A stretch of 64,000 nt of DNA, from NCBI RefSeq assembly GCF_002005165.1, contig NZ_CP019699.1, positions 1,240,001 through 1,304,000 on the forward strand, given 5' to 3'. Positions 1-64,000 of the stretch are shown in pieces. Position numbers and translations under genes: made by a program. Source of the DNA: Novibacillus thermophilus. GTDB lineage: Bacteria; Bacillota; Bacilli; Thermoactinomycetales; Novibacillaceae. The number at the start of each line of letters is the position of its first letter. Positions within the stretch are counted from its first letter, which is position 1. Under the pieces are notes generated by a model. It was not told the origin of the DNA and did not search any database. It was given only the letters and a program-made list of their open reading frames with translations.

Positions 1-606
1 GTCCGGCCTTGTTTTCACGAGCGGCATGACCGTTCCCACTTAAAGCAGACGTTGGGGCTTGACGAGCGCCCGACACTGTTAGTTATGGGAGGTTGGCACG
101 GAGTTTTTAATGCCTCGACATGTGAGCGACTGGCAGAAGTGGGCACAACGGTACAGCTCCTGTTTGTTTGTGGCGGGGACCGACAACTGTTTCACCGCAT
201 ATTGCCCTTGCAGATGAAGTATCCCGATCGGGTTCGCGTCTTTGGGTACGTGTCGAACATTCAGGAACTGATGGCCGTTTCAGATTGCATCTTGACCAAA
301 GCAGGAGGGCTGACAACGTCAGAGGCGTTAGCGATGGGAGTGCCGATGTTGTTGTACCGTCCCATCCCCGGTCAGGAGGAGGCCAATGCCCGTTTTTTGA
401 TCGAACGAGGCGTTGCGTGTTTGGCCCGCCATCCGCACCAGCTCATCGAACAGTTCACACACTTGTGTCGCAACAGCGAACAACTTGCATTAATGAAGGA
501 GCGGGCCAACAGCGCAAAACCGGGGAATGCCTCTGAAAAAATTGTGGACTGTGTGCTCACACACACTGAAGGGCGGAAGGTTGTATTCGCCGCTGTCAAG
601 TCTTAA
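1..606 (+). CDS. Diacylglycerol glucosyltransferase-like GT28 protein, C-terminal part
   Basis: The reading frame is open from base 1, so the gene begins upstream and only the last ~200 codons are present. The visible part is the C-terminal nucleotide-sugar-binding half of a GT28 (MurG/UgtP/MGDG synthase) protein: TLLVMGGWHG at the start of the domain, a central VFGYVSNIQELM stretch, and the donor-binding KAGGLTTSEALAMGVPML block followed by PGQEEANA. In Bacillus, UgtP transfers glucose from UDP-glucose to diacylglycerol to make membrane glycolipids and the lipoteichoic acid anchor. A MurG role is less likely because the PGQEEANARFL pattern is that of the glycolipid branch. The exact acceptor cannot be told without the N-terminal half. 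Confidence 0.8.
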   Translation, partial: VRPCFHERHDRSHLKQTLGLDERPTLLVMGGWHGVFNASTCERLAEVGTTVQLLFVCGGDRQLFHRILPLQMKYPDRVRVFGYVSNIQELMAVSDCILTKAGGLTTSEALAMGVPMLLYRPIPGQEEANARFLIERGVACLARHPHQLIEQFTHLCRNSEQLALMKERANSAKPGNASEKIVDCVLTHTEGRKVVFAAVKS

Positions 607-685
607 GTTGGGTGAAGGAAAATAGGTCTAACCCGTTTTCGCCCCCATAAGATGTCCATAGGGACAAGATCAGGGGGGATTTGTT

Positions 686-1735
686 TTGAGCCACAGTTTG
701 AAAATGACATGTAAAATCGGTTTTACGTACATCGGCACTGTCGTGGGGGCCGGGTTTGCGTCAGGACAAGAAATTTTGCAATTTTTTACGAATAAAGGCC
801 CTTTTGGATTTATCGCCATCCTCTTGGCGTCTTTGGGGTTCGTCTGGCTGGGAAACCGGATGATGTTGCTAGGAGCCAGGTTGAAAGCTGCTTCGTACGA
901 AGAGTTTAACAACTATCTGTTCGGCCCAACAGTCGGGAAGGTCATGAACGGTTTTGTTACGCTCATTTTATTCGGAGTCACGACGGCCATGATTTCGGGA
1001 ACAGGGGCGTTGGCCGAAGAACAAATCGGCCTGTCCTTTCACGTTGGCGTGTTGTTTACCCTGTGTCTCGCATACTTTGTCATGTTGCGGGGGCTGGACG
1101 GGATTCTGTCAGTCAATTCCCTCGTCGTGCCGATGATGTTGTTTTTTTGTGCACTGATTGGTGTCAACGGATTGGCACAGTTAGTGGATGTATCATCAGA
1201 TCTTGTGGCAGTGGAGACGTCAACGACGCGTTCGTGGGTGATGGCGGCCGTCACGTACGTGTCGTTTAACTTGGCGATGGCTCAAGCGGTGCTCGTTCCG
1301 ATGGGAGGTGAAATCAGGGACGAGCGATTGATTAAGAACGGAGGACGTCTGGGAGGTATAGGTCTCGGAGCCATGCTCCTGGCGACCAATCTGGCCCTCG
1401 CGTTAGAAGGAACGTCCATTTGGCATCTGGAGATTCCGCTGGCGCCGATTATTGCCGACTTGGGAACTATTGTGAAAGTGCTGTTCCTGACAGTGATGTG
1501 GGCCGAAATCTTTACGACACTCATTGGCAATGTGTACGGACTGTTAGCGAATTTGGAAACAGTGTTCCCCTTCAGTCAGAAAAAATGGCTCATGCTGCTG
1601 TTTGCTGCTAGTTACATGTTGTCCCTCGTCGGCTTTTCCAATCTGGTCGGTTACGCCTATCCGCTGTTCGGTTATTGCGGTATGGTGACAATGGTCTTGC
1701 TGGCGTCGCGCAAAATGCCCCCAGCGCGAATCTAG
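686..1735 (+). CDS. YkvI-family membrane transporter
   Basis: This is an integral membrane protein of 349 residues with about ten hydrophobic segments. The N-terminal GTVVGAGFASGQEILQFF motif is the hallmark of the YkvI family, which is distantly related to amino-acid/cation symporters of the LeuT/APC fold. The TTG start at 686 is preferred because AGGGGGG lies 8 bases upstream; an ATG at 704 is an alternative. The substrate is unknown. The last codons and the stop lie inside a 74-bp tandem duplication (separate entry), so the C-terminus was either preserved or created by that event. Confidence 0.8.
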   Translation: MSHSLKMTCKIGFTYIGTVVGAGFASGQEILQFFTNKGPFGFIAILLASLGFVWLGNRMMLLGARLKAASYEEFNNYLFGPTVGKVMNGFVTLILFGVTTAMISGTGALAEEQIGLSFHVGVLFTLCLAYFVMLRGLDGILSVNSLVVPMMLFFCALIGVNGLAQLVDVSSDLVAVETSTTRSWVMAAVTYVSFNLAMAQAVLVPMGGEIRDERLIKNGGRLGGIGLGAMLLATNLALALEGTSIWHLEIPLAPIIADLGTIVKVLFLTVMWAEIFTTLIGNVYGLLANLETVFPFSQKKWLMLLFAASYMLSLVGFSNLVGYAYPLFGYCGMVTMVLLASRKMPPARI

Positions 1736-1832
1736 CGGAAACCGCTATGAGCGGTATGGTGACAATGGTCTTGCTGGCGTCGCGCAAAATGCCCCCAGCG
1801 CGAATCTAGCGGAAACCGCTATGAGCGGTATG
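1677..1832. repeat. 74-bp direct tandem duplication at the 3' end of the YkvI gene
   Basis: Bases 1677-1750 are repeated exactly at 1751-1824, and a third copy begins with 8 bases (1825-1832). The unit carries the last ~19 codons of the YkvI gene, its TAG stop, and the hairpin-forming AGCGGAAACCGCT followed by ATGAGCGG. Because 74 is not a multiple of three, the second copy is not an in-frame extension. A TATAAT hexamer (1836-1841) sits just after the repeat, ahead of the DUF624 gene. Perfect identity suggests a recent event or an assembly artefact. Confidence 0.95.
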
Positions 1833-1881
1833 TGTTATAATATTCTACGAACGGATTACGAACGAAGTTTGGGGGATGTCA

Positions 1882-2577
1882 ATGCCTGAGTCTGGCGTAT
1901 TCGGCTTCATATACCGTGTCACAGATGTCATTTACAAGTTAGCCTGGAGCAATATTCTCTGGTTTTTTACATCGGGGTTTCCCCTCGTTCTGTTCATCTT
2001 CGGAGATTGGATTATTCCCCTCGCGTTGTTTCTCCTCATAGGACCTCCCGGGACTGTGGCACTGTTTCACGTGATGTCCGTCTGGCAAAAAGATGGAGAT
2101 CTTTCCGTTTGGAACACGTACTGGTCCGGATGGAAAAAGAACTGGAAACGCGCATACAAAGTCGTGGACGTATACGTCATAATCGGCGTTATATTAGTTG
2201 TCGATTTAGTTGTCGTGGCGAACGCGCCGCAATCCGTTTTAAAGTGGATCGGCTTTTTGCTCTTTCCGACGGCGACTCTGTACATCCTCACCAGTGTCAC
2301 ATTGTTGCCGCTCCTCGTGCGTTACCCGTGGAAACTGTTCGAACTCGTTAAAAATGCGTTCGTCTTGTCGGTCAGCCACCTGTTTTCATCTACAGCGGTG
2401 TTGTTGAGTTTGGGTGTTGTCATTGTGACGGCTGTCAGTTTCATGCCTCCCTTGGCTTTCTTCTTCTCCGCCAGTGTCACGGCGTGGGCGTTTACGTGGC
2501 AGACGGGCCGTATCCTTGACAAAATCGACCGTTTGCAAAAAGAGCGCAGTGAGTCTTTGGAAAGTAACGCGATGTAA
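1882..2577 (+). CDS. DUF624 (YesL-like) membrane protein
   Basis: The protein has about 231 residues and five to six hydrophobic segments. It has the arrangement of the DUF624/YesL family: an aromatic-rich first helix (LAWSNILWFFTSGFP), then GPPGTVALFHVM and a charged WSGWKKNWKRAYKV loop. Members often sit near sugar-uptake genes; here it stands alone between the YkvI gene and the PfeT gene, so its role is unknown. There are two in-frame ATGs at 1876 and 1882. The GGGGG tract at 1871-1875 abuts the first but is well spaced from the second, so 1882 is preferred. A strong terminator follows. Confidence 0.75.
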   Translation: MPESGVFGFIYRVTDVIYKLAWSNILWFFTSGFPLVLFIFGDWIIPLALFLLIGPPGTVALFHVMSVWQKDGDLSVWNTYWSGWKKNWKRAYKVVDVYVIIGVILVVDLVVVANAPQSVLKWIGFLLFPTATLYILTSVTLLPLLVRYPWKLFELVKNAFVLSVSHLFSSTAVLLSLGVVIVTAVSFMPPLAFFFSASVTAWAFTWQTGRILDKIDRLQKERSESLESNAM

Positions 2578-2601
2578 ACAATTTTAGACGGTCGCGGCCA
2601 A

Positions 2602-2633
2602 TCTCCCCTGACCATGGGGAGACATTTTTTTTG
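2602..2633 (+). terminator. Rho-independent terminator after the DUF624 gene
   Basis: A perfect 7-bp stem (2602-2608 with 2616-2622) encloses a 7-base loop and is followed within two bases by a run of eight T. It lies 25 bases past the DUF624 stop codon. Confidence 0.9.
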
Positions 2634-2666
2634 GTTACAACAAAAATGGTCATCTGGACCATTTAC

Positions 2667-2698
2667 TTATAATCGTTATTATATTATAATCATTATAA
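2667..2698 (+). promoter_or_regulatory. Two tandem PerR-box-like operators
   Basis: Bases 2684-2698 read TTATAATCATTATAA, an exact match to the 7-1-7 PerR box (TTATAATNATTATAA). A second, slightly degenerate copy, TTATAATCGTTATTA, lies at 2667-2681, 17 bp away, i.e. offset by less than two helical turns. PerR is the Fur-family peroxide sensor. Its known regulon in B. subtilis includes pfeT (zosA/ykvW), the homologue of the gene immediately downstream, which supports the assignment. A Fur operator is the main alternative because the boxes are related. Confidence 0.85.
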
Positions 2699-2712
2699 AT
2701 AAGACAACCAAG

Positions 2713-2739
2713 GTTCATGCTGCCGAGGGCGGCATGAAC
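2713..2739 (+). other. Strong leader hairpin between PerR boxes and pfeT
   Basis: A 12-bp stem (2713-2724 with 2728-2739, one G-U pair) closed by a 3-base GAG loop lies in the presumed 5' untranslated leader. No T-run follows, so it is not a standard terminator. It may stabilise the mRNA or be the operator of another regulator. Confidence 0.6.
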
Positions 2740-2797
2740 GTCATTTTAGGCGGAGTTATAAGAATGAGTTTCGTTATCACGTGAAAGGGTGAGGGAC

Positions 2798-4714
2798 GTG
2801 GAACTATCGACAGCAAAAACCGTCCAGTTTCATAAGCGAACAGGCAGCCGCAAGGAATTCCTCAAACAGAACGGCGAACTGCTCGCTGCTATTTTGAGCG
2901 GGGTTCTGATCGTCACCGGATGGATGCTCAGTGTGGGGGACTGGCCACTGGCGTCAGTCGCTTGTTACCTCACGGCTTTTGTCATCGGTGGGTACGCCAA
3001 AGGAAAAGAAGGGATAGAAGAGCTCATCCGGGACAAACAGCTGAATGTGGAAATGCTGATGATATTGGCAGCTATCGGTTCCGCCGTGATCGGATACTGG
3101 GCGGAAGGGGCCATGCTCATCTTTATTTTTGCGTTGAGCGGTGCGTTGGAGACGTACGCCATGAACAGAAGTCGGCGGGACATCTCCAGCCTGATGGCGC
3201 GGCAACCGGATGAAGCGAGGCTGTACGAAAACGGCGTTGAACGAAAAGTGCCAGTGAAAACGTTGCGCAAAGGACAAGTCGTCGTCGTCAAACCGGGTGA
3301 CCTCATACCGGTTGACGGGACCGTCGTGGAAGGGGTGACGTCCGTCGATCAATCCGCCATAACAGGTGAATCACTCCCGGTCGAGAAAAAAGCAGGGGAC
3401 GACGTACTGGCCGGTACAGTCAATGTGCAGGGAGGCATTCTCGTTCGAGTTGACAAGTTAAGCGACGAAACGCTGTTTCAAAAAATGGTTCAACTGGTGC
3501 AAAAAGCGCAGTCGGAAAAGCCGCCGCAACAACACTTTATTGAAAAGTTTGAAAGAAGGTACGTCGTCGCGGTACTCGTTTCGGTGGCCTGTGTCATGTT
3601 GTTCACGCCGTTTCTGTTGAACTGGAGTTGGAATGAGGCAGCCTACAGGGGAATGGTCCTGTTGGTCGTGGCATCCCCTTGCGCCCTCGTCGCTTCAGTG
3701 ATGCCGGCTCTGCTCTCGGCCATTTCCAACGGAGCGAGGCGCGGGGTGTTGTTTAAAAGTGGCAATCACGTACAAAACTTGCAAGGGGTGCGCGTCATCG
3801 CCTTTGATAAAACTGGAACCCTGACAAAAGGTGTTCCGGAGGTAAGGGACATTGTGGCGTTTCACGGTTACGACGAAAAAGAAGTGTTACAAGCCGCGGC
3901 CTCCATCGAGCAACTGTCGACTCACCCTCTGGCAGAGGCCATTGTCAAGCGAGCCCGTGAAAAGGACCTTCCCCTTTCCCGGCCGGAAGGGATGGAGTCC
4001 GTCACTGGCTTCGGCATCACAGGGAAGTTGAACGGGGCCTTATGGAAAGTGGGAAAAGAACAGTTTGTGGATGCCCCCTTCGTCGAGCGAGCGAAAGAGC
4101 GGGTAAACGAATTCGCCAGACAAGGGAAAACCGTCGTTTTCGTCCAGCGGGAACGCGAACTCGTCGGACTGATTAGTCTGGAAGACGTCATGCGGCCCGC
4201 TGCGAAACAGGTGATCGAGGAACTAAAGCGACAAGGCATCTACACCGTCATGCTGACAGGGGATTCTGAGGAGACGGGGAGGTCGCTCGCAGCTCAAGCA
4301 GGTGTCGACGCCTATTACGCCAACTGTTTGCCAGATGAGAAAGTGAAACGAATTCAAAAACTGCAAGAGCGGTACGGAAAGGTGGTCATGGTAGGTGACG
4401 GCGTAAATGACGCCCCCGCCTTAGCGACGGCGTCTGTCGGTGTCGGCATGGGGGAGGGAACGGATGTCGCTTTGGAGACCGCCGACGTCGTCCTCGTCAA
4501 AAATGAGTTAAAGCGAATTCCGTACACGGTGCGGTTGGCGAAACGGGTGGACCGTGTGACCAAACAAAACATCGCCTTTTCAACGGCCGTCATCATCGCC
4601 TTGATCACAGCGAACTTTTTCCAATCGATCACACTGCCCCTGGGAGTGATCGGGCATGAAGGGAGCACCATTCTCGTCATATTAAACGGATTGCGGCTGT
4701 TGGCGGCAAAATAG
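2798..4714 (+). CDS. pfeT: P1B4-type metal-exporting ATPase, PfeT/ZosA-like
   Basis: This heavy-metal P-type ATPase of ~640 residues lacks an N-terminal HMA metal-binding domain. Motifs seen are the actuator TGES near residue 190, SPC in the sixth membrane helix (ASPCALVAS, ~295), the phosphorylation site DKTGT (~340), the hinge GDGVNDAPAL, and HEGST in the last helix region. SPC plus HEGST is the signature of the P1B4 group. The B. subtilis member (ykvW/zosA, renamed pfeT) exports ferrous iron and is PerR-induced; the exact PerR boxes upstream match this. The GTG at 2798 is chosen because AAAGGG sits 8 bases upstream; GTG 2789 has no site of its own. Zinc or cobalt as a further substrate is possible. 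Confidence 0.88.
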   Translation: MELSTAKTVQFHKRTGSRKEFLKQNGELLAAILSGVLIVTGWMLSVGDWPLASVACYLTAFVIGGYAKGKEGIEELIRDKQLNVEMLMILAAIGSAVIGYWAEGAMLIFIFALSGALETYAMNRSRRDISSLMARQPDEARLYENGVERKVPVKTLRKGQVVVVKPGDLIPVDGTVVEGVTSVDQSAITGESLPVEKKAGDDVLAGTVNVQGGILVRVDKLSDETLFQKMVQLVQKAQSEKPPQQHFIEKFERRYVVAVLVSVACVMLFTPFLLNWSWNEAAYRGMVLLVVASPCALVASVMPALLSAISNGARRGVLFKSGNHVQNLQGVRVIAFDKTGTLTKGVPEVRDIVAFHGYDEKEVLQAAASIEQLSTHPLAEAIVKRAREKDLPLSRPEGMESVTGFGITGKLNGALWKVGKEQFVDAPFVERAKERVNEFARQGKTVVFVQRERELVGLISLEDVMRPAAKQVIEELKRQGIYTVMLTGDSEETGRSLAAQAGVDAYYANCLPDEKVKRIQKLQERYGKVVMVGDGVNDAPALATASVGVGMGEGTDVALETADVVLVKNELKRIPYTVRLAKRVDRVTKQNIAFSTAVIIALITANFFQSITLPLGVIGHEGSTILVILNGLRLLAAK

Positions 4715-4886
4715 GTGCCGAAGGGAACGCGTTTCCTTTGAGTCGTAACTTTGATTTTAACCGTGTATAATTGACATAACATACCGTGACGTTTGATTTG
4801 TCATCAGTTTGTCACGACTATTGCCCGAGATTGTGCTAGTCTGAAAGTAGTGTGGTTTTTCAACGATGTGATAGGGAGGAACTGGC

Positions 4887-5489
4887 ATGAAACGCTCCGG
4901 ATGGCGAATGTTTCTCGCGTTTACAGTGACAGTCGTTTTGCTGCTGTCAGCGTGCGGGACCGGAGGGGGCGGGCCTTTAAGTTCGGCTCAAAGCGACACG
5001 TTGAATTGGGAAGTTCAAGATTTTACCTTCACGAACCAGGACGGGGAGAGTGTCAGCCTCGAAGATTTAAAAGGGGACGTCTGGCTAGCCAACTTTATCT
5101 TTACGAACTGTCGCACCGTTTGTCCTCCGATGACAGCCAATATGGCTCAAATTCAGCAAGCAATGAAAGAAGAGGGGCTCAACATACCGATTGTGTCGTT
5201 CAGCGTTGATCCGGAGAACGACAGCCCGGAAGCGTTAAAAGAGTATGGCGGCAACGTGGGCGCCGACTTTACGAACTGGCACTTCCTCACGGGGTATGAG
5301 TTTGAAGACATTCAGCAGTTGTCTCAAGAGAGCTTTAAAGCCCTTGTGGAACCTGAACCCGACTCTGACCAAATCATGCACGGAACCTCCTTTTACTTAG
5401 TGAATCAATCGGGAAGCGTTGTGCAAAAATATAACGGACTGGAGCCGCCTGTGGAAGAGATTATCGACGATATAAAAGCGTTAAGGTGA
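4887..5489 (+). CDS. SCO1/SenC-type copper chaperone lipoprotein
   Basis: The 200-residue protein has a lipoprotein signal (LLLSAC, Cys at ~23) and a thioredoxin-like fold with the copper-binding CxxxC motif in TNCRTVCPPM and the distal histidine in QIMHGTSFYLV. Sco proteins deliver copper to the CuA centre of cytochrome c oxidase on the outer face of the membrane. The gene overlaps ctaG by a few bases, so the pair is a small oxidase-assembly operon. GGGAGG lies just upstream of the ATG. Confidence 0.92.
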   Translation: MKRSGWRMFLAFTVTVVLLLSACGTGGGGPLSSAQSDTLNWEVQDFTFTNQDGESVSLEDLKGDVWLANFIFTNCRTVCPPMTANMAQIQQAMKEEGLNIPIVSFSVDPENDSPEALKEYGGNVGADFTNWHFLTGYEFEDIQQLSQESFKALVEPEPDSDQIMHGTSFYLVNQSGSVVQKYNGLEPPVEEIIDDIKALR

Positions 5490-5494
5490 TGAAG

Positions 5495-6400
5495 ATGTGG
5501 GATCTTGTGACAAGCCAGTTCAGTTTTACCGCATTGTGGAGTCCGGTGTTTCTGGCGGGAACGGTTGTGGCCGCTCTCCTCTACTTAGCTGTGGTCGGGC
5601 CGCTCAGGTCCCGTTTTACCCATGCGGTACCCGTTCCGTGGTATAAAAAAATGTCGTTCGTTGCCGGTCTGTTTGCGTTTTACTTAGGTTTTGGGGGTCC
5701 AGTGTACTTAATTGGACATTTGATGTTCAGCGCCCACATGTTTAAAATGGCTTTTGTCTATTTTATCACTCCACCTTTGCTGATGTTCGGCACGCCAGCT
5801 TGGTTGGTGAGACCGTTGTTCCGCTACCGGGCAGTGGAGAAACTGTTTAAAATCGTTATGCATCCTTTTCCTTCGCTGTTTATGTTCAACCTGCTTGTGT
5901 CTCTGTACCATATTCCGCAACTGTTTGACCACCTGATGGCCAATTACACGCTGCACATTGGGTACCAAGCGGTCCTTTTCGTCACGGCGCTCTTCATGTG
6001 GTGGCAAGTTTTGACCCCGCTTCCGGAATTTGACAGGCTGTCAGACATCAAGAAAATTGCCTACGTGTTCGCCAACAGCGCCTTGCTGCTTCCGGCCTGT
6101 GCCCTCATTATTTTTGCAGATCACACGATTTACGCGACGTACACAGACCCGGCTAAATGGGCGACGGCCCTCGGTTACTGTTTACCTGCCGGAACGACGG
6201 TTCCGCCGCAGTTGTTTGAAACGTTTAGCTTGCTGTCTCCTATGGAAGACCAACAACTGGGCGGGATTGTCATGAAATTGACGCAGGAGACCGTCTTCAT
6301 GATCGTATTGGGGCACATTTTTTACCATTGGGTGAAGAAAGAAAAGAAAGTGGTGGACATACAAGATTTTCAGCGTTATCCGCGATTGTCAAACAAGTAA
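5495..6400 (+). CDS. ctaG: Cytochrome c oxidase assembly factor CtaG
   Basis: This is an integral membrane protein of about 300 residues with seven hydrophobic segments, typical of the Bacillus CtaG (caa3-type) family. It shows the conserved LIGHLMFSAHMFKMA histidine-rich helix, the FNLLVSLYHIPQLFDH segment and GLVIFADHTIY-like region (ALIIFADHTIYATY). CtaG is required for insertion of copper into cytochrome c oxidase. Starts at 5486 (GTG), 5489 (ATG) and 5495 (ATG) are in frame; AAGGTGAT at 5483-5490 is best spaced for 5495. It is translationally coupled to sco. Confidence 0.9.
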   Translation: MWDLVTSQFSFTALWSPVFLAGTVVAALLYLAVVGPLRSRFTHAVPVPWYKKMSFVAGLFAFYLGFGGPVYLIGHLMFSAHMFKMAFVYFITPPLLMFGTPAWLVRPLFRYRAVEKLFKIVMHPFPSLFMFNLLVSLYHIPQLFDHLMANYTLHIGYQAVLFVTALFMWWQVLTPLPEFDRLSDIKKIAYVFANSALLLPACALIIFADHTIYATYTDPAKWATALGYCLPAGTTVPPQLFETFSLLSPMEDQQLGGIVMKLTQETVFMIVLGHIFYHWVKKEKKVVDIQDFQRYPRLSNK

Positions 6401-6438
6401 TTTGGGCGCCGTTAAAGGCGTCATTTATTTTTGCTGTT

Positions 6439-6485
6439 AAATCGTAATGATTACTATTTACAAATCGTCGATCCCCTAGTACAAT
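6439..6485 (+). promoter_or_regulatory. Zur operator overlapping the znu promoter
   Basis: Bases 6439-6459 match the Bacillus Zur box AAATCGTAATNATTACGATTT with one mismatch. They overlap a sigma-A promoter: -35 TTTACA at 6457-6462, a 17-bp spacer, and -10 TACAAT at 6480-6485. This geometry predicts zinc-dependent repression of znuA-znuC-znuB-zur by blocking RNA polymerase. It also rules out the ATG at 6484 as the znuA start. Confidence 0.9.
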
Positions 6486-6522
6486 GTTTTTATCATGTAT
6501 AGATGACAAGGAGATGGCGATT

Positions 6523-7536
6523 TTGATCAGAGCGAGGAGAGGGTTGTTAATCGGAGGCATCCTGATGATAGTGGCGGTCACTTCTCTCGCAGGGTGCAGT
6601 GACGAGGCCGCTGATTCGAACGAAGGGAAGGAAGCCATTGAACTTGAGTTGATTCACGTGTACACGAGTTTTTATCCGCTGTACGACTTTGCAGCCAAAA
6701 TTGGAGGGGATGCCGTCAAGGTGCGCAGCATCACCCCGCCCGGGGCTGAACCACACGATTATGAGCCGTCTCCGAAGGACATGGTTTCTCTGGCGGACGC
6801 TGATCTGTTCGTGTACAATGGATCTGGGTTTGAGCCGTGGGCAGAACAAGCGTTAAAAACATTGGACGGAACGAACACTCGCATCGTTAATGCGACGGAG
6901 CACCTCGACACTGCGACGAGCGGGGAAGGTCACGTTAAACACAGCGATGACGAGGGAGAGCACGTTCACTCTCATTCACATGGAGAACAGGATCCTCACG
7001 TTTGGCTGGACCCGAATCTGGCGAAGCAGCAAGCACAGATGATTAAAGACGCCCTGGTGGAGATTGACGCTGATCGTGCTGACGTGTATGAAGCAAATTT
7101 TGAACAACTGGCTGCACAGTTTGACGAATTAGACCGAACACTCCGAAATGTGACGCGAACTGCTGAAAAGAAAGAATTTGTCGTCTCTCACGCCGCGTTT
7201 GGTCACTTGGCCCATCGCTACGGTCTTGAACAGGTGGCAGTGTCCGGTTTGTCGCCTTCTGACGAGCCGAGCAGTAAAGAGCTGCAACAGGTGATTGATT
7301 TTGCCAAGGAGCACGATGTACACTACATTATGTTTGACGTATTAGTCAGCCCTAAAGTGGCAAATGCGGTAAAAGAATCCATCGGGGCAGAGGTGTTGCG
7401 GCTGCATTCCCTGGAGAACTTGACGGAGGAGGAGTTGGGACGGGGTGAAGACTACTTCTCGATCATGAAACAGAACGTTGCGAATCTCGAGAAGGCCCTC
7501 AACCCGTCAAACGATGATGGAGGAACCGATTATTGA
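6523..7536 (+). CDS. znuA: Zinc ABC transporter substrate-binding lipoprotein ZnuA/AdcA
   Basis: A cluster A-I solute-binding protein of the zinc/manganese class. It has a signal peptide ending in the lipobox LAGC, an N-terminal lobe with the metal ligand region EPHDYEPSPKD, a His/Asp/Glu-rich loop (EHVHSHSHGEQDPH) typical of zinc rather than manganese binders, and later SHAAFGHLAHRYGLEQ and a C-terminal VLVSPKVANAVKESIGAEVL block. It captures zinc outside the membrane for ZnuBC. The TTG at 6523 is preferred, with AAGGAG at 6508-6513 nine bases upstream. The ATG at 6514 abuts that site and 6484 lies in the -10 box. Confidence 0.9.
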   Translation: MIRARRGLLIGGILMIVAVTSLAGCSDEAADSNEGKEAIELELIHVYTSFYPLYDFAAKIGGDAVKVRSITPPGAEPHDYEPSPKDMVSLADADLFVYNGSGFEPWAEQALKTLDGTNTRIVNATEHLDTATSGEGHVKHSDDEGEHVHSHSHGEQDPHVWLDPNLAKQQAQMIKDALVEIDADRADVYEANFEQLAAQFDELDRTLRNVTRTAEKKEFVVSHAAFGHLAHRYGLEQVAVSGLSPSDEPSSKELQQVIDFAKEHDVHYIMFDVLVSPKVANAVKESIGAEVLRLHSLENLTEEELGRGEDYFSIMKQNVANLEKALNPSNDDGGTDY

Positions 7537-8272
7537 CGTTCGGGACGTTACATTTGCATACGGCGCTGTAAACGTGTTGGAAAACGTGAGTCTCGCCGTG
7601 AATCGGGGTGAATTTTTGGGGCTTGTCGGGCCTAACGGCTCGGGGAAGTCGACGTTGATTAAAGTTATTCTCGGACTGGAACAGCCCCAGAGCGGTGACA
7701 TTCGCCTGTTCGGAAAACCGTCATCCCAGTTTCGAGCCTGGTCTCGGATCGGGTACGTATCGCAAAAAGCGAATCGCTTTAACACAAGTTTTCCAGCGAC
7801 CGTGTTCGAGGTCGTCTCCACCGGACTTTACGGTAAATTGGGCCTGTTCAAGCGTCTGTCCCGCCAGGACCGGCGTGTCGTTTACGACATGATGGACCGG
7901 GTTGGGCTGTCGACATATCACAAGCACTTGATGGGGGAACTGTCGGGAGGACAGCAACAGCGGGTTTTTATTGCCCGGGCGCTCGTCAGTCAGCCGGACT
8001 TGCTGATCCTGGATGAACCGACAGTTGGCATCGATGCCGAATCAGTCGATCGCTTTTACCGCTTACTAGAAGATTTGAGGAACGAGTACGACTTGACAAT
8101 CTTGTTAGTCAGTCACGACATTGGAGTGATGACCGCTAAAGTGAGCAGCGTGGCGTGTCTCAATAAACAGGTGCACTACCATGGAGATCCGGAAGCGTTC
8201 AACGCGCGTCAAGACGAAATACTGTCCAGGACTTACGGGCACGACGTCCGTATGCTGGAACACAGTCACTAA
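7514..8272 (+). CDS. znuC: Zinc ABC transporter ATP-binding protein ZnuC
   Basis: An ABC ATPase with all catalytic motifs intact: Walker A GPNGSGKST, signature ELSGGQQQR, Walker B LLILDEP and the SHD H-loop. It powers the ZnuB permease. The 5' end overlaps the end of znuA, indicating translational coupling. ATGs at 7514 and 7517 are the likely starts, since upstream codons in this frame carry no family similarity. Its place between znuA and znuB fixes the substrate as zinc. Confidence 0.92.
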   Translation: MMEEPIIDVRDVTFAYGAVNVLENVSLAVNRGEFLGLVGPNGSGKSTLIKVILGLEQPQSGDIRLFGKPSSQFRAWSRIGYVSQKANRFNTSFPATVFEVVSTGLYGKLGLFKRLSRQDRRVVYDMMDRVGLSTYHKHLMGELSGGQQQRVFIARALVSQPDLLILDEPTVGIDAESVDRFYRLLEDLRNEYDLTILLVSHDIGVMTAKVSSVACLNKQVHYHGDPEAFNARQDEILSRTYGHDVRMLEHSH

Positions 8273-8321
8273 CGCAATAAAAGACTGAATCAGTGTGAAG
8301 TGCTAAAGGGCGGAGGAGATC

Positions 8322-9203
8322 ATGCTAGATGTGTTGTTGGAGTACGAATTTTTAAGAAATGCGTTTTGGGCGGGAATGATTATCGGAATCGTCAGCCCGG
8401 TTGTCGGCGTTTTTCTCGTTGTGCGACGTCTGTCCCTCATGGCCGACGCGCTGTCGCACATTGCCCTGTCGGGTGTCGCGGCTGGAATGTTATTGCGTGA
8501 AGTGTCTCCTGCCTTCGCTTTTTTTAACCCCGTTTATGCCGGCATGGCCTTTTCCGTCGCAGGCTCCCTATTTGTGGAACAACTGCGCAAGCTGTACAGG
8601 TCGTATGAGGAACTGGCTATCCCGATCACGTTGTCGACTGGCGTGGCTCTCGGGGTTGTGCTCATCAGCATTGCCGACGGGTTTAACAGTGACTTGTTTG
8701 GCTACTTGTTCGGCAGCGTGTTGTCTGTGACGCCGTCTGATTTAATGGCAATCGGCGGGATCGGCCTTGTCGTGCTCCTCGCAGTCTTCGTCTTTTATAA
8801 AGAGCTGTTCTATTTGTCATACGACGAAGAGAACGCTGTCCTTTCCGGTTTGCCGCGAAAGGCGTTGAACGTGTTGTACATGGTGCTAGTCGCCCTCGTC
8901 ATTGCGGCTGCGATGCGAATAGTCGGCATTTTGCTCGTGTCGGCGATGATGACGTTGCCTGTCGCCGCAAGTTTGCAAGTGGCCCGGAGTTTTAAACAGA
9001 CGTTTTTGTACGCCGTCGGTTTTGCCGAAACATCTGTTTTGGGAGGGCTGACACTGTCGTACTATTTAGACTGGGCTTCCGGCGGCACCATCGTCCTGCT
9101 GTCTGTCACAATTCTCGCCATCACACTCACGTTTAAACGGCTCAAACGCCGGCTCGTATCGAGACGCGTTCTGTCCTCTGGTCAGGAGGCGGGACACTGT
9201 TGA
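8322..9203 (+). CDS. znuB: Zinc ABC transporter permease ZnuB
   Basis: A polytopic membrane protein of 293 residues of the ABC-3 permease family. It has conserved stretches such as SPVVGVFLVVRRLSLMADAL, SHIALSGVA and the C-terminal MRIVGILLVSAMMTLPVAAS. It forms the channel of the zinc importer with ZnuC and ZnuA. The ATG has a strong GGAGG site 6 bases upstream (GCGGAGGAGATC). zur follows after 16 bases in the same operon. Confidence 0.92.
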   Translation: MLDVLLEYEFLRNAFWAGMIIGIVSPVVGVFLVVRRLSLMADALSHIALSGVAAGMLLREVSPAFAFFNPVYAGMAFSVAGSLFVEQLRKLYRSYEELAIPITLSTGVALGVVLISIADGFNSDLFGYLFGSVLSVTPSDLMAIGGIGLVVLLAVFVFYKELFYLSYDEENAVLSGLPRKALNVLYMVLVALVIAAAMRIVGILLVSAMMTLPVAASLQVARSFKQTFLYAVGFAETSVLGGLTLSYYLDWASGGTIVLLSVTILAITLTFKRLKRRLVSRRVLSSGQEAGHC

Positions 9204-9219
9204 GTGGGAGGTTATCGGA

Positions 9220-9633
9220 ATGAACGTTTCAGAAGCATTGGCCATTCTAAAAGAGAAGGGGTTCAAATATACCGACAAACGAGAGCTGTTGTTGAACATC
9301 CTTGCGCAAGAGGGGCGCTACTTAAGTGCTAAGGCCGTGTTGGAGCAAATGAAGGCCTCTTTTCCGCAGCTCAGTGTCGATACAGTTTACCGCAATTTGA
9401 CTTTGCTCCACGAACTGGACATTTTGGAAGCAACCGAATTGAACGGCGAGCGCCTTTACCGCATGGTGTGCGCAGGCGACGACCATCACCATCACCTTAT
9501 ATGCACCGAGTGCGGCAAAACGAAAAAAATCGACATCTGCCCCATGCACGCGATGTTCGGAAGACCGGAAGGTTTCCAAATTACTGGTCACAAATTCGAA
9601 ATTTACGGCGTGTGTGACGGGTGTGCCCCTTAA
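9220..9633 (+). CDS. zur: Fur-family zinc uptake repressor Zur
   Basis: A 137-residue Fur-family protein: an N-terminal winged helix (YTDKRELLLNIL, then SVDTVYRNLTLLHE) and a C-terminal metal-binding domain with DDHHHHLICTECGK and a terminal CDGC pair that holds the structural zinc. Its position as the last gene of a znu operon led by a Zur box identifies it as Zur rather than Fur or PerR. It should autoregulate the operon. Confidence 0.9.
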   Translation: MNVSEALAILKEKGFKYTDKRELLLNILAQEGRYLSAKAVLEQMKASFPQLSVDTVYRNLTLLHELDILEATELNGERLYRMVCAGDDHHHHLICTECGKTKKIDICPMHAMFGRPEGFQITGHKFEIYGVCDGCAP

Positions 9634-9751
9634 ACCCTCGTAAAGGGTTTCAGGAGGGTGAAATAATTCGAGAAATAACGGGTTTGACCACAAAATGACC
9701 ACATACGTCTTTTTTACCCACTGTAGGGGGCTTTACGTTGCTCGAAGACGT

Positions 9752-9785
9752 GCAACCCTCCGCCAACAGGCGGAGGGTTGCTTTT
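9752..9785 (+). terminator. Rho-independent terminator of the znu-zur operon
   Basis: A perfect 13-bp stem (9752-9764 with 9769-9781) with an AACA loop is followed by TTTT on the plus strand. It lies ~120 bases after zur and directly abuts the 3' end of the opposing tRNA-Lys. A smaller AAACCCT/AGGGTTT hairpin (9632-9650) sits right at the zur stop. Confidence 0.85.
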
Positions 9786-9786
9786 G

Positions 9787-9862
9787 TGGTGGGGCATGCA
9801 GGGCTCGAACCTGCGACCTTCTGATTAAGAGTCAGCTGCTCTTCCAACTGAGCTAATGCCCC
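9787..9862 (-). tRNA. tRNA-Lys (anticodon CTT)
   Basis: The complement folds as a full cloverleaf. It has acceptor GGGGCAT/ATGCCCC with discriminator A and encoded CCA, the D-loop AGCTCAGTTGG, anticodon loop CTCTTAA giving anticodon CTT, and T-arm GGTTCGAGCC. It faces the znu operon terminator. Confidence 0.97.
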
Positions 9863-9882
9863 TTACTTTTTTGTACGGTGTC

Positions 9883-9911
9883 ATTTTACTACATATCCCT
9901 CGGTGAAACAA
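9883..9911 (-). promoter_or_regulatory. Promoter of tRNA-Lys
   Basis: On the minus strand, -35 TTGTTT (9911-9906) and -10 TAAAAT (9888-9883) are spaced by 17 bp and lie ~20 bases upstream of the tRNA 5' end. Confidence 0.6.
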
Positions 9912-10142
9912 GGGGATTTAATACGTCAATTACTTGTGGGAGGGTTTACTAAAAGGCTGAAAATTCCCCCTTTGGTGTTTTTTCCGTGACCACACGTACT
10001 GGTAGTTTTAATCCACGGCACCGTTTAAAACGGACAAGCGTTCCTTTATCCCGTAATGGCTGAACAGGGCATGAGGCGTTAGACTTTAACTTTTGATGAG
10101 AGACCGTTGCGTACTAAACTCCTTGAGAGAGGAAGGGAAGCG

Positions 10143-10264
10143 ATGAAAAAGGACAAAATCACTGGCGCGTTAACAAGACTTTTTCACTGACGTTTGCAGG
10201 GAATTCGATTCATTACTGGGCGGACAAGGTCGTTTTTTCGAGCTACTTGGATGAAAACGATTGA
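10143..10264 (+). pseudogene. Possible frameshifted gene remnant in an otherwise empty 575-bp gap
   Basis: The stretch 9863-10438 holds no intact gene. At 10143 an ATG with a good GGAAGGGAAG site opens a 15-codon frame (starting MKKDKITGAL) that ends at 10190. Shifting frame near 10175 continues a plausible sequence (TFSLTFAGNSIHYWAD, then VVFSSYLDEND) to a stop at 10264. The composition suggests the N-terminus of a membrane protein that has decayed. I cannot identify the family, and it could also be chance. The rest of the gap shows only AT-rich DNA and a 13-bp palindrome near 10021. Confidence 0.3.
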
Positions 10265-10438
10265 TAGGGGCGATTAGTTCATCTTTTTCATAGAAACGAT
10301 TAATAAATGCCAGTATTTACAGCAAAATTGTTCTTTGCTTAAGCTGTTGCAAAGGTGTAAACTGCTACAGAAGTCTCCGAAAATTTTCAATAAAAAAGAG
10401 AAATATGCGTTTACAAAGGGTGGAGAGGAGTATCAGCC

Positions 10439-12202
10439 GTGGATGTTTTTAGGCGCCTCAAGCCATTTTATTGGCCTCACAAAAGGTGGGGAATGCTTTC
10501 TGTCTTCCTGCTCATCGGTGTGACGGCTTTAAGCCTCGTGCAGCCGATGTTGTTACAGTTTCTCATTGACGACATCGTCATTGCGGGCCGTTATGAGTGG
10601 ATTCCCCACGTGTCAATCGGTATTTTGTGCATAGCGGGTGTGCGCTCGATTTGCCGCTATTACCACCAGTACACGGGGCATTTGTTCGGTATTGCCAGTG
10701 TTTACGATCTCCGGACCGCCCTGTACGACAAATTGCAAGGATTGTCTTTTTCTTATTACGACAACGCCAAGACCGGAGATCTCATGGCCCGTTTGACAGG
10801 AGATGTGGAAGCGTTTCGCATGTTTTTGTCCTTTGGAATCGCCCAGCTGCTCAACATCGTGCTCATGGTCGTCTTGGGAATGGTGGTGTTGGGGACGATT
10901 AACGTCGAACTGACGCTGATCACCCTTGCGGTGACGATGCCCTTGCTCGCTTTTGTCAGCATTCGATTTGACAGCGCGGCGCACCCGGCTTTTTCAAACA
11001 TACGCAAGGCGATTGCTCGCATGTCCACTCGAGTACAGGAAAACATTACCGGCGTTCGGACGGTGAAGTCGTTTTCAAGGGAAGCCCACGAAATCGACAA
11101 GTTCGCTACTTCAAATGACGACTATATGGACACGCACTTGCGTGCGGCACGGCTGTGGTCGAAATATTTTCCTCTAATGGAGACGCTGGGAAACCTCAGT
11201 TTGGTCATCATGCTGGGCTACGGCGGGTTTCTCGTGATTCAAGGAAAATTGACTCCGGGGGGATTGGCCGCGTTCTTTACACTCACTTCGTTTATTGTGG
11301 GACCTCTGCAGGCGCTAGGATTTCAAATCAACAATTTGACGCAGGCAAAAGCGGCAGGGGAGCGGTTGATGGAAATATTGGATACACCCCAGCACGTTCG
11401 AGAGAAGCCGAATGCCAAGGATCTTACGGACGTGAAAGGACGAGTCCAGTTCGAGGGTGTAACGTTTCATTACCGGGGAAACGTCCCGGCTCTCTACAAC
11501 GTTCACTTCGAGGCAAAGCCGGGTTCCGTCATCGCCTTGCTGGGGGCGACGGGATCTGGCAAATCGACCGTCGTCCAGCTGATCATGCGCAGTTACGATG
11601 TGACAAAAGGCAAAGTGACGGTTGACGGCAACGACGTGCGGGACCTCACGTTGAAGAGCTTGCGCAGGCACATCGGGATCGTCTTTCAGGATACTTTTCT
11701 TTTTTCTGCAAGCATACGCGACAACATCGCTTACGGAAATCACGAGGCGCCGATGGAACACGTCGTGCGGGCAGCGAAAATCGCCCAGGCACACGATTTT
11801 ATTATGGAAATGCCTGAGCAGTACGATACCGTCGTCGGAGAACGGGGACTCGGTTTGTCCGGCGGACAAAAACAGCGGATTGCCATTGCGCGCGCCATTT
11901 TGACGGACCCGCGCATTTTGATACTTGACGATGCGACGAGCGCCGTAGACATGGAAACGGAAATTTCGATTCGAGAAGCGCTCCGTTCCGCGATGAAAGG
12001 CAGGACGACGTTCATGATCGCACACCGCATTTCTACGCTGAAAAGTGCTGATGAAATTCTCGTCATGGATCAGGGACGGATTGTTCAGCGGGGCCGCCAT
12101 GAAGACTTGTTGCAACAGCGGGGTCCCTACCGGCGGATATTCGATGTACAATTTTCGGATCAGCGGGAAGTGTTGCAGGAAATGGAGAGGATGCGGGCAT
12201 GA
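10439..12202 (+). CDS. Heterodimeric ABC exporter, subunit 1 (degenerate Walker B)
   Basis: A half-transporter of 587 residues: six membrane helices (residues ~1-310) then a nucleotide-binding domain. Seen are Walker A GATGSGKST, signature LSGGQKQR, and Walker B ILILDDATSAVD, where the catalytic Glu is Asp. Together with the next gene, which overlaps by 4 bp, it should form a heterodimeric lipid- or drug-exporting pump of the YknUV/YfiBC/BmrCD type. This subunit gives the intact signature to the catalytic site, while its own Walker B belongs to the degenerate site. The GTG start follows GGAGAGGAG. Substrate unknown. Confidence 0.88.
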   Translation: MDVFRRLKPFYWPHKRWGMLSVFLLIGVTALSLVQPMLLQFLIDDIVIAGRYEWIPHVSIGILCIAGVRSICRYYHQYTGHLFGIASVYDLRTALYDKLQGLSFSYYDNAKTGDLMARLTGDVEAFRMFLSFGIAQLLNIVLMVVLGMVVLGTINVELTLITLAVTMPLLAFVSIRFDSAAHPAFSNIRKAIARMSTRVQENITGVRTVKSFSREAHEIDKFATSNDDYMDTHLRAARLWSKYFPLMETLGNLSLVIMLGYGGFLVIQGKLTPGGLAAFFTLTSFIVGPLQALGFQINNLTQAKAAGERLMEILDTPQHVREKPNAKDLTDVKGRVQFEGVTFHYRGNVPALYNVHFEAKPGSVIALLGATGSGKSTVVQLIMRSYDVTKGKVTVDGNDVRDLTLKSLRRHIGIVFQDTFLFSASIRDNIAYGNHEAPMEHVVRAAKIAQAHDFIMEMPEQYDTVVGERGLGLSGGQKQRIAIARAILTDPRILILDDATSAVDMETEISIREALRSAMKGRTTFMIAHRISTLKSADEILVMDQGRIVQRGRHEDLLQQRGPYRRIFDVQFSDQREVLQEMERMRA

Positions 12203-14007
12203 AGAACGTCCGGAAGGAACGGTTTGTTTACCGGGACGACCGAAAAATGGAGAAGCCGTTCGACTGGCAACAGTTTCGCCGGTTGCTTGGCTATTTAAAA
12301 CCGTACCGGCGCCACTTGCCCCTCGTTGTCCTGACGATGCTCATCGTGACCGGGACGAGGTTGGCTGTTCCGTATCTCATCAGTGTCGCCATTGACCATG
12401 CCATTTTGGACGACCAAAACATCCCGTTGCTCGTCACGATGGTTGTTACGATTTTCGTCCTTTACCTGGCCAGTTGGGGAGCGAACGCCGTCAGGATTCA
12501 ATGGACGAACTGGATCGGACAGAACGTCATATACGATTTGCGCCACGCGCTGTTTCAAAACATTCAGCGCCTGTCGTTCCGCTTTTTTGACCAGCGTCCG
12601 GCAGGCTCCATTCTCGTGCGCGTCACAAACGACGTGAACTCCTTGCAAGAGTTGTTTACGAACGGCATTATCAACTTGTTGACAGACGTTTTGCTACTCG
12701 TCGGCATTTCGGTCGTCATGCTCTCGTGGCACGCTAAACTCGCGCTAGCCGTCATGATCACTGTACCGATCATGTTTTTTCTCTCGACGAAACTGCGCAT
12801 TAAAATTCGACGCGCCTGGCAGCATGTGCGGCTGATGCAGTCGAGAATTAACGCCCATTTGAATGAGTGCATTCAGGGGATGCGCGTGACGCAAGCTTTT
12901 ACTCAGGAAGAACCGAACATGCGCTACTTTGAGCGCATGAACCAAGATAACAGCGAGGCCCATCGCGAGGCCGCAAGGCGCAACGACAAATTCGGGCCCC
13001 TCGTCGATTTTACGGCAGCCATTGGGACGTGTGTCTTGTTTTGGTACGGTTCGCATTTGCTCTTGACAGCGCCGGAAACGATGTCGATCGGTGTGCTCCT
13101 CGCCTTCTCCATGTACCTGGGCCATTTTTGGGAGCCGATATCTCGGCTGGGGCAAGTGTACAGTCAATTGCTCGTGGCGATGGCCTCGTCGGAGCGCATC
13201 TTTGAATTTCTCGACGAAAAGCCGCTAGTGGCGGAGCGTAAAGGGGCGGTTACGATGCCGCCGATTAAAGGCCGCGTCGAGTTTCAAAACGTGTCTTTTG
13301 CTTATGAGCAAGGGCGACCGGCGCTCAGGGACGTTCAGTTGACGGTTTCACCTGGTGAGACGGTGGCTCTCGTCGGACATACGGGTTCGGGGAAGAGCAC
13401 GATTGTCAATTTGCTCAGCCGCTTTTACGATCCGGTGCGAGGAAATGTTCTCGTTGACGGCATCGACCTTCGCCACGTGACCATTGACAGTTACCGCTCA
13501 CAGATCGGCATCGTGCTTCAGGACACGTTCATTTTTTCTGGGACGATTCGCGACAACATCCGTTTCGGGAACTTGGCGGCGACAGACGAGGAAGTGGAAG
13601 AGGCGGCCAAAGCCGTACAGGCCCATGACTTCATCTCCAGGCTTCCACAAGGGTACGAAACGGAAGTGGAGGAGCGGGGAGGTGTGTTGTCGATGGGGGA
13701 GAAACAACTGATTTCCTTCTCTCGGGCAATTTTGGCCGATCCACGCATCTTGATTCTCGACGAGGCGACGGCTTCCATTGATACGGAGACGGAAGTGCGC
13801 ATTCAGAAGGCATTGCAGACGTTGTTGCAAGGGAGGACTTCGTTTGTCATTGCCCACCGTCTCTCTACGATACGAAACGCGGATCAAATCGTCGTGTTAG
13901 ACCACGGCCGTATCGTCGAAGTCGGGACACACGAGTCGTTGATGGAACAAAAAGGGGTTTATTTCCGTCTGGTCAAAGCCCAGTTTGACCAGTTCGCCGC
14001 AAGTTAG
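12199..14007 (+). CDS. Heterodimeric ABC exporter, subunit 2 (degenerate signature)
   Basis: A half-transporter of 602 residues with an N-terminal extension of ~25 charged residues, six membrane helices and an ATPase domain. Walker A GHTGSGKST and Walker B ILILDEATASID are canonical, but the signature reads LSMGEKQ instead of LSGGQ. This complements subunit 1: one composite site has a consensus signature and catalytic Glu, the other has neither. The four-base overlap with the first gene points to coupled translation. The closest B. subtilis type by size is YknV or YfiC, but I cannot choose between them. Confidence 0.88.
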   Translation: MKNVRKERFVYRDDRKMEKPFDWQQFRRLLGYLKPYRRHLPLVVLTMLIVTGTRLAVPYLISVAIDHAILDDQNIPLLVTMVVTIFVLYLASWGANAVRIQWTNWIGQNVIYDLRHALFQNIQRLSFRFFDQRPAGSILVRVTNDVNSLQELFTNGIINLLTDVLLLVGISVVMLSWHAKLALAVMITVPIMFFLSTKLRIKIRRAWQHVRLMQSRINAHLNECIQGMRVTQAFTQEEPNMRYFERMNQDNSEAHREAARRNDKFGPLVDFTAAIGTCVLFWYGSHLLLTAPETMSIGVLLAFSMYLGHFWEPISRLGQVYSQLLVAMASSERIFEFLDEKPLVAERKGAVTMPPIKGRVEFQNVSFAYEQGRPALRDVQLTVSPGETVALVGHTGSGKSTIVNLLSRFYDPVRGNVLVDGIDLRHVTIDSYRSQIGIVLQDTFIFSGTIRDNIRFGNLAATDEEVEEAAKAVQAHDFISRLPQGYETEVEERGGVLSMGEKQLISFSRAILADPRILILDEATASIDTETEVRIQKALQTLLQGRTSFVIAHRLSTIRNADQIVVLDHGRIVEVGTHESLMEQKGVYFRLVKAQFDQFAAS

Positions 14008-14027
14008 GTTTCGTTCGCTAGGGACCG

Positions 14028-14831
14028 TTATTCGATGTGCCCTTGTCGGCGGTAAGAAGGCATATCAAGCCCGTATTTTTTCTGCAAATAGCGCAAACGA
14101 AAGGCGTTCTGGGCTGTTTTCCCCAAGTCGTCCATGAGGGAATGGTTCGCCCACGCCCCGATGACGGCCCCGATCCCGGGCAAAATCTGCAACAGTTTGC
14201 GAAATTCGATGTACTGCTTGTAGTCCATGTAGAAATCGCGCCACGCAATAGATTCGGCTATCATTTGTCTGGTGTCTAACGCTGTTTTTTCCCACTGCTT
14301 CACCTGTTCAAAGTTCACTTGTCTGCGCTCCGGACTGGAGAAGGCGAGCTGAAACACGTGTAACAGAAAGACCCGTTCGGATTTGTCGCGGATGTCAAAC
14401 CCGTAGAGTAAAGCGACTTCTTGTAAAAACTTCAGTTTGATCGAAATGAGGGCGGGGAAATCGACAGCGGCCAAAATGAGCCCACCTGCGCCCGTTCCGG
14501 CTCCTTCGGCGGCGGCCCATTTTTTGTATGTGTCCAACAGGGGAGGAAGGTGTCGGTCTGCTTCCTCCAGCAGAGGTGGAAACGGCGTCAGACGCTTGTT
14601 GTCGACGGGGATTAAGCTCAGGCCGCCTAACAGTGAGCTGACGCCAATGCGCACGCCTTGCGCCATGGCGTCGTGCACTTTGAGCGGAATGAGGCCGTCC
14701 AGTTTTCGCTGCCAACGCAAGGACCATGTCCTGAGCAAACCGGGGCGGTGCCATTTCATGTCGGACTGCCAGCGTTCCAGTGTGAGGCGCACCCGTCTCT
14801 CGTAAGGGTCCATCGGTAGCAAAACCTCCAT
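14028..14831 (-). CDS. EcsC-family protein
   Basis: The ~260-residue protein carries the EcsC domain: GAGTGAGGLILAAVDFPAL (a glycine-rich hydrophobic segment), ISIKLKFLQEVALLYGFD, and a C-terminal hydrophobic LLQILPGIGAVIGAWAN. EcsC proteins are membrane-associated and of unclear function; the founding member sits by the EcsAB ABC transporter. Here it is convergent with the ABC exporter genes. The first ATG (14831) contains its own GGAGG, so the ATG at 14813 is an equally good start. Confidence 0.8.
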   Translation of the reverse strand: MEVLLPMDPYERRVRLTLERWQSDMKWHRPGLLRTWSLRWQRKLDGLIPLKVHDAMAQGVRIGVSSLLGGLSLIPVDNKRLTPFPPLLEEADRHLPPLLDTYKKWAAAEGAGTGAGGLILAAVDFPALISIKLKFLQEVALLYGFDIRDKSERVFLLHVFQLAFSSPERRQVNFEQVKQWEKTALDTRQMIAESIAWRDFYMDYKQYIEFRKLLQILPGIGAVIGAWANHSLMDDLGKTAQNAFRLRYLQKKYGLDMPSYRRQGHIE

Positions 14832-14886
14832 ATCTCAAAAGTACGCTCTACTAAGTATACGTGCTGCTCCTTCATCCGTTGCATCG

Positions 14887-14917
14887 AGAAGCAGCACCCG
14901 ACTCGAGTGCTGCTTCT
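14887..14917 (-). terminator. Hairpin downstream of the UPF0182 gene
   Basis: A perfect 11-bp inverted repeat (14887-14897 with 14907-14917) lies directly after the UPF0182 stop codon. No clear T-run follows on either strand, so termination efficiency is uncertain. Confidence 0.6.
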
Positions 14918-14923
14918 AATCCC

Positions 14924-17728
14924 TTAGTCGTTTTCGTCCGTTTGCGCTTCTGACGATGCTTCAGACTGGTCACCCGATTGCCCGTCAGCCTCTTGCTGTC
15001 GCTGCCAGTTGTGGAGCAGTTGTTCCAACTGTTTGAGGGCGCGTCCCGCTTCTTCGTAGTTGCCGTCTTGGTTCGCCTGGCGGTACGCGTCGAACTGTTC
15101 CTGTATGTCCGTGATCAACTCATAGGGGGTGACGGCGTCAGACGATGCCCCTTCTCGTTGCTGGCTTTCCTCCGCTTCCTGGGGTGACACCCCTTCATCG
15201 ATTAAATCCATTAACCGCCCGATCGCTTGGTCCAACGTCGGTTCCATGACAATGTAGTCCTGGTAGGCGACGATCACCTGTTTGACTTCGGGCAAGGACG
15301 TCTCGTTATTCGATTCGATGTACAGCGGTTCGACGTACAGGACAGTGTCTTCAATCGGGACGACGAGCAAGTTTCCACGAATCACACGGGAACCGCCTTG
15401 TGACCATAAGTTGAGTTGCTGTGAAATGGCGGCGTTTTGGTTGATGCGGTTTTCAATTTGTTGCGGTCCGTAGATGTTGCTCTGCTTCGTGAACTCGTAG
15501 ACGAAGATCTCTCCGTAGTGCTCCCCGTCGTTGCGGACGGCCATCCACGAAATCATGTTTTGCTTCGTGTTCGGCGTAAAGGGTAGCATCAAAATGAATT
15601 CTTCCCGCTCCGCATCGTCCAGCTTCATCGTCACGTAGTACGGCTCCATCACCGTGTCTTCGTCAAAGTACTTTTCGGTCGGGATTTGCCACATGTCTTC
15701 CCGGTTGTAAAACAGTTCGAGATTGGTCATGTGGTAGATGCGGTACATGTTGGCCTGAATTTTAAACAAGTCGATCGGATAGCGGAAGTGGGCGCGAATG
15801 TCTTCCGGAATGTCCGTTTCAAACAGTTCAGGAAAAATGTTTTGGTACGTTTTGGCCAACGGTTCGTTCGGATCTAGTAAGTAAAATCTCACTTCCCCTG
15901 TGTATGCGTCAACGGCAATTTTGATCGGATTTTGGACGTAATTCAGCGAACTGTTGCCCGTGTCCGAGTAAGGGTAGCGGTTGGTCATGGTGAACGCGTC
16001 CAACAGCCAGACGATGCTCCCGTCTTCGCGTACGACGGGATAGGGGTCGTCATCCAGATCGAGAAACGGGGCGATGCGTTCGACCCGCTCCACAATGTTG
16101 CGCGTCTGCAGCAACTGGCTCTCTTCTGTTATTTGGTCGGACACGAGGTAACGGAACGACAGTTCATCCAAGGCAAACAGCAAACGGTTAAACCCCGTCA
16201 TCGGAATTCCAGATTGAGCTTCGTAACGGTGTGTTTTGTTTTCGTCGTTGTCCGGGTAGTCGAATTCGTCCACTTTCGTGCCGACGATGACAGAATTGTA
16301 ATCATTCTCGCCGAAGTATATTTGCGGTTTTTCAACGGCGATCGGACCTTTTGGGGGCAAGTCTTTGACCAAATACTCCGGCTGCCCTTCAGGCGTAATT
16401 TCGTTCACATTGCTGATAGAAACCCCGTAACCGTGGGTGTAGCGCAAGTTTTTGTTGACCCACGTTTGGGCTTGATCCGGCAAGCGCTGTTGGGTCAGCT
16501 CGCGGGCCGAAATGAAAACTTGCTGGTATTTTCCGTCTATTTCGTAGCGGTCGACGTCCACGTCGTTAAAAAAGTAGTACGGGCGGAATGTCTGCAGTTG
16601 ATTGTAGACGTTGTTGAGCGGACGGGCGTCGTTAATGCGAATGTTGTCGACCGTCAGTTGGTTTCGGTCCAGCATGTCCTGAGAGAGCGTGTCGTTAATT
16701 TCTTTATCCTCCACGCGCACCTCGTCCAGTTGGTAAGCTTTGCGCGTGTAGTCCAAGTTGTGTTGCAAGAAAGGCTGCTCTCTGGCAAATTCGTTGGGAG
16801 AGACGATAAAGTTTTGGACAATGAGGGAAGCGGCGCCTCCGACTAGCTGCGTGCCGAGAAAGAGCCCCAAGCCGATGGCGAGGAAGCGAAACTTGCGGCG
16901 CACGATGGCCAGTGCGAACAAAACGGTGGCGATGATGGTCACGCCGGCCATGATGTAGTCGAACGGGATGTTAATCACATGGTCGGTGTAACTGATCCCG
17001 AAAACGGAAGATTCTTGAAAGAGATTGACTTTGTTCGTCAGAGCTTTTTCATACGGCGATAGTAGAAAGTGGGTGGCGATCAAGAGACCGAGGAGAACGA
17101 CACTGACGAGAAAGTGTCGTTGCGCCCGGCTTGAATATTTAATTAATCCGCGCAGCGAGTATAGTACGAGCTTGACCACGATGGCTGCCCCGACGAGAAG
17201 CATGAACACGGACAAGGCGAAATTCCACAGCGGTAACGTGTACACGAAGAAGGAGACATCACGGCCGAAATAAGGGTCCGTCACCCCGAACGGCGTTTGG
17301 TTTAAATAGGTGAGGAGCGGTTCCCAGCCCAGCCCCTGTACGAGGACACTGCCGAATATACCGCCGAACGCGGAAACGAGGGCGTTCACCCACAGAAAGG
17401 TTTTCCGGTTCTGAACGAAGGAAACAAATCGCTCGTTGGGGAATTCCCGTAAGTAGGTTGAGCGAACATTGAGAAACAACACAAAGGCACTGACAAAGAA
17501 CAGGACGAACCCGATCAAACCCAACGACACCTTCGCCGTAAAAATCGTGATGAAGATTGAACGGAAGCCGAGGGTGTCCATCCAAATGTAATCGGCGAGC
17601 CATTTGACGGCGAGGTTGAAAGCGACAATGAACAGAATAATGGCGATGAGCCACTTGCTAAACTTTTTCAAGCCTTTTGGCGGTTTTGGGTCTTTTGGAT
17701 GTTCGTTGTGAATGACGGTGAATTCCAC
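14924..17728 (-). CDS. UPF0182 family large membrane protein
   Basis: A protein of 934 residues. The N-terminal ~310 residues hold seven hydrophobic helices (for example WLIAIILFIVAFNLAVKW and LLTYLNQTPFGVTDPYFGRD), followed by a large extracytoplasmic domain with NVRINDARPLNNVYNQLQ-type segments and an acidic, Gln/Ser-rich tail. This matches the architecture and length of UPF0182 proteins, found in Firmicutes, actinobacteria and cyanobacteria with no known function. The GTG start is preceded by GGAGAGGA. It is transcribed alone, divergently from the DUF488 gene. Confidence 0.85.
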   Translation of the reverse strand: MEFTVIHNEHPKDPKPPKGLKKFSKWLIAIILFIVAFNLAVKWLADYIWMDTLGFRSIFITIFTAKVSLGLIGFVLFFVSAFVLFLNVRSTYLREFPNERFVSFVQNRKTFLWVNALVSAFGGIFGSVLVQGLGWEPLLTYLNQTPFGVTDPYFGRDVSFFVYTLPLWNFALSVFMLLVGAAIVVKLVLYSLRGLIKYSSRAQRHFLVSVVLLGLLIATHFLLSPYEKALTNKVNLFQESSVFGISYTDHVINIPFDYIMAGVTIIATVLFALAIVRRKFRFLAIGLGLFLGTQLVGGAASLIVQNFIVSPNEFAREQPFLQHNLDYTRKAYQLDEVRVEDKEINDTLSQDMLDRNQLTVDNIRINDARPLNNVYNQLQTFRPYYFFNDVDVDRYEIDGKYQQVFISARELTQQRLPDQAQTWVNKNLRYTHGYGVSISNVNEITPEGQPEYLVKDLPPKGPIAVEKPQIYFGENDYNSVIVGTKVDEFDYPDNDENKTHRYEAQSGIPMTGFNRLLFALDELSFRYLVSDQITEESQLLQTRNIVERVERIAPFLDLDDDPYPVVREDGSIVWLLDAFTMTNRYPYSDTGNSSLNYVQNPIKIAVDAYTGEVRFYLLDPNEPLAKTYQNIFPELFETDIPEDIRAHFRYPIDLFKIQANMYRIYHMTNLELFYNREDMWQIPTEKYFDEDTVMEPYYVTMKLDDAEREEFILMLPFTPNTKQNMISWMAVRNDGEHYGEIFVYEFTKQSNIYGPQQIENRINQNAAISQQLNLWSQGGSRVIRGNLLVVPIEDTVLYVEPLYIESNNETSLPEVKQVIVAYQDYIVMEPTLDQAIGRLMDLIDEGVSPQEAEESQQREGASSDAVTPYELITDIQEQFDAYRQANQDGNYEEAGRALKQLEQLLHNWQRQQEADGQSGDQSEASSEAQTDEND

Positions 17729-17903
17729 TGAATCCTCTCCCCAAACAAAAAGTATATTTCAATTATAAATACGCAGGTCGGCTGTCGCGGTTTCAGTCAA
17801 CAGTTACGATTATAAAGGAACTGGTCTGAAGTGCCAAGGGAAAAGGGGCCGTCCGGATTCAGGTGTAGGGAAGTGAGAGACTTATGAGCCTAAGGAGGTG
17901 GTG

Positions 17904-18275
17904 ATGTTGGGCGTTCAAATTGCGCTTAAGCGCGTGTATGAAGAGGTCACCGACGATGACGGGGTCCGTGTACTCGTGGACAGGTTGTGGCCGAGGGGGA
18001 TCTCGAAAGGTGACCGGCGCATCGACGAGTGGTTTAAAGAAGTGGCCCCTTCCCACGAATTGCGTCGGTGGTTTCACAAACACGGCGACTTCGAGACTTT
18101 TGCCAAACGGTACAGACGGGAATTGGTCGAGGGGAACGAAGCGTCCGCCGCTTTAAAAAACTTGTGCCACCTGGCGAGAAGTGCGGAAAAGCTGACACTC
18201 GTCTTCGCCAGTAAGGATGAAACCCATAACAACGCCGTCGTCCTTCAGCGGGTGTTGCAAGACATTTTAGAATAG
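17904..18275 (+). CDS. DUF488 family protein
   Basis: A small protein of ~123 residues with the family motifs VLVDRLWPRGISKGD (N-terminal third), WFKEVAPSHELRRWF and the C-terminal TLVFASKDETHNNAVVL. DUF488 (YeaO-like) proteins are widespread, cytosolic and uncharacterised. AAGGAGG at 17892-17898 supports the ATG at 17904 over the GTGs at 17898 and 17901. It stands alone between divergent and convergent neighbours. Confidence 0.85.
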   Translation: MLGVQIALKRVYEEVTDDDGVRVLVDRLWPRGISKGDRRIDEWFKEVAPSHELRRWFHKHGDFETFAKRYRRELVEGNEASAALKNLCHLARSAEKLTLVFASKDETHNNAVVLQRVLQDILE

Positions 18276-18404
18276 ACCCTGATAGCGCGTCGTGACCCGA
18301 ACATACCGGGTAAAAATTTATCAGCGTGCGTGCGGAAAAGGGATGTCTGCAGACAATTTCCCGAAAAAGTGACCGTCTGAGGCAGCCTTTGAGGCGGATT
18401 CCGT

Positions 18405-19541
18405 CTAGTTCGTCATAACCGCCTCGCGGGTCGCATCGCCTTTTTTGCGCTGTTTCCGCGGCATTTTGTAGCGGGAAATGTTGAGTAAAATGCCGCTAAT
18501 CGCCATACACATGAGGAGAGAGGTTCCGCCGTAACTGATGAACGGGAGCGGCACACCCGTCACTGGAATGAGGGCTGTTGCCACTGCGATGTTGAGAAAT
18601 GCCTGGATGCCGATCAAAGTGACCAGTCCGATGGCGAGCAAAAACCCGAACTGGTTGGGGGAGCGGAGGGCGATCACAATGCCGCGCCATATAAACAACA
18701 AGTAGAGAAAAATGAGTCCGCTACTGCCGATAAACCCGAGTTCCTCTGCTATAATCGAAAAGATGAAATCCGTGTGGGCTTCAGGCAAGTACAGCATCTT
18801 CTGAATGCTGTTACCCAGTCCGACACCGGACCACCCTCCCGGTGCGATGGCGTAGAGCGACTGCACCGTTTGAAAACCGCTGCCCATCTTGTCAGCGAAC
18901 GGATCTAAATACGTCTCCAGACGCGTCAGGCGGTACCCCCTTAACAGTAAAAAGCCGATTAAAACCGGGACGGACAGTACTGCCAGCAGGAACAAATGGC
19001 GCAGGCGCGCTTTTGAACAGAAGACGACAGCCATGCACGAGACGAATAACATGAACGCCGAGCTGAAGTGCGGTTCCAGCACAATGAGTAAAAACAGTCC
19101 GCCAATAATGGTGAGGGGAGGAAACAGGCCGCGCCAAAAGGAATCGAGGCGGTCCTGTTTTTTGGAAAATATGTATGCAGCATAGACAACGGCCGTTATT
19201 TTTGCCAATTCTGACGGTTGAAATTGAAAACCGGGAAGAATAATCCAGCGGTGGGCTCCGCCGCGCTCCTCCATGAAGAAAACGGCGATTAAAAGGACGA
19301 CTGTGACGACCAGCATCGGCGCCATCAGTTTGCGGTACAGCGTAAACTTTACATTCATGGCGAAAAAGAGTGCAAACAGCCCTAATACGGCCGCAAGCAG
19401 CTGGCGTTTAAAGTAAAAGTAGCTGTCGTCAGTTTCGGTCATGGCGATGTAATAGCTGGAGCTGAACACCATGACGAGCCCAAACCCCACTAACAAAAAA
19501 ACGGTGAACAAAAGCAAAAAATCCGGTTTTCCGCGTGTCAT
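18405..19541 (-). CDS. SEDS-family peptidoglycan glycosyltransferase, FtsW-like
   Basis: A polytopic protein of 378 residues with ten membrane helices. SEDS motifs present include GFQFQPSELAKI, LEPHFSSAFMLF, the loop YLPEAHTDFIFSIIAEELGF and the C-terminal PVTGVPLPFISYGGTSL. SEDS proteins polymerise lipid II, partnered with a class B PBP. The sequence is closer to FtsW/SpoVE than to RodA (SSSYY near the N-terminus). Whether it serves division or spore cortex synthesis cannot be told from this window. It is divergent from a RodA-like gene 98 bp away. Confidence 0.88.
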   Translation of the reverse strand: MTRGKPDFLLLFTVFLLVGFGLVMVFSSSYYIAMTETDDSYFYFKRQLLAAVLGLFALFFAMNVKFTLYRKLMAPMLVVTVVLLIAVFFMEERGGAHRWIILPGFQFQPSELAKITAVVYAAYIFSKKQDRLDSFWRGLFPPLTIIGGLFLLIVLEPHFSSAFMLFVSCMAVVFCSKARLRHLFLLAVLSVPVLIGFLLLRGYRLTRLETYLDPFADKMGSGFQTVQSLYAIAPGGWSGVGLGNSIQKMLYLPEAHTDFIFSIIAEELGFIGSSGLIFLYLLFIWRGIVIALRSPNQFGFLLAIGLVTLIGIQAFLNIAVATALIPVTGVPLPFISYGGTSLLMCMAISGILLNISRYKMPRKQRKKGDATREAVMTN

Positions 19542-19639
19542 GTGTCATCCCCTCAAAACGTCCGACTTTGGACATTTTAACACAGGCAATTATATGATAG
19601 CATGATAAAGCAGACGAATCACGTGAAAGGCGATGCCCG

Positions 19640-20800
19640 ATGAACCGTAAGCGCGAACTGAAAATGCTCCGCTACTTAGACGTGCCCATATTGCTGATCA
19701 TTGTCGCATTAAGCGTGATCAGTTATACGGCGATATCGAGTGCCAAATTTTACGATCCGAGTTTTGCCGAAAAACAGTTAATGTGGTATGCAATTGGATT
19801 TGTCGCCATTTTGTTGTCGCTGTTAATCGATTACCGTCACATCGGTCAGTACGCGTACTGGTTGTACGGTTTGGGGATTGTCCTCCTACTCCTTTTGTAC
19901 GTGCCGGGAATCGGAATGGACCCCACCGATACGAAAGGGGCGCGTTCCTGGATGAATCTCGGAGTTACGCAGTTTCAGCCGTCTGAATTGATGAAAGTTT
20001 TTATCATTTTGGCACTGGCTAAAGTGTTGGCCGATACGAAGGAAGTCAGGATTAAGAGCGGGAAGGCCATTTTGAAAACGGCCCTCATTTTTGCAATCCC
20101 GTTCGCTCTCATTGTCAGTCAACCCGATTTAGGGACGGCTCTCATTTTTCTCGGCATCATCGCCAGTATGTTGTTAGTGGCGGGGTTGGACTGGCGCATT
20201 ATTCTCGTCCTTGTGCTCATAGCGGCGCTGGCCGTGGCAAGCGTGTTCTGGTTGTACTTTTACCACAAGCCCATTTTGGAAAAAGTGTTGGAGCCCCACC
20301 AAATTCACCGCATCGGTTCCTTTCTAGACCCGACCTCCGATGTGGACGGAAACGGCTGGCAAATTGTGCAGGGAATGATTGCCATCGGCTCCGGTCAGTT
20401 ACTCGGTAAAGGGTATCAAAACGGGACACAAACGCAAGGGATGTGGATACCAGAAGCCCACAATGACTTCATATTTCCAGTTATTGCCGAAGAATTCGGC
20501 TTCGTCGGAGCGAGTGTCCTTTTGTGCCTCTTTATTTACCTCGTTTACCGCATGGTGCACATTGCGCTGGCTGCCCAAGATTTCTTCGGCACGTACCTTG
20601 TAGCTGGCGTTATCGGCATGCTTGTGTTCCAAATTTACCAAAATGTCGGAATGACCGTTGGTTTGATGCCGGTCACGGGCATCAATCTGCCGTTTATCAG
20701 TTACGGGGGAAGTTCCCTCGTCTCGACCATGCTGGCGGTTGGACTCGTGTTGAATGTTGGGATGCGACGAAAAAAAATTATGTTTTACAGTGAAGATTAA
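19640..20800 (+). CDS. rodA: SEDS-family peptidoglycan glycosyltransferase, RodA-like
   Basis: A ten-helix membrane protein of 386 residues with VTQFQPSELMKV, VSQPDLGTALIF, the WIPEAHNDFIFPVIAEEFGF loop and PVTGINLPFISYGGSS. DSFL-like N-terminus (YLDVPILLIIVAL) and KGARSWMNLG fit RodA, the elongation-specific lipid II polymerase. The gene stands opposite the FtsW-like gene, sharing a short promoter region, which is not the usual Bacillus arrangement. Confidence 0.85.
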   Translation: MNRKRELKMLRYLDVPILLIIVALSVISYTAISSAKFYDPSFAEKQLMWYAIGFVAILLSLLIDYRHIGQYAYWLYGLGIVLLLLLYVPGIGMDPTDTKGARSWMNLGVTQFQPSELMKVFIILALAKVLADTKEVRIKSGKAILKTALIFAIPFALIVSQPDLGTALIFLGIIASMLLVAGLDWRIILVLVLIAALAVASVFWLYFYHKPILEKVLEPHQIHRIGSFLDPTSDVDGNGWQIVQGMIAIGSGQLLGKGYQNGTQTQGMWIPEAHNDFIFPVIAEEFGFVGASVLLCLFIYLVYRMVHIALAAQDFFGTYLVAGVIGMLVFQIYQNVGMTVGLMPVTGINLPFISYGGSSLVSTMLAVGLVLNVGMRRKKIMFYSED

Positions 20801-20918
20801 CCGTATGAATTCTCCCTTTCATGTAAACAATAATAAATGTAAGCCCTTAGCATGACATAACTTTTTCCACTTATACATCAAGGCGTTCCGCTTACCCTAA
20901 AGGCAGGAGGTGATCTCT

Positions 20919-21128
20919 TTGCCTGAGGTCTACTGCAGTGTCGCCAACTGTTTCTTTTGGGCAGAAGGAAACAAGTGTGACGCTGACGCCATCATGGTGG
21001 AAGTGAATGAGCATGCCGATCATCGCTTTAATGAAGAGGTCGGCGGAGAGATGGTCCACACGTCTCACCAGGATTACGCAAAACATTCCAGAGATACGTG
21101 TTGCCACACGTTTAAGCCAAGACAGTAA
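20919..21128 (+). CDS. DUF1540 domain protein
   Basis: A 69-residue Cys-rich protein with the DUF1540 core CSVANCFFWAEGNKCDADAI near its N-terminus and a second Cys pair (DTCCHTF) near the end. DUF1540 domains are small putative metal-binding modules common in spore formers. The TTG at 20919 has AGGAGG 8 bases upstream (20905-20910). A strong hairpin follows the gene. Confidence 0.85.
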   Translation: MPEVYCSVANCFFWAEGNKCDADAIMVEVNEHADHRFNEEVGGEMVHTSHQDYAKHSRDTCCHTFKPRQ

Positions 21129-21134
21129 CGATCT

Positions 21135-21165
21135 GCAAATTACCCCCGATGCGGGGGTAATTTGC
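21135..21165 (+). terminator. Terminator-like hairpin after the DUF1540 gene
   Basis: A perfect 13-bp stem (21135-21147 with 21153-21165) and 5-base loop lie just past the stop codon. The following bases are only weakly T-rich (CATTTC), but the stem itself ends in TTT. Confidence 0.75.
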
Positions 21166-21304
21166 CATTTCAAGCCGACTGTTAAGAGTAATGCCGCCAC
21201 ATTCGTCTCACAAGTTGAAGTTCCTTAAAACGGCATTCGATGACGGTTGTGTCATCTGGCACGTTTGATTGAGCGGAACGACGTTGTTGCAAGGAGGTTC
21301 TGCC

Positions 21305-23646
21305 GTGCCCGGTTTAGCACTGGCCACTCTCTCACCTTTTGCGATCGCTGTCACGACGCCCTGGGTGAACCGGCGATTTCGCTTTGTACATACCGGATGG
21401 TTCTTGCTTATCCTTCCGGCAGTGCTCTTTGGCTATTTTGCCTGTTTTCTGCCGCAAGTATGGCGTTTTGAAACGGTCACGCAACAAGTGAGTTGGATGC
21501 CGTCTCTCGGAATCAATTGGACGCTGTACTTGGACGGCTTGTCACTCCTCTTTGCTCTGCTCATTACCGGTATTGGGTTTCTCGTCGTCCTCTATTCCGT
21601 TTATTACTTGGCAAAGGACGAACCGCTGCATTACTTTTACGTCTATTTGCTCATCTTTATGGGCTCGATGTTGGGGGTCGTCCTCTCCGACAACTTGCTC
21701 GTGATGTACGTGTTTTGGGAATTGACGAGCATCTCCTCCTTCCTCCTCATCGGTTACTGGTACCACCGTAAACAGTCCCAGTACGGTGCCCAAAAATCGA
21801 TGCTGATCACCATCGCCGGCGGTTTTGCCATGCTGGCGGGCATTGTCCTCACCCATTCGGTGACGGGAACCTTCAGCGTGAGAGAAACGCTCCAACAGGC
21901 TGATGCCGTGCTCAGTTCTCCGTATTATGGGGCCATCTTGTCGTTGTTTTTGATTGGCGCATTTTCGAAGTCGGCTCAATTTCCCTTCTACATTTGGCTT
22001 CCCGATGCGATGGAAGCCCCGACACCCGTCAGTGCGTACTTGCATTCGGCCACCATGGTTAAAGCCGGCGTTTATCTCATGGCCCGCTTGACGCCCGTAT
22101 TGGGAGACACAAAACAGTGGTTCTGGTCCGTGACAGGCGTCGGTCTGTTCACCATGTTCTGGGCGGCGTTTATGGCAATTCGCCAGACAGATTTGAAAAG
22201 AATATTGGCTTTTTCCACTGTCAGCCAACTCGGGTTGATGATCGCCCTTCTCGGGTACGGGACAGAACTAGCCATTTTGGCGGCGGTATTCCACCTGTTG
22301 AACCATGCCACGTTTAAGGGGAGCTTGTTTATGGTCGCCGGTATTGTGGACCACGAAACGGGGACGCGGGACATCCGTCGTCTGGGGGATTGTACGCGCT
22401 GATGCCGGTGACGGCAGCTCTTGCGTTTATCGGTACTTTTGCCATGGCTGGCGTACCGCCGACAAACGGTTTCCTCAGTAAAGAAATGTTTTTCCAGGCG
22501 TCCGTCAACATGACGGAAGAGGTGTCGTGGCAACTGGTCTTTCCCATTGTCGCGTTTTTGGGCAGCATTTTCACCTTTATTTACTCCATGATGTTGTCGT
22601 TTCACGTGTTTACCGGGCAAGCCCAGTTGGAGAAACTGGAAAAGAAGCCGCACGAAGCGCCCTTAGGGATGTTGATACCCCCCGTCACGTTGGCCGTCAT
22701 GATCGTCGCCGTCGGGTTGTGTCCCGGCTTGGTGGCTAACAGTATTCTGGCACCCGTCGTGGAGGCGATTGTCCCCGGGTCGGAACCCGTTGTACACATC
22801 AGCCATTGGCACGGATTGAACTGGCCGCTGTTTATGACGATCGGAGTGTTGGGGATCGGGTTTGTCATGTTTCGCTCTCTCTCCCGTTGGCAGGCGGTCT
22901 ACAGAGCCTTTCCACCAATATTGTCCCTTAACAGTTTTTACGACAGTTGGCTTGACGGGTCGGAAAGGGTGCCCCGACAGGTGATGAACTGGCACATGAC
23001 AGGTTCCTTGCGCGATTACCTCGTGTACATGTTGACGTTTATAGTGCTTTTCGTCGGATACGTTTTCTTTGAGCAAAACGCCTTTTCCCTCATTCCGGAA
23101 AAGGCATCGCCCGTCAGCACGTACGAACTGTTATTGGCGTTGACGATGATAGCCGCTGCCCTTTACATTGCCGTGAGCGGCCACCGGATCAGGGCCATTC
23201 TCGCCCTTGGAGCCGTCGGTTTTATCGTCGCTCTGTTCTTCGTCAATTTCCGAGCGCCGGATTTAGCCCTCACCCAGCTTGTCATTGAAACGGTGACGAC
23301 GGTGCTGTTTTTGCTCTGTTTTTATCACTTGCCCCGATTGAAGCGCGAACGAAAGAAACGGCGTACCGCCGTCAGTCATCTGATCGTGTCCGTTGCGGTG
23401 GGTATTCTGGTGACGGCGTTGGCGTTGTCGTCTTTCAGCTCGAAACTGTTCGAGCCTATTTCAAGCTACTACGTGCAAAACTCTTATGAAGAGGCAGGCG
23501 GTTACAACGTGGTGAACGTCATTCTCGTGGATTTCCGGGGGACGGATACGATGCTGGAAATTTTAGTGCTCGGCATTGCCGGACTCGCTGTGTACGGGCT
23601 GGTAAAACTGCGTTTAACGGGGGGCGATGTCAATGAAAACAAATGA
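21305..23646 (+). pseudogene. mrpA: mrpA, Na+/H+ antiporter subunit A, interrupted by a one-base frameshift
   Basis: The largest Mrp subunit is a multi-helix protein related to NuoL in its first part (GAFSKSAQFPFYIWLPDAME, then VSAYLHSATMVKAGVYL), with an MrpB-like domain at the C-terminus. The frame starting at GTG 21305 (after AAGGAGG) ends at 22402 just after HETGTRDIRRLG. The expected continuation GLYALMPVTAALAF, then GVPPTNGFLSKE, is in the next frame to 23646. Adding one G to the run of five at 22384-22388 restores one protein of ~780 residues, the normal MrpA length. It may be a real mutation, slippage site or sequencing error; all other mrp genes are intact. Confidence 0.9.
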
Positions 23647-24055
23647 CCTCATCTTACAGACGGTTACGAAGGTCGTCTTGTTTATCATTCTCGTCTTTGC
23701 CGTCTTTATCTTAAATGCCGGTCACCATTCCCCAGGGGGCGGCTTTGTCGGGGGATTGTTGACGACCTCTGCTTTCGTGCTCCTGTCCCTCGCTTTCGGG
23801 ATGGAAACGGTCCAAAAGGCCGTTCCCGTCAATTTCCGTCATGTGATGGCCCTCGGCCTGTCGATCGCCTTTCTGTGCGGCATCGGTGCAACGGTACTTC
23901 AATACCCGTTTTTAACCCATGCTTTCGGGTATGTTCACCTGCCGCTTTTGGGCGAGACCGAACTCACGACGGCGCTCATTTTTGACATCGGCGTGTACTT
24001 GACTGTGACAGGTGCCACGATGACGGCGATACTCACAATTGGGGAGGACCGGTAA
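23627..24055 (+). CDS. mrpB: Na+/H+ antiporter subunit MrpB
   Basis: A 142-residue membrane protein with four helices and the conserved HHSPGGGFVGGLLTTSAFVL segment of MrpB/MnhB. It overlaps the end of mrpA by 20 bases (ATG 23627, with another ATG at 23633 better spaced from the GGGG tract). It is part of the hetero-oligomeric Mrp complex, which exchanges cytoplasmic sodium for protons. Confidence 0.93.
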   Translation: MSMKTNDLILQTVTKVVLFIILVFAVFILNAGHHSPGGGFVGGLLTTSAFVLLSLAFGMETVQKAVPVNFRHVMALGLSIAFLCGIGATVLQYPFLTHAFGYVHLPLLGETELTTALIFDIGVYLTVTGATMTAILTIGEDR

Positions 24056-24056
24056 C

Positions 24057-24395
24057 ATGGAATGGGTCATGTCTGTTGCCGCAGGAGTTTTGTTCGCTGT
24101 CGCGACGTATTTGATACTGTCCAAAAGCGTCTTGCGCGTTGTTCTCGGTTTATCGCTTATCTCTCACGGAGCTCACATTCTCTTGCTCACCATGGGCGGC
24201 TTAAAAAGGGGAGCTTCTCCTGTGCTCGACCAGGAATCGGCCGTTTATACAGATCCGCTGCCTCAAGCTCTCATCTTGACCGCCATCGTCATCAACTTCG
24301 GGGTAACCGCTGTGCTCCTCGTCCTCGCTTACCGCTCTTATCGAGCGCTTCAAACAGACGACTTGGAACAGTTTAAGGAGACACAGGATGAATAA
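24057..24395 (+). CDS. mrpC: Na+/H+ antiporter subunit MrpC
   Basis: A 112-residue, three-helix NuoK-like protein. It shows LGLSLISHGAHILLLTMG and DPLPQALILTAIVINFGVTA, the signature of MrpC/MnhC. The ATG at 24057 has GGGGAGG 9 bases upstream. It follows mrpB by one base and overlaps mrpD by 8. Confidence 0.93.
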   Translation: MEWVMSVAAGVLFAVATYLILSKSVLRVVLGLSLISHGAHILLLTMGGLKRGASPVLDQESAVYTDPLPQALILTAIVINFGVTAVLLVLAYRSYRALQTDDLEQFKETQDE

Positions 24396-25872
24396 CGTTA
24401 TTGTCTTTCCGGTCATTGTACCGCTTTTAACTGGCATATTACTCATTTTTTTGAAGGAGCGCGTCGGCGTACAGCGTGTCCTGAGTGCAGCCGGGTTATT
24501 TTTGAGCACAGGGATTGCGCTGTTTTTAGTCCGGCAAGTACCAGCAGAAGGGATTCAAACTTTGGCCGCGGGAAACTGGCCGGCACCGTTTGGCATCGTG
24601 TTTGTCGCCGACATGTTTGCCGTCCTGTTAATCCTCACCACGCACCTCGTCGGATTGGCCTGTCTCTTTTTCTCGTTTCGGGGGATAGGGGAAGGGCGCG
24701 AGCGACATTATTACTATCCGCTCTTTTTGTTTCTCGTCGGAGGCGTGTGCGGAGCTTTTTTAACGGGTGACGCGTTTAACTTGTTTGTCTTTTTTGAAGT
24801 CCTCTTGATCGCGTCGTACGCGTTAATCGCGTTGGGCGGAACGCGGCGGCAATTGCGGGAATCCCTTAAGTATGTCGTCGTCAATGTCGTCTCATCGACG
24901 CTGTTTCTGATTTCACTCGGCTTTTTGTACGCCGTGACTGGAACGCTCAACATGGCAGATTTGTCCGTGAAGGTCGCTGATAGCGGCCAGCCAGGCGTCC
25001 TCACGGCGTTGAGCGTCTTGTTTTTGGTGGTCTTTGCCATTAAAGCTGCGCTTTTTCCCCTTTACTTTTGGTTGCCGGACTCGTACGCCGCACCGCCGAC
25101 GCCAGTCGCCGCCCTGTTTGCCGGATTGTTGACCAAAGTGGGGGTTTACGCCATTTTTCGTTTCTTCACCCTTATATTTGTAAACGACACGCCCTTTACC
25201 CACACGATGATCCTCATATTTGCTGCGGTCACGATGGTCATCGGGGTTATCGGGGCCGTCGGTTCGGAAAATGTGAAGCACATATTAGCTTACAACGTCA
25301 TTAGCGCCGTCGGTCTCATACTCACGGGTTTAGGATTTTACAACGACGCGGGCGTCACCGGGGCTGTTTTGTACCTCGTACACGACATGATCATTAAAGC
25401 GTGCCTGTTTTTGTTGGGCGGTGTCATCGTGGGAATCGCAGGTACGGAGAAACTGGCGCATATGGGGGGATTGATCAAAAAGCATCCCCAGCTCGGCTGG
25501 TTGTTCTTCACTGCCGCCATGTCGTTGGCCGGTATTCCGCCGTTGAGCGGATTTGTCGGGAAGGTGCTGCTCCTCCAGGGAGGGATTCAAGCTTCGTCTT
25601 ACTGGGTGGTCGGTTTATCCCTCCTGGTGAGTTTACTCATTTTGTTTTCTGTCATGCGCATTTTTATATACGGGGTCTGGGGAGAGGAGCGGTTCCCCGC
25701 CGGAAAAAAAATGAGGGGAGACGGTGCGCTGCTTGCGCCCGCTGCCTTTTTGGTAGTGTTGTCCGTTGCCATCGGATTAGGGGCAGAAGGGGTTTATCCT
25801 TACATATCGCTGGCGGGAGAGCAGTTGATGGACCCGTCCCTATACATTGAGTCCGTAAATGTGAAGGAGTAG
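24388..25872 (+). CDS. mrpD: Na+/H+ antiporter subunit MrpD
   Basis: A 494-residue, NuoN-like protein with about 14 helices. Conserved proton-path segments include FFEVLLIASYALIALGG, the lysine helix VFAIKAALFPLYFWLPDSYA, and the HDMIIKACLFLLGGVI helix. With MrpA it forms the core transport module of the antiporter. Spacing to both neighbours is an overlap or zero, as expected for the operon. Confidence 0.94.
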   Translation: MNNVIVFPVIVPLLTGILLIFLKERVGVQRVLSAAGLFLSTGIALFLVRQVPAEGIQTLAAGNWPAPFGIVFVADMFAVLLILTTHLVGLACLFFSFRGIGEGRERHYYYPLFLFLVGGVCGAFLTGDAFNLFVFFEVLLIASYALIALGGTRRQLRESLKYVVVNVVSSTLFLISLGFLYAVTGTLNMADLSVKVADSGQPGVLTALSVLFLVVFAIKAALFPLYFWLPDSYAAPPTPVAALFAGLLTKVGVYAIFRFFTLIFVNDTPFTHTMILIFAAVTMVIGVIGAVGSENVKHILAYNVISAVGLILTGLGFYNDAGVTGAVLYLVHDMIIKACLFLLGGVIVGIAGTEKLAHMGGLIKKHPQLGWLFFTAAMSLAGIPPLSGFVGKVLLLQGGIQASSYWVVGLSLLVSLLILFSVMRIFIYGVWGEERFPAGKKMRGDGALLAPAAFLVVLSVAIGLGAEGVYPYISLAGEQLMDPSLYIESVNVKE

Positions 25873-26355
25873 ATGACAGTGGCAATGCAAGTGTTGGTGA
25901 ACCTCATACTGGCCTTCGTCTGGGCGTTTCTGAATAACGACTTGACTCCGGTGACATTTGCTGTCGGGTATGTGCTCGGGTTTGTGTTACTGTTCCTCCT
26001 GCGGCGTTTTCTTCCAGCGCCGTTTTACGGCAGGCGCATTGTGGCCCTCGTCGTGCTGATCGGTATTTTTTTGAAAGAGTTGATTCTGTCTAACATCGAT
26101 GTCATCAAACACGTGGCGAAACCGCAACAAGCTTTTACACCTGGAATTGTCGCTCTCCCGATCCATCTGCGTTCCCCGCGGGAAATTACGACCCTCGCCA
26201 ATCTAATATCGTTGACACCGGGAACGTTGAGCGTCGACGTATCCGTGGACAACTCGACTCTGTACATTCACGTGCTGGATATTTCCGCAGCGGAAGAAGT
26301 AAGTGACGACATCAAAAATACGTTTGAGAAACGGATTCGGGAGGTGACTCGATGA
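25873..26355 (+). CDS. mrpE: Na+/H+ antiporter subunit MrpE
   Basis: A 160-residue protein with two to three N-terminal helices and a soluble C-terminal part containing SLTPGTLSVDVSVDNSTLYIHVLD, the typical MrpE tail. AAGGAG lies 3 bases before ATG 25873 and 9 before GTG 25879, so the latter, or ATG 25885, may be the true start. It overlaps mrpF by 4 bases. Confidence 0.92.
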   Translation: MTVAMQVLVNLILAFVWAFLNNDLTPVTFAVGYVLGFVLLFLLRRFLPAPFYGRRIVALVVLIGIFLKELILSNIDVIKHVAKPQQAFTPGIVALPIHLRSPREITTLANLISLTPGTLSVDVSVDNSTLYIHVLDISAAEEVSDDIKNTFEKRIREVTR

Positions 26356-26621
26356 TCGACATCGTGTGTACAGTCAGTTTGAGTGCCTTGGCCGTCTCGA
26401 TTGCCGGATGTACGTACCGCGTCTTAGTCGGCCCCACCTTGCCCGATCGGGTCGTGTCCCTCGACACCATCGGCGTCAACTTGATCGGGGTCATTGGCAT
26501 TTTATCGATTAAGCTGGATTCGCTCACGTATTTAGACGCCATTCTGGTCATTGCCATATTGTCGTTTATTGCGACGGTTGCCTTCTCCAAGTTTTTGATA
26601 AAGGGTGTTATCGTTGATTGA
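26352..26621 (+). CDS. mrpF: Na+/H+ antiporter subunit MrpF
   Basis: An 89-residue, three-helix protein with the family motif RVLVGPTLPDRVVSLDTIG and the acidic YLDAILVIAILSF helix. It is a small structural subunit of the Mrp complex, sixth in the seven-gene operon. Confidence 0.93.
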   Translation: MIDIVCTVSLSALAVSIAGCTYRVLVGPTLPDRVVSLDTIGVNLIGVIGILSIKLDSLTYLDAILVIAILSFIATVAFSKFLIKGVIVD

Positions 26622-26967
26622 CCTGATCGTTAGCGGCCTTATTGTCGTCGGTGTGGTGTTCACTTTTTTCGGAACGGTTGGACTGCTCCGGTTTCCCGAC
26701 ATATACACCCGCATGCACGCTGTCACCAAAAGCTCGACTTTGGGGATCATGTGTATTCTACTCGGCTGTATGACCTACTTCATGGCCGAGCACGGTGTCG
26801 TCAGTGTAAAACTGCTGCTCGGGATTGTTTTTCTCTTCCTGACCGCCCCGGTTGGCGCGCACATGATTTCCCGCGCCGCCTACCGCACAGGCGTTCCCTT
26901 GTGGGAGCACAGTGTACAAGACGACTTAGCTGACGATGGAAAAAGGGGCCCGCGACTAACAGAATAA
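26605..26967 (+). CDS. mrpG: Na+/H+ antiporter subunit MrpG
   Basis: A ~117-residue, three-helix protein with GLLRFPDIYTRMHAVTKSSTLG and TAPVGAHMISRAAYRTGVPL, diagnostic of MrpG/MnhG. It overlaps mrpF. GTG 26605 and TTG 26614 are both possible starts; the latter is better spaced from AAAGGGTG. It ends the mrp operon. Confidence 0.93.
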   Translation: MLSLIDLIVSGLIVVGVVFTFFGTVGLLRFPDIYTRMHAVTKSSTLGIMCILLGCMTYFMAEHGVVSVKLLLGIVFLFLTAPVGAHMISRAAYRTGVPLWEHSVQDDLADDGKRGPRLTE

Positions 26968-27011
26968 GCCTTCCTGCTTAAGCGCAAATTAACACCAGGG
27001 AGTGATTTCAC

Positions 27012-27467
27012 GTGTACCGACGCCAAGTGCTCACATTTGCTCTAATGTATACGTGTTGTGCCATCTTAAACGGATGTGATCCCGTCTTGGAAGAGCGTAA
27101 ACGAAACGGGTTGGAAGTAGAGCCGTTCGCTCCTCGCGAGTACATTCGGGTCCGGCAAACAGAAGAGGCGCCTTCGTTTGCAGAGGAGTTGCACGAGTGG
27201 GTAGAAGCCATGGAACAAGTGGAAGACGCCGTACTTGTAGAGCGCAGCAGGAAATTGTACGTTGGCGTGTTGAGCTCCGGCGATTTGGCCGTGGAAACAG
27301 AGCAAAATATGCAGGAATTGCTGAGAAGCTGGGTCAACCAGCCGGAAGTGGAAGAAGTGTACGTAACGTTCGACACGGATGTAGCGGCCGAGCTGATGTC
27401 AAATCCTGACATAGTTGAGGATGAAATCTCACCGCACGGATGGATATTGCTTGAAGCGCAAAAGTGA
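27012..27467 (+). CDS. Putative YhcN/YlaJ-like lipoprotein
   Basis: A 151-residue protein with a short signal peptide and lipobox-like LNGC (Cys ~22). The mature part is acidic and contains VEDAVLVERSRKLYVGVLSS, which resembles the repeated hydrophobic strand of YhcN/YlaJ spore lipoproteins, but similarity is weak. Two clearer YhcN/YlaJ proteins occur at 28538 and 62253. The GTG start follows GGGAGTG. Function unknown; spore or envelope location is an inference. Confidence 0.55.
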   Translation: MYRRQVLTFALMYTCCAILNGCDPVLEERKRNGLEVEPFAPREYIRVRQTEEAPSFAEELHEWVEAMEQVEDAVLVERSRKLYVGVLSSGDLAVETEQNMQELLRSWVNQPEVEEVYVTFDTDVAAELMSNPDIVEDEISPHGWILLEAQK

Positions 27468-27529
27468 TTTTCGATTTTTAAAAAAGCTGATAAAATAGAT
27501 AAAAAAGCTGACGGGGAGAGATGGGAGCG

Positions 27530-27622
27530 ATGAAAAAGAACAACAAAGGGATGTGGATCGTCGTTGCACTATTTGTGCTGCTCGTTGCCGGACTCGTGAT
27601 CAACTTCGTATATGGAAATTAA
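27530..27622 (+). CDS. 30-residue single-helix membrane peptide
   Basis: A short frame of 30 codons encodes MKKNNKGMW followed by one strongly hydrophobic helix (IVVALFVLLVAGLVINFVYG). The site GGGGAGAGATGGGAG lies just upstream of the ATG. The basic N-terminus and single helix suggest a membrane-anchored micropeptide with its N-terminus inside. I do not recognise a family. Spore formers make several such peptides, but no specific role can be argued. Confidence 0.55.
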   Translation: MKKNNKGMWIVVALFVLLVAGLVINFVYGN

Positions 27623-27751
27623 AAAAAGTTGTCATGACTTGTTTCATGCGCTGCCATTGTTTGTGATAAAATAAAAGTAGGTGTGAAACTAACCTAAAGA
27701 TCGATCGTATACAAACATAAAAAGGTAGAAGGGGAGGACTGTTTTTCTGCG

Positions 27752-28432
27752 ATGATGGGACTTTTGCTGTTGCTGACGTTTGCCTGCTTTGGGCTCACCA
27801 TTTGGGCTCAATTTAAGGTCAAGGGAAATTACAACCAATGGTCGAAAGTAGCAGCTTCCTCTGGGTTGACCGGTGCGGAAGTAGCGCGGCAAATTTTGGA
27901 CCAGAACGGGCTGTACGACGTGGCAGTTGAGCCGGTGCGCGGGGTTTTATCCGATCACTACGATCCGATTAAACGGGTGGTCAGACTCTCGGAAAACAAC
28001 TACTACGGGAGTTCCATTGCTGCCGTTTCCGTCGCCGCTCACGAGGTCGGGCACGCCATTCAGCACAAGGAGCAGTACAGCATGCTCGTCCTGCGCCACC
28101 GCATGTTCCCCGTCGTGAACTTAACGTCCGGGATTGCCCCGTTCTTGCTTTTAGCCGGTCTCTTTTTGGGGTTTTTAGAACTGTTTGGACTTGGCGTACT
28201 GTTTTACGCCGGGGCCGTGGCGTTTCAGCTTGTGACACTGCCTGTCGAATTTAATGCCAGCAGTCGAGCGAAAGACATTCTGCTCAAAAACGGCTTTATC
28301 CGCAACCAGGAGGAGCGCGGGGTGAACAAAGTGTTGGGCGCTGCCGCCTTCACGTACGTCGCTTCTACACTGTTGGCACTTGTAGAACTGCTTCGGTTTG
28401 TGCTCTTGTTCGTCGCTGCCACAAGAGAATAA
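27752..28432 (+). CDS. YugP-type membrane zinc metallopeptidase
   Basis: A 226-residue protein. An N-terminal helix is followed by a cytosolic or loop region with the zincin motif AAHEVGHAIQH (HExxH plus the later Glu region VEFNASSRA), then two or three helices. This is the YugP family, membrane proteases of unknown target found widely in Firmicutes. GGGGAGG lies 13 bases before the ATG pair. A terminator follows directly. Confidence 0.88.
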   Translation: MMGLLLLLTFACFGLTIWAQFKVKGNYNQWSKVAASSGLTGAEVARQILDQNGLYDVAVEPVRGVLSDHYDPIKRVVRLSENNYYGSSIAAVSVAAHEVGHAIQHKEQYSMLVLRHRMFPVVNLTSGIAPFLLLAGLFLGFLELFGLGVLFYAGAVAFQLVTLPVEFNASSRAKDILLKNGFIRNQEERGVNKVLGAAAFTYVASTLLALVELLRFVLLFVAATRE

Positions 28433-28452
28433 TAGTCGATCGGTTCGTTCGG

Positions 28453-28475
28453 CTCCCGCTTCGGCGGGAGTTTTT
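28453..28475 (+). terminator. Rho-independent terminator after yugP-like gene
   Basis: CTCCCGC (28453-28459), a TTCG tetraloop and GCGGGAG (28464-28470) are followed by TTTTT. Confidence 0.93.
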
Positions 28476-28537
28476 GTGTATAATTCCTCCTTTTTCGCTC
28501 ACACTATCAGTGTAACCCGTATAAAGGAGGAATTAGC

Positions 28538-29179
28538 ATGCCAATGCGGCAAATCCGATGGCTTCGTTTGGCGATGGTATCCGTACTCGTGATCGCGCTC
28601 ATGGCAGGGTGTGCGGCCCAAGAGCGGCCGGACGATGACAATCTCAACAACCCCGATCAGACAAGGGCCCCTGGCGACATCGGGAATAATATGGGGGACC
28701 GGAATAACGGTTGGATGGGCAACGGCAACCGAGACACGGGGGACAACGGTTTCGCGGACAATGACAGAAACCGAAACATTGGCGGCAACCGATCCGGGAT
28801 GAATGATAACGGAACTCAGAATAATGCCGGCGGCGGAGTCGAAGGTAACATGCGCCTAGCTGATGACGTTGCAGACAGACTGACGAACATGCGTGAGATT
28901 GATGCCGCGACGGTTTTGTTGACGGACGACAATGCGTTTGTAGCCGTAGATCTTCCGGGAGACCAAGAAGGCCGGGTCACAAACGACTTGAAAGAACGCA
29001 TTTCGGATGAAGTGCGCCATCTCGACCGGGATATTGCGAATGTGTACGTTTCCGCAGATCCAGACTTTTTTGACAGGGTGAACGGATACGCACGGGATAT
29101 TCGCAACGGACAGCCGGTCGACGGCATGATGGATGAGATCAACGAGACGATTCGGCGTGTTTTCCCGACAGCTCATTGA
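28538..29179 (+). CDS. YhcN/YlaJ family sporulation lipoprotein
   Basis: A 213-residue lipoprotein (lipobox LMAGC). It has a long low-complexity linker rich in Asn, Gly and Asp (residues ~30-105), then the YhcN/YlaJ domain with DAATVLLTDDNAFVAVDLPG, VRHLDRDIANVYVSADPDFF and a C-terminal RNGQPVDGMMDEINE. Homologues are spore membrane or coat-associated lipoproteins that affect germination and outgrowth. AAGGAGG precedes the ATG, and terminators bracket the gene, so it is monocistronic. Confidence 0.88.
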   Translation: MPMRQIRWLRLAMVSVLVIALMAGCAAQERPDDDNLNNPDQTRAPGDIGNNMGDRNNGWMGNGNRDTGDNGFADNDRNRNIGGNRSGMNDNGTQNNAGGGVEGNMRLADDVADRLTNMREIDAATVLLTDDNAFVAVDLPGDQEGRVTNDLKERISDEVRHLDRDIANVYVSADPDFFDRVNGYARDIRNGQPVDGMMDEINETIRRVFPTAH

Positions 29180-29201
29180 TTTAGGAAAAGCACACCAATA
29201 C

Positions 29202-29225
29202 GGGGCTCGAAAGAGCTCCTTTTTT
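29202..29225 (+). terminator. Rho-independent terminator after the YhcN-like gene
   Basis: A 7-bp stem with a GAAA tetraloop (29202-29208 with 29213-29219, one G-U pair) is followed by six T. Confidence 0.92.
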
Positions 29226-29300
29226 ATTTGACTAGACAAAAATACAACCTTGTACGGTATAATAAAGTTTAAAAGGACAAGAGAGGTTAAGGGGGAGAAA

Positions 29301-29555
29301 ATGGAACGATTAACACCACTGGATATATTTAACAAAGATTTTAAATATTCGTTTCGCGGTTACGATGTCGATGAAGTGAACGAGTTTCTGGATTTGGTGA
29401 TTAAGAATTTTGAATACTTAATTGAAGAAAACCGTGAACTGAAAGAACAGTTAAAAACGTTGCGGGAATCTGTCTCTCAAGAGACCGGGCAAGAAGCGTT
29501 ACTGCAGGATATGTTGCGCCGTATTGAACGGCTTGAAGAGAAAGTGCGAGGTTAA
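29301..29555 (+). CDS. gpsB: GpsB-like DivIVA-domain cell division protein
   Basis: An 84-residue protein. The N-terminal DivIVA domain has the lipid-binding and coiled-coil pattern FNKDFKYSFRGYDVDEVNEF and DLVIKNFEYL, then a coiled coil, and the short C-terminal trimerising helix LLQDMLRRIERLEEKVRG, which matches the end of GpsB rather than long DivIVA. GpsB shuttles PBP1 between side wall and septum. AGGGGGAG precedes the ATG, and a TATAAT box sits at 29258-29263. Confidence 0.82.
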   Translation: MERLTPLDIFNKDFKYSFRGYDVDEVNEFLDLVIKNFEYLIEENRELKEQLKTLRESVSQETGQEALLQDMLRRIERLEEKVRG

Positions 29556-29577
29556 CAGTGGGCTAGGGAGTGTGAAC

Positions 29578-29958
29578 ATGTCAGCGTTCAGGCGTTTTTT
29601 TACAGGTGTTACAGATACTGGTGAGCATGTAAAAGAAGAGCATTTGCGCACTCGGTATTACCGAGGTGAACAAAAGAAAGTGTGCCAAGAAGTTGTACAG
29701 TTTGCCAGGGAAGCGACAGATGTCCAGCTTGTACATGTAAACGAAAACCGCGGCGAAGTGATGATGGAATATCGCGATCCGCTCGGATTGAAACACGACA
29801 TCGTCGTGACGGTCTACGCCATTACTCCAGTTCAGTCGGCAGTCGATCTGCATGTCGCTTTGCGCAGCCGCTTTGTAGACTTCGGTTTCAATCCGAAACT
29901 CGTTGCCCGCGTGTATCACTACTTGGATCGTAAACTGACCCCTTTAGAGCGTGCCTGA
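29578..29958 (+). CDS. Uncharacterised cytosolic protein, possibly DUF1499-like
   Basis: A 126-residue soluble protein beginning MSAFRRFF, start chosen at ATG 29578 with GGGAGTG upstream. The C-terminal half (LHVALRSRFVDFGFNPKL) faintly resembles the RSASRVGYSDFGVNR pattern of DUF1499, but the match is too weak for assignment. It follows gpsB by 22 bases and is probably cotranscribed. It is convergent with the DedA-like gene. Confidence 0.5.
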   Translation: MSAFRRFFTGVTDTGEHVKEEHLRTRYYRGEQKKVCQEVVQFAREATDVQLVHVNENRGEVMMEYRDPLGLKHDIVVTVYAITPVQSAVDLHVALRSRFVDFGFNPKLVARVYHYLDRKLTPLERA

Positions 29959-29977
29959 TGAACAAACTGCGAAAGGG

Positions 29978-30589
29978 TCAAACCTGTTTTTTGTTCGATG
30001 ACCATTGACGCGCCTTGTACGAGCGGTATCCAATATATCCGATCATGATGACGATGACGGTAACGATCGTAATCGGACCGAAATAATCGTGAATAAAATC
30101 TTGGGCTTGTTCCCCGAGATAGACAATGATGGCAACTTCCAACATAAATCTGGCTCCACGGGATAGGATGGACCACAAGATTACCTGCCTTAATGTGATA
30201 TTGGCCATACCCGCTGTAATTGTAAACGCTTTGTACGGCAAAGGAGTGAACCCCCCGACCGCGATCGCGGCCCCTCCGTATCTTTCATAGTATTTTTCGA
30301 CTCTTCTTATTTTGTCTTCAGGGAATAATTTGTAGAGGATCGGTCTGCCAGCTTTGAGGCCGATCCACCAACCAAACATAGCGCCTAGCACTGATGTGCC
30401 AGTCGTCAGCATGCCGTACCAAAACGCCAGCTCCGGCCGCGCAATCGCCAGCGGAATGAGCAAGAAATCAGGCGGAACTGGAAAAAAGGAGCTGTCGGCA
30501 AAGGAAACAAACATCAATCCCCACATGCCGTGTTCCAAAAAAAATGCCCCTAAGTCGTCCACGAGTTGGCTTAAGGCTTCCATTCGCAA
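29978..30589 (-). CDS. DedA/VTT-domain membrane protein (YqaA-like)
   Basis: A 203-residue integral membrane protein. It carries the VTT/DedA core: FADSSFFPVPPDFLLIPLA, GAMFGWWIGLKAGRPI and GGFTPLPYKAFTITAGM. VTT proteins are lipid scramblases or transporters acting on polyprenyl or phospholipid carriers. The size and the FFPVPPD motif place it with the YqaA branch. TTG 30589 and ATG 30583 are alternative starts behind GAGGGGAT. Confidence 0.85.
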   Translation of the reverse strand: MRMEALSQLVDDLGAFFLEHGMWGLMFVSFADSSFFPVPPDFLLIPLAIARPELAFWYGMLTTGTSVLGAMFGWWIGLKAGRPILYKLFPEDKIRRVEKYYERYGGAAIAVGGFTPLPYKAFTITAGMANITLRQVILWSILSRGARFMLEVAIIVYLGEQAQDFIHDYFGPITIVTVIVIMIGYIGYRSYKARQWSSNKKQV

Positions 30590-30745
30590 GGCATCCCCTC
30601 AAATCCTCAATGTCTCCATGTTAGCACGATGAAACGTCTTGTACAATTATACATGGAAATCACCTTTTCATTCCTTATAACTTCCAATATACATTCGGCT
30701 TAAATCCTCCATACTAACGGTATACCTGAAAGGGAGGGTTGTGAT

Positions 30746-31309
30746 GTGGCCGAAGAAAACGGAAAGGATACCCGAGACCGAAAGGTGATTCCGTACGAAC
30801 AGGCATTCGGGGCGCAAAACAGCGGCCTGACCGAATCGGACGAAGGGAATCGAGTTCAGGACGAGCTTGATGAAAGTGCATATCTCAACGATTCATATCA
30901 GGGAGAACTGATGCGTGAAGATCCGGCTGAGGAAGAGGAAATCAGTTCACCATTGGGAGCCGCTGAACCCATCGGAAAAAATGACCGCGACCCGGAAGAT
31001 ATCCGGTCTGAGCGGGAAGACGTAGAGGCGGCTGAGGAAATTGCCGATCCGATGCTGCGTAGCGCTGAAGAACCTGCAGACGAAGGGCGCAGTGCTCAAG
31101 GGGATGAAGGGCGTGGATTAGGAATTGCCGGGATTATCCTTTCCTTGGTCAGCATTTTTATTTTGCCTGCCGTTTTAGCTCCGGCAGGGATCATCGTCGG
31201 ATACCTTGCCTTCCGGCAAGGCTCACGTACGACGGGGATATGGGCGATGGTCATTGGCGCTTTTTCGTTGTTAATGGCCTTGTTGGTCTTACCCGCCTAT
31301 TTCAGGTAG
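30746..31309 (+). CDS. Acidic-linker protein with C-terminal DUF4190-like two-helix domain
   Basis: A 187-residue protein. Residues 1-125 are hydrophilic and very acidic (many Glu/Asp, no structure predicted). Residues ~127-187 contain GLGIAGIILSLVSIFIL and a second helix GIWAMVIGAFSLLMALLVLP, the pattern of DUF4190 two-helix domains. The N-terminal part would face the cytosol. The GTG start is preceded by GGGAGGG. Function unknown. Confidence 0.65.
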   Translation: MAEENGKDTRDRKVIPYEQAFGAQNSGLTESDEGNRVQDELDESAYLNDSYQGELMREDPAEEEEISSPLGAAEPIGKNDRDPEDIRSEREDVEAAEEIADPMLRSAEEPADEGRSAQGDEGRGLGIAGIILSLVSIFILPAVLAPAGIIVGYLAFRQGSRTTGIWAMVIGAFSLLMALLVLPAYFR

Positions 31310-31323
31310 TCGATATGTACTGT

Positions 31324-31349
31324 GAAGGCTCCCGTACGCGGGAGCCTTC
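31324..31349 (+). terminator. Terminator-like hairpin after the DUF4190-like gene
   Basis: A perfect 11-bp stem (31324-31334 with 31339-31349) and 4-base loop sit 15 bases after the stop. A T8 run occurs ~17 bases further on, not directly adjacent. Confidence 0.7.
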
Positions 31350-31403
31350 TGTATATAGCGCGTTTTTTTTATTTTCAGAATAAATCGTCTCGTGTTGGGG
31401 GGA

Positions 31404-31432
31404 TTGTAAAGGGAGTGTGTTCTTGCTATAAT
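31404..31432 (+). promoter_or_regulatory. Promoter of tRNA-Gly
   Basis: -35 TTGTAA (31404-31409), a 17-bp spacer and a perfect -10 TATAAT (31427-31432) lie 16 bases before the tRNA. Confidence 0.85.
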
Positions 31433-31448
31433 GCAAGTAGTCCCACGT

Positions 31449-31522
31449 GCGGATGTAGTTCAATGGTAGAACACAAGCTTCCCAAGCTTGAAACGCGGGT
31501 TCGATTCCCGTCATCCGCTCCA
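31449..31522 (+). tRNA. tRNA-Gly (anticodon CCC)
   Basis: Acceptor GCGGATG/CATCCGC, D-arm GTAGTTCAATGGTAGAAC, anticodon stem CAAGC/GCTTG with loop TTCCCAA giving CCC, T-arm GGGTTCGATTCCC and encoded CCA. CCC is the rarer glycine isoacceptor. Confidence 0.97.
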
Positions 31523-31557
31523 ATTTTTAATTTTTATCATGAGAAAACTTCGTTAAA

Positions 31558-31585
31558 AGAGGTCTCGCTCAAGAGATCTCTTTTT
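31558..31585 (+). terminator. Terminator downstream of tRNA-Gly
   Basis: A 9-bp stem (31558-31566 with 31573-31581, one G-U pair) is followed by TTTTT. The ~190 bases from here to the converging acyl-CoA synthetase gene hold nothing I can identify. Confidence 0.85.
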
Positions 31586-31778
31586 CCTTTTGTTTTAAGG
31601 CTTGTCATTGCATCCGTTTGCTGTCAATCACAGAAGGATCTAACCGATCCCGAGCTCTGGCCTATCGTTCCACGTCACCCGGCTTTCTTTCGCCTGCACG
31701 TACGTTGGCGCTACCGAGATAAACCGTTTGAGCGTGTCAGTACGTGATCGGGTCAATCGAACCCTGTGCTCCATGATT

Positions 31779-33734
31779 TCATTTTGTTGTATGACCGAGT
31801 TGGCGGATGGCTTCTACAGCTTGAGGGTTGTCGAGACTGGTTAGGTCCCCGGCACTTTCGCCGAGGTAGGCGGCGCGGATGGCGCGGCGCACGATTTTGG
31901 CATTCCGCGTTTTCGGCAGGTCAGCAACAAAGTGGACGGTTTTCGGACGCAACGCTTTCCCCATACGGTCTGTCACCCACTGGACGAGTTCCTCTCCCAA
32001 GTGTTGCGCCGGTTGACAATCTGGCTGTAAGACAACAAAACAGACGGCCACTTCTCCTTTAATGTCGTCTGGAATACCGACAGTAGCCGCTTCCAGTACC
32101 GCAGGGTGGTCGACGAGCACCGATTCCATTTCGGCTGGACCGAGGCGTTTGCCGGCGATGTTCAACGTGTCGTCAGAACGCCCGGTGATCACCCAGAAGT
32201 CGTTTTCGTCCCGCACGGCCCAATCTCCGTGCACCCACGTCCCTTTCCAGCGACTCCAGTACGTATTTTCGTACCGGGCCGGCTCTTGCCAAAAACCGTT
32301 CGTCATCCCCACCCATGGTTGTTTAATCACTAATTCGCCGACTTCTCCTCGCACAGGCTGGCCTTCAGCGTTGAATACATCAGCGTCCATGCCCGGTAAA
32401 GGGGCGTTAAAACTCGCGGGGGCAATCGGCTTGACGAGCACATTTCCCAAAATACCGCCTGAAATTTCCGTGCCGCCTGAGTAGTTGATGATCGGTATGC
32501 GGTTGTTCCCGACATCACGGAACAGCCAGTGCCACGGTTCGGAATTCCACGGTTCACCTGTCGAGGCGATCGCTTTAAGGGTGGAAAGATCGTGTTTGTG
32601 TGCAAGGTCGGCTCCATGAGGCATCAAGGAGCGGATCAGCGTCGGCGAAACGCCGAGATGTGTCAGGCTGTGGTCCGACGCGAGCTTCCATAGGCGATCG
32701 GGAGTGGGGAAGTTCGGCGTCCCTTCGTAAATGACCATCGTCGCACCGTTGAATAGAGTCGCAAACACGAGGAAAGGCCCCATCATCCATCCCATGTCGG
32801 TCAACCAGCACATGACGTCCCCCGGTTTGACATCCATACCGAATCCGGCATCGAATGCGGACTTGAGGGCGAAGCCGTTATGCGTGTGGACGGCGCCCTT
32901 CGGTTTCCCGGTTGTCCCGGATGTGTAAATAATCATAAAGGGGTCGTCGCCCGATGTCACTTCACATGGACAGTCCGGTTGGCCCGATTCGAGTTCGAGC
33001 CAATCTGTATCGCGTTCAGGGTGCCAGGGAATGTCAAGTTTCAGGTGGCGTACGACGATTAATTTTTGCACGCTGTCCACTCGGTCACACGCTTTTGACG
33101 CCTCCTCTTTCATTCGGACTGGCTTGCCGCGGCGTAGAAAACCGTCTGCCGTCATCAACATGCTCGTTTGGGCATGCTCTAACCGTTTTGCCACAGCGTC
33201 GGCGGGAAACCCGGAAAAGCACGGGATGAATATCGCGCCGATTCTGATGATCGCCAGGATGGCAATGACTGTTTCCGGAATCATCGGCATGTACAGAGCG
33301 ATGCGGTCACCCTTTCGGATGCCGTGCTTTTTCAGTCCGTTTGCCACACGGTTGACGCGTACAGCGATTTCTTCGTACGTGAAGGAACGAACCTTTCCGT
33401 CTTCACCTTCCCACACGACAGCTGGGCGTGTGCGGACTCGCGGGTCTTCCAACCACTTGTCGACCGCGTTGTGGGTGACGTTGAGTTTCCCCCGGACGTA
33501 CCATTTTGGCCACATGTTACCGCGGGAGAGATCGACAACTTTTTCGTACGGCTTGAACCAGCGAATGTCCAGCGCCTTTTCTGCCTCACCCCAAAACCAG
33601 GCGATGTTTTGGACCGACGCTTGAAAAAAGTCGTCGTAATCGTCAAAGCCGAGTTGTGTCATCCATCTGTGCAAACGCGTAGACTGTACGAAGGATTCAG
33701 TCGGGGTCCATACCGCCTTCACCGTGTACGACAC
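31779..33734 (-). CDS. AMP-forming acyl-CoA synthetase (acetyl-/propionyl-CoA synthetase-like)
   Basis: An ANL-superfamily enzyme of ~650 residues. It has an N-terminal ACAS-type region (DDYDDFFQASVQNIAWFW), the P-loop IIYTSGTTGKPKGAVHTH, aromatic motif WLTDMGWMMGP, ADP-binding YSGGTEI, WVHGDWAV and hinge GRSDDTLNIAGKR, and the C-terminal catalytic lysine in KTRNAKIVRR. It activates a short or medium carboxylic acid to acyl-CoA via an acyl-adenylate. AcsA and acetoacetyl-CoA synthetase are related alternatives; the true substrate is not fixed. The frame is open ~30 codons further upstream, but family similarity begins after GTG 33734 (or GTG 33722). Confidence 0.82.
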   Translation of the reverse strand: MSYTVKAVWTPTESFVQSTRLHRWMTQLGFDDYDDFFQASVQNIAWFWGEAEKALDIRWFKPYEKVVDLSRGNMWPKWYVRGKLNVTHNAVDKWLEDPRVRTRPAVVWEGEDGKVRSFTYEEIAVRVNRVANGLKKHGIRKGDRIALYMPMIPETVIAILAIIRIGAIFIPCFSGFPADAVAKRLEHAQTSMLMTADGFLRRGKPVRMKEEASKACDRVDSVQKLIVVRHLKLDIPWHPERDTDWLELESGQPDCPCEVTSGDDPFMIIYTSGTTGKPKGAVHTHNGFALKSAFDAGFGMDVKPGDVMCWLTDMGWMMGPFLVFATLFNGATMVIYEGTPNFPTPDRLWKLASDHSLTHLGVSPTLIRSLMPHGADLAHKHDLSTLKAIASTGEPWNSEPWHWLFRDVGNNRIPIINYSGGTEISGGILGNVLVKPIAPASFNAPLPGMDADVFNAEGQPVRGEVGELVIKQPWVGMTNGFWQEPARYENTYWSRWKGTWVHGDWAVRDENDFWVITGRSDDTLNIAGKRLGPAEMESVLVDHPAVLEAATVGIPDDIKGEVAVCFVVLQPDCQPAQHLGEELVQWVTDRMGKALRPKTVHFVADLPKTRNAKIVRRAIRAAYLGESAGDLTSLDNPQAVEAIRQLGHTTK

Positions 33735-33812
33735 CCTTTCATTCAATCGTAATCGCTTCCAAAAATATTGTACCACACCTCTAGAAAAAAATGGTCCTTT
33801 CGCGAACGTGAA

Positions 33813-33841
33813 TTGTGAAAACGCCAAAACTCATGTATAAT
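33813..33841 (+). promoter_or_regulatory. Promoter of the small CxxC-protein gene
   Basis: -35 TTGTGA (33813-33818), a 17-bp spacer and -10 TATAAT (33836-33841) are located 32 bases ahead of the start codon. Confidence 0.75.
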
Positions 33842-33873
33842 GGACGTCAGTTAGGAGTAAAGGGGTTGTCTTT

Positions 33874-34050
33874 TTGTCTACACGTATCGATATATGTGAT
33901 TATTGTGACGAATTGAAAGAAGTAACCCCTGACGGAATTTCCGGTATTGACGAAAGTGAAGGCACGACCACATTGATTTGTCAAGACTGTCTTGAAAGAA
34001 AAATCGAAGAGTACAAAGCGATGCTTAGCGATTTTGACGAGTCTAAGTAA
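33874..34050 (+). CDS. 58-residue protein with two CxxC pairs
   Basis: A short frame from TTG 33874 (AAAGGGG 8 bases upstream) encodes a 58-residue acidic protein. Two cysteine pairs, CDYC near residue 8 and CQDC near residue 38, could hold one zinc ion as a zinc ribbon, with a helical Lys/Glu-rich tail. It has its own promoter and terminator, so it is a genuine single-gene unit. I do not recognise the family. Confidence 0.72.
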   Translation: MSTRIDICDYCDELKEVTPDGISGIDESEGTTTLICQDCLERKIEEYKAMLSDFDESK

Positions 34051-34076
34051 GACTGGTGGCCACTGTCGCGAATGTG

Positions 34077-34121
34077 GGGGTGTCTGCAGCTGAACTTTCG
34101 GCTGGCAGACAGCCCTTTTTT
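34077..34121 (+). terminator. Rho-independent terminator of the CxxC-protein gene
   Basis: A long stem pairs GGGTGTCTGC-AGC (34078-34090) with GCT-GGCAGACA-CCC (34101-34115) allowing single-base bulges, and is followed by six T. Confidence 0.8.
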
Positions 34122-34298
34122 AGTTTTTAGGACTTTTTTCCGTCTGCTGCCGAGATGTGGAACAGCCGATAATAGGAGCAGGTCCTCAACGGTAAAAAAA
34201 AGAGGACGGAACGTCGATATCAATACGTAAGAAGGTTTATCGGTTTGCACACACCCGTTTGAGACGGTGAAGGTGGTAGAGCAGATAGGAGGATGGAC

Positions 34299-35111
34299 AT
34301 GGATTTAACGACATTCGTAGGACTTATTTTAGGCATTCTCGCACTCCTGATAGGGTTTTTGTTGGAAGGTGGACACATTAGTGCCTTGTTTCAAGTGACG
34401 GCGTTGTTGATTGTCATAGGCGGGACGTTCGGTGCTGTGATCGCGTCGTATCCGTTCAGCGAACTGAAGCGACTGCCAGCTATGACGATGATGGCTTTTC
34501 GCGAACCCGATCTCAATACAAAAGAGACGATTGAACAGCTGGTCGAAATGGCGACAATCGCTCGGCGCGAAGGGGTTCTCGCACTGGAAAGCCACTTGGA
34601 CAATATGGAGGTCGATCCGATGATGAGAGAGGGATTGCAACTCGTGATAGACGGTAGCGACCCTGAACTCATCAAACAAATGCTGGAAATAGAGTTGGAT
34701 TTTTTCGAGAAGCAACATGAGACGGGCGCCAAAATATACGAGACGGCTGGAGGATTCTCGCCCACGATGGGAATCATCGGGACGGTGATGGGGTTGGTCC
34801 ACGTCCTCGGAAACTTGACAGATACCGAGGCGCTCGGTCCCGCCATTGCTGTTGCGTTTATGGCCACGCTGTACGGTGTCGCTTTCGCGAACGTCATTTA
34901 CTTCCCTCTGGCTAATAAACTGAAGTTTCGCAACGCACAAATGGTCACAGTGCGAGAGATGATGGTAGAAGGTATTTTGTCTATTCAAGCGGGGGAGAAC
35001 CCCAAAATGTTGGAAAAAAAGCTGCTGGCCTTTTTAACGCCAGAGGAAAAGGAAACGTTGCTCTCCGGAGAAGAGCGGCAGAGAGGAGTCGCCTATGAGG
35101 AGACGGCGTAG
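34299..35111 (+). CDS. motP: Flagellar stator protein, MotP-like (MotA family)
   Basis: A 270-residue MotA-family protein with four helices. It has the cytoplasmic charged loop, ETAGGFSPTMGIIGTVMGLVHVL (third helix with conserved Pro) and AVAFMATLYGVAFANVIYFPLA. The length (B. subtilis MotP ~272) and the pairing with a MotS-like gene favour the sodium-driven MotPS branch over proton-driven MotAB, but this is not proven. ATG 34299 is well spaced from TAGGAGG; ATG 34293 is too close. It overlaps the next gene by 17 bases. Confidence 0.85.
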   Translation: MDLTTFVGLILGILALLIGFLLEGGHISALFQVTALLIVIGGTFGAVIASYPFSELKRLPAMTMMAFREPDLNTKETIEQLVEMATIARREGVLALESHLDNMEVDPMMREGLQLVIDGSDPELIKQMLEIELDFFEKQHETGAKIYETAGGFSPTMGIIGTVMGLVHVLGNLTDTEALGPAIAVAFMATLYGVAFANVIYFPLANKLKFRNAQMVTVREMMVEGILSIQAGENPKMLEKKLLAFLTPEEKETLLSGEERQRGVAYEETA

Positions 35112-35859
35112 ACGGAGTCATAAGGGAACAGAGAACGTTGACAGGTGGCTTGTCACCTATGCCGATCTGATTACGTTGTTGCTCGCGTTTTTCGTGATGA
35201 TGTACGCCATCAGTCAAGTGGATGCGGCAAAGTTTGAGTCTATTGCCCGGTCGTTGGCGGTTCAATTCACCTCCGATCCATCGATTATCGAGCTGGGGGA
35301 GCGGGCACATATTGCGCCCCACCCTCCTGAAAAAGAGGGATTGGACCTAAGTCAGCTCGACCACAGGGAGTCTGAAGGGGAAAAAGGAGAAGGTGACGGC
35401 AGCAGTAAACGAGACGAGGAATTGGACGCCCTGTATGCTAAAATCAAGCGTTACGTGGTGGAGAATCAGCTTGAGTCGGATATTCAAGTGGTCAACGCAC
35501 GCCGCGGTGTCGAAATTACGTTTGCGGAGCACATTTTATTCGATTTGGGAAGGGCGGAGTTGAAAAAATCGTCCGAACACGTGTTGGAACCGCTAGTCCC
35601 ACTGTTAAATGAATTGACCAATACGATCAGCATCGAGGGACATACGGATGATTTGCCGATTGTGAGCGGTCGCTTTGAATCTAATTGGGAACTCTCGACA
35701 GCGCGTGCTCGCAGCGTATTAAATTTCTTGGAACGTACGGGAATAGATCCTGCCCGGATGGTCATCGTCGGTTACGGAGAGTACCGGCCGGTGAAGCCGA
35801 ACGATTCGGCCGACAACAGGCAGTTGAACAGACGTGTCAATCTTGTCATCTTGAGATAA
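35095..35859 (+). CDS. motS: Flagellar stator protein, MotS-like (MotB family)
   Basis: A 254-residue protein. It has a basic N-terminus, a single helix with the ion-binding Asp in TYADLITLLLAFFVMMYAIS (Asp24), an acidic linker, and a C-terminal OmpA-like peptidoglycan-binding domain (IEGHTDDLPIVSG, FESNWELSTARA, NRRVNLVIL). It anchors the stator to the wall and conducts the driving ion. Presence of Mrp in the same window fits use of sodium. Confidence 0.87.
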   Translation: MRRRRRRSHKGTENVDRWLVTYADLITLLLAFFVMMYAISQVDAAKFESIARSLAVQFTSDPSIIELGERAHIAPHPPEKEGLDLSQLDHRESEGEKGEGDGSSKRDEELDALYAKIKRYVVENQLESDIQVVNARRGVEITFAEHILFDLGRAELKKSSEHVLEPLVPLLNELTNTISIEGHTDDLPIVSGRFESNWELSTARARSVLNFLERTGIDPARMVIVGYGEYRPVKPNDSADNRQLNRRVNLVILR

Positions 35860-35896
35860 GGGAACAGATCTCCGTCGAGGGCTGTTCCCTATTTTT
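35859..35896 (+). terminator. Rho-independent terminator after motPS
   Basis: A 9-bp stem AGGGAACAG/CTGTTCCCT (35859-35867 with 35882-35890) is followed by ATTTTT. The region 35897-36154 beyond it holds only the promoter of the next operon. Confidence 0.88.
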
Positions 35897-36064
35897 GTGC
35901 GGACGACGAGGAGGCGCAAGTTCACTGTGGAGCCACATCTGTCCACGGTAAAGTGGGAACCTGCCAGCCTGTGTGGCTGTCTTGGAGTGAAAGAGCTGTT
36001 CAGTTCCCCTGTGACACGATTGTGGGCCGGGACGGGAGGAGTCTCCCGATCCGGATTCCGTAAA

Positions 36065-36093
36065 TTTACCGGTTGGTCCGATTGTGTTATGAT
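36065..36093 (+). promoter_or_regulatory. Promoter of the cysteine desulfurase-thiI operon
   Basis: -35 TTTACC (36065-36070), 17-bp spacer and -10 TATGAT (36088-36093), 61 bases upstream of the start codon. Confidence 0.65.
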
Positions 36094-36154
36094 AACGTAA
36101 GATTTTCCACACGATAAAGCAAAGGACTTTCTGGATATAAAGGGGTAGCTGGCA

Positions 36155-37309
36155 GTGATTTACTTGGACAACAGTGGAACGACTCAGCCGTTGCCGGAAG
36201 TAGTGCGCGTCGTTAGCGACGTCATGCTGAACGTATACGGCAACCCGTCCTCTCTGCACGGAATTGGATTAAAAGGCGAAAGGCTGCTGGAGGAAGCGAG
36301 ACAGATTGCAGCCGGGCAGCTGGGTGTCGATCCGTCGGAAATTGTCTTTACGTCAGGCGGCACCGAAAGCAACAACCTGGCGATAAAAGGAGCGGCCATG
36401 CAGTACCGCGAACGGGGGCGCCACGTAATCACGACCGAAATTGAACACGCCTCCGTGTACCAAGCTTTTGAACAGCTAAGACGTGACGGGTTTGCCGTCA
36501 CTTTTCTCAAGCCAGACCATTTGGGGCGCGTTTCAGCTGAACAAGTAGAGCACGCTTTGCGGGATGACACGGTTCTCGTTTCGGTTATGTCTGTCAACAA
36601 TGAAATCGGGACTGTCCAGCCCATCGCCGACATAGCCCGGGTGTTGCACAGGCGGCGGAAAACGCTGTTTCACGTCGACGCCGTTCAAGCGTTCGGAAAA
36701 GTCCCTCTGCCCGATGGACTGGAAGGAATCGATATGCTGTCTTTATCCGGCCACAAATTTCACGGTCCAAAAGGAACAGGCGTCCTGTACGTCAGGAACG
36801 GAATTCAGTTGCACCCGTTGCTCGCGGGAGGAGGTCAAGAGAGCGGCAGGCGCTCCGGGACGGAAAACGTCCCCGGGATCGCTGGTTTGGCGAAAGCGAT
36901 GCAAATGAGCCGCAAACGCCTCCACACCCACCGCCGCCAGTGGTCCGAGTGGAAACAGTTCATGTTAGAGCGCTTGGCGGACATACCGGGTGCCAAGCTG
37001 AACGGAGACACGACACGGGAAGGCGGCGCACCGCACATTGTCAGCGTGTCTTTTCCGGGATTGAAAGGGGAAGTGCTCCTGCACGCTTTAGAAGAACACG
37101 GGGTTTACGTCTCGACGAAGTCAGCTTGTTCATCCAAGCGGAACGTCCCGAGCCGCGTGCTCGCTGCTTGCAATCTTAGCGAGGCAGAAGCGGAAGGGAC
37201 CTTGCGCATCAGTATGGGACAGAACACTTCCAGGGAAGACATAGAACAAGCCGTTAAAGCTATCGAGCAGACGGTACGACGTCTACGGCGAGAGGTAGGT
37301 GAAAACTAG
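36155..37309 (+). CDS. nifZ: Cysteine desulfurase (NifZ-type partner of ThiI)
   Basis: A class V aminotransferase-fold PLP enzyme of 384 residues: MIYLDNSGTTQPLPEVV at the N-terminus, TSGGTESNNLAIKGA, the PLP lysine in LSLSGHKFHGPKGTG, and the active-site Cys loop TKSACSSK. It takes sulfur from cysteine as an enzyme-bound persulfide. It overlaps thiI by one base, the arrangement of the dedicated NifZ-ThiI pair in Bacillus, so it should feed 4-thiouridine synthesis in tRNA. Confidence 0.9.
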   Translation: MIYLDNSGTTQPLPEVVRVVSDVMLNVYGNPSSLHGIGLKGERLLEEARQIAAGQLGVDPSEIVFTSGGTESNNLAIKGAAMQYRERGRHVITTEIEHASVYQAFEQLRRDGFAVTFLKPDHLGRVSAEQVEHALRDDTVLVSVMSVNNEIGTVQPIADIARVLHRRRKTLFHVDAVQAFGKVPLPDGLEGIDMLSLSGHKFHGPKGTGVLYVRNGIQLHPLLAGGGQESGRRSGTENVPGIAGLAKAMQMSRKRLHTHRRQWSEWKQFMLERLADIPGAKLNGDTTREGGAPHIVSVSFPGLKGEVLLHALEEHGVYVSTKSACSSKRNVPSRVLAACNLSEAEAEGTLRISMGQNTSREDIEQAVKAIEQTVRRLRREVGEN

Positions 37310-38511
37310 TGAGACCCGATATGTTGCTCGTTCGTTACGGTGAGTTAGCGTTAAAGAAACGGAACCGGCGCATGTTTGAGGAACGGTTACTGCACAACAT
37401 CCGACAAAAGCTCGACCCGTTTTCAGGTGTTACTGTTCAACAGACGTTCGGTCGGATGTTCGTTCACTTAAACGGCGCCGATGCCGTGTCGATTACCCAG
37501 GCGCTTCAACAGGTGTTCGGGATCGTCAGCGTCAGCCCCGTCGTACGGACCGAACTGGACATCGGAGAGGTGAAAGGGGCGGCTTTAGCCTTAATGGAGA
37601 AACACGACATGCCAAACGTCACGTTTAAAGTGGAAACGCAGCGGGCCAACAAGCAATTTCCCCTCACTTCCCAGGAGGTCAACCGAGAGGTCGGGGCCCA
37701 CGTCCTCCGCAATACTCGACACCTCAAAGTCGACGTACACGAACCGGACTACCCGTTAACCGTTGAAATACGTCCGCAAGGGGTTTTCTTGTACACAGAA
37801 CGCTTCCCGGGCCTGGGAGGGCTCCCGGTGGGCACCAGCGGTAAAGTGATGCTACTTCTGTCAGGAGGGATCGACAGCCCGGTAGCCGGATACTTCACAA
37901 TGAAACGCGGCGTCGAAATAGAGGCCGTCCACTTTCACAGTTACCCGTACACGAGTGAACGCTCTTTAAAAAAAGTGGAAGATTTGACGCGTCAGCTGGC
38001 AGTGTATGGAGGCCCCATTCACTTGCACGTCGTGCCGTTTACAGAGATTCAGACAAACATTCGGGAACAGTGTGAAGAGAGTTTTACGATTACGGTGATG
38101 CGGCGATTCATGTTCCGGATCGCCCAGCAGCTGGCGGAAAAACGTGGCGCCCTTGCCCTCTCCACTGGCGAGAGTCTGGGGCAAGTTGCCAGTCAAACGT
38201 TGGAAAGCATGCGGGCCATCAACGAGGTTGTTCAACTGCCTGTGTTGCGGCCGCTTATTGGGATGGATAAACAAGAAATTATCGGGGTTTCCAAGGAAAT
38301 CGGAACGTATGAGACGTCCATTCTCCCTTACGAAGACTGTTGCACTGTCTTTGTTCCTAAATCGCCGCAAACGCGCCCGAACTTGGAGCGGACGAGACAG
38401 AACGAAGCGAACTTGGACGTGGAGGAGTTAGTGAACGACGCGGTACAACACACTGAAATGAAGACGTTCACGTTAGACGACAAACGGGAATTTGCCTCTT
38501 ACTTCGACTGA
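37309..38511 (+). CDS. thiI: tRNA 4-thiouridine synthase ThiI
   Basis: A 400-residue protein: N-terminal ferredoxin-like/THUMP domains (YGELALKKRNRRMFEE), the PP-loop MLLLSGGIDSPVAGY, TGESLGQVASQTLESM, and the C-terminal YEDCCTVFVPK. It lacks the C-terminal rhodanese domain of the enterobacterial enzyme, as in Bacillus, so sulfur comes directly from the cysteine desulfurase encoded upstream. It makes s4U8 in tRNA; a role in thiamin thiazole synthesis is not expected for this form. The GTG start overlaps the previous stop. Confidence 0.95.
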   Translation: MRPDMLLVRYGELALKKRNRRMFEERLLHNIRQKLDPFSGVTVQQTFGRMFVHLNGADAVSITQALQQVFGIVSVSPVVRTELDIGEVKGAALALMEKHDMPNVTFKVETQRANKQFPLTSQEVNREVGAHVLRNTRHLKVDVHEPDYPLTVEIRPQGVFLYTERFPGLGGLPVGTSGKVMLLLSGGIDSPVAGYFTMKRGVEIEAVHFHSYPYTSERSLKKVEDLTRQLAVYGGPIHLHVVPFTEIQTNIREQCEESFTITVMRRFMFRIAQQLAEKRGALALSTGESLGQVASQTLESMRAINEVVQLPVLRPLIGMDKQEIIGVSKEIGTYETSILPYEDCCTVFVPKSPQTRPNLERTRQNEANLDVEELVNDAVQHTEMKTFTLDDKREFASYFD

Positions 38512-38523
38512 GCAGGCGTTGCG

Positions 38524-38554
38524 GGCCTCCCTCGGTCAGAGGGAGGCCTTTTTT
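38524..38554 (+). terminator. Rho-independent terminator after thiI
   Basis: A perfect 10-bp GC-rich stem (38524-38533 with 38539-38548) with a 5-base loop is followed by six T. Confidence 0.95.
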
Positions 38555-38649
38555 ATTTTCCTGAAACTGCGTGTGAACTCACCGTATGCATCAAAGAACT
38601 TCATTAAATAATAATGAACAGTTCTCGGATGTAAGAGGTGAGACCGCCC

Positions 38650-39225
38650 ATGAACGGAGCGTTGCTGACGACGTGGCGCTTGTGGGACAAAATATACTAC
38701 CGCTGCACTCGACTGTGTTATGTCGATCAGCAGAACAACAACATTTTTCGCGTCGTCATAAAAAAATATGGGGGGAAACCCTTAAGATCCGAACAAGAAG
38801 TCGTGGTCTCTCCCGGGGATTATTACGTTAAACTGCACATTCACAACTGTCAACTGGCCCATCGCCTTGCGGGGATGACAGGCGAAATGCGGCTTGGGTT
38901 AGCGGCCCTAAAAGAAGTGAAAACGTCCCTGCCCGCTTTGGCGAAATTCGTGGCGGAGCACCCGAATGCAGACAAAATAACGGGAGTTGTCGGGACGACA
39001 ATTTTGTACCGCGGCGCTCAACCCCTCGGATTTTTCGTGCGGGATATCGACTCGCCGCTGGTGCGCTGGTACAAAACCTTCTTCTTTAAACTCATCTTGT
39101 CCCTTTGCCATCCAGAGGGAGTCGCTCGCATCTACCAGAAATCCGATAAACTGGTGGCAAAAAGGGTGTTTATGTCCAAGAGGGACCTGTTGGAACGGTA
39201 CCTGGACGATCAGCCACAAACGTGA
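38650..39225 (+). CDS. YkoP-like conserved protein
   Basis: A ~191-residue soluble protein starting MNGALLTTWRLWDKIYY. It contains VVVSPGDYYVKLHIHNCQLA and a central TGVVGTTILYRGAQPLGFF, features I associate with YkoP-like proteins, a domain also found fused to some polysaccharide deacetylases. Its activity is unknown. The start lies behind AGAGGTGAG. Convergent with the metallophosphoesterase gene. Confidence 0.6.
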   Translation: MNGALLTTWRLWDKIYYRCTRLCYVDQQNNNIFRVVIKKYGGKPLRSEQEVVVSPGDYYVKLHIHNCQLAHRLAGMTGEMRLGLAALKEVKTSLPALAKFVAEHPNADKITGVVGTTILYRGAQPLGFFVRDIDSPLVRWYKTFFFKLILSLCHPEGVARIYQKSDKLVAKRVFMSKRDLLERYLDDQPQT

Positions 39226-39242
39226 CTGCGACTGAATGAGCG

Positions 39243-40079
39243 TCAACTGGAATGACGGGCTGACTCCAACGTGTGAACCGTTATTTCAGGGCGGGAACGC
39301 AACCGCATGTTGACGCCGGTTTGGCCGAGACCTTCGCTAATGTAAAAAGCTTTCTTGTCATGAAAATGAAGTCCTTTGATTACTTGCCTCTTTGGAAGTT
39401 CACTCATTTTGTACAAGTGGTACGCCTTTGGGTAAAGAATCTGTCCACCGTGAAAGTGGCCGGACAACAAGTAGTCGAAAGGGTACGCGTTCATCGTGAG
39501 AACGACCGTGGGGTCGTGGGTGAGAACTAAGTTAACTCCGTCTTCAGGCAGGTTGCTGTAAGCTTTGGCGACGTCGCTGTGGCCGCTGTAATAGTCGTCA
39601 ATTCCAATAATGTTGAGCCGCTTGTTGCCGACTTCAACCGTTCTGTGTTCGTTGATCAGAACGTGGCATCCCCGTTTCTCCATCTCGTTTTTCAATTTCG
39701 GAAGAAACGGTTCAATGACATAATCGTGATTGCCAAATACAGCGTAAATGCCGTACTGCGGTTTTAGTTGAACGATGTGATCCAAGTAGGACAAAAACTT
39801 GTCCATGCTGTCCACCTGGTCGAGAAAGTCGCCGGTCAATGCGATGAGGTCGATCTGATACGCTCTACACCGTTGTACGAGATCTTCTGCTTTCACAGAC
39901 AGGCGTTCTACATGCAGATCCGACAAGTGCAGGATGCGCAACCCTCTCTCGTTGAGTGGTTTATCTATATCGAGACGAATCTCGTTCAACACAGCGTGAA
40001 ATGTGTTACGCCGGGCGACAGCCCAGATGACAACGAAGATGCCAAAGCAAGCAGCTACAATCCACCACATCGTTTTCAC
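39243..40079 (-). CDS. Membrane-anchored metallophosphoesterase (YkuE-like)
   Basis: A 278-residue calcineurin-like phosphoesterase with one N-terminal helix. Metal ligands are in LHLSDLHVERL, LTGDFLD, VFGNHDYV, LTHDPTV and SGHFHGGQILYP. Homologues such as YkuE are zinc- or manganese-dependent phosphoesterases near the cell surface. The physiological substrate is unknown. Confidence 0.87.
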   Translation of the reverse strand: MKTMWWIVAACFGIFVVIWAVARRNTFHAVLNEIRLDIDKPLNERGLRILHLSDLHVERLSVKAEDLVQRCRAYQIDLIALTGDFLDQVDSMDKFLSYLDHIVQLKPQYGIYAVFGNHDYVIEPFLPKLKNEMEKRGCHVLINEHRTVEVGNKRLNIIGIDDYYSGHSDVAKAYSNLPEDGVNLVLTHDPTVVLTMNAYPFDYLLSGHFHGGQILYPKAYHLYKMSELPKRQVIKGLHFHDKKAFYISEGLGQTGVNMRLRSRPEITVHTLESARHSS

Positions 40080-40187
40080 CCTTCAAATATCACAAGTACC
40101 TATAAGCGTAACGAATCGAAGGGGAAAAGTCTATGCTAAAATGTTGCCAGTCAGAGAGGGAGGTGAGGAGTCTGGAAAAAGGGGAAG

Positions 40188-40262
40188 TGGCTGGGGAGGC
40201 AGGATTCGAACCTACGCGTCACGGAGTCAAAGTCCGTTGCCTTACCGCTTGGCTACTCCCCA
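40188..40262 (-). tRNA. tRNA-Gln (anticodon TTG)
   Basis: The complement folds as acceptor TGGGGAG/CTCCCCA with discriminator G and encoded CCA, anticodon stem CGGA/TCCG with loop CTTTGAC (anticodon TTG), and T-arm GGTTCGAATCC. Confidence 0.96.
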
Positions 40263-40473
40263 GCGCGTGTCACTTTCTACTCTATAGGATGGAATCGAAA
40301 GATACATAATATACACCGCTCGACATATTTTGAGTGAATTATTTCAGGCGAAGAAAGCTCCCACTCATTTTCACCGATTGTCACAATTTGAAACTAAAGA
40401 ACTAGGAGGAATTTATCATTAAATGGAGAATAATAGAAATAAAAGAGTAAAATAGTATGATGAGGGATGCCAG

Positions 40474-41550
40474 GTGAGTTGGGCCACGTTTGTCCCGAAT
40501 ATGTTGGACGAAGCGGTGGAGGCGCGGGCGAGTGACATTCATATCGAACCGGGGAAAAAACATGTGCGTATTCGCTTTCGCATCGACGGGACATTGCGGT
40601 TGTACCGTTTACTGCCGATGGCACGATGCGCCTCTCTCCTATCCCAGTTAAAAATTATGGCCGACATGGATATCGGGGAAAAACGACTTCCGCAGGACGG
40701 CGGTTTCAGCCGGGAAAACATCGAGATACGAGCGGCAACAATTCCGACACTTTACGGTGAAAAAATGGTGTTGCGCCTGTTACAGCCGTACAATCCGTTT
40801 TCACGTGTGGAGGAACTCGGGATGGACGAAGGGCAGCTCGCACAAGTGCAAAAATGGATTGTACAGCCGAGCGGACTTCTCCTCGTCACAGGTCCTACTG
40901 GCTCGGGCAAGACGACGACTTTGTACACGATACTGCGTGAGTTGAACACGACAGAACGCAACATCGTAACCCTGGAAGATCCCGTCGAAATCCGCCTTGA
41001 CGGAGTCAACCAAGTCCAGATCGACGAGAAGACCGGTTTGACATTCGCCCGCGGGCTGCGATCCATCTTGCGCCTCGATCCCGACGTTGTCATGATCGGG
41101 GAGATTAGAGACCGGGAAACAGTGGAAATTGCCGTCAGGACGGCGTTAACCGGGCACCTCGTCATGACGAGCTTGCACACAGCCGATGCTGCCAGCGCCA
41201 TGACGCGCCTGATGGACATGGGAGTGCCGCCTTACCTAGTCGCTTCATCCGTAACTGGCGTCATTGCCCAGCGTCTGGTACGCAAAATCTGCAGTCACTG
41301 TACAGGAGAGGGCGAAGGGTGTCCGCGGTGCGGGGGAAGTGGGTATTACGGGCGGGTTGCAGCGTTTGAAGTGTTGTCAGTGGATGAAGAATTGCAAGAA
41401 CTGGTTGTACAGTATCCATCCGCGAACCAAATTCGACATCACGTGTTGCAACGGGGGATGGTGCCGTTGCGCGAGCACTTGGTTTCCTTAATGAGCGCCG
41501 GTGAGACGTCGCGACTAGAACTGCAGCGGGTCGTGAACATCGATGTTTAA
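40474..41550 (+). CDS. comGA: Competence type II/IV secretion ATPase ComGA
   Basis: A 358-residue GspE/PilB-family ATPase: ASDIHIEPGKKHVRIRFRID, Walker A TGPTGSGKTTTLY, Asp box ILRLDPDVVMIGEIRDRET, His box TALTGHLVMTSLHT, and a zinc tetracysteine motif (CSHC, then CPRC). It powers assembly of the competence pseudopilus that pulls DNA to the membrane. First gene of comGA-GG. The GTG start follows GAGGGATG. A 10-codon frame begins at ATG 40423 in the same phase and stops at TAG 40453. No convincing ComK box was seen. Confidence 0.93.
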   Translation: MSWATFVPNMLDEAVEARASDIHIEPGKKHVRIRFRIDGTLRLYRLLPMARCASLLSQLKIMADMDIGEKRLPQDGGFSRENIEIRAATIPTLYGEKMVLRLLQPYNPFSRVEELGMDEGQLAQVQKWIVQPSGLLLVTGPTGSGKTTTLYTILRELNTTERNIVTLEDPVEIRLDGVNQVQIDEKTGLTFARGLRSILRLDPDVVMIGEIRDRETVEIAVRTALTGHLVMTSLHTADAASAMTRLMDMGVPPYLVASSVTGVIAQRLVRKICSHCTGEGEGCPRCGGSGYYGRVAAFEVLSVDEELQELVVQYPSANQIRHHVLQRGMVPLREHLVSLMSAGETSRLELQRVVNIDV

Positions 41551-42574
41551 CAGGCGAAGGGGGATGCGTGCCATCGAGATCGCCAGCTTTTGCCGACAAC
41601 TGAACCAATTGTTACAGCAGGGGGTCGGACTGAGGACAGCGCTGTTGCTCGTCCGCGACTCTGGAACGGGGTTGATCGAAGAGGCGATCACGGCTATTGT
41701 GAACGAACTCGACCGAGGGATGCCTTTGGGAGAGGCGATGGAACAGAGGGAATTCCCCCCTTTGTTTGTCTCTTTTGTCAAGGCGGGAGAACATCACGGG
41801 AGTTTGGTCAGGGCGCTGCAAAAGGGCGAATGGTACTACCGGCGCAAGCACGACATACGGCAAACGCTCCTGAAAGGGCTGATGTATCCCCTCTTCGTCT
41901 TACTGTTAATGGCCATGTCGTTCGTCTTGCTGCAGACAACTGTCTTGCCCCGGTTCGCTACACTGTACGAGACCATCGGTCTCGATCTGCCCTGGTACAC
42001 CGCATGGTTGCTCAGAGCGAATCAGGCAGGCGTTTACCTTGCCATTGCGGCGTTCATTTTGTTCGTTTTGCTCACCATGGTTTACAAGAAAGGCGTGATC
42101 CGAGCCCTCATGCGCATCGGTCTTGCGATACCGATGGTTCGGGAGGTCGTGCAATTGCGGGTGACGTCAGTCTTTTGCTGGCAGCTCGGGCTGTTGCTCC
42201 AAGCGGGGACGCCGCTTTTAAAAGCGTTTGAAACTGTGTTGGCAGGCTGGCCGTGGAACGGCAGCCGACGCGCGATTTTAAGAGTCCAAGAGCGGTTGAA
42301 GAGAGGTTTCAGTTTGCAAGATTCTTTTGTTCCGGAAGCGGACAAGTTTTTTCACCCTTTTTTGCCGAGACAGTTGGCCATTGGAGAGTCGTCGGGAACG
42401 GTAGCAGAGACGTTGCTCTACAGCGGGGAAATGGCAGACGAGCAGCTAGAAGAGCGAATTCAGTGGGTACTGCGCGTGTGGGAGCCGTTGCTCATACTCG
42501 TCATCGGGATTGCATTAGGCTTGATGGTGTTGGCACTGTTTGTCCCGATTTTGTCACTGGTGGAGGGATTGTAG
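41543..42574 (+). CDS. comGB: Competence pseudopilus platform protein ComGB
   Basis: A 343-residue GspF/PilC-family membrane protein with two repeated cytosolic domains (FCRQLNQLLQQGVGLRTALLL and FCWQLGLLLQAGTPLLKAFE) and three to four helices. It is the inner-membrane platform for ComGC polymerisation. It overlaps comGA by 8 bases. Confidence 0.92.
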   Translation: MFNRRRGMRAIEIASFCRQLNQLLQQGVGLRTALLLVRDSGTGLIEEAITAIVNELDRGMPLGEAMEQREFPPLFVSFVKAGEHHGSLVRALQKGEWYYRRKHDIRQTLLKGLMYPLFVLLLMAMSFVLLQTTVLPRFATLYETIGLDLPWYTAWLLRANQAGVYLAIAAFILFVLLTMVYKKGVIRALMRIGLAIPMVREVVQLRVTSVFCWQLGLLLQAGTPLLKAFETVLAGWPWNGSRRAILRVQERLKRGFSLQDSFVPEADKFFHPFLPRQLAIGESSGTVAETLLYSGEMADEQLEERIQWVLRVWEPLLILVIGIALGLMVLALFVPILSLVEGL

Positions 42575-42598
42575 ATTGAAAAGGGGGATTCGCTGAAA

Positions 42599-42916
42599 AT
42601 GAGGAAGGATGAGAGGGGCTTTACGCTCATCGAAATGTTGATCGTATTGTTCGTGATTGGGATCATTCTCGCCATTGCACTGCCCAATTTAGCGAAAACG
42701 GGAGACGTGGCCGAGAGTCAAGCAGACGAAGCGAACAGAAAAGTCCTGTTGGCCCAAGCGGAAAACTACCGTCTCGCCGAGGGATCGTATCCCGATACAG
42801 TACAACAGTTGGTGAACAAGGGCTATCTGGAGGAAGCGCCGAAATGCCCGAATAGTGGGGAGACGTACACATTCAACGTGTCTTCTTCCGGTTCCCTTAC
42901 AGTGTCCTGCCAGTAG
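42599..42916 (+). CDS. comGC: Major competence pseudopilin ComGC
   Basis: A 105-residue type IV prepilin: leader MRKDERG, then FTLIEMLIVLFVIGIILAIA with Glu5 of the mature chain, and a small C-terminal domain with two cysteines (CPNSG and the terminal VSCQ) able to form the disulfide seen in ComGC. Processed by ComC peptidase. Confidence 0.93.
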   Translation: MRKDERGFTLIEMLIVLFVIGIILAIALPNLAKTGDVAESQADEANRKVLLAQAENYRLAEGSYPDTVQQLVNKGYLEEAPKCPNSGETYTFNVSSSGSLTVSCQ

Positions 42917-42926
42917 GTGACAAGCG

Positions 42927-43379
42927 TTGAACAATCGGTGGCTGTGTTCAGGTTTAACGCTGATGGAATTGTTACTTACGTTGTTTGTACTCAGTGTTCT
43001 GACGGCCGTCGTCATTCCCGCAGCGGGGAACGTCATTTCCACATGGGAAGCGCGCTCATTCGTGCTGCAACTGGAAGCCGACATCGCGTATGCCCAAAAA
43101 CGGGCTATGGCGACAGAGCAACCCGTGCGGTTAAACGTCAACAGAGGGGGCCTTTACATGTTGAGTGAACCGGACGGGGTACTGCGGCGAACGATTAAAT
43201 CGGTCCGCTTTCCCGATTCCCTGTCTGTTGTGAACAACCTGGAAGTGACATTTCAGCCGCATGCGACATTTGCAGGACAGTCCAACGGTGGTACGGTGTA
43301 CGTCAAGTACAAGGGACAGGACTACGCTGAAATGAGAGTTTCACTCCTCTCGAACCGAACGCGGGTGATCTGGCATTGA
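42927..43379 (+). CDS. comGD: Minor pseudopilin ComGD
   Basis: A 150-residue prepilin-like protein starting at TTG (42927). The signal reads SGLTLMELLLTLFVLS, so the residue after the cleavage Gly is Leu instead of the usual Phe; Glu5 is kept. The globular part has TEQPVRLNVNRGGLYML, typical of GspH/ComGD. It lies 10 bases after comGC. Confidence 0.85.
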   Translation: MNNRWLCSGLTLMELLLTLFVLSVLTAVVIPAAGNVISTWEARSFVLQLEADIAYAQKRAMATEQPVRLNVNRGGLYMLSEPDGVLRRTIKSVRFPDSLSVVNNLEVTFQPHATFAGQSNGGTVYVKYKGQDYAEMRVSLLSNRTRVIWH

Positions 43380-43747
43380 ATCAGAACAGGCGGGAAGGCG
43401 GTTGGACGTACGTCGAGTTGATCGTGGCCCTCTTGATCCTCTCCGTGCTGACAGCGTCGGTGTATCCGCTCATTACCACCTTTCACACATCGGACGTGGA
43501 GAGAGAAAGGCAGTTACAGGCGCTGTGGGTCGGACAAATGGCGATAGAGCGGCAACTTGCCATCACATCGACCAACCGGCAAACAGAAGGAAGGGAAACG
43601 TTTCGGCTTGACCGCCACGTCTACGATGTCGTCTGGAAAAGGCGGTCCGTCCGAGACGGACTCGATGCAGTGGAAGTGAAAGTAGCATGGAAGGTCCAGG
43701 ACCAGTCGAGAGAATTGCGTTTAGAGCGCTACGTGACGTTGCAGTGA
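43376..43747 (+). CDS. comGE: Minor pseudopilin ComGE
   Basis: A 123-residue prepilin-like protein with leader MNQNRREGG followed by WTYVELIVALLILSVLTAS. It overlaps comGD and comGF by 4 bases each. Identification rests on position in the comG operon and the N-terminal helix; overall similarity in this family is low. Confidence 0.8.
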   Translation: MNQNRREGGWTYVELIVALLILSVLTASVYPLITTFHTSDVERERQLQALWVGQMAIERQLAITSTNRQTEGRETFRLDRHVYDVVWKRRSVRDGLDAVEVKVAWKVQDQSRELRLERYVTLQ

Positions 43748-44220
43748 AGTCCTCTAATGGATTTACGTACATTGAGCTCCTCATCTCGTTCAGTTTGACG
43801 GTGTTAATCCTGGCTACCGTTGTACCTGTCATCGGCGCCATCACTCGAGAGGCCGAGCAAAATGTCGACCACGTGGTCCTGCAGCGGGAAGCGAGCGCTC
43901 TGCATTTTTTACTGCTGAATGAAATGAAGCAGGGGTATCATTTTCGTGTCATGGGGGGTGATTTATACTTTCAGTTAGACGATGCGCGAACGGTGCAATT
44001 GGAGCACAGGCAGGGTCAATTGGGGCGGCGTCTGAGCAAACGGGGGGCACAAGGGCCGTTTGAAGGTTACATCCTCCTCAGTCGCCATATCGACCACATC
44101 GACTATCACCTAGACGAAGACGGAAACGGTGTGACCATTCGCGTTTTGTACAAAAAAGGAGATGCTGCCATGACTCTTGAGACGCACTGGCGCAGCCGGA
44201 TCGAACGGGAAGGGGGGTAA
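43744..44220 (+). CDS. comGF: Minor pseudopilin ComGF
   Basis: A ~158-residue protein with NGFTYIELLISFSLTVLILA near the start and a C-terminal LSRHIDHIDYHLDEDGNGVTI segment, as in ComGF. The GTG at 43744 overlaps the comGE stop (GTGA) and is preferred. An ATG at 43687 in the same frame would add 19 residues before the prepilin signal. Confidence 0.82.
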   Translation: MKSSNGFTYIELLISFSLTVLILATVVPVIGAITREAEQNVDHVVLQREASALHFLLLNEMKQGYHFRVMGGDLYFQLDDARTVQLEHRQGQLGRRLSKRGAQGPFEGYILLSRHIDHIDYHLDEDGNGVTIRVLYKKGDAAMTLETHWRSRIEREGG

Positions 44221-44223
44221 AGC

Positions 44224-44610
44224 ATGTGGGGGTTTGCGCGAGAAGAGCGGGGAGTCGCCTACCTTTCCGTCATCCTGTTGACAACCCTCTTGTTCGCTTG
44301 GGTCACGTTCCAGTTGGAGAGAGTGGTGCAGCACCACCAGACAGTGCACGACGATACTGCCATGATACAGGCCCAGTACGCAGCAGAGAGCGGGATTGAA
44401 TACATGCGCTCCATCCTCCGGGATCAAGGAGATGTCGATCCCCTGACCGTCACGCTTCAAACCGGCGAGGCAGCAGTAGAAGTGGTTCGCCGCGATCCCC
44501 TCCGCATCCGGGCTGTCGGTCGAGTCGGTCCCAACGTTCAGCAGACGGTGACCGTAGAACTCGACCCCGACACGTTCGAGGTGGTCAAGTGGATGAGACA
44601 GACAGAGTGA
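44224..44610 (+). CDS. comGG: Minor pseudopilin ComGG
   Basis: A 128-residue protein with an N-terminal hydrophobic helix (VAYLSVILLTTLLFAWVTF) and the QAQYAAESGIEYMRSIL segment typical of PilX/GspK-like and ComGG proteins. It lacks a canonical G-F prepilin site, consistent with the family. Last gene of comG; a DNA-uptake role follows from the operon. Confidence 0.82.
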   Translation: MWGFAREERGVAYLSVILLTTLLFAWVTFQLERVVQHHQTVHDDTAMIQAQYAAESGIEYMRSILRDQGDVDPLTVTLQTGEAAVEVVRRDPLRIRAVGRVGPNVQQTVTVELDPDTFEVVKWMRQTE

Positions 44611-44695
44611 GAATAGGAAAAGTTTTTGGCAAAATTGGTTATAAGTGCGTAACGTGGGCCGCTACTCGTCCTGTAGGGAGAAGGAGCAATGACGT

Positions 44696-45700
44696 ATGCA
44701 TGCGGAACAGTGCGCCGTCATCATACTGGCTTTGAACCCTCCCATTCACTTGATCGATTACGTCAAAACTTTACAGGGTAAAGGGACTGCCCGCATTGTG
44801 GTGGTCAATGACGGCAGCAGGGCGGCATGTGGGGACGTATTTAAGGAAATAAGCAGCTATAACGGTTGTACCGTGTTGACGCACCAAACGAACAAGGGGA
44901 AAGGAAGGGCGCTCAAAACGGGCTTCGCCTACTGTTTGGAACAGTTCGATGACGTATTAGGTGTCATTACGGCAGACGCTGACGGACAGCACGCGGCAGA
45001 AGATGTCGGAAAAGTCACCGAGGCTTTGACAACTCACGACGGCATTGTCCTGGGAGTGAGGGATTTCAGTGAACCTCACGTGCCGGTGAAGAGCTACATC
45101 GGAAACAGAATGACCCGTTCCATATTCCAGCTCCTGTCCGGTCAGAAATTAAAGGACACACAGACAGGGTTGAGGGGCATTTCCATCAAGGAACTGCCGT
45201 GGATGCTCAAACTGAAAGGCGAGCGGTACGAATACGAAATGAACATGTTAATTCACGCCATCAGGACAAATGTAGAAATCGTTGAAGTTCCGATACAAAC
45301 ACTGTATTTCAACGGTAACAGCGAATCCCACTATAGGGCGGTACGGGACTCTCTCAAGATTTTGAAACAGCTCCTATTCGGATCGGCCAAGTCGGTCCAT
45401 CTGGGCGATCACGATTGGCCAGGACCGTTTTCCCGCGCTACACGGTTCACATTCCAGACGACATTGAGGGAGAGGGGCCTTTTGTGTACGTTTCCCACCA
45501 CCAAAATCTCTTTGGCCCTTTTGTCACGTTGCTGTGGTTCCCGTACAGCCTCCATGCATGGGTTCTGCACGTTTTCCTCGATCAAACAACGTGTTATCGA
45601 CACTACGTCGAGTACACCTTCACGCGAAGGTTCGGCTGGCATAAATCGTGGGCCAAAATGTGGGCTTGGCCGCTGTCGCACGTCGTTTCAAAACTTTTGA
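44696..45700 (+). CDS. Family 2 glycosyltransferase with aberrant C-terminal tail
   Basis: Residues 1-~235 are a GT2 (dolichyl-phosphate mannosyltransferase-like) domain: VVVNDGS, TADADGQH (DxD region), SYIGNRMTRSIFQLLSGQ, DTQTGLRG, ERYEYEMNMLIHA and VPIQTLYFNGNSESHY. The last ~96 residues are Ser/Arg/Thr-rich and coincide with another frame that encodes an acyltransferase, so they look like out-of-frame read-through. A frameshift near 45360-45415 that removed the natural stop, or fused two domains, is the likely cause. The acceptor is unknown. Confidence 0.8.
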   Translation: MHAEQCAVIILALNPPIHLIDYVKTLQGKGTARIVVVNDGSRAACGDVFKEISSYNGCTVLTHQTNKGKGRALKTGFAYCLEQFDDVLGVITADADGQHAAEDVGKVTEALTTHDGIVLGVRDFSEPHVPVKSYIGNRMTRSIFQLLSGQKLKDTQTGLRGISIKELPWMLKLKGERYEYEMNMLIHAIRTNVEIVEVPIQTLYFNGNSESHYRAVRDSLKILKQLLFGSAKSVHLGDHDWPGPFSRATRFTFQTTLRERGLLCTFPTTKISLALLSRCCGSRTASMHGFCTFSSIKQRVIDTTSSTPSREGSAGINRGPKCGLGRCRTSFQNF

Positions 45701-46068
45701 ACTCCGGAAGGAGTATCCCGGTGTTCAGAGGTTCCCGAAAAATCCAGCACACGTTAGACCTCAGTGTCGCAGCGTTGTGCAGAGGAGAGAGTATCATCAT
45801 TTTTCCAGATATTGACTACCGCGACAACGCCGCCGACACAAAAGCGATGTACGACGGCTTTCTCTATTTGGAGAAATACTACGACCGAGAGACCGGGCGG
45901 CACCTTCGTTTCGTCCCGCTGTTTGCCAGCAAGAAAAAGCGCTTGCTCATCGCCGACCGGCCGGTCACTTTCAGGGACGGAGTACCGTTTCGGACAGAAA
46001 GGCGAGTCGTGCGCGACACCATTCACGCCCATCTCAACAAATGGGCCCAGTCGTGCGGAGATGTATGA
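45415..46068 (+). CDS. Divergent PlsC-like acyltransferase
   Basis: A ~217-residue soluble or membrane-associated protein. It has the order of a glycerolipid acyltransferase: VSHHQNLFGPF where PlsC has NHxSxxD, SIPVFRGSRKIQ, and IIIFPDIDYRD where PlsC has FPEGTRS. The motif I Asp is replaced by Gly. No start with a ribosome-binding site was found; TTG 45415 is the first possible initiator, inside the glycosyltransferase frame. It could be a separate coupled gene or the second half of a fused GT2-acyltransferase. A glycolipid-modifying role is only inference. Confidence 0.65.
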   Translation: MARTVFPRYTVHIPDDIEGEGPFVYVSHHQNLFGPFVTLLWFPYSLHAWVLHVFLDQTTCYRHYVEYTFTRRFGWHKSWAKMWAWPLSHVVSKLLNSGRSIPVFRGSRKIQHTLDLSVAALCRGESIIIFPDIDYRDNAADTKAMYDGFLYLEKYYDRETGRHLRFVPLFASKKKRLLIADRPVTFRDGVPFRTERRVVRDTIHAHLNKWAQSCGDV

Positions 46069-46087
46069 TGTATAGTGTACAATGGCC

Positions 46088-46552
46088 TTATTTTATCGGA
46101 TAAAAGTACATCACTCGACCGTTAAACAAATGGAGTTCCGCTTGAAACTGCTTGGCCAAATACTTGCTGAACTCATTTCCTTTAGATTTGTCGCCGTGTT
46201 CGGCGTCGTCTGGCAAGACGATTTGAATGTAGTGGATTTCACTGTTCTCTCCACTTGGCGACGCACCGTGCGTGGTGTCGTCACCCGTTGCAGCCGGCTC
46301 CCTCCCGATGCCGACAATGAGGCCTTTATACCGGTTGGGGTCTTTACTCTTTAAGTAAAACCACTTCCCTCGCCCTTCCGGGGGTTCTTCAATCGTGTAA
46401 GGAAAAGCGGCATCGGTGTAACTCCAGTTCAATTGGCTCCCTGTATACCCCGTCTGTTCGATGTACCGTTCGAATTTCTGTTTGACTTCTTCGAGCGTAA
46501 TCTCTTTTTGCGTTGAACCTTCGACTAATTTAATGTAGGCACTCTGCGGCAA
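46088..46552 (-). CDS. DUF1885-like small protein
   Basis: A 154-residue soluble protein, TTG start after GGGGGAGTG. It ends with AKQFQAELHLFNGRVMYFYP and has QLNWSYTDAAFPYTIEE and HYIQIVLPDDAEHGDKSKGN, which I associate with DUF1885, known from a Geobacillus structure without function. The family assignment is from memory and tentative. Convergent with the acyltransferase gene. Confidence 0.55.
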   Translation of the reverse strand: MPQSAYIKLVEGSTQKEITLEEVKQKFERYIEQTGYTGSQLNWSYTDAAFPYTIEEPPEGRGKWFYLKSKDPNRYKGLIVGIGREPAATGDDTTHGASPSGENSEIHYIQIVLPDDAEHGDKSKGNEFSKYLAKQFQAELHLFNGRVMYFYPIK

Positions 46553-46669
46553 CGGTGTTCACTCCCCCATTTTCTCTAACGCCATATTAGCACGATGAAA
46601 AGGGTTTTACAACGGCTAGACGTACGGAAAAAGGAGTGGTAGGATGGGGAAAAAGGGGGAGTTTTCACT

Positions 46670-47605
46670 TTGACAGTGTTGCAAGTTAAGCAATTGACAG
46701 CCCGGGTGGCTGATCACATACAGTTTGTCGATGTCAATTTGTCTGTCGGTGCAGGTGAGATTTACGGGATTCTCGGAGACGCAAAGTCAGGCAAAACAGA
46801 ATTCATACAGCTGCTGTCTGGCATGCGCACTCCAGACCGCGGATGGGTGAAAGTGGACGACTGCCGCGTACACGACAACATCCGCCGGGCGCAACGACAT
46901 ATCGGCGTCCTGTCCCGGAGACTGGCGTTGTTCCCGATGATGACAGTGGAGAACAATCTGCAGTACTGGGGACGGTTGAGCGAGAGATCGACCCACCGAT
47001 TAGAATCTGACATAGATCGTGTGTTGCGCTACGTCCACTATCAAAAGAGGAAGGAGGAGGTTGTAGCCGCCCTAGGCGCGCTGGACCGAAAACGGGTTCA
47101 CCTCGCGGCTGCGCTTTTGCATAAACCGAAAGTGCTGTTGCTGGACCAGCCGACAGAGCCCATGACCGAGAGGGAGAGAGAGGCGTTCCTCCAAATCGTG
47201 CAAAAGTTGCAGCGAGACGGGCAGGCGGTAGTGTACGCCACTGATAAAGTCCACGAGATCCAACACATCGCGACTCGTGTGGCGATCATGGATGAGGGAA
47301 AGATCCTCGTCGAAGGGACGGTGGAAGAACTGCGCAGTCTACTGGGGGGGCAGTCCCAGATCGTCATTCGCTGTCGTCCACTACACGCGTGGGTGAAACT
47401 GGTCGAAGAGACGGCCACAGTGCACACCGTCGACGAGGAAAAGAGGGAATTGCGCCTCTGGACGACAAAGCCGAAGGAACTCTTGTCCCGTATCTTTTCG
47501 GACTGGCAGGACAATGGACTCGTGGCCGAGTCCGTCAGAGTGGTCGAGCCGACGCTGGAAGGCGTTTACTTACACTTGACGGGAAAGTCACTCGAAAACG
47601 GGTAA
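46670..47605 (+). CDS. Orphan ABC ATPase with altered catalytic motifs
   Basis: A 311-residue CcmA/YhaQ-type ABC ATP-binding protein with the C-terminal extension usual for ABC-2 exporters. Walker A is GDAKSGKTE (Thr-Glu replacing the common S/T-T), the signature segment is LGALDRKRVHLAAALL with no LSGGQ, and Walker B reads VLLLDQPTEP, where the catalytic Glu is Gln. The D-loop and H-loop (YATDK, His replaced by Asp) are also changed. No permease gene is adjacent. It is probably ATPase-poor or inactive and may act as a binding or regulatory subunit. Confidence 0.82.
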   Translation: MTVLQVKQLTARVADHIQFVDVNLSVGAGEIYGILGDAKSGKTEFIQLLSGMRTPDRGWVKVDDCRVHDNIRRAQRHIGVLSRRLALFPMMTVENNLQYWGRLSERSTHRLESDIDRVLRYVHYQKRKEEVVAALGALDRKRVHLAAALLHKPKVLLLDQPTEPMTEREREAFLQIVQKLQRDGQAVVYATDKVHEIQHIATRVAIMDEGKILVEGTVEELRSLLGGQSQIVIRCRPLHAWVKLVEETATVHTVDEEKRELRLWTTKPKELLSRIFSDWQDNGLVAESVRVVEPTLEGVYLHLTGKSLENG

Positions 47606-47636
47606 ACGTCCGGACGTGTTCCAGACGTTTTTGGCT

Positions 47637-48371
47637 TTACGTGAACGTCCTGAGCGGGCCAATGATCGCTTCCACCCCTTTGGCGTAATGCACGGAATCA
47701 GGGCTGCGAGGTAAAGCGATGTCGTACGATTGCAACATCGTATTGACGTCAATCCGGCCCCGCGCTGTTTGCAACGTCCACGGTTCGTGATAAATGTCTC
47801 CCCGGTAGATGTGGCGATGCCCGGAAGGCTGGCTGAAAAACGTGTACCGTTCCGTCAACCAGTGTTCGACGGTGCCCTGGGAAGGAGGAAAGCCGCTGGA
47901 AACGGTAGTGAACTCGCCGCGAAACCTTTCGACAGGTTCCCGTTTTCTCCTGCGGCTGTGAAACTGAAAGGTGTCTCCCTCGTGTTTAAAGTGGATGTCC
48001 GCCTGGTAGTAGGGGAGACGATACCAGCGTTTCGCCACGTGTACCACCCACGGGTCGGCAGCGTCCAGTGTCACAAAAAAAATGGCCGGGTATCCGTTTG
48101 CTCTTACGTAAGTGCGCAGATTGATTTCCGAAAAGGAAAAAGGGTACGGCATCGGGATGTACCTCAGTTTAAAGTGGTGCATTTTAAACAGAATAATTCC
48201 GATCCACGCCTTACCGCCAAACGTGTCAACCTCCAACGGTTCTGGCACGAGGGGACGTACGACGTCGCGTGGGACCATCCAGTGAAGAAAAAAGAGGTGC
48301 TCCCACTTTTGAGTCATCGTCCAGCGGTGTTGCGCTTTCCACTGTTGGATGCGCGCGACCTGTTCGTGCAT
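47637..48371 (-). CDS. YqjF-family protein (DUF2071)
   Basis: A 244-residue cytosolic protein with FFLHWMVPRDVVRPLVPEPLEV near the N-terminus, AWIGIILFKMH and INLRTYVRANGYPAIFF, all characteristic of DUF2071/YqjF (acetoacetate decarboxylase-like fold). Function unknown. GGGGAGGGG precedes the ATG. It is probably cotranscribed with the upstream FMN glutamate-synthase-like gene, 18 bases away. Confidence 0.88.
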   Translation of the reverse strand: MHEQVARIQQWKAQHRWTMTQKWEHLFFLHWMVPRDVVRPLVPEPLEVDTFGGKAWIGIILFKMHHFKLRYIPMPYPFSFSEINLRTYVRANGYPAIFFVTLDAADPWVVHVAKRWYRLPYYQADIHFKHEGDTFQFHSRRRKREPVERFRGEFTTVSSGFPPSQGTVEHWLTERYTFFSQPSGHRHIYRGDIYHEPWTLQTARGRIDVNTMLQSYDIALPRSPDSVHYAKGVEAIIGPLRTFT

Positions 48372-48389
48372 ACGACCCCCTCCCCCTCG

Positions 48390-49811
48390 TTACGGCTGTT
48401 CTGGCGCCCGGTTCGGCTTGATGACGAGCGGAACCTGGGTCACTTTACTCGTCCATTCATCCAACGCCACAAGGTCCTTTGGACCGACCTCTTCCAAAGA
48501 CGTTTTCCCCAGTGCGCGAATGGCTAATTTCATCTCTTCAGAGTAGGAGACGAGGAAGCGTTCCAAATGTTTGGCGGCTTCTTTCTCGTCAAATTGCTCT
48601 TTTTGCGAACCTGAGTAATAAGTAATTTGAGTCGGCGGTTCCCACGGAATGGACTTTGTCACTTGTTCGTGAGTCATCGCCCACAGCAGTGCCGTTCCCA
48701 TGTAAATCCCGTCTGCCCCGAGGGCCAGTGCCTTCAAGCACTGCCCAGGTTGGGAGTATCCGCCGCCTGACAACAAGGTGATGCGCTCTTTCACTCCGCG
48801 CTTTTTCAAATAATGGACAGCCCGGGACAGGGCGAACACGGTCGGCAACCCGAAATCGTCTTCTAAAATGGGAGCTCCACCTTTAGTTCCCGCCTGGCTG
48901 CCGTCCAAACTGATAAAATCGACCTTGGCCTTCACCGCCACTTCCAGGTCAGCTTCTAGCTGTGCGCTGGCGCATATTTTCACCCCGATGGGGACACCGC
49001 CCGTGATGCGCCGCAATTTGTCGACGAGGAGGGCCAAGTCCTGCTGGCGTTCAATTTCCGCGTGACGGGCAGGTATGATGACCACTTCTTCGTCTTCGAC
49101 CCCCATCATCTGGCTCGCCCGCCCTTCTATAAACTCTTTCGGAATCATACTGGCTGTGCCCACCGTCGCACCTTGGCCGATGTGAATTTCGACGGCGTCG
49201 GCCTGTTTGAGCACCTCCAGGTCGCGTGACCAGTGTCCGGAGCTGTACTGGACGATCACATATTTGGCGTTCTCCCGCTCTTCGGGCAACAACGGCCCTT
49301 CCCCTGTATTCGTACACGTGCCGACGGCCGCCGTGCCTTGAGCGATAGCGATTTTCACCTTTTCGCTGACAGCGACGCCGAAACCCATCCCTCCGGCCAT
49401 GATCGGTATGTCTAAGGTCAGCGGTTTTTTCGCTTTCGGACCGATGGTGATGGAGATGTCGACCTCTTCCTCTTCGTCGCGGGGAAATGTGGCCAACTGC
49501 GCCGGCGAGAATACGAGCCCATCGAAATGAAGAGTTTTTCGCGGACTGCCAAAAGGACGTTCGATGACAGCTCCCGACTGGGCGCGCAAGCTGTTTTCAA
49601 TGGTCGTGATCGGGTCGGTCCGTGTGAGCGCCGTCACCATCTCCCATATGTTGACGGCGTAAAAATCGGACATGAGGCGTTTCATGAAGCGGGCGAGGAG
49701 CCACTGGACCAGCTTCCGGAAAGAGGCCATTCCCAGTAAGCCGATGACGACGAGGGCGAGCAGCGCTCCGACGAACGCGCTCGACAACCACAACAACCAG
49801 TTGCCGATCAT
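48390..49811 (-). CDS. FMN-binding glutamate synthase-like protein with membrane anchor
   Basis: A 473-residue protein. Residues 1-30 form a membrane helix; the rest is the FMN-binding (beta/alpha)8 domain of GltB: IPIMAGGMGFGVAVS, GTCTNTGEGPLL, IHIGQGATVG, GVKICASAQLEAD, SLDGSQAGTKGGAP and ALGADGIYMGTALL. It lacks the glutaminase domain and FAD subunit, like B. subtilis YerD. It is likely a flavin oxidoreductase with a substrate not fixed by sequence. Confidence 0.85.
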   Translation of the reverse strand: MIGNWLLWLSSAFVGALLALVVIGLLGMASFRKLVQWLLARFMKRLMSDFYAVNIWEMVTALTRTDPITTIENSLRAQSGAVIERPFGSPRKTLHFDGLVFSPAQLATFPRDEEEEVDISITIGPKAKKPLTLDIPIMAGGMGFGVAVSEKVKIAIAQGTAAVGTCTNTGEGPLLPEERENAKYVIVQYSSGHWSRDLEVLKQADAVEIHIGQGATVGTASMIPKEFIEGRASQMMGVEDEEVVIIPARHAEIERQQDLALLVDKLRRITGGVPIGVKICASAQLEADLEVAVKAKVDFISLDGSQAGTKGGAPILEDDFGLPTVFALSRAVHYLKKRGVKERITLLSGGGYSQPGQCLKALALGADGIYMGTALLWAMTHEQVTKSIPWEPPTQITYYSGSQKEQFDEKEAAKHLERFLVSYSEEMKLAIRALGKTSLEEVGPKDLVALDEWTSKVTQVPLVIKPNRAPEQP

Positions 49812-49868
49812 GCGGTTATCATCCTGTTCGCGCCTGTTCTTAAACAGCTTATGTGGTGTACCATCGCG

Positions 49869-51398
49869 CTATTCTTCCTCTCTTTGGTCTTTAGGATTGA
49901 CATTTCGTTTCGATGCTTGATCAGGTTGTCGCTTGACGTTTCGGAGCTGCATGATAGCGGGTCGCGTGTACATTTGCCACCACGGCACGCGGACGATGGT
50001 GTCCTTCTGGTCGCGTAAGTTAAACGGTGCGATCGGCGCCATGTAAGGTACGCCAAAAGACTGAAGGCGGCACATGTGCAGAACGAGGGCGATGATTCCG
50101 ATCGTAATTCCGAAAAAGCCCAGAAGCCCTGCCAGAAACATAAAACCGAAGCGCAACATGCGAAAGGAGATCCCGATTTCAAAACTGGGAAAAATAAACC
50201 CGGCAATGGCCGTAATGGCGACGACGATGACCATGGCAGCCGAGACGAGGCCTGCCTGCACCGCCGCTTCGCCGAGGACGAGGGCGCCGACGATGGAGAT
50301 GGCCGTGCCGACAGCGCGGGGCATGCGCACACTCGCTTCCCGTAGCAGTTCGAACACGGTTTCCATGATGAACGCTTCCACGAGAGTGGGAAACGGTACC
50401 CCTTCGCGCTGACCGGCGATAGTGACCAGCAGAACCGGCGGCATCATTTCCTGGTGGAACGTCAGAATCCCGATGTAAAAGGCCGGGGCCAGCACGGAGA
50501 TGAACACCGAGAGGTAGCGCAATAACCGGAGCAAACCGTAGTCCGAATGGTGGTAGTAGTCTTCAGGGGACTGGAGAAACTCGGTCAACCCGGCGGGAAC
50601 GATTAAAACGTGAGGCGTCCCGTCGATTAATATCGCCACCCTCCCTTCCAGTACGGCGGCAGCGACAACGTCGGGCCGCTCCGAGTTGTTGACGGTCGGG
50701 AATACGTACGACCGACTGTCCTGGATAAACTCTTCGATGTAGTTGCTCTCCAAAATGCTGTCGATGTCAATTTTATTCAGTCGGTTCTTAACTTCTTTCA
50801 GTACCTTTTCGTTCACGATGCCGTTAATGTACATGACAGCGATGGTTGTGCGCGTAATGCGGCCGATTCTCTTGCGCTCCACCCACAGGTTGGCGTTTTT
50901 GACCCGACGCCTGACGAGGGAGATGTTCGTCTGGATGTCTTCGTTAAACCCTTCATGTGGGCCGCGGATGACCGTCTGGGTCATGGGCTCTGACACCTGG
51001 CGCTGTTCCCACCCCTTCGTATCCGCAATCAGCGCTTCTTCGGAACCGTCGACGAGTAGCGCCGTATCTCCACTGACGATCGCTTGTACCACGTGTTCCA
51101 GTTCCGATTCGTACCGTTTGTCTCCGACGGTGATGATGAGCTCTTCTATGACATCAAGGTGGGGCTCCCATTTTCGCTCCCCAGTGTGTGACAAGAGGGA
51201 TTCCATGAGGCGAAAGAGGGAGTCTTTGTCTGCGAGGCCGTCCAGATAGAGGAGGGCACACATCACTCCCTCTTTTCCACCGAGGGGGAGCTCCCTCACG
51301 ACCAGGTCTGCGCTGTTTCCCAAACGGGATCTCAACATTTTCACGTTTTCGTGCAAAGACGGTTTCAGTTTAGACGATTTACGCACGGTGTGGATCAC
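49869..51398 (-). CDS. GerA-family spore germinant receptor, A subunit
   Basis: A 509-residue protein: soluble N-terminal region (residues ~1-250; YLDGLADKDSLFRLMESL and ALLVDGSEEALIADTKGW), then five or six helices with PFPTLVEAFIMETVFELLRE and LGEAAVQAGLVSAAMVIVV, the core of GerAA/GerKA proteins. It sits in the inner spore membrane and forms the ion channel of the germinant receptor. It is encoded divergently from its C, D and B partners, separated by only ~90 bp, which is unusual for a ger operon. Confidence 0.92.
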   Translation of the reverse strand: MIHTVRKSSKLKPSLHENVKMLRSRLGNSADLVVRELPLGGKEGVMCALLYLDGLADKDSLFRLMESLLSHTGERKWEPHLDVIEELIITVGDKRYESELEHVVQAIVSGDTALLVDGSEEALIADTKGWEQRQVSEPMTQTVIRGPHEGFNEDIQTNISLVRRRVKNANLWVERKRIGRITRTTIAVMYINGIVNEKVLKEVKNRLNKIDIDSILESNYIEEFIQDSRSYVFPTVNNSERPDVVAAAVLEGRVAILIDGTPHVLIVPAGLTEFLQSPEDYYHHSDYGLLRLLRYLSVFISVLAPAFYIGILTFHQEMMPPVLLVTIAGQREGVPFPTLVEAFIMETVFELLREASVRMPRAVGTAISIVGALVLGEAAVQAGLVSAAMVIVVAITAIAGFIFPSFEIGISFRMLRFGFMFLAGLLGFFGITIGIIALVLHMCRLQSFGVPYMAPIAPFNLRDQKDTIVRVPWWQMYTRPAIMQLRNVKRQPDQASKRNVNPKDQREEE

Positions 51399-51487
51399 AA
51401 CCCTTTCGACCGTTACTAGGATTGTTCGCCGTTTGCATCCGTTTTATTCCCTTTCCGTGCATACCTAGACGACGAGGAGGACATGTT

Positions 51488-52738
51488 ATGGAATGGGCGA
51501 GGGAAGGAGATTGGAGACGGATGAAAAGAAGTTTCTACATAGCGTTGGTGGCTGTCGTCAGCTGTCTGTTGCTTCCTGGTTGCTGGAGTCAGCGCGAGCT
51601 GAGCGACCTTTCTATTGCGTTTGCCCTCGGGATCGACTTGAATGAAGAGGGTAAGTACGTCGTATCGGCTGAAATCGTAAACCCCAGTGCAATATCGCCG
51701 TCCAATACCGGCGGGAGCGGAGGAGAGGACCAAGCCTCGGTTTCTACCTATCATACGCAAGGGGAGACACTGTTTGAAGCTTTTCGCCGCATGACCAAAC
51801 TGGTCCCGCGCAAAGTGTACTTTGCCTACGTCCGCGTCGTCGTCTTCGGAGAAGATGTGGCGAGGCGCGGGATCAAGGACACTTTAGACTTCCTCCTCCG
51901 GGAGAGCGAATTCAGAACAGACTTTTACTTGCTCGTGGCGAAGGGAACCTCTGCGAAGGACGTGTTGAGGGTCATGACCCCGATCATGCCGATACCGGCC
52001 GTCAAAATGTACGACTCGCTGGAAATGTCGGAGCAGTTTTGGGCCGCGACCGGCAAGATTACGATCGACGAACTGATTGATGACATTATCACGCCAGGGA
52101 AAGAGACGGTGTTAACGGCCGTGGAAGTGGCGGGCGACCTCGAGATGGCACAAAAGCCGGAAAATATTCAGACGATAGGGAACAACGCCAATGTGAGGCT
52201 GGCTGACATGGTCGCCTTCCGCGGCGACCAGATGATCGGGTGGCTCAGTGAGGAAGAGAGCAAGGGGTACAACTACTTTCAAGACAATGTGGAGGGTACG
52301 GTGACAGGCATCCGCTGCCCTGACGGGGGCAAAATGGCAATCGAAATTTTACACGTCGACTCCCAGATCCGTACCGAAGTTAAAAACGGCCAGCCGCGGG
52401 GACAGGTCGACATTCGCGCCAAAGGGATTATTGGGGATGTGGAGTGCGCAGTCCAATTGGCGAACAAGCAGACGATAAAGTCTTTGGAAAAGCGGTTGGA
52501 GGCAACCATTCGCACAACTTTAGAAAGGTCGCTCACAAGAGCGCAAAAAGATTTGCGAGCCGATATTTTCGGATTCGGCAGGGCGCTGTCTCGCTCGGAC
52601 CCGCAAGCTTGGCAGGCATTGAAAAACGATTGGGTTGACGTTTTCGCAGACATGCCTGTGGATATCAAGGTTCATATCGAAGTGTTACACCAGGGATCGA
52701 TGACGGAATCGATTGATCAACTGATGAAGGAGTGGTGA
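51488..52738 (+). CDS. Ger(x)C-family germinant receptor lipoprotein, C subunit
   Basis: A ~416-residue lipoprotein with lipobox LLPGC, followed by WSQRELSDLSIAFALGID, GETLFEAFRRMTKLVPRKVYFAY and the C-terminal ALKNDWVDVFADMPVDIKVH, as in GerAC/GerKC. ATG 51488 has GAGGAGG 7 bases upstream; ATG 51521 is closer to the signal peptide and is the alternative. It overlaps no neighbour but is 7 bases from the small D-type gene. Confidence 0.9.
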   Translation: MEWAREGDWRRMKRSFYIALVAVVSCLLLPGCWSQRELSDLSIAFALGIDLNEEGKYVVSAEIVNPSAISPSNTGGSGGEDQASVSTYHTQGETLFEAFRRMTKLVPRKVYFAYVRVVVFGEDVARRGIKDTLDFLLRESEFRTDFYLLVAKGTSAKDVLRVMTPIMPIPAVKMYDSLEMSEQFWAATGKITIDELIDDIITPGKETVLTAVEVAGDLEMAQKPENIQTIGNNANVRLADMVAFRGDQMIGWLSEEESKGYNYFQDNVEGTVTGIRCPDGGKMAIEILHVDSQIRTEVKNGQPRGQVDIRAKGIIGDVECAVQLANKQTIKSLEKRLEATIRTTLERSLTRAQKDLRADIFGFGRALSRSDPQAWQALKNDWVDVFADMPVDIKVHIEVLHQGSMTESIDQLMKEW

Positions 52739-52745
52739 GGCGCTT

Positions 52746-52976
52746 TTGGCTGCTGTAGTCGGGATGCTTCTCTTTGCAGCACTCGTAGCGGCGAGAGAAA
52801 TACCACTGTTACGCAAACAGGGGCTGAAACGAGAGATTGTCGTTTTTGTGGCCTTGCTGCTCTTGGGCACCGTCTTAAATATCTTGCATTTTTTAGGGTT
52901 GAGAATCAAAAGTCCGCTAGATTGGATTTACGTAGCGTACAAACCGCTCAGCGACTTTTTTTTCCACTTTCAGTAA
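52746..52976 (+). CDS. Small two-helix germinant-receptor-associated protein (D-type)
   Basis: A 76-residue protein with two hydrophobic helices (VVGMLLFAALVAA and EIVVFVALLLLGTVLNIL) and the C-terminal DWIYVAYKPLSDFFFHF. Genes of this size and topology occur in several gerA-type operons and are called D subunits, reported to modulate germination. Its place between the C and B genes supports this. The TTG start lies just after the gerC stop. Confidence 0.72.
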   Translation: MAAVVGMLLFAALVAAREIPLLRKQGLKREIVVFVALLLLGTVLNILHFLGLRIKSPLDWIYVAYKPLSDFFFHFQ

Positions 52977-52991
52977 AGGAAGGGCAAGTGG

Positions 52992-54125
52992 ATGCAAAAC
53001 GAAAGGGAAATCAACACATTACAGTTTGCGTCGTTAGCGTTTCACTTTACAACGGGGAGTTCGATTTTGATTATTCCTTCGCTACTCGCTGAAAGAGCCA
53101 AACAAGACGCCTGGCTCGCAGCTATCGTGGCAACCGCCTGCGGGCTGCTCCTCGTCTGCTTGTACAACGCCCTCGGCAGCCGCTACCCTGATTTGAATCT
53201 GGCCGAGTACAGTGAACGCGTTTTCGGCAAGTGGATCGGAAAGACGGTGTCGCTCTTGTTTGCTAGTTTTGCCTTGGTGTTGTCCGCCCTCGTCCTCGAA
53301 AATATCGGGGTTTTTATCACGATTGAGATGATGCCGGAAACGCCGATTGGGGTCATTCACGCCCTGATGCTGTGGGTCGTAGTGCTGGGCGTCTTTTTGG
53401 AGCTGAAGACCCTGGGGAGGGCGGCAGAAATCTTTTTTATACTGGTGACGGTTATTTACATTTTAACAGTCACCCTTATTCTGCCCCACGCTTCCATTGA
53501 AAACATCCAGCCCGTCCTCGCTGGCGGCATCAAACCGGTTCTGCTGGGGAGCCTCACGTTTATTGGTGTCCCGTTTCTCGAGCTTGTCGTATTCCTGATG
53601 CTCTATCCACACGTCAAGAAAACGGCGGATGGGAAAAAGGGATTTCTCATCGGGACTGCCCTTTCTAGTTTTTGGCTGTCCCTGGCAGTGTTGGTTACCA
53701 TCCTCTCCCTGTCTGCCACGATAACGGAACTGCTAGTATTTCCGACCTATTACGTAGTAAAAAAGATTAATGTAGCGGAATTTATTCAGCGCGTGGAAGC
53801 CGGATTAGCGGTGCTCTGGTTTGTCAGCATTTTCTTCAAAACCACCATCTGTTTTTATGCGGGGGTTCACGCACTGGCCCGTTCTTTGAGCTTGAGGTCT
53901 CACCGTCCGCTGGTCATCCCGCTTGCGCTCATCGTTTTCTTTTTATCCACCAACGCCTTTAAAACGTACGCTTACTTTTACGAGGTTGTCGTTTACATTT
54001 GGCCGTTCTGCGCCGCCACTTTCGGCCTCGTGTTGCCGCTGCTTCTCTTGGGAGGAACGTTCATCCGGAGACGCATGGCCGGCGGCACCAGGGGGGAAAG
54101 GCCTTCCACGCGCTTCAAGTCATGA
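52992..54125 (+). CDS. GerB-family spore germination permease, B subunit
   Basis: A 377-residue membrane protein with ten helices of the APC superfamily: INTLQFASLAFHFTTGSSILI, RYPDLNLAEYSERVFGKWIGK and FPTYYVVKKINVAEFIQRVE. GerB proteins bind the germinant. With the A and C subunits it would form one complete receptor; germinant type is unknown. Confidence 0.92.
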   Translation: MQNEREINTLQFASLAFHFTTGSSILIIPSLLAERAKQDAWLAAIVATACGLLLVCLYNALGSRYPDLNLAEYSERVFGKWIGKTVSLLFASFALVLSALVLENIGVFITIEMMPETPIGVIHALMLWVVVLGVFLELKTLGRAAEIFFILVTVIYILTVTLILPHASIENIQPVLAGGIKPVLLGSLTFIGVPFLELVVFLMLYPHVKKTADGKKGFLIGTALSSFWLSLAVLVTILSLSATITELLVFPTYYVVKKINVAEFIQRVEAGLAVLWFVSIFFKTTICFYAGVHALARSLSLRSHRPLVIPLALIVFFLSTNAFKTYAYFYEVVVYIWPFCAATFGLVLPLLLLGGTFIRRRMAGGTRGERPSTRFKS

Positions 54126-54260
54126 CCTTGAAGTCAGCGTTCGCATCGAGCATCATAGATGTAGGAAACGTTACAACAACTTAGCTTGCAGGAACATTCC
54201 ATCGATTTGTGTCGTGCCTCATTTTTTCGGTAAGTACAACCCCTTGAGGTGATGACAGAA

Positions 54261-54404
54261 ATGTGGCGGAACACCAACTGGTTGGAATGGAAGCATGGGG
54301 GTGTAACCGTAAGCGGTTGTAGGGCACGTCTCGTGGTGACAGAGGCGACGTCGGGAGAGAAGCACGCACAGTGTTTCACTTTCTCGACTTTCAATTTTTT
54401 TTAG
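54261..54404 (+). CDS. Possible 47-residue ORF in the gerB-lipase gap
   Basis: The 294-bp gap after the germination permease contains one short frame with a good site (GAGGTGAT, 7 bases before ATG 54261) and a TAG at 54402. The peptide (MWRNTNWLEWKHGG...) has two cysteines and no recognised domain. It may be chance. Nothing else in the gap could be identified. Confidence 0.3.
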   Translation: MWRNTNWLEWKHGGVTVSGCRARLVVTEATSGEKHAQCFTFSTFNFF

Positions 54405-54419
54405 CGGGGGTGTCGTGGG

Positions 54420-55241
54420 GTGAACGATTGGCGTGAGGTCCCGGTGTCTTCAACTCTAAAGGCGAGCTTACTCATTGTGCACGGTGCGGGTGAACACTAC
54501 AGTCGACATTTAGAACTGGCGCACACCTTCGCCCGAGCCGGCTATTACGTCGGGATGGGGGATTTGCCGGGGTACGGTCGTGCCAAAGGGCGACGCGGCC
54601 ACATCGAAAACTTTCAGGAGTACGTGGACACGGTTCAGACGTGGGCGGAGAGGCTCGGCAAACAGTGTCCGAGTGTGCCGCGTTTTATTTTTGGGCACAG
54701 CTTAGGCGGACTGGTTACCGCGCGCTTGATAGAGCAACAGAAGGGAGACAGGTGGAACGGAGTGATTTTGTCTTCCCCGTGTTTCGGGCTGACACTTGCA
54801 GTACCCGGTTGGAAAAAGCGGTTGGCCAGAGTGCTGGAGTACGTGTGGCCGACCCTCAGGTTTAAGAGCGGTATTGACAGTGGCGCCCTCTGCCGCAATC
54901 CTGACGTGCGCAGACAGTACCAAACCGATCCCCTCGTCGTAAAGAAAGTGAGTGTCCAGTGGTACTGGGAACTGCAGAAAGCGTTAACCCTCGTCCACGA
55001 AGACGTCGACCGGTTTTGCTCACCCGTGTTAATCTTGCAAGGGGGTGAGGACCGGGTGGTCGATCCGGCGGCGACACGGCGCTGGTACGATCGTGTGCCA
55101 GTCGATGACAAGCACCTCATCTGGGTCGAGGACGGATACCACGAACTCCTTCAAGACTTTGGAAAAGAGGAGTTGATGAAAAAGTTAGTCGCTTGGGCAG
55201 ATTTGCGCATACAGAATGACACATTGACAAATAAAGTATAA
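54420..55241 (+). CDS. Alpha/beta hydrolase, YtpA-like (phospho)lipase
   Basis: A 273-residue serine hydrolase of the monoacylglycerol lipase group: oxyanion region IVHGAGEHYSRH, MGDLPGYGRAKGRRGHI, nucleophile elbow FGHSLGGLV, ILSSPCFGL, acid residue in LQGGEDRVVDP and catalytic His in DGYHELLQD. The similarity in layout to B. subtilis YtpA, a phospholipase linked to the lysophospholipid antibiotic bacilysocin, is marked (MGDLPGxG, VSxxWYxEL). The GTG start lies after GGGGGTG. Cytosolic, no signal peptide. Confidence 0.83.
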   Translation: MNDWREVPVSSTLKASLLIVHGAGEHYSRHLELAHTFARAGYYVGMGDLPGYGRAKGRRGHIENFQEYVDTVQTWAERLGKQCPSVPRFIFGHSLGGLVTARLIEQQKGDRWNGVILSSPCFGLTLAVPGWKKRLARVLEYVWPTLRFKSGIDSGALCRNPDVRRQYQTDPLVVKKVSVQWYWELQKALTLVHEDVDRFCSPVLILQGGEDRVVDPAATRRWYDRVPVDDKHLIWVEDGYHELLQDFGKEELMKKLVAWADLRIQNDTLTNKV

Positions 55242-55259
55242 CACATTAAACTTTAATGT
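55224..55259 (+). promoter_or_regulatory. Promoter of the SR1P-like gene with palindromic operator
   Basis: -35 TTGACA (55224-55229), 17-bp spacer and -10 TAAACT (55247-55252). A perfect palindrome ACATTAAA-C-TTTAATGT (55243-55259) covers the -10 box. It overlaps the last codons of the lipase gene. In B. subtilis the SR1 promoter is repressed by CcpN and CcpA; whether this palindrome is such a site is unknown. Confidence 0.65.
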
Positions 55260-55301
55260 AACGCAATATATTAACGGCTCACAAAACGGGGAGGGGAGTA
55301 C

Positions 55302-55430
55302 GTGGGCATTATCATCTGCCAGTATTGCGGCCTCGTGATCGAATACGTCGAGCACGAGAAAGTTTCCAAATTGTACGCAGCTTGTCACCAATGCGATGCA
55401 ACAGAAAACACGGCGGCAGAAGAAGATTGA
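55302..55430 (+). CDS. sr1P: GapA-binding peptide SR1P-like
   Basis: A 42-residue protein starting at GTG 55302, with GGGGAGGGGAG directly upstream. The sequence MGIIICQYCGLVIEY then EKVSKLYAACHQC follows the SR1P pattern (MGTIVCQDC, then EKVTVLYGKCGSC) and has two CxxC pairs. SR1P in B. subtilis is encoded by the dual-function RNA SR1; the peptide binds GapA and promotes its interaction with RNase J1. Own promoter and terminator match a ~220-nt SR1-like RNA. Whether the RNA also base-pairs with an mRNA cannot be judged. Confidence 0.8.
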   Translation: MGIIICQYCGLVIEYVEHEKVSKLYAACHQCDATENTAAEED

Positions 55431-55436
55431 GCAGAG

Positions 55437-55461
55437 CCGTCCCGCTTGCGGGACGGTTTTC
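55437..55461 (+). terminator. Terminator of the SR1P-like RNA
   Basis: CCGTCCCG (55437-55444), CTTG loop and CGGGACGG (55449-55456) followed by TTTTCTT. The 230 bases from here to korA hold only AT-rich DNA with a TATGAT box near 55608. Confidence 0.9.
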
Positions 55462-55691
55462 TTAATCTCCATTTGTTATATATCAGTTTTTGATTAATAT
55501 TGTTACAGTGGGAGCAAAGGCGATATTGAATAGGAAAATTACGGGGTTGTAGAGTATAACAATGAAAATAATCGAAAGGAACAGTTTTCTTTTGGCGCGG
55601 AAACTGATATGATAAACTTGAAATTAGTTTAATTAGCTCGACTCTGAAGGGATTGAAGTTTCACAAAACGATAAAGGCGAGGTGATGTCAA

Positions 55692-57461
55692 ATGACGAGG
55701 GAATTGACGTGGAAAGTCGGAGGAGCACAGGGAGAAGGCATCGACAGCACGGGTGAAATATTTGCCATGACGTTAAACCGCCGCGGGCATTACATTTTTG
55801 CCTACCGGCACTTCATGTCGTTGATTAAAGGCGGACATACAAACTTTAAAGTGCGAGTCGCCTCCGACAAAGTGGGGTACCACGGGGATGGTCTGGATGT
55901 GCTCATCGCCTTTGACCAAAAGACGATTGACTACAACTGGCACGAATTAAATGAAAACGCTGTCCTCATCTACGACTCCAGCAGGATCAAGTCTCCGTCC
56001 ATACCGGAAGATAAACCGGGCGTGTCGCTGTGTCCCGTACCGGTGACCGACATGGCGAAAGAAGTCGGGAGTGCGATCATGAAGAACATGGTGGCTTGCG
56101 GGGTGTCAGCTGCTGTCGTCGGACTGAAACCGGACATTTTTGACACCCTTATCCAAGACCGGTTCGGCAAGAAAGGTGAAAAAATTGTCGAAAGCAATAA
56201 GTCGGCGATCAAAGCCGGTTACGACTACGCGATGAAACAGTTCGGCGTGCTGAAGTCGGTCCCGGAAGCCACCCTGGAAAAAGACGGCGGAGGCCACGTG
56301 TTCTTGTCCGGCAACGAGGCGATCAGCATGGGGGCACTGTTTGCCGGCTGCCGTTTTCTTGCGGCTTACCCGATCACACCGGCGACGGAGATCTTGTACT
56401 GGGCACTGGCCCACTGGCCGAAATACGGGGGGAAAATTGTACAGGCTGAAGACGAAATTGCCGCCTGCATCATGGCCATTGGGGCGAATTACGCCGGCAC
56501 GCGGGCGATGACGTCTACTTCCGGTCCCGGGTTGTCCCTCATGCAGGAAGCGATCGGACTGGCCGGTATTTCCGAAACCCCCCTCGTCATCGTCGACGTC
56601 ATGCGGGGCGGTCCGGGAACGGGATTGCCGACGAAGACGGAACAGTCGGATCTGAATGAACTGATGTACGGGTCCCACGGCGAAATTCCGCGCATCGTGC
56701 TCACGCCGTCGACAGTGGAAGAGTGTTTTGACTTTACCATTCAGGCGTTTAATCTGGCAGAGAAATACCAATGTCCCGTCATTGTGGCCTCTGATCTCTT
56801 TTTAGGCATGTCCAAGCAGTCCTTAAGCGTCGATGACATCGATTTGGAACACATTGAAATTGACCGCGGGAACATCCTCACCGATGAACAGTTGGCCGCA
56901 CTGGAGGAAAGGGCTTATCAGCGGTATAAAATCACTGAGTCGGGTATTTCACCGCGTACAATTCCCGGCCAGAAAAACGGGATGTTTACCGCCCTCTCCA
57001 ACGAACACAGTGAAGGCAGTCCCGTTGAAATCGAAGACCCGGAAACGCGCAAACGGATGATGGACAAACGGATGAAAAAATTAAAGGACTTCGACTTCGG
57101 AGAGCGGGCTTATGAGTATGACGGCCCGGAAGAGACGGACATCACCCTGGCCGGGTTCGGATCGACTGTTTCGCAAATGAAAGAAGCGCAAGCGATCCTC
57201 GAAAGGGAAGGGCTCAAAGTGGGTCGGTTGACAGTGAAAGTCGTGAAGCCGTTCCCGGACGAAGCAGTGAAGCGCGTGTTGCAGGGAGCGGGCCACATCG
57301 TCGTCGTGGAAAATAACGCAACCGGCCAATTCGCAGATCTACTCAAGCAGCGAGTCGGGTTTCACGACAAAATCTCAAACTGTTTGAAATATGACGGTGA
57401 TCCTTTTACGGTCAAGGAGATTTTGGATCATTGTGAACAGTTTAAAGGGGTGACAGTTTAA
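55692..57461 (+). CDS. korA: 2-oxoacid:ferredoxin oxidoreductase, alpha (fused gamma-alpha) subunit
   Basis: A 589-residue protein. The N-terminal ~190 residues are the gamma domain (GGAQGEGIDSTGEIFAMTLN); the rest is the pyrimidine-binding alpha domain with GNEAISMGALFAGCRFLAAY, PITPATEI, TSTSGPGLSLMQEAIGLAG and the C-terminal FADLLKQ. With KorB it oxidatively decarboxylates a 2-oxoacid, most likely 2-oxoglutarate, with ferredoxin as electron acceptor. In aerobic bacilli it can supplement or replace the 2-oxoglutarate dehydrogenase complex. RBS AGGTGATG. Confidence 0.92.
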   Translation: MTRELTWKVGGAQGEGIDSTGEIFAMTLNRRGHYIFAYRHFMSLIKGGHTNFKVRVASDKVGYHGDGLDVLIAFDQKTIDYNWHELNENAVLIYDSSRIKSPSIPEDKPGVSLCPVPVTDMAKEVGSAIMKNMVACGVSAAVVGLKPDIFDTLIQDRFGKKGEKIVESNKSAIKAGYDYAMKQFGVLKSVPEATLEKDGGGHVFLSGNEAISMGALFAGCRFLAAYPITPATEILYWALAHWPKYGGKIVQAEDEIAACIMAIGANYAGTRAMTSTSGPGLSLMQEAIGLAGISETPLVIVDVMRGGPGTGLPTKTEQSDLNELMYGSHGEIPRIVLTPSTVEECFDFTIQAFNLAEKYQCPVIVASDLFLGMSKQSLSVDDIDLEHIEIDRGNILTDEQLAALEERAYQRYKITESGISPRTIPGQKNGMFTALSNEHSEGSPVEIEDPETRKRMMDKRMKKLKDFDFGERAYEYDGPEETDITLAGFGSTVSQMKEAQAILEREGLKVGRLTVKVVKPFPDEAVKRVLQGAGHIVVVENNATGQFADLLKQRVGFHDKISNCLKYDGDPFTVKEILDHCEQFKGVTV

Positions 57462-58324
57462 TGGCGACGGTGAAGGACTTTCGCGTGAAAGAAAAGCCGA
57501 CGTGGTGTCCGGGATGCGGGGATTTTGCCGTACTGTCTGCCTTACAGAAGGCGTGCGCCAATAACGGCCTGGAACCGGAGAACGTGGCGCTCATCACCGG
57601 GATCGGCTGCTCAGGTAAACTCGTCCAGCATTTCGGGTCTTACGGGTTTCACACCCTGCACGGCCGCTCCCTTCCGTCAGCCCAGGGGGTAAAACTCGGC
57701 AACCAAGACTTGACCGTCATTGCCGCCGGCGGGGACGGGGACGGTTACGGCATCGGGATGGGACACCTCATCCACAGTATCAGACGCAACATTGACTTAA
57801 CCTACATTGTCATGGACAACCACATTTACGGTTTGACGACAGGTCAAATGTCTCCGACGAGTAAAAAAGGGTTCAAGACGAAGACGTCGCCGCAAGGTTC
57901 AACGGAAGAGCCTGTCCGCGCCGTCGAGACGGCTATTGCCAACGGCATCAGCTATGTGGCGCAAGCCTTTTCCGGCGACGTAAAACATATGACAAAAATT
58001 TTCCAAGACGCCATTACCCACAAAGGGTTTGCCCTCGTCAACACGTTCAGCCCGTGTGTGACTTTTAACAAAGTGAACACGTACGAGTGGTTTAAAGACA
58101 ATCTGATCAATTTGGATGAAGAGGAAAGTTACGACCCGACAGACCGTGAAAAAGCTTTACACATCATGCACGAAAAAGCGGGAATGGTGTACGGCACCAT
58201 TTACAAAAATCCGCGCCCTGTCTTTAATGAAGAAATGTTGGGGGCATCTGACATTGCGGCGGCTAAGCTGGATTTGAATATCCCACTTGCAGAAAAGAGA
58301 GAGCTGCTGGCCACGTTCCGTTAA
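57461..58324 (+). CDS. korB: 2-oxoacid:ferredoxin oxidoreductase, beta subunit
   Basis: A 287-residue thiamin-diphosphate subunit: TWCPGCGDFAVLSAL (Cys ligands of the Fe-S cluster), TGIGCSGKLVQHFG, the TPP motif GGDGDGYGIGMGHLIHSIRR with DNHIYGLTTGQMSPTS, and CVTFNKVNTYEWF. It overlaps korA by one base and completes the enzyme. Confidence 0.93.
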   Translation: MATVKDFRVKEKPTWCPGCGDFAVLSALQKACANNGLEPENVALITGIGCSGKLVQHFGSYGFHTLHGRSLPSAQGVKLGNQDLTVIAAGGDGDGYGIGMGHLIHSIRRNIDLTYIVMDNHIYGLTTGQMSPTSKKGFKTKTSPQGSTEEPVRAVETAIANGISYVAQAFSGDVKHMTKIFQDAITHKGFALVNTFSPCVTFNKVNTYEWFKDNLINLDEEESYDPTDREKALHIMHEKAGMVYGTIYKNPRPVFNEEMLGASDIAAAKLDLNIPLAEKRELLATFR

Positions 58325-58354
58325 ACCGAATGATGTATATGACGTGATAAAAGG

Positions 58355-58400
58355 GCTGTTCCTTAAAGTCTTAACGACCGACTTTAGGGAACAGCTTTTT
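58355..58400 (+). terminator. Rho-independent terminator after korAB
   Basis: A 16-bp stem (58355-58370 with 58380-58395, one G-U pair) with a 9-base loop, followed by TTTTT. Confidence 0.95.
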
Positions 58401-58519
58401 CATACTCAATCGTACGGATGTACATGTTCGTCGGAAATAGTTGCCATGTATTTATATCATCCGTTATACTGACGGTAACGTTTAGGTAAACGACAGTCAA
58501 CCTGCATGAAGGAGCGAAT

Positions 58520-58710
58520 ATGGAAAAAATTTTAATGGTCGACGATGAAGCCGGTTGGATCCAAATGCTAAAACTTTGTTAAGACACCCTTCCAATGGTG
58601 TTGATTTTTTTGTTTATAATGCGGAAAACGATATGGCCTTGCCGTTGTCGAAATTAATGTTTATTGGGTTGACCTACCGCGTGTCCAAATGCTCCCCCTG
58701 GCAATGAAGG
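58520..58710 (+). pseudogene. Decayed two-component response regulator fragment
   Basis: ATG 58520, with AAGGAG 5 bases upstream, opens a frame reading MEKILMVDDEAGWIQMLKLC and then TAA at 58580. VDDE is the acidic pocket of a receiver domain. Downstream, other frames carry receiver-like bits (VYNAENDMALPLSKL; then VYWVDLPRVQMLPL, where the phospho-acceptor strand would be) broken by frameshifts and stops. The remainder of the receiver and the output domain are absent. A nearby kinase is not present. Confidence 0.55.
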
Positions 58711-58712
58711 TG

Positions 58713-59327
58713 TCATTCAAACGACAAGTGGTATAGTGGCTTTACGACAGTGAATGTGTTGCCGATGAGCTCGAGCAATTCATCACGGTTACGAAGGCGA
58801 TTGTCGTTCCGATTTAACGTGACCCCGCACAGAAACTCCGCTTTTTTTACGTTTTCCAAGCGGTCCAACAAGTTGATGACACCTTCCTTCCCCAATTGGG
58901 AAAGCGACGAGACCTCCGGTTGCGTGTGGTCGGGCGAGACAACGAAGTCCTTCGGCAAATTCGGCCATATTTCGTCGAGCTGTGCTTTCATCTGCCGAGC
59001 GAAGGTCGGCTTTTTTTCGCACTCGTAAATGAGCGCGAACCAGATGAACGCGTGTGTTTCCCACAGACCGACCTGAAAGTGGGGGAGAGACTTGTAGCCG
59101 CGCTTGCTCGTTGACCAAGCCACCCAAGTGCTGTCGGGCGGGTTAACGGTACGGCGGGCGTGTTTGGCCACGTGGGGGAAAAACGTATCACTGCATGAAG
59201 CTGTCAAAAAAGAGGATGTTTCTTCCCCGATTTTCGCTAGCTTAGGTTGAAGGCGCTCGCGTATAGCGCGCATGCGCGCATCCAGGCCTTCGATGGTAAA
59301 CACGTCAAAGTCTTTGTCGGTAAACAC
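58713..59327 (-). CDS. YktB-family protein (DUF1054)
   Basis: A 204-residue soluble protein with FTIEGLDARMRAIRERLQPKL, HVAKHARRTVNPPDSTWVAW and PHFQVGLWETHAFIWFA, diagnostic of DUF1054 (YktB). Function unknown. The GTG start follows GGAGGGATCACC. Confidence 0.9.
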   Translation of the reverse strand: MFTDKDFDVFTIEGLDARMRAIRERLQPKLAKIGEETSSFLTASCSDTFFPHVAKHARRTVNPPDSTWVAWSTSKRGYKSLPHFQVGLWETHAFIWFALIYECEKKPTFARQMKAQLDEIWPNLPKDFVVSPDHTQPEVSSLSQLGKEGVINLLDRLENVKKAEFLCGVTLNRNDNRLRNRDELLELIGNTFTVVKPLYHLSFE

Positions 59328-59577
59328 GGTGATCCCTCCAATCTTTTCTTTTAATATACCACGCTGTCACCAATCTTACTTCTCGCAAACGGGTCATAGC
59401 CGTGACCGTTTGTGCGTGGCCGGAGTACGCTATATGGACGAAACCTTCATCATTTTAATAAATTCTGCCATGTAAGTCCATTCATTGGGTTTAATTGGAT
59501 CAGGATGAGGGCATGCTGTAATTAAAACAATCTTTCGCAACGGACAGCGAAAGATGACGATTGGAAAGAGGTGCAGC

Positions 59578-59775
59578 GTGACCGTGGAAGACGTGATCAA
59601 GGCGTTTAAATCAAAGGATTCTGAGAAGCGAATACCTGTGTTGAAAATGGAGATTGACTACGAGTTAGCAGAGCTGTATGAGGCGATCCAGGAGAAAAAC
59701 ACTCACCGCGTCGACCAATGTAAAGCCCGTCTAGCCGAATTGCGGCGTGAAATGCTGCAATTGGAAGTGATATAA
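59578..59775 (+). CDS. Small helical protein of unknown function
   Basis: A 65-residue, highly charged, probably all-helical protein (ELAELYEAIQEKNTHRVDQC and ARLAELRREMLQLE). GTG 59578 is preferred over ATG 59554 because AGAGGTG lies before it. It has its own terminator. I do not recognise the family; a coiled coil or small partner protein is likely. Confidence 0.55.
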   Translation: MTVEDVIKAFKSKDSEKRIPVLKMEIDYELAELYEAIQEKNTHRVDQCKARLAELRREMLQLEVI

Positions 59776-59819
59776 CGCTGACAAAATCAGTCTTCAATCT
59801 TTTCTGTGCCGGTCAGAAA

Positions 59820-59850
59820 GTGTATCCTGTACTGTAGGGTACACTTTTTT
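59820..59850 (+). terminator. Rho-independent terminator
   Basis: A 9-bp stem (59820-59828 with 59836-59844, one G-U pair), 7-base loop and six T, located 45 bases after the small helical protein gene. Confidence 0.88.
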
Positions 59851-59871
59851 CATGAAAAGGGGTTTCGTGCG

Positions 59872-60774
59872 ATGGGTTTAAGAGCTGTCGGATTTATCGG
59901 TTTGGGTACGATGGGGTTGCCCATGACCCGTCATCTAATTGAAAAAGGTTACGACGTGCATGTGAAGAGCCGCAGCCGCGGCCCCGTTGAAAAGGCTTTG
60001 GCATGGGGCGCGAAAGAAGCAAGCAGTCCCTGCGAGTTGGCCCAGACCGTTGATGTCCTGATGATGTGTTTACCTTTGCCGGAGACGGTGGAGGATGTCG
60101 TTTTTGGTGAACAGGGCATTGTTCACGGGGCGCGGGAAGGTCTCATTGTGGCGGATCACAGCACTGTCAGCCCGGCGTTGAACAAGAAAGTGGCCGAATC
60201 TCTGGCGGAAAAAGGTGCCGGTTTCCTCGATGCGCCGATCAGCGGTGGCCCGATGGGGGCTGAAGCGGGTACGCTGACGGTGATGGTGGGCGGAGAGAAA
60301 GATCACTTCACGCGGGCGAAGCCTGTCTTCGACGCTTTCGGAAAAAACGTCGTCCACGTCGGTGATGTGGGCAGCGGCAGTGGGGTCAAGCTGGTGAACC
60401 AGCTGCTCGTCGGGGTTCATACGGCGGCCCTCTCGGAAGCTTTCGTGTTGGCGGTAAAAGCCGGCTTGGACCCGCAGCTCGTGACGGACGTCATTCGGAA
60501 TTCCACGGGACACAGCTACATGATCGACCGGACGATCGACTTGATTCAAGATCGCGATTTTGCCCAAAGGTTCAGTATCGACTTACTTTTGAAAGACATG
60601 AAGTTAGCATCCCAATGGGCCGGTGAACTGAACAGCCCCCTCGACCTCGGTCGGCTGGCGGAAGAAATGGTGCACAATGCGCAGAGAGCCGGCTACGGAA
60701 AGCAAGACGTGGCCGCCGTGATCCGCCCGGTTGAGGAGAAAGCCGGGGTCAAAGTTCAACGTCTGTCGCCATGA
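59872..60774 (+). CDS. NAD(P)-dependent beta-hydroxyacid dehydrogenase (HIBADH family)
   Basis: A 300-residue protein: Rossmann start [17 protein letters not shown], substrate-binding [20 protein letters not shown], and the catalytic lysine in [15 protein letters not shown]. The family includes 3-hydroxyisobutyrate dehydrogenase, tartronate semialdehyde reductase and glyoxylate/succinic semialdehyde reductases; the sequence does not fix the substrate. ATG 59872 has AAAAGGGG upstream. It overlaps the EndoIII-like gene by 4 bases (ATGA), forming an operon with it. Confidence 0.87.
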
Positions 60775-61421
60775 ACTGGCAACGTGTCTATGACGTACTG
60801 GCCCATCTGTTCCCCGCCTTGTCCGTCAGTCGCTGGTGGGGAATCGACGATCCGTACGAGAGAAGCTGGGGATGCGTCCTCGTGCAAAATACGACGTGGC
60901 ACAATGCGTCGTTGGCGTTAAATCGCTTGCGGGAGCACGGCCTCACCAGCATTGTTTACATGTCGGAAGTGGAGGTTGACCGGTTGGCCCAAGTCATTCG
61001 GCCTGCCGGTTTTTACAGTCGAAAGGCAGAGACGTTAAAACGATTGGCCGCGTGGTGGGTGCGACACGGTGGCGTCGAAGGAGTGGAGAGCTTAAAGACT
61101 GGGCGCATACGCCGTGAGTTGTTGGGCATGAAAGGAATCGGTGAAGAAACAGCCGACACTTTGTTGCTGTACGTGTTGGACCGCAAGACGTTCATCGGGG
61201 ATCAGTACTCGCGCCGGTTTGTCAACAGGGTGACGGGTGAGAAGAAAAGGACATATGACGCCATACGGCGGGAGGTTCTTGCGGCGGGGTTGAAAACGCA
61301 CGATTTACAACTGCTGCACGCTTACATCGTAGAGTTCGGCAAGCAGTTTTGCCGCAAGCGAAACCCGGACTGCCCAGCGTGCCCGTTCGCCGAATATTGC
61401 CATTATAGTTTCAGGGGGTAG
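60771..61421 (+). CDS. Endonuclease III-related HhH-GPD DNA glycosylase with 4Fe-4S cluster
   Basis: A 216-residue base-excision-repair protein. The helix-hairpin-helix is LLGMKGIGEETADTLLLYVL and the conserved Asp is in TFIGDQYSRR. A C-terminal CRKRNPDCPACPFAEYC gives the C-x6-C-x2-C-x5-C cluster ligands of EndoIII. Where EndoIII has GxKTAN with the Schiff-base Lys, this has GEETAD, so the lyase nucleophile appears to be missing and it may be a monofunctional glycosylase. Not Nth itself; the EndoIII-related branch is meant. Confidence 0.82.
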   Translation: MNWQRVYDVLAHLFPALSVSRWWGIDDPYERSWGCVLVQNTTWHNASLALNRLREHGLTSIVYMSEVEVDRLAQVIRPAGFYSRKAETLKRLAAWWVRHGGVEGVESLKTGRIRRELLGMKGIGEETADTLLLYVLDRKTFIGDQYSRRFVNRVTGEKKRTYDAIRREVLAAGLKTHDLQLLHAYIVEFGKQFCRKRNPDCPACPFAEYCHYSFRG

Positions 61422-61427
61422 CCCACG

Positions 61428-61700
61428 TTGGACATCGTGTACGAAGTGTTTGACAATTTTTGGACGGCGTACATCGCCATTTTTGTGATGACCGCCATCA
61501 TTTTTAGAGTCGCTTTTGTCAAGCGGTTGCCCGTCTTGAAGGCTGTCGCCGCTTATGTCGTGTTAGCCGTGGGGTGTTACATTTTTACGATCATGCACAT
61601 TTTTCGCTTTCCGGTGATCCCTGCCTTGGCGATCACCCTCGTCATCGTGGCGGTGGCGCGTTTGCGCATGATCATTTCTGACCGTCAGCGCTCGGAGTAA
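61428..61700 (+). CDS. YlaH-like membrane protein
   Basis: A 90-residue protein with three hydrophobic helices (FWTAYIAIFVMTAIIFRV, VVLAVGCYIFTIMHIF, ALAITLVIVAVARLRM), as in YlaH. TTG start with AGGGGGT 8 bases upstream. Neighbouring ylaI- and ylaJ-like genes echo the B. subtilis yla cluster, though orientation differs. Confidence 0.78.
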   Translation: MDIVYEVFDNFWTAYIAIFVMTAIIFRVAFVKRLPVLKAVAAYVVLAVGCYIFTIMHIFRFPVIPALAITLVIVAVARLRMIISDRQRSE

Positions 61701-61722
61701 ACAGGTGAGGAGGGAAGTAAGG

Positions 61723-61995
61723 ATGCGGATGGAGAACGCTCTGTTTAACTGGCTGCAAATACACGTGGCGTCGAAAGCGCGGCCTGACGACCGGGCCGCC
61801 AAAAAAACGGCCGACTTTTTTTATGAGATGTTAGTGGAAGATCACCATTTGCAAGATGTAGAAGCGGAAGCGGACGATACGACGTATACCGTCCGCTACA
61901 CGTTAAACGGCGAAACGGAAACGAGGCGATACCCCCGCGAAGTGGTGGAGCAGTTGTTGCGGGACATTGAGTCAGAGCCGAGATACAATCAGTGA
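61723..61995 (+). CDS. Conserved hypothetical protein
   Basis: A 90-residue soluble protein (MRMENALFNWLQIHVASKAR, then TADFFYEMLVEDHHLQDV). ATG 61723 has GAGGAGGG 8 bases upstream and follows ylaH-like by 22 bases, so the two are cotranscribed. The 3' end overlaps the converging YlaI-like gene by 7 bases. I do not recognise a named family. Confidence 0.65.
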   Translation: MRMENALFNWLQIHVASKARPDDRAAKKTADFFYEMLVEDHHLQDVEAEADDTTYTVRYTLNGETETRRYPREVVEQLLRDIESEPRYNQ

Positions 61996-62180
61996 CTCTG
62001 TCCAGGCGCACGTTTGTGTTCAGGTGCGTGTCCCCGGCGCCGTTTCGTTTTAGCTGTTATGCGCTCGTGACACGTGGGACACATGTACGTCTGTAATGGT
62101 TTGTTACGCAATCTTTTCGCTTCGAGGGAAGTGTCGTCTAACTCGTAGACGGCATCACACAAAATACATTGAACGCGCAT
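61989..62180 (-). CDS. YlaI-like zinc-ribbon protein (DUF2197)
   Basis: A 63-residue protein with CILC and CPTC pairs ~26 residues apart and the conserved SLEAKRLRNKPLQTYMCP core, then a basic tail. This matches YlaI. It is likely a small zinc-binding protein. Confidence 0.85.
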   Translation of the reverse strand: MRVQCILCDAVYELDDTSLEAKRLRNKPLQTYMCPTCHERITAKTKRRRGHAPEHKRAPGQSH

Positions 62181-62252
62181 AGTATGGCCCCTATCTCAAT
62201 GAAGCATTAGCATAAAGATAAAAGACGACCCGACCGAAGTCAAGCACCGTGT

Positions 62253-62858
62253 CTAGTGTTGTGACGGCCGATCTTGGCGGGGCTGCTTCGGAGTTGGCGT
62301 CTGGTTTTGCCGTTGTTGTTCCGTTTGGGTCGGAGGCTGTTCTTCCCGCTCCACTTCCCGCGAAGGTTGCGGGCTGATGCGTCCGGCGATATCGGCCAGT
62401 TCTTCTACAATTCCTTGGATCGGCCGACCTTGCCTCAAATCTTCGTTCACCTCGCGAATGCGTTGCACGAGATCGGTGTCTGCTGTCACGATGGCGTTAG
62501 CGCCGTGTGGATCATCTTTTAACGCTTGAGCGACGGTGTATTTCAACGTCCCGACACGACTGCGGTCCAACGTCGGGTCAACGTCGATGCCGACAACGGC
62601 GTAAGGTCCTGCCACGACGGCAGTCGCTCCCTTCACGTTCGGAACGTCCGTGGCGAGCTTCGCCAGGCGGTCCGACTTTTCTTGTGCGGACAGTCGCTCT
62701 CGCTGTTCGGGGGCCGTTTGCTTCACCGCCTGCGGTCTCTCTTGGCTCACTTCCGGCGGAGGTGCCGCTTCATTGGCAGGCGGCTTGTTCTCTGTCTGAC
62801 AGCCGATGAAAGCGAACAGGAAGAACGAAAAGGTCAAGATCACAATCGGATGGCGCAT
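62253..62858 (-). CDS. YlaJ/YhcN family spore lipoprotein
   Basis: A 201-residue lipoprotein with lipobox FIGC. An Ala/Pro/Glu-rich linker precedes the YhcN/YlaJ domain (VKGATAVVAGPYAVVGIDVDP, GTLKYTVAQALKDDPHGANA, VNEDLRQGRPIQGI), then a Gln/Pro-rich tail. Expected in spores, where YlaJ-type proteins affect germination. It follows ylaI-like in the opposite order to B. subtilis. Confidence 0.87.
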   Translation of the reverse strand: MRHPIVILTFSFFLFAFIGCQTENKPPANEAAPPPEVSQERPQAVKQTAPEQRERLSAQEKSDRLAKLATDVPNVKGATAVVAGPYAVVGIDVDPTLDRSRVGTLKYTVAQALKDDPHGANAIVTADTDLVQRIREVNEDLRQGRPIQGIVEELADIAGRISPQPSREVEREEQPPTQTEQQRQNQTPTPKQPRQDRPSQH

Positions 62859-63050
62859 AGTTACCCTCCCTTTCTAATCAATCTCATAAGTAGTGTAACC
62901 ACGAACGAGGTAATCATTCTTTTTAAGTTTAATCGCTCCAGTCGATAATGAATACGAATAGCGAAAAGGCGTGAATACTGTTGAAGTTTGGCGGTTAACG
63001 TGTCATGATTAAATTTAGACAACGGGGAATCGGGGAATGGAGGAGTGACA

Positions 63051-64000
63051 GTGAGGTCGAAGAAGATCGTCTCGGTTGTCGTCAGCGGGGCGCTGGCTCT
63101 GTCTTTGACAGCGCCGTACAGTACATACGCCAACGGCGAGATAGACAAAAAAATTTCAGAGATTGAAGAGAAAATTAACCAAAGCGAGCGCAAACAAAAA
63201 GAGATTGACCAAAAGCTGCAAGATAATAAAGCAAAGCAAGAGGAAGAACGGCGCACACTTTCTCAACTGGAAGCGGACTTGGAACAAACGAAGTCGGAAA
63301 TTGAGTCGTTAAACCGTCAAATTGCTGACACGGAGAGGGAATTAGATCAGACGGAAGAAGAGCTGAAAGAAGCGGAGAAGCGCGTAGCTGAACGGGACAA
63401 GCTCCTCCGGGAACGGGTGCGGCTGCTTTACGAAAACGGGAAAGTGTCCTATCTGGAGGTGCTCTTCCAGGCGACGAGCTTCCAGGACTTTTTGTCGCGT
63501 TTCGAGGCGGTACGCTCAGTATCGGAACGTGATAAAGAATTGCTGGAGGAGAACCGCCGCGATCGGGAAATCATCGCATCGCACAAGAAAAAGATGGAGG
63601 AGCAGCTGGCAACACTGGACGACCTCAAGGAAAAGGCGAATGAGAAGCGCCGGATACTGGCGCAGCAGGAAAAGGAACACCAAACGAAATTGGCTGCCTT
63701 ACAGAGGGAAGCCGGACATTTGGAGACTATAAGTGAGGAAGAGGAGAAGGCCGTCAACGACCTGATTGGACAACTGGCACAAGCAGAAGCGGAAAAGGAA
63801 GAGTGGCAGCGACAGGAGGCGCAGCGCAAGCAACAAGAAGAGAAAAAACAAAGGCAACAAAAGGAAGGACAGAAAAAACGGGAGGGGAAGTCAGGCAGTA
63901 GCCAAAGCGCATCCCCTCGAGCTAGAGTCTCGTCGACATCGTCTAGCGCTCCCCAGTCGTCTTCTTCCGGATTCGCATGGCCGGTTCCAGGGTACAAGGC
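63051..64000 (+). CDS. CwlO-like coiled-coil murein hydrolase with M23 domain (5' part)
   Basis: The frame from GTG 63051 (GGAGG upstream) runs off the right edge. A signal peptide (VVSGALALSLTAPYSTYA) is followed by a long coiled coil (residues ~28-270, Glu/Lys/Gln-rich, with LLYENGKVSYLEVLFQATSFQDFLSRF typical of CwlO/PcsB/EnvC). A Ser/Gln linker then leads to FAWPVPGY, the usual start of a LytM/M23 peptidase domain. It cuts or activates cutting of peptidoglycan cross-links. Confidence 0.85.
   Translation, partial: MRSKKIVSVVVSGALALSLTAPYSTYANGEIDKKISEIEEKINQSERKQKEIDQKLQDNKAKQEEERRTLSQLEADLEQTKSEIESLNRQIADTERELDQTEEELKEAEKRVAERDKLLRERVRLLYENGKVSYLEVLFQATSFQDFLSRFEAVRSVSERDKELLEENRRDREIIASHKKKMEEQLATLDDLKEKANEKRRILAQQEKEHQTKLAALQREAGHLETISEEEEKAVNDLIGQLAQAEAEKEEWQRQEAQRKQQEEKKQRQQKEGQKKREGKSGSSQSASPRARVSSTSSSAPQSSSSGFAWPVPGYK

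Follow-up and report, generated by a model that had tools for sequence, protein, structure and literature searches.

The closest known systems to the gene considered here are the A subunits of Mrp (CPA3) Na+/H+ antiporters represented by PDB 7qru, 6z16 and 7d3u (chain A of each). When its two reading frames are joined, the junction-spanning MrpA of Novibacillus thermophilus aligned to 7qru chain A (Mrp/CPA3 subunit A) along its whole length (query 4-774, E 1e-255) and to 6z16 chain A over query 1-772, and the sole difference from known Mrp subunit A is a frame break in the deposited DNA. Breaks of this form also have a described technical counterpart: in the long-read bacterial assemblies examined in one study, most deletion errors fall after four to five identical bases (PMC12007338).

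The mrp operon and its apparently interrupted first gene

Within the window—the whole stretch of 64,000 nucleotides that was analysed—a complete mrpABCDEFG operon occupies 21305-26967 on the plus strand, with its genes in the usual A to G order and the first of them in two pieces:

21305..22402, plus strand: mrpA, N-terminal piece; NF009285 (Na+/H+ antiporter subunit A) profile 3-376/804, PF00361 profile 1-236
22384..22388, plus strand: run of five G at the frame break, read from the sequence; probable one-base under-call
22387..23646, plus strand: mrpA, C-terminal piece in the shifted frame; NF009285 376-800/804, PF00361 237-286, MbhD, MbhE
23627..24055, plus strand: mrpB, intact; PF04039, NF009223 3-141
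24057..24395, plus strand: mrpC, intact; NF006372 1-111/113
24388..25872, plus strand: mrpD, intact; NF005818 2-493/496
25873..26355, plus strand: mrpE, intact; PF01899, NF009292 2-158/158
26352..26621, plus strand: mrpF, intact; NF009248 1-89/94
26605..26967, plus strand: mrpG, intact, putative start codon; NF009314 6-109/116

Translation of mrpA starts at a GTG codon (21305) preceded by the Shine-Dalgarno sequence AAGGAGG at 21291-21297. The upstream frame runs through ...GTRDIRRLG and then reads DCTR before an apparent stop (TGA, 22400-22402), and the frame in which homology continues, ...GGLYALMPVTAALAF..., extends to 23646. Read across the break, the protein becomes ...GTRDIRRLG|GLYALMPVTAAL..., which is gapless at the junction against eight MrpA proteins of related genomes. 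The two matches to NF009285 are consecutive along its 804 positions, and, since PF00361 positions 1-236 fall in the first piece and 237-286 in the second, no residue is missing. An HMM of coding potential, trained on the genome itself, changed frame at 22390. Taken together, the pieces carry the domain order Proton_antipo_N, Proton_antipo_M, MbhD, MbhE, and only with both does the MrpA model match at full length, the deposited frame alone giving a split match. Judged from these sequence comparisons, the homology across the split is far beyond what chance would produce.

The first-pass annotation had placed a split at the five G of 22384-22388, had proposed that the two frames join exactly, and had described the other mrp genes as intact; all three points hold, the first through the agreement of reading frames, NF009285, PF00361 and the HMM switch, the second through the gapless alignment to the eight relatives with no residue lost, and the third through single full-length or near-full-length family matches for each of mrpB to mrpG. 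By the same family-profile matches, no further lesion or decay was seen in the operon beyond the mrpA break. No second mrpA was found in this genome; three further antiporter-like proteins at G000:C1:3473404-3477701 apparently belong to the NuoL/M/N cluster of complex I.

Frameshifts across the genome

We compared 864 kb of this genome, window included, with 1.6 Mb of one relative from the same family, counting a frameshift where one protein of the relative carries on in another frame of this genome; a break is countable only if a recognisable protein piece lies on both sides. Across 208,866 aligned bases, homology supported 19 frameshifts, or 9.1 per 100 kb; this rate is a rough estimate, since the test covered just those genes that align to the relative. 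One base was too few in all 19. Runs of at least four G or C, mostly four to seven long, lay in 17 of the 19 frameshift intervals compared with 21% of random intervals, whereas A/T runs were not enriched (21% vs 39% of random intervals). The reverse comparison, of the relative's DNA with proteins of this genome, gave eight events of mixed sign (five plus, three minus) in 226,764 bases, and a number of these are antisense shadows. On these counts, breaks that lack one base at a short G/C run occur in this genome at many times their frequency in the relative, although a minority of the 19 frameshifts may be real. Single-base deletions concentrated at short homopolymers are common to this genome and to the described long-read errors (PMC12007338); enrichment here is at G/C runs, with none at A/T.

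Two other yardsticks were less telling. The G/C homopolymer spectrum showed a mild deficit of long runs relative to the same-family genome (ratio of runs of six to runs of five, 0.165 vs 0.200), which is too weak to stand alone, and ABC-transporter domains, a multi-copy yardstick with about 100 copies, included one clear split, a result consistent with the pattern but less informative than the genome-to-genome comparison. A split ABC-transporter ATPase domain in two overlapping frames, at G000:C1:2136711-2137135, is likely an artefact of the same kind.

The genes broken by one-base-short frameshifts include gyrB, guaB, clpX, pnp, carB (twice), purA, hisS, trpE, trpD and spoIID. Positions within the individual loci are as follows:

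L135 3786-3825: gyrB break, one base short, short G/C run
L135 12906-12954: guaB break, one base short, short G/C run
L120 19425-19449: hisS break, one base short, short G/C run
L122 5740 and 6039: two carB breaks, one base short, short G/C run
L154 5020: purA break, one base short, short G/C run
L140 11546-11606: clpX break, one base short, short G/C run
L151 2324-2351: pnp break, one base short, short G/C run

In searches of the whole genome, the sole gyrB match was split at profile positions 1-289 and 275-639, and the single hisS match above the curated cut-off was split at 1-282 and 273-405; a weaker hisS-family match below the cut-off is probably HisZ. Neither gyrase subunit B nor histidyl-tRNA synthetase is dispensable for bacterial growth. 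The breaks in gyrB and hisS therefore cannot be real, because a bacterium null for either would not have grown to be sequenced.

Competing explanations for the mrpA break

Two readings of the break can be set against 88 related mrpA loci (the window's own species was left out of the genome-contig scan; a scan of viral contigs gave no independent copy of the locus). Separate MbhD/MbhE-type subunits are known in related complexes, and both PF13244 and PF20501 were matched in the C-terminal piece, as might be expected if the two pieces were naturally separate genes, with an MbhD/MbhE-like part standing apart from the rest of MrpA. The break falls instead inside the antiporter domain PF00361 (between profile positions 236 and 237 of 294), with the MbhD boundary some 250 residues further on, and in 87 of the 88 related loci a single fused gene crosses the junction: 85 have the site motif inside one open frame longer than 740 residues, and two without the exact motif are likewise continuous (804-805 residues). 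In the remaining locus, from Mesobacillus boroniphilus, the frame stays open across the junction and mrpA is shortened upstream. A natural two-gene boundary at this point was found in 0 of 88 loci, and we reject this reading, which the orthologues contradict and to which we attach next to no probability. A slippage site, transcriptional or ribosomal, yielding both truncated and full-length MrpA would account for a run of five G exactly at the junction and for the overlap of the two frames. Yet in the 86 related loci in which these codons were measured, G runs reach at most two or three (one in a single locus), so that none of the 86 carries a slippery run of more than three G, and shuffled versions of the 77 nt downstream fold equally well (z = -0.04), giving no sign of a stimulatory RNA structure. 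Five G is also short for efficient transcriptional slippage, the window alone contains 73 G/C runs of exactly five, and breaks of this type occur genome-wide. With a run that is not conserved and no downstream structure above chance, slippage at mrpA was rejected as very improbable.

Most weight, with a probability of about 0.94, goes to a sequencing or assembly artefact in which one base is missing from the consensus in a short G run, the gene being otherwise ordinary and probably functional. The break in mrpA fits the genome-wide pattern, lacking one base at a G run in a gene with no other fault, and our confidence in an artefact follows from how many times more often such breaks occur here than in the relative. 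On this reading, the consensus would under-call one G within the run of five, as one of the recurrent errors suggested by the genome-wide pattern in what was presumably a long-read assembly with insufficient polishing. The cell would then produce MrpA at its full length, about 780 residues, to serve as subunit A in a normal Mrp (CPA3) Na+/H+ antiporter. Counting against an artefact, the run in mrpA is just five long, but the other breaks lie at runs of similar length. Mostly, the probability left over belongs to a true recent inactivation, in which a real one-base deletion in the sequenced strain would have made the Mrp complex non-functional, for example under a relaxed need for Na+ or alkali tolerance in laboratory culture. 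Deletions in G runs are a common natural mutation too, the genome has no second mrpA, and the gene could belong to a minority of real frameshifts; we nevertheless consider inactivation unlikely, given that the same class of event in essential single-copy genes makes the prior for error far higher, that the operon carries no other lesion, and that the same-family genome has fewer such events, of mixed sign. That the short G/C runs are correct in the DNA, and that slippage at stretches of just a few G or C lets the organism restore the reading frames of many genes, among them gyrB and hisS, strikes us as scarcely credible.

The first-pass annotation had left sequencing error, recent inactivation and slippage side by side and had suggested a comparison with orthologues, in which no separate genes appear at the junction in the 88 related loci. 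Among its options, sequencing error draws strong support from the recurrent one-base-short breaks, those in gyrB and hisS among them, and slippage loses from the unconserved run and the lack of RNA structure. Our verdict is that the mrpA split is not a real feature of the organism and that the biological readings, inactivation and slippage, are unsupported.

Gene absences called from this assembly

Assembled as one contig of 3.63 Mb, the genome is listed as 100% complete, and its apparent frameshifts probably number a few hundred. With about nine such breaks in every 100 kb of coding DNA that could be compared, absence and pseudogene calls made from this assembly are unreliable. Two sporulation genes are a case in point:

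G000:C1:3469047-3470068 (L134): spoIID, frame-split; profile 4-319 and 310-337, at a run of five G
G000:C1:2744075-2744916 (L239/L240): spoIIIAA, frame-split; profile 1-73 and 52-271, runs of four G in the overlap

A 2021 survey reported orthologues of SpoIIIAA and SpoIID, precisely the pair split here, as undetected in Novibacillus thermophilus SG-1, which it called a non-spore former (PMC7924749); this strain is probably the source of the genome analysed here, whose accession, CP019699, is cited elsewhere (PMC11206425). Because both genes are present here, with their splits at or close to G runs of four to five, their reported absence is probably an assembly artefact too, and the published conclusion that the organism does not form spores may rest on assembly errors (PMC7924749). 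The split in mrpA has no biological import of its own; its value is as a caution that the assembly should be re-polished before claims of pseudogenes or gene loss are made from it.

Elsewhere in the window, the remaining frame switches mostly resemble ordinary adjacent or overlapping genes. At 44696-46065, a glycosyltransferase-2 open reading frame (44696-45697) is overlapped by one without family matches (45415-46065), and coding potential changes frame near 45437, where there is no G/C run of at least four right at the switch and the nearest GGGG lies at 45474; the region may hold one more frameshift, or else two genes that overlap.
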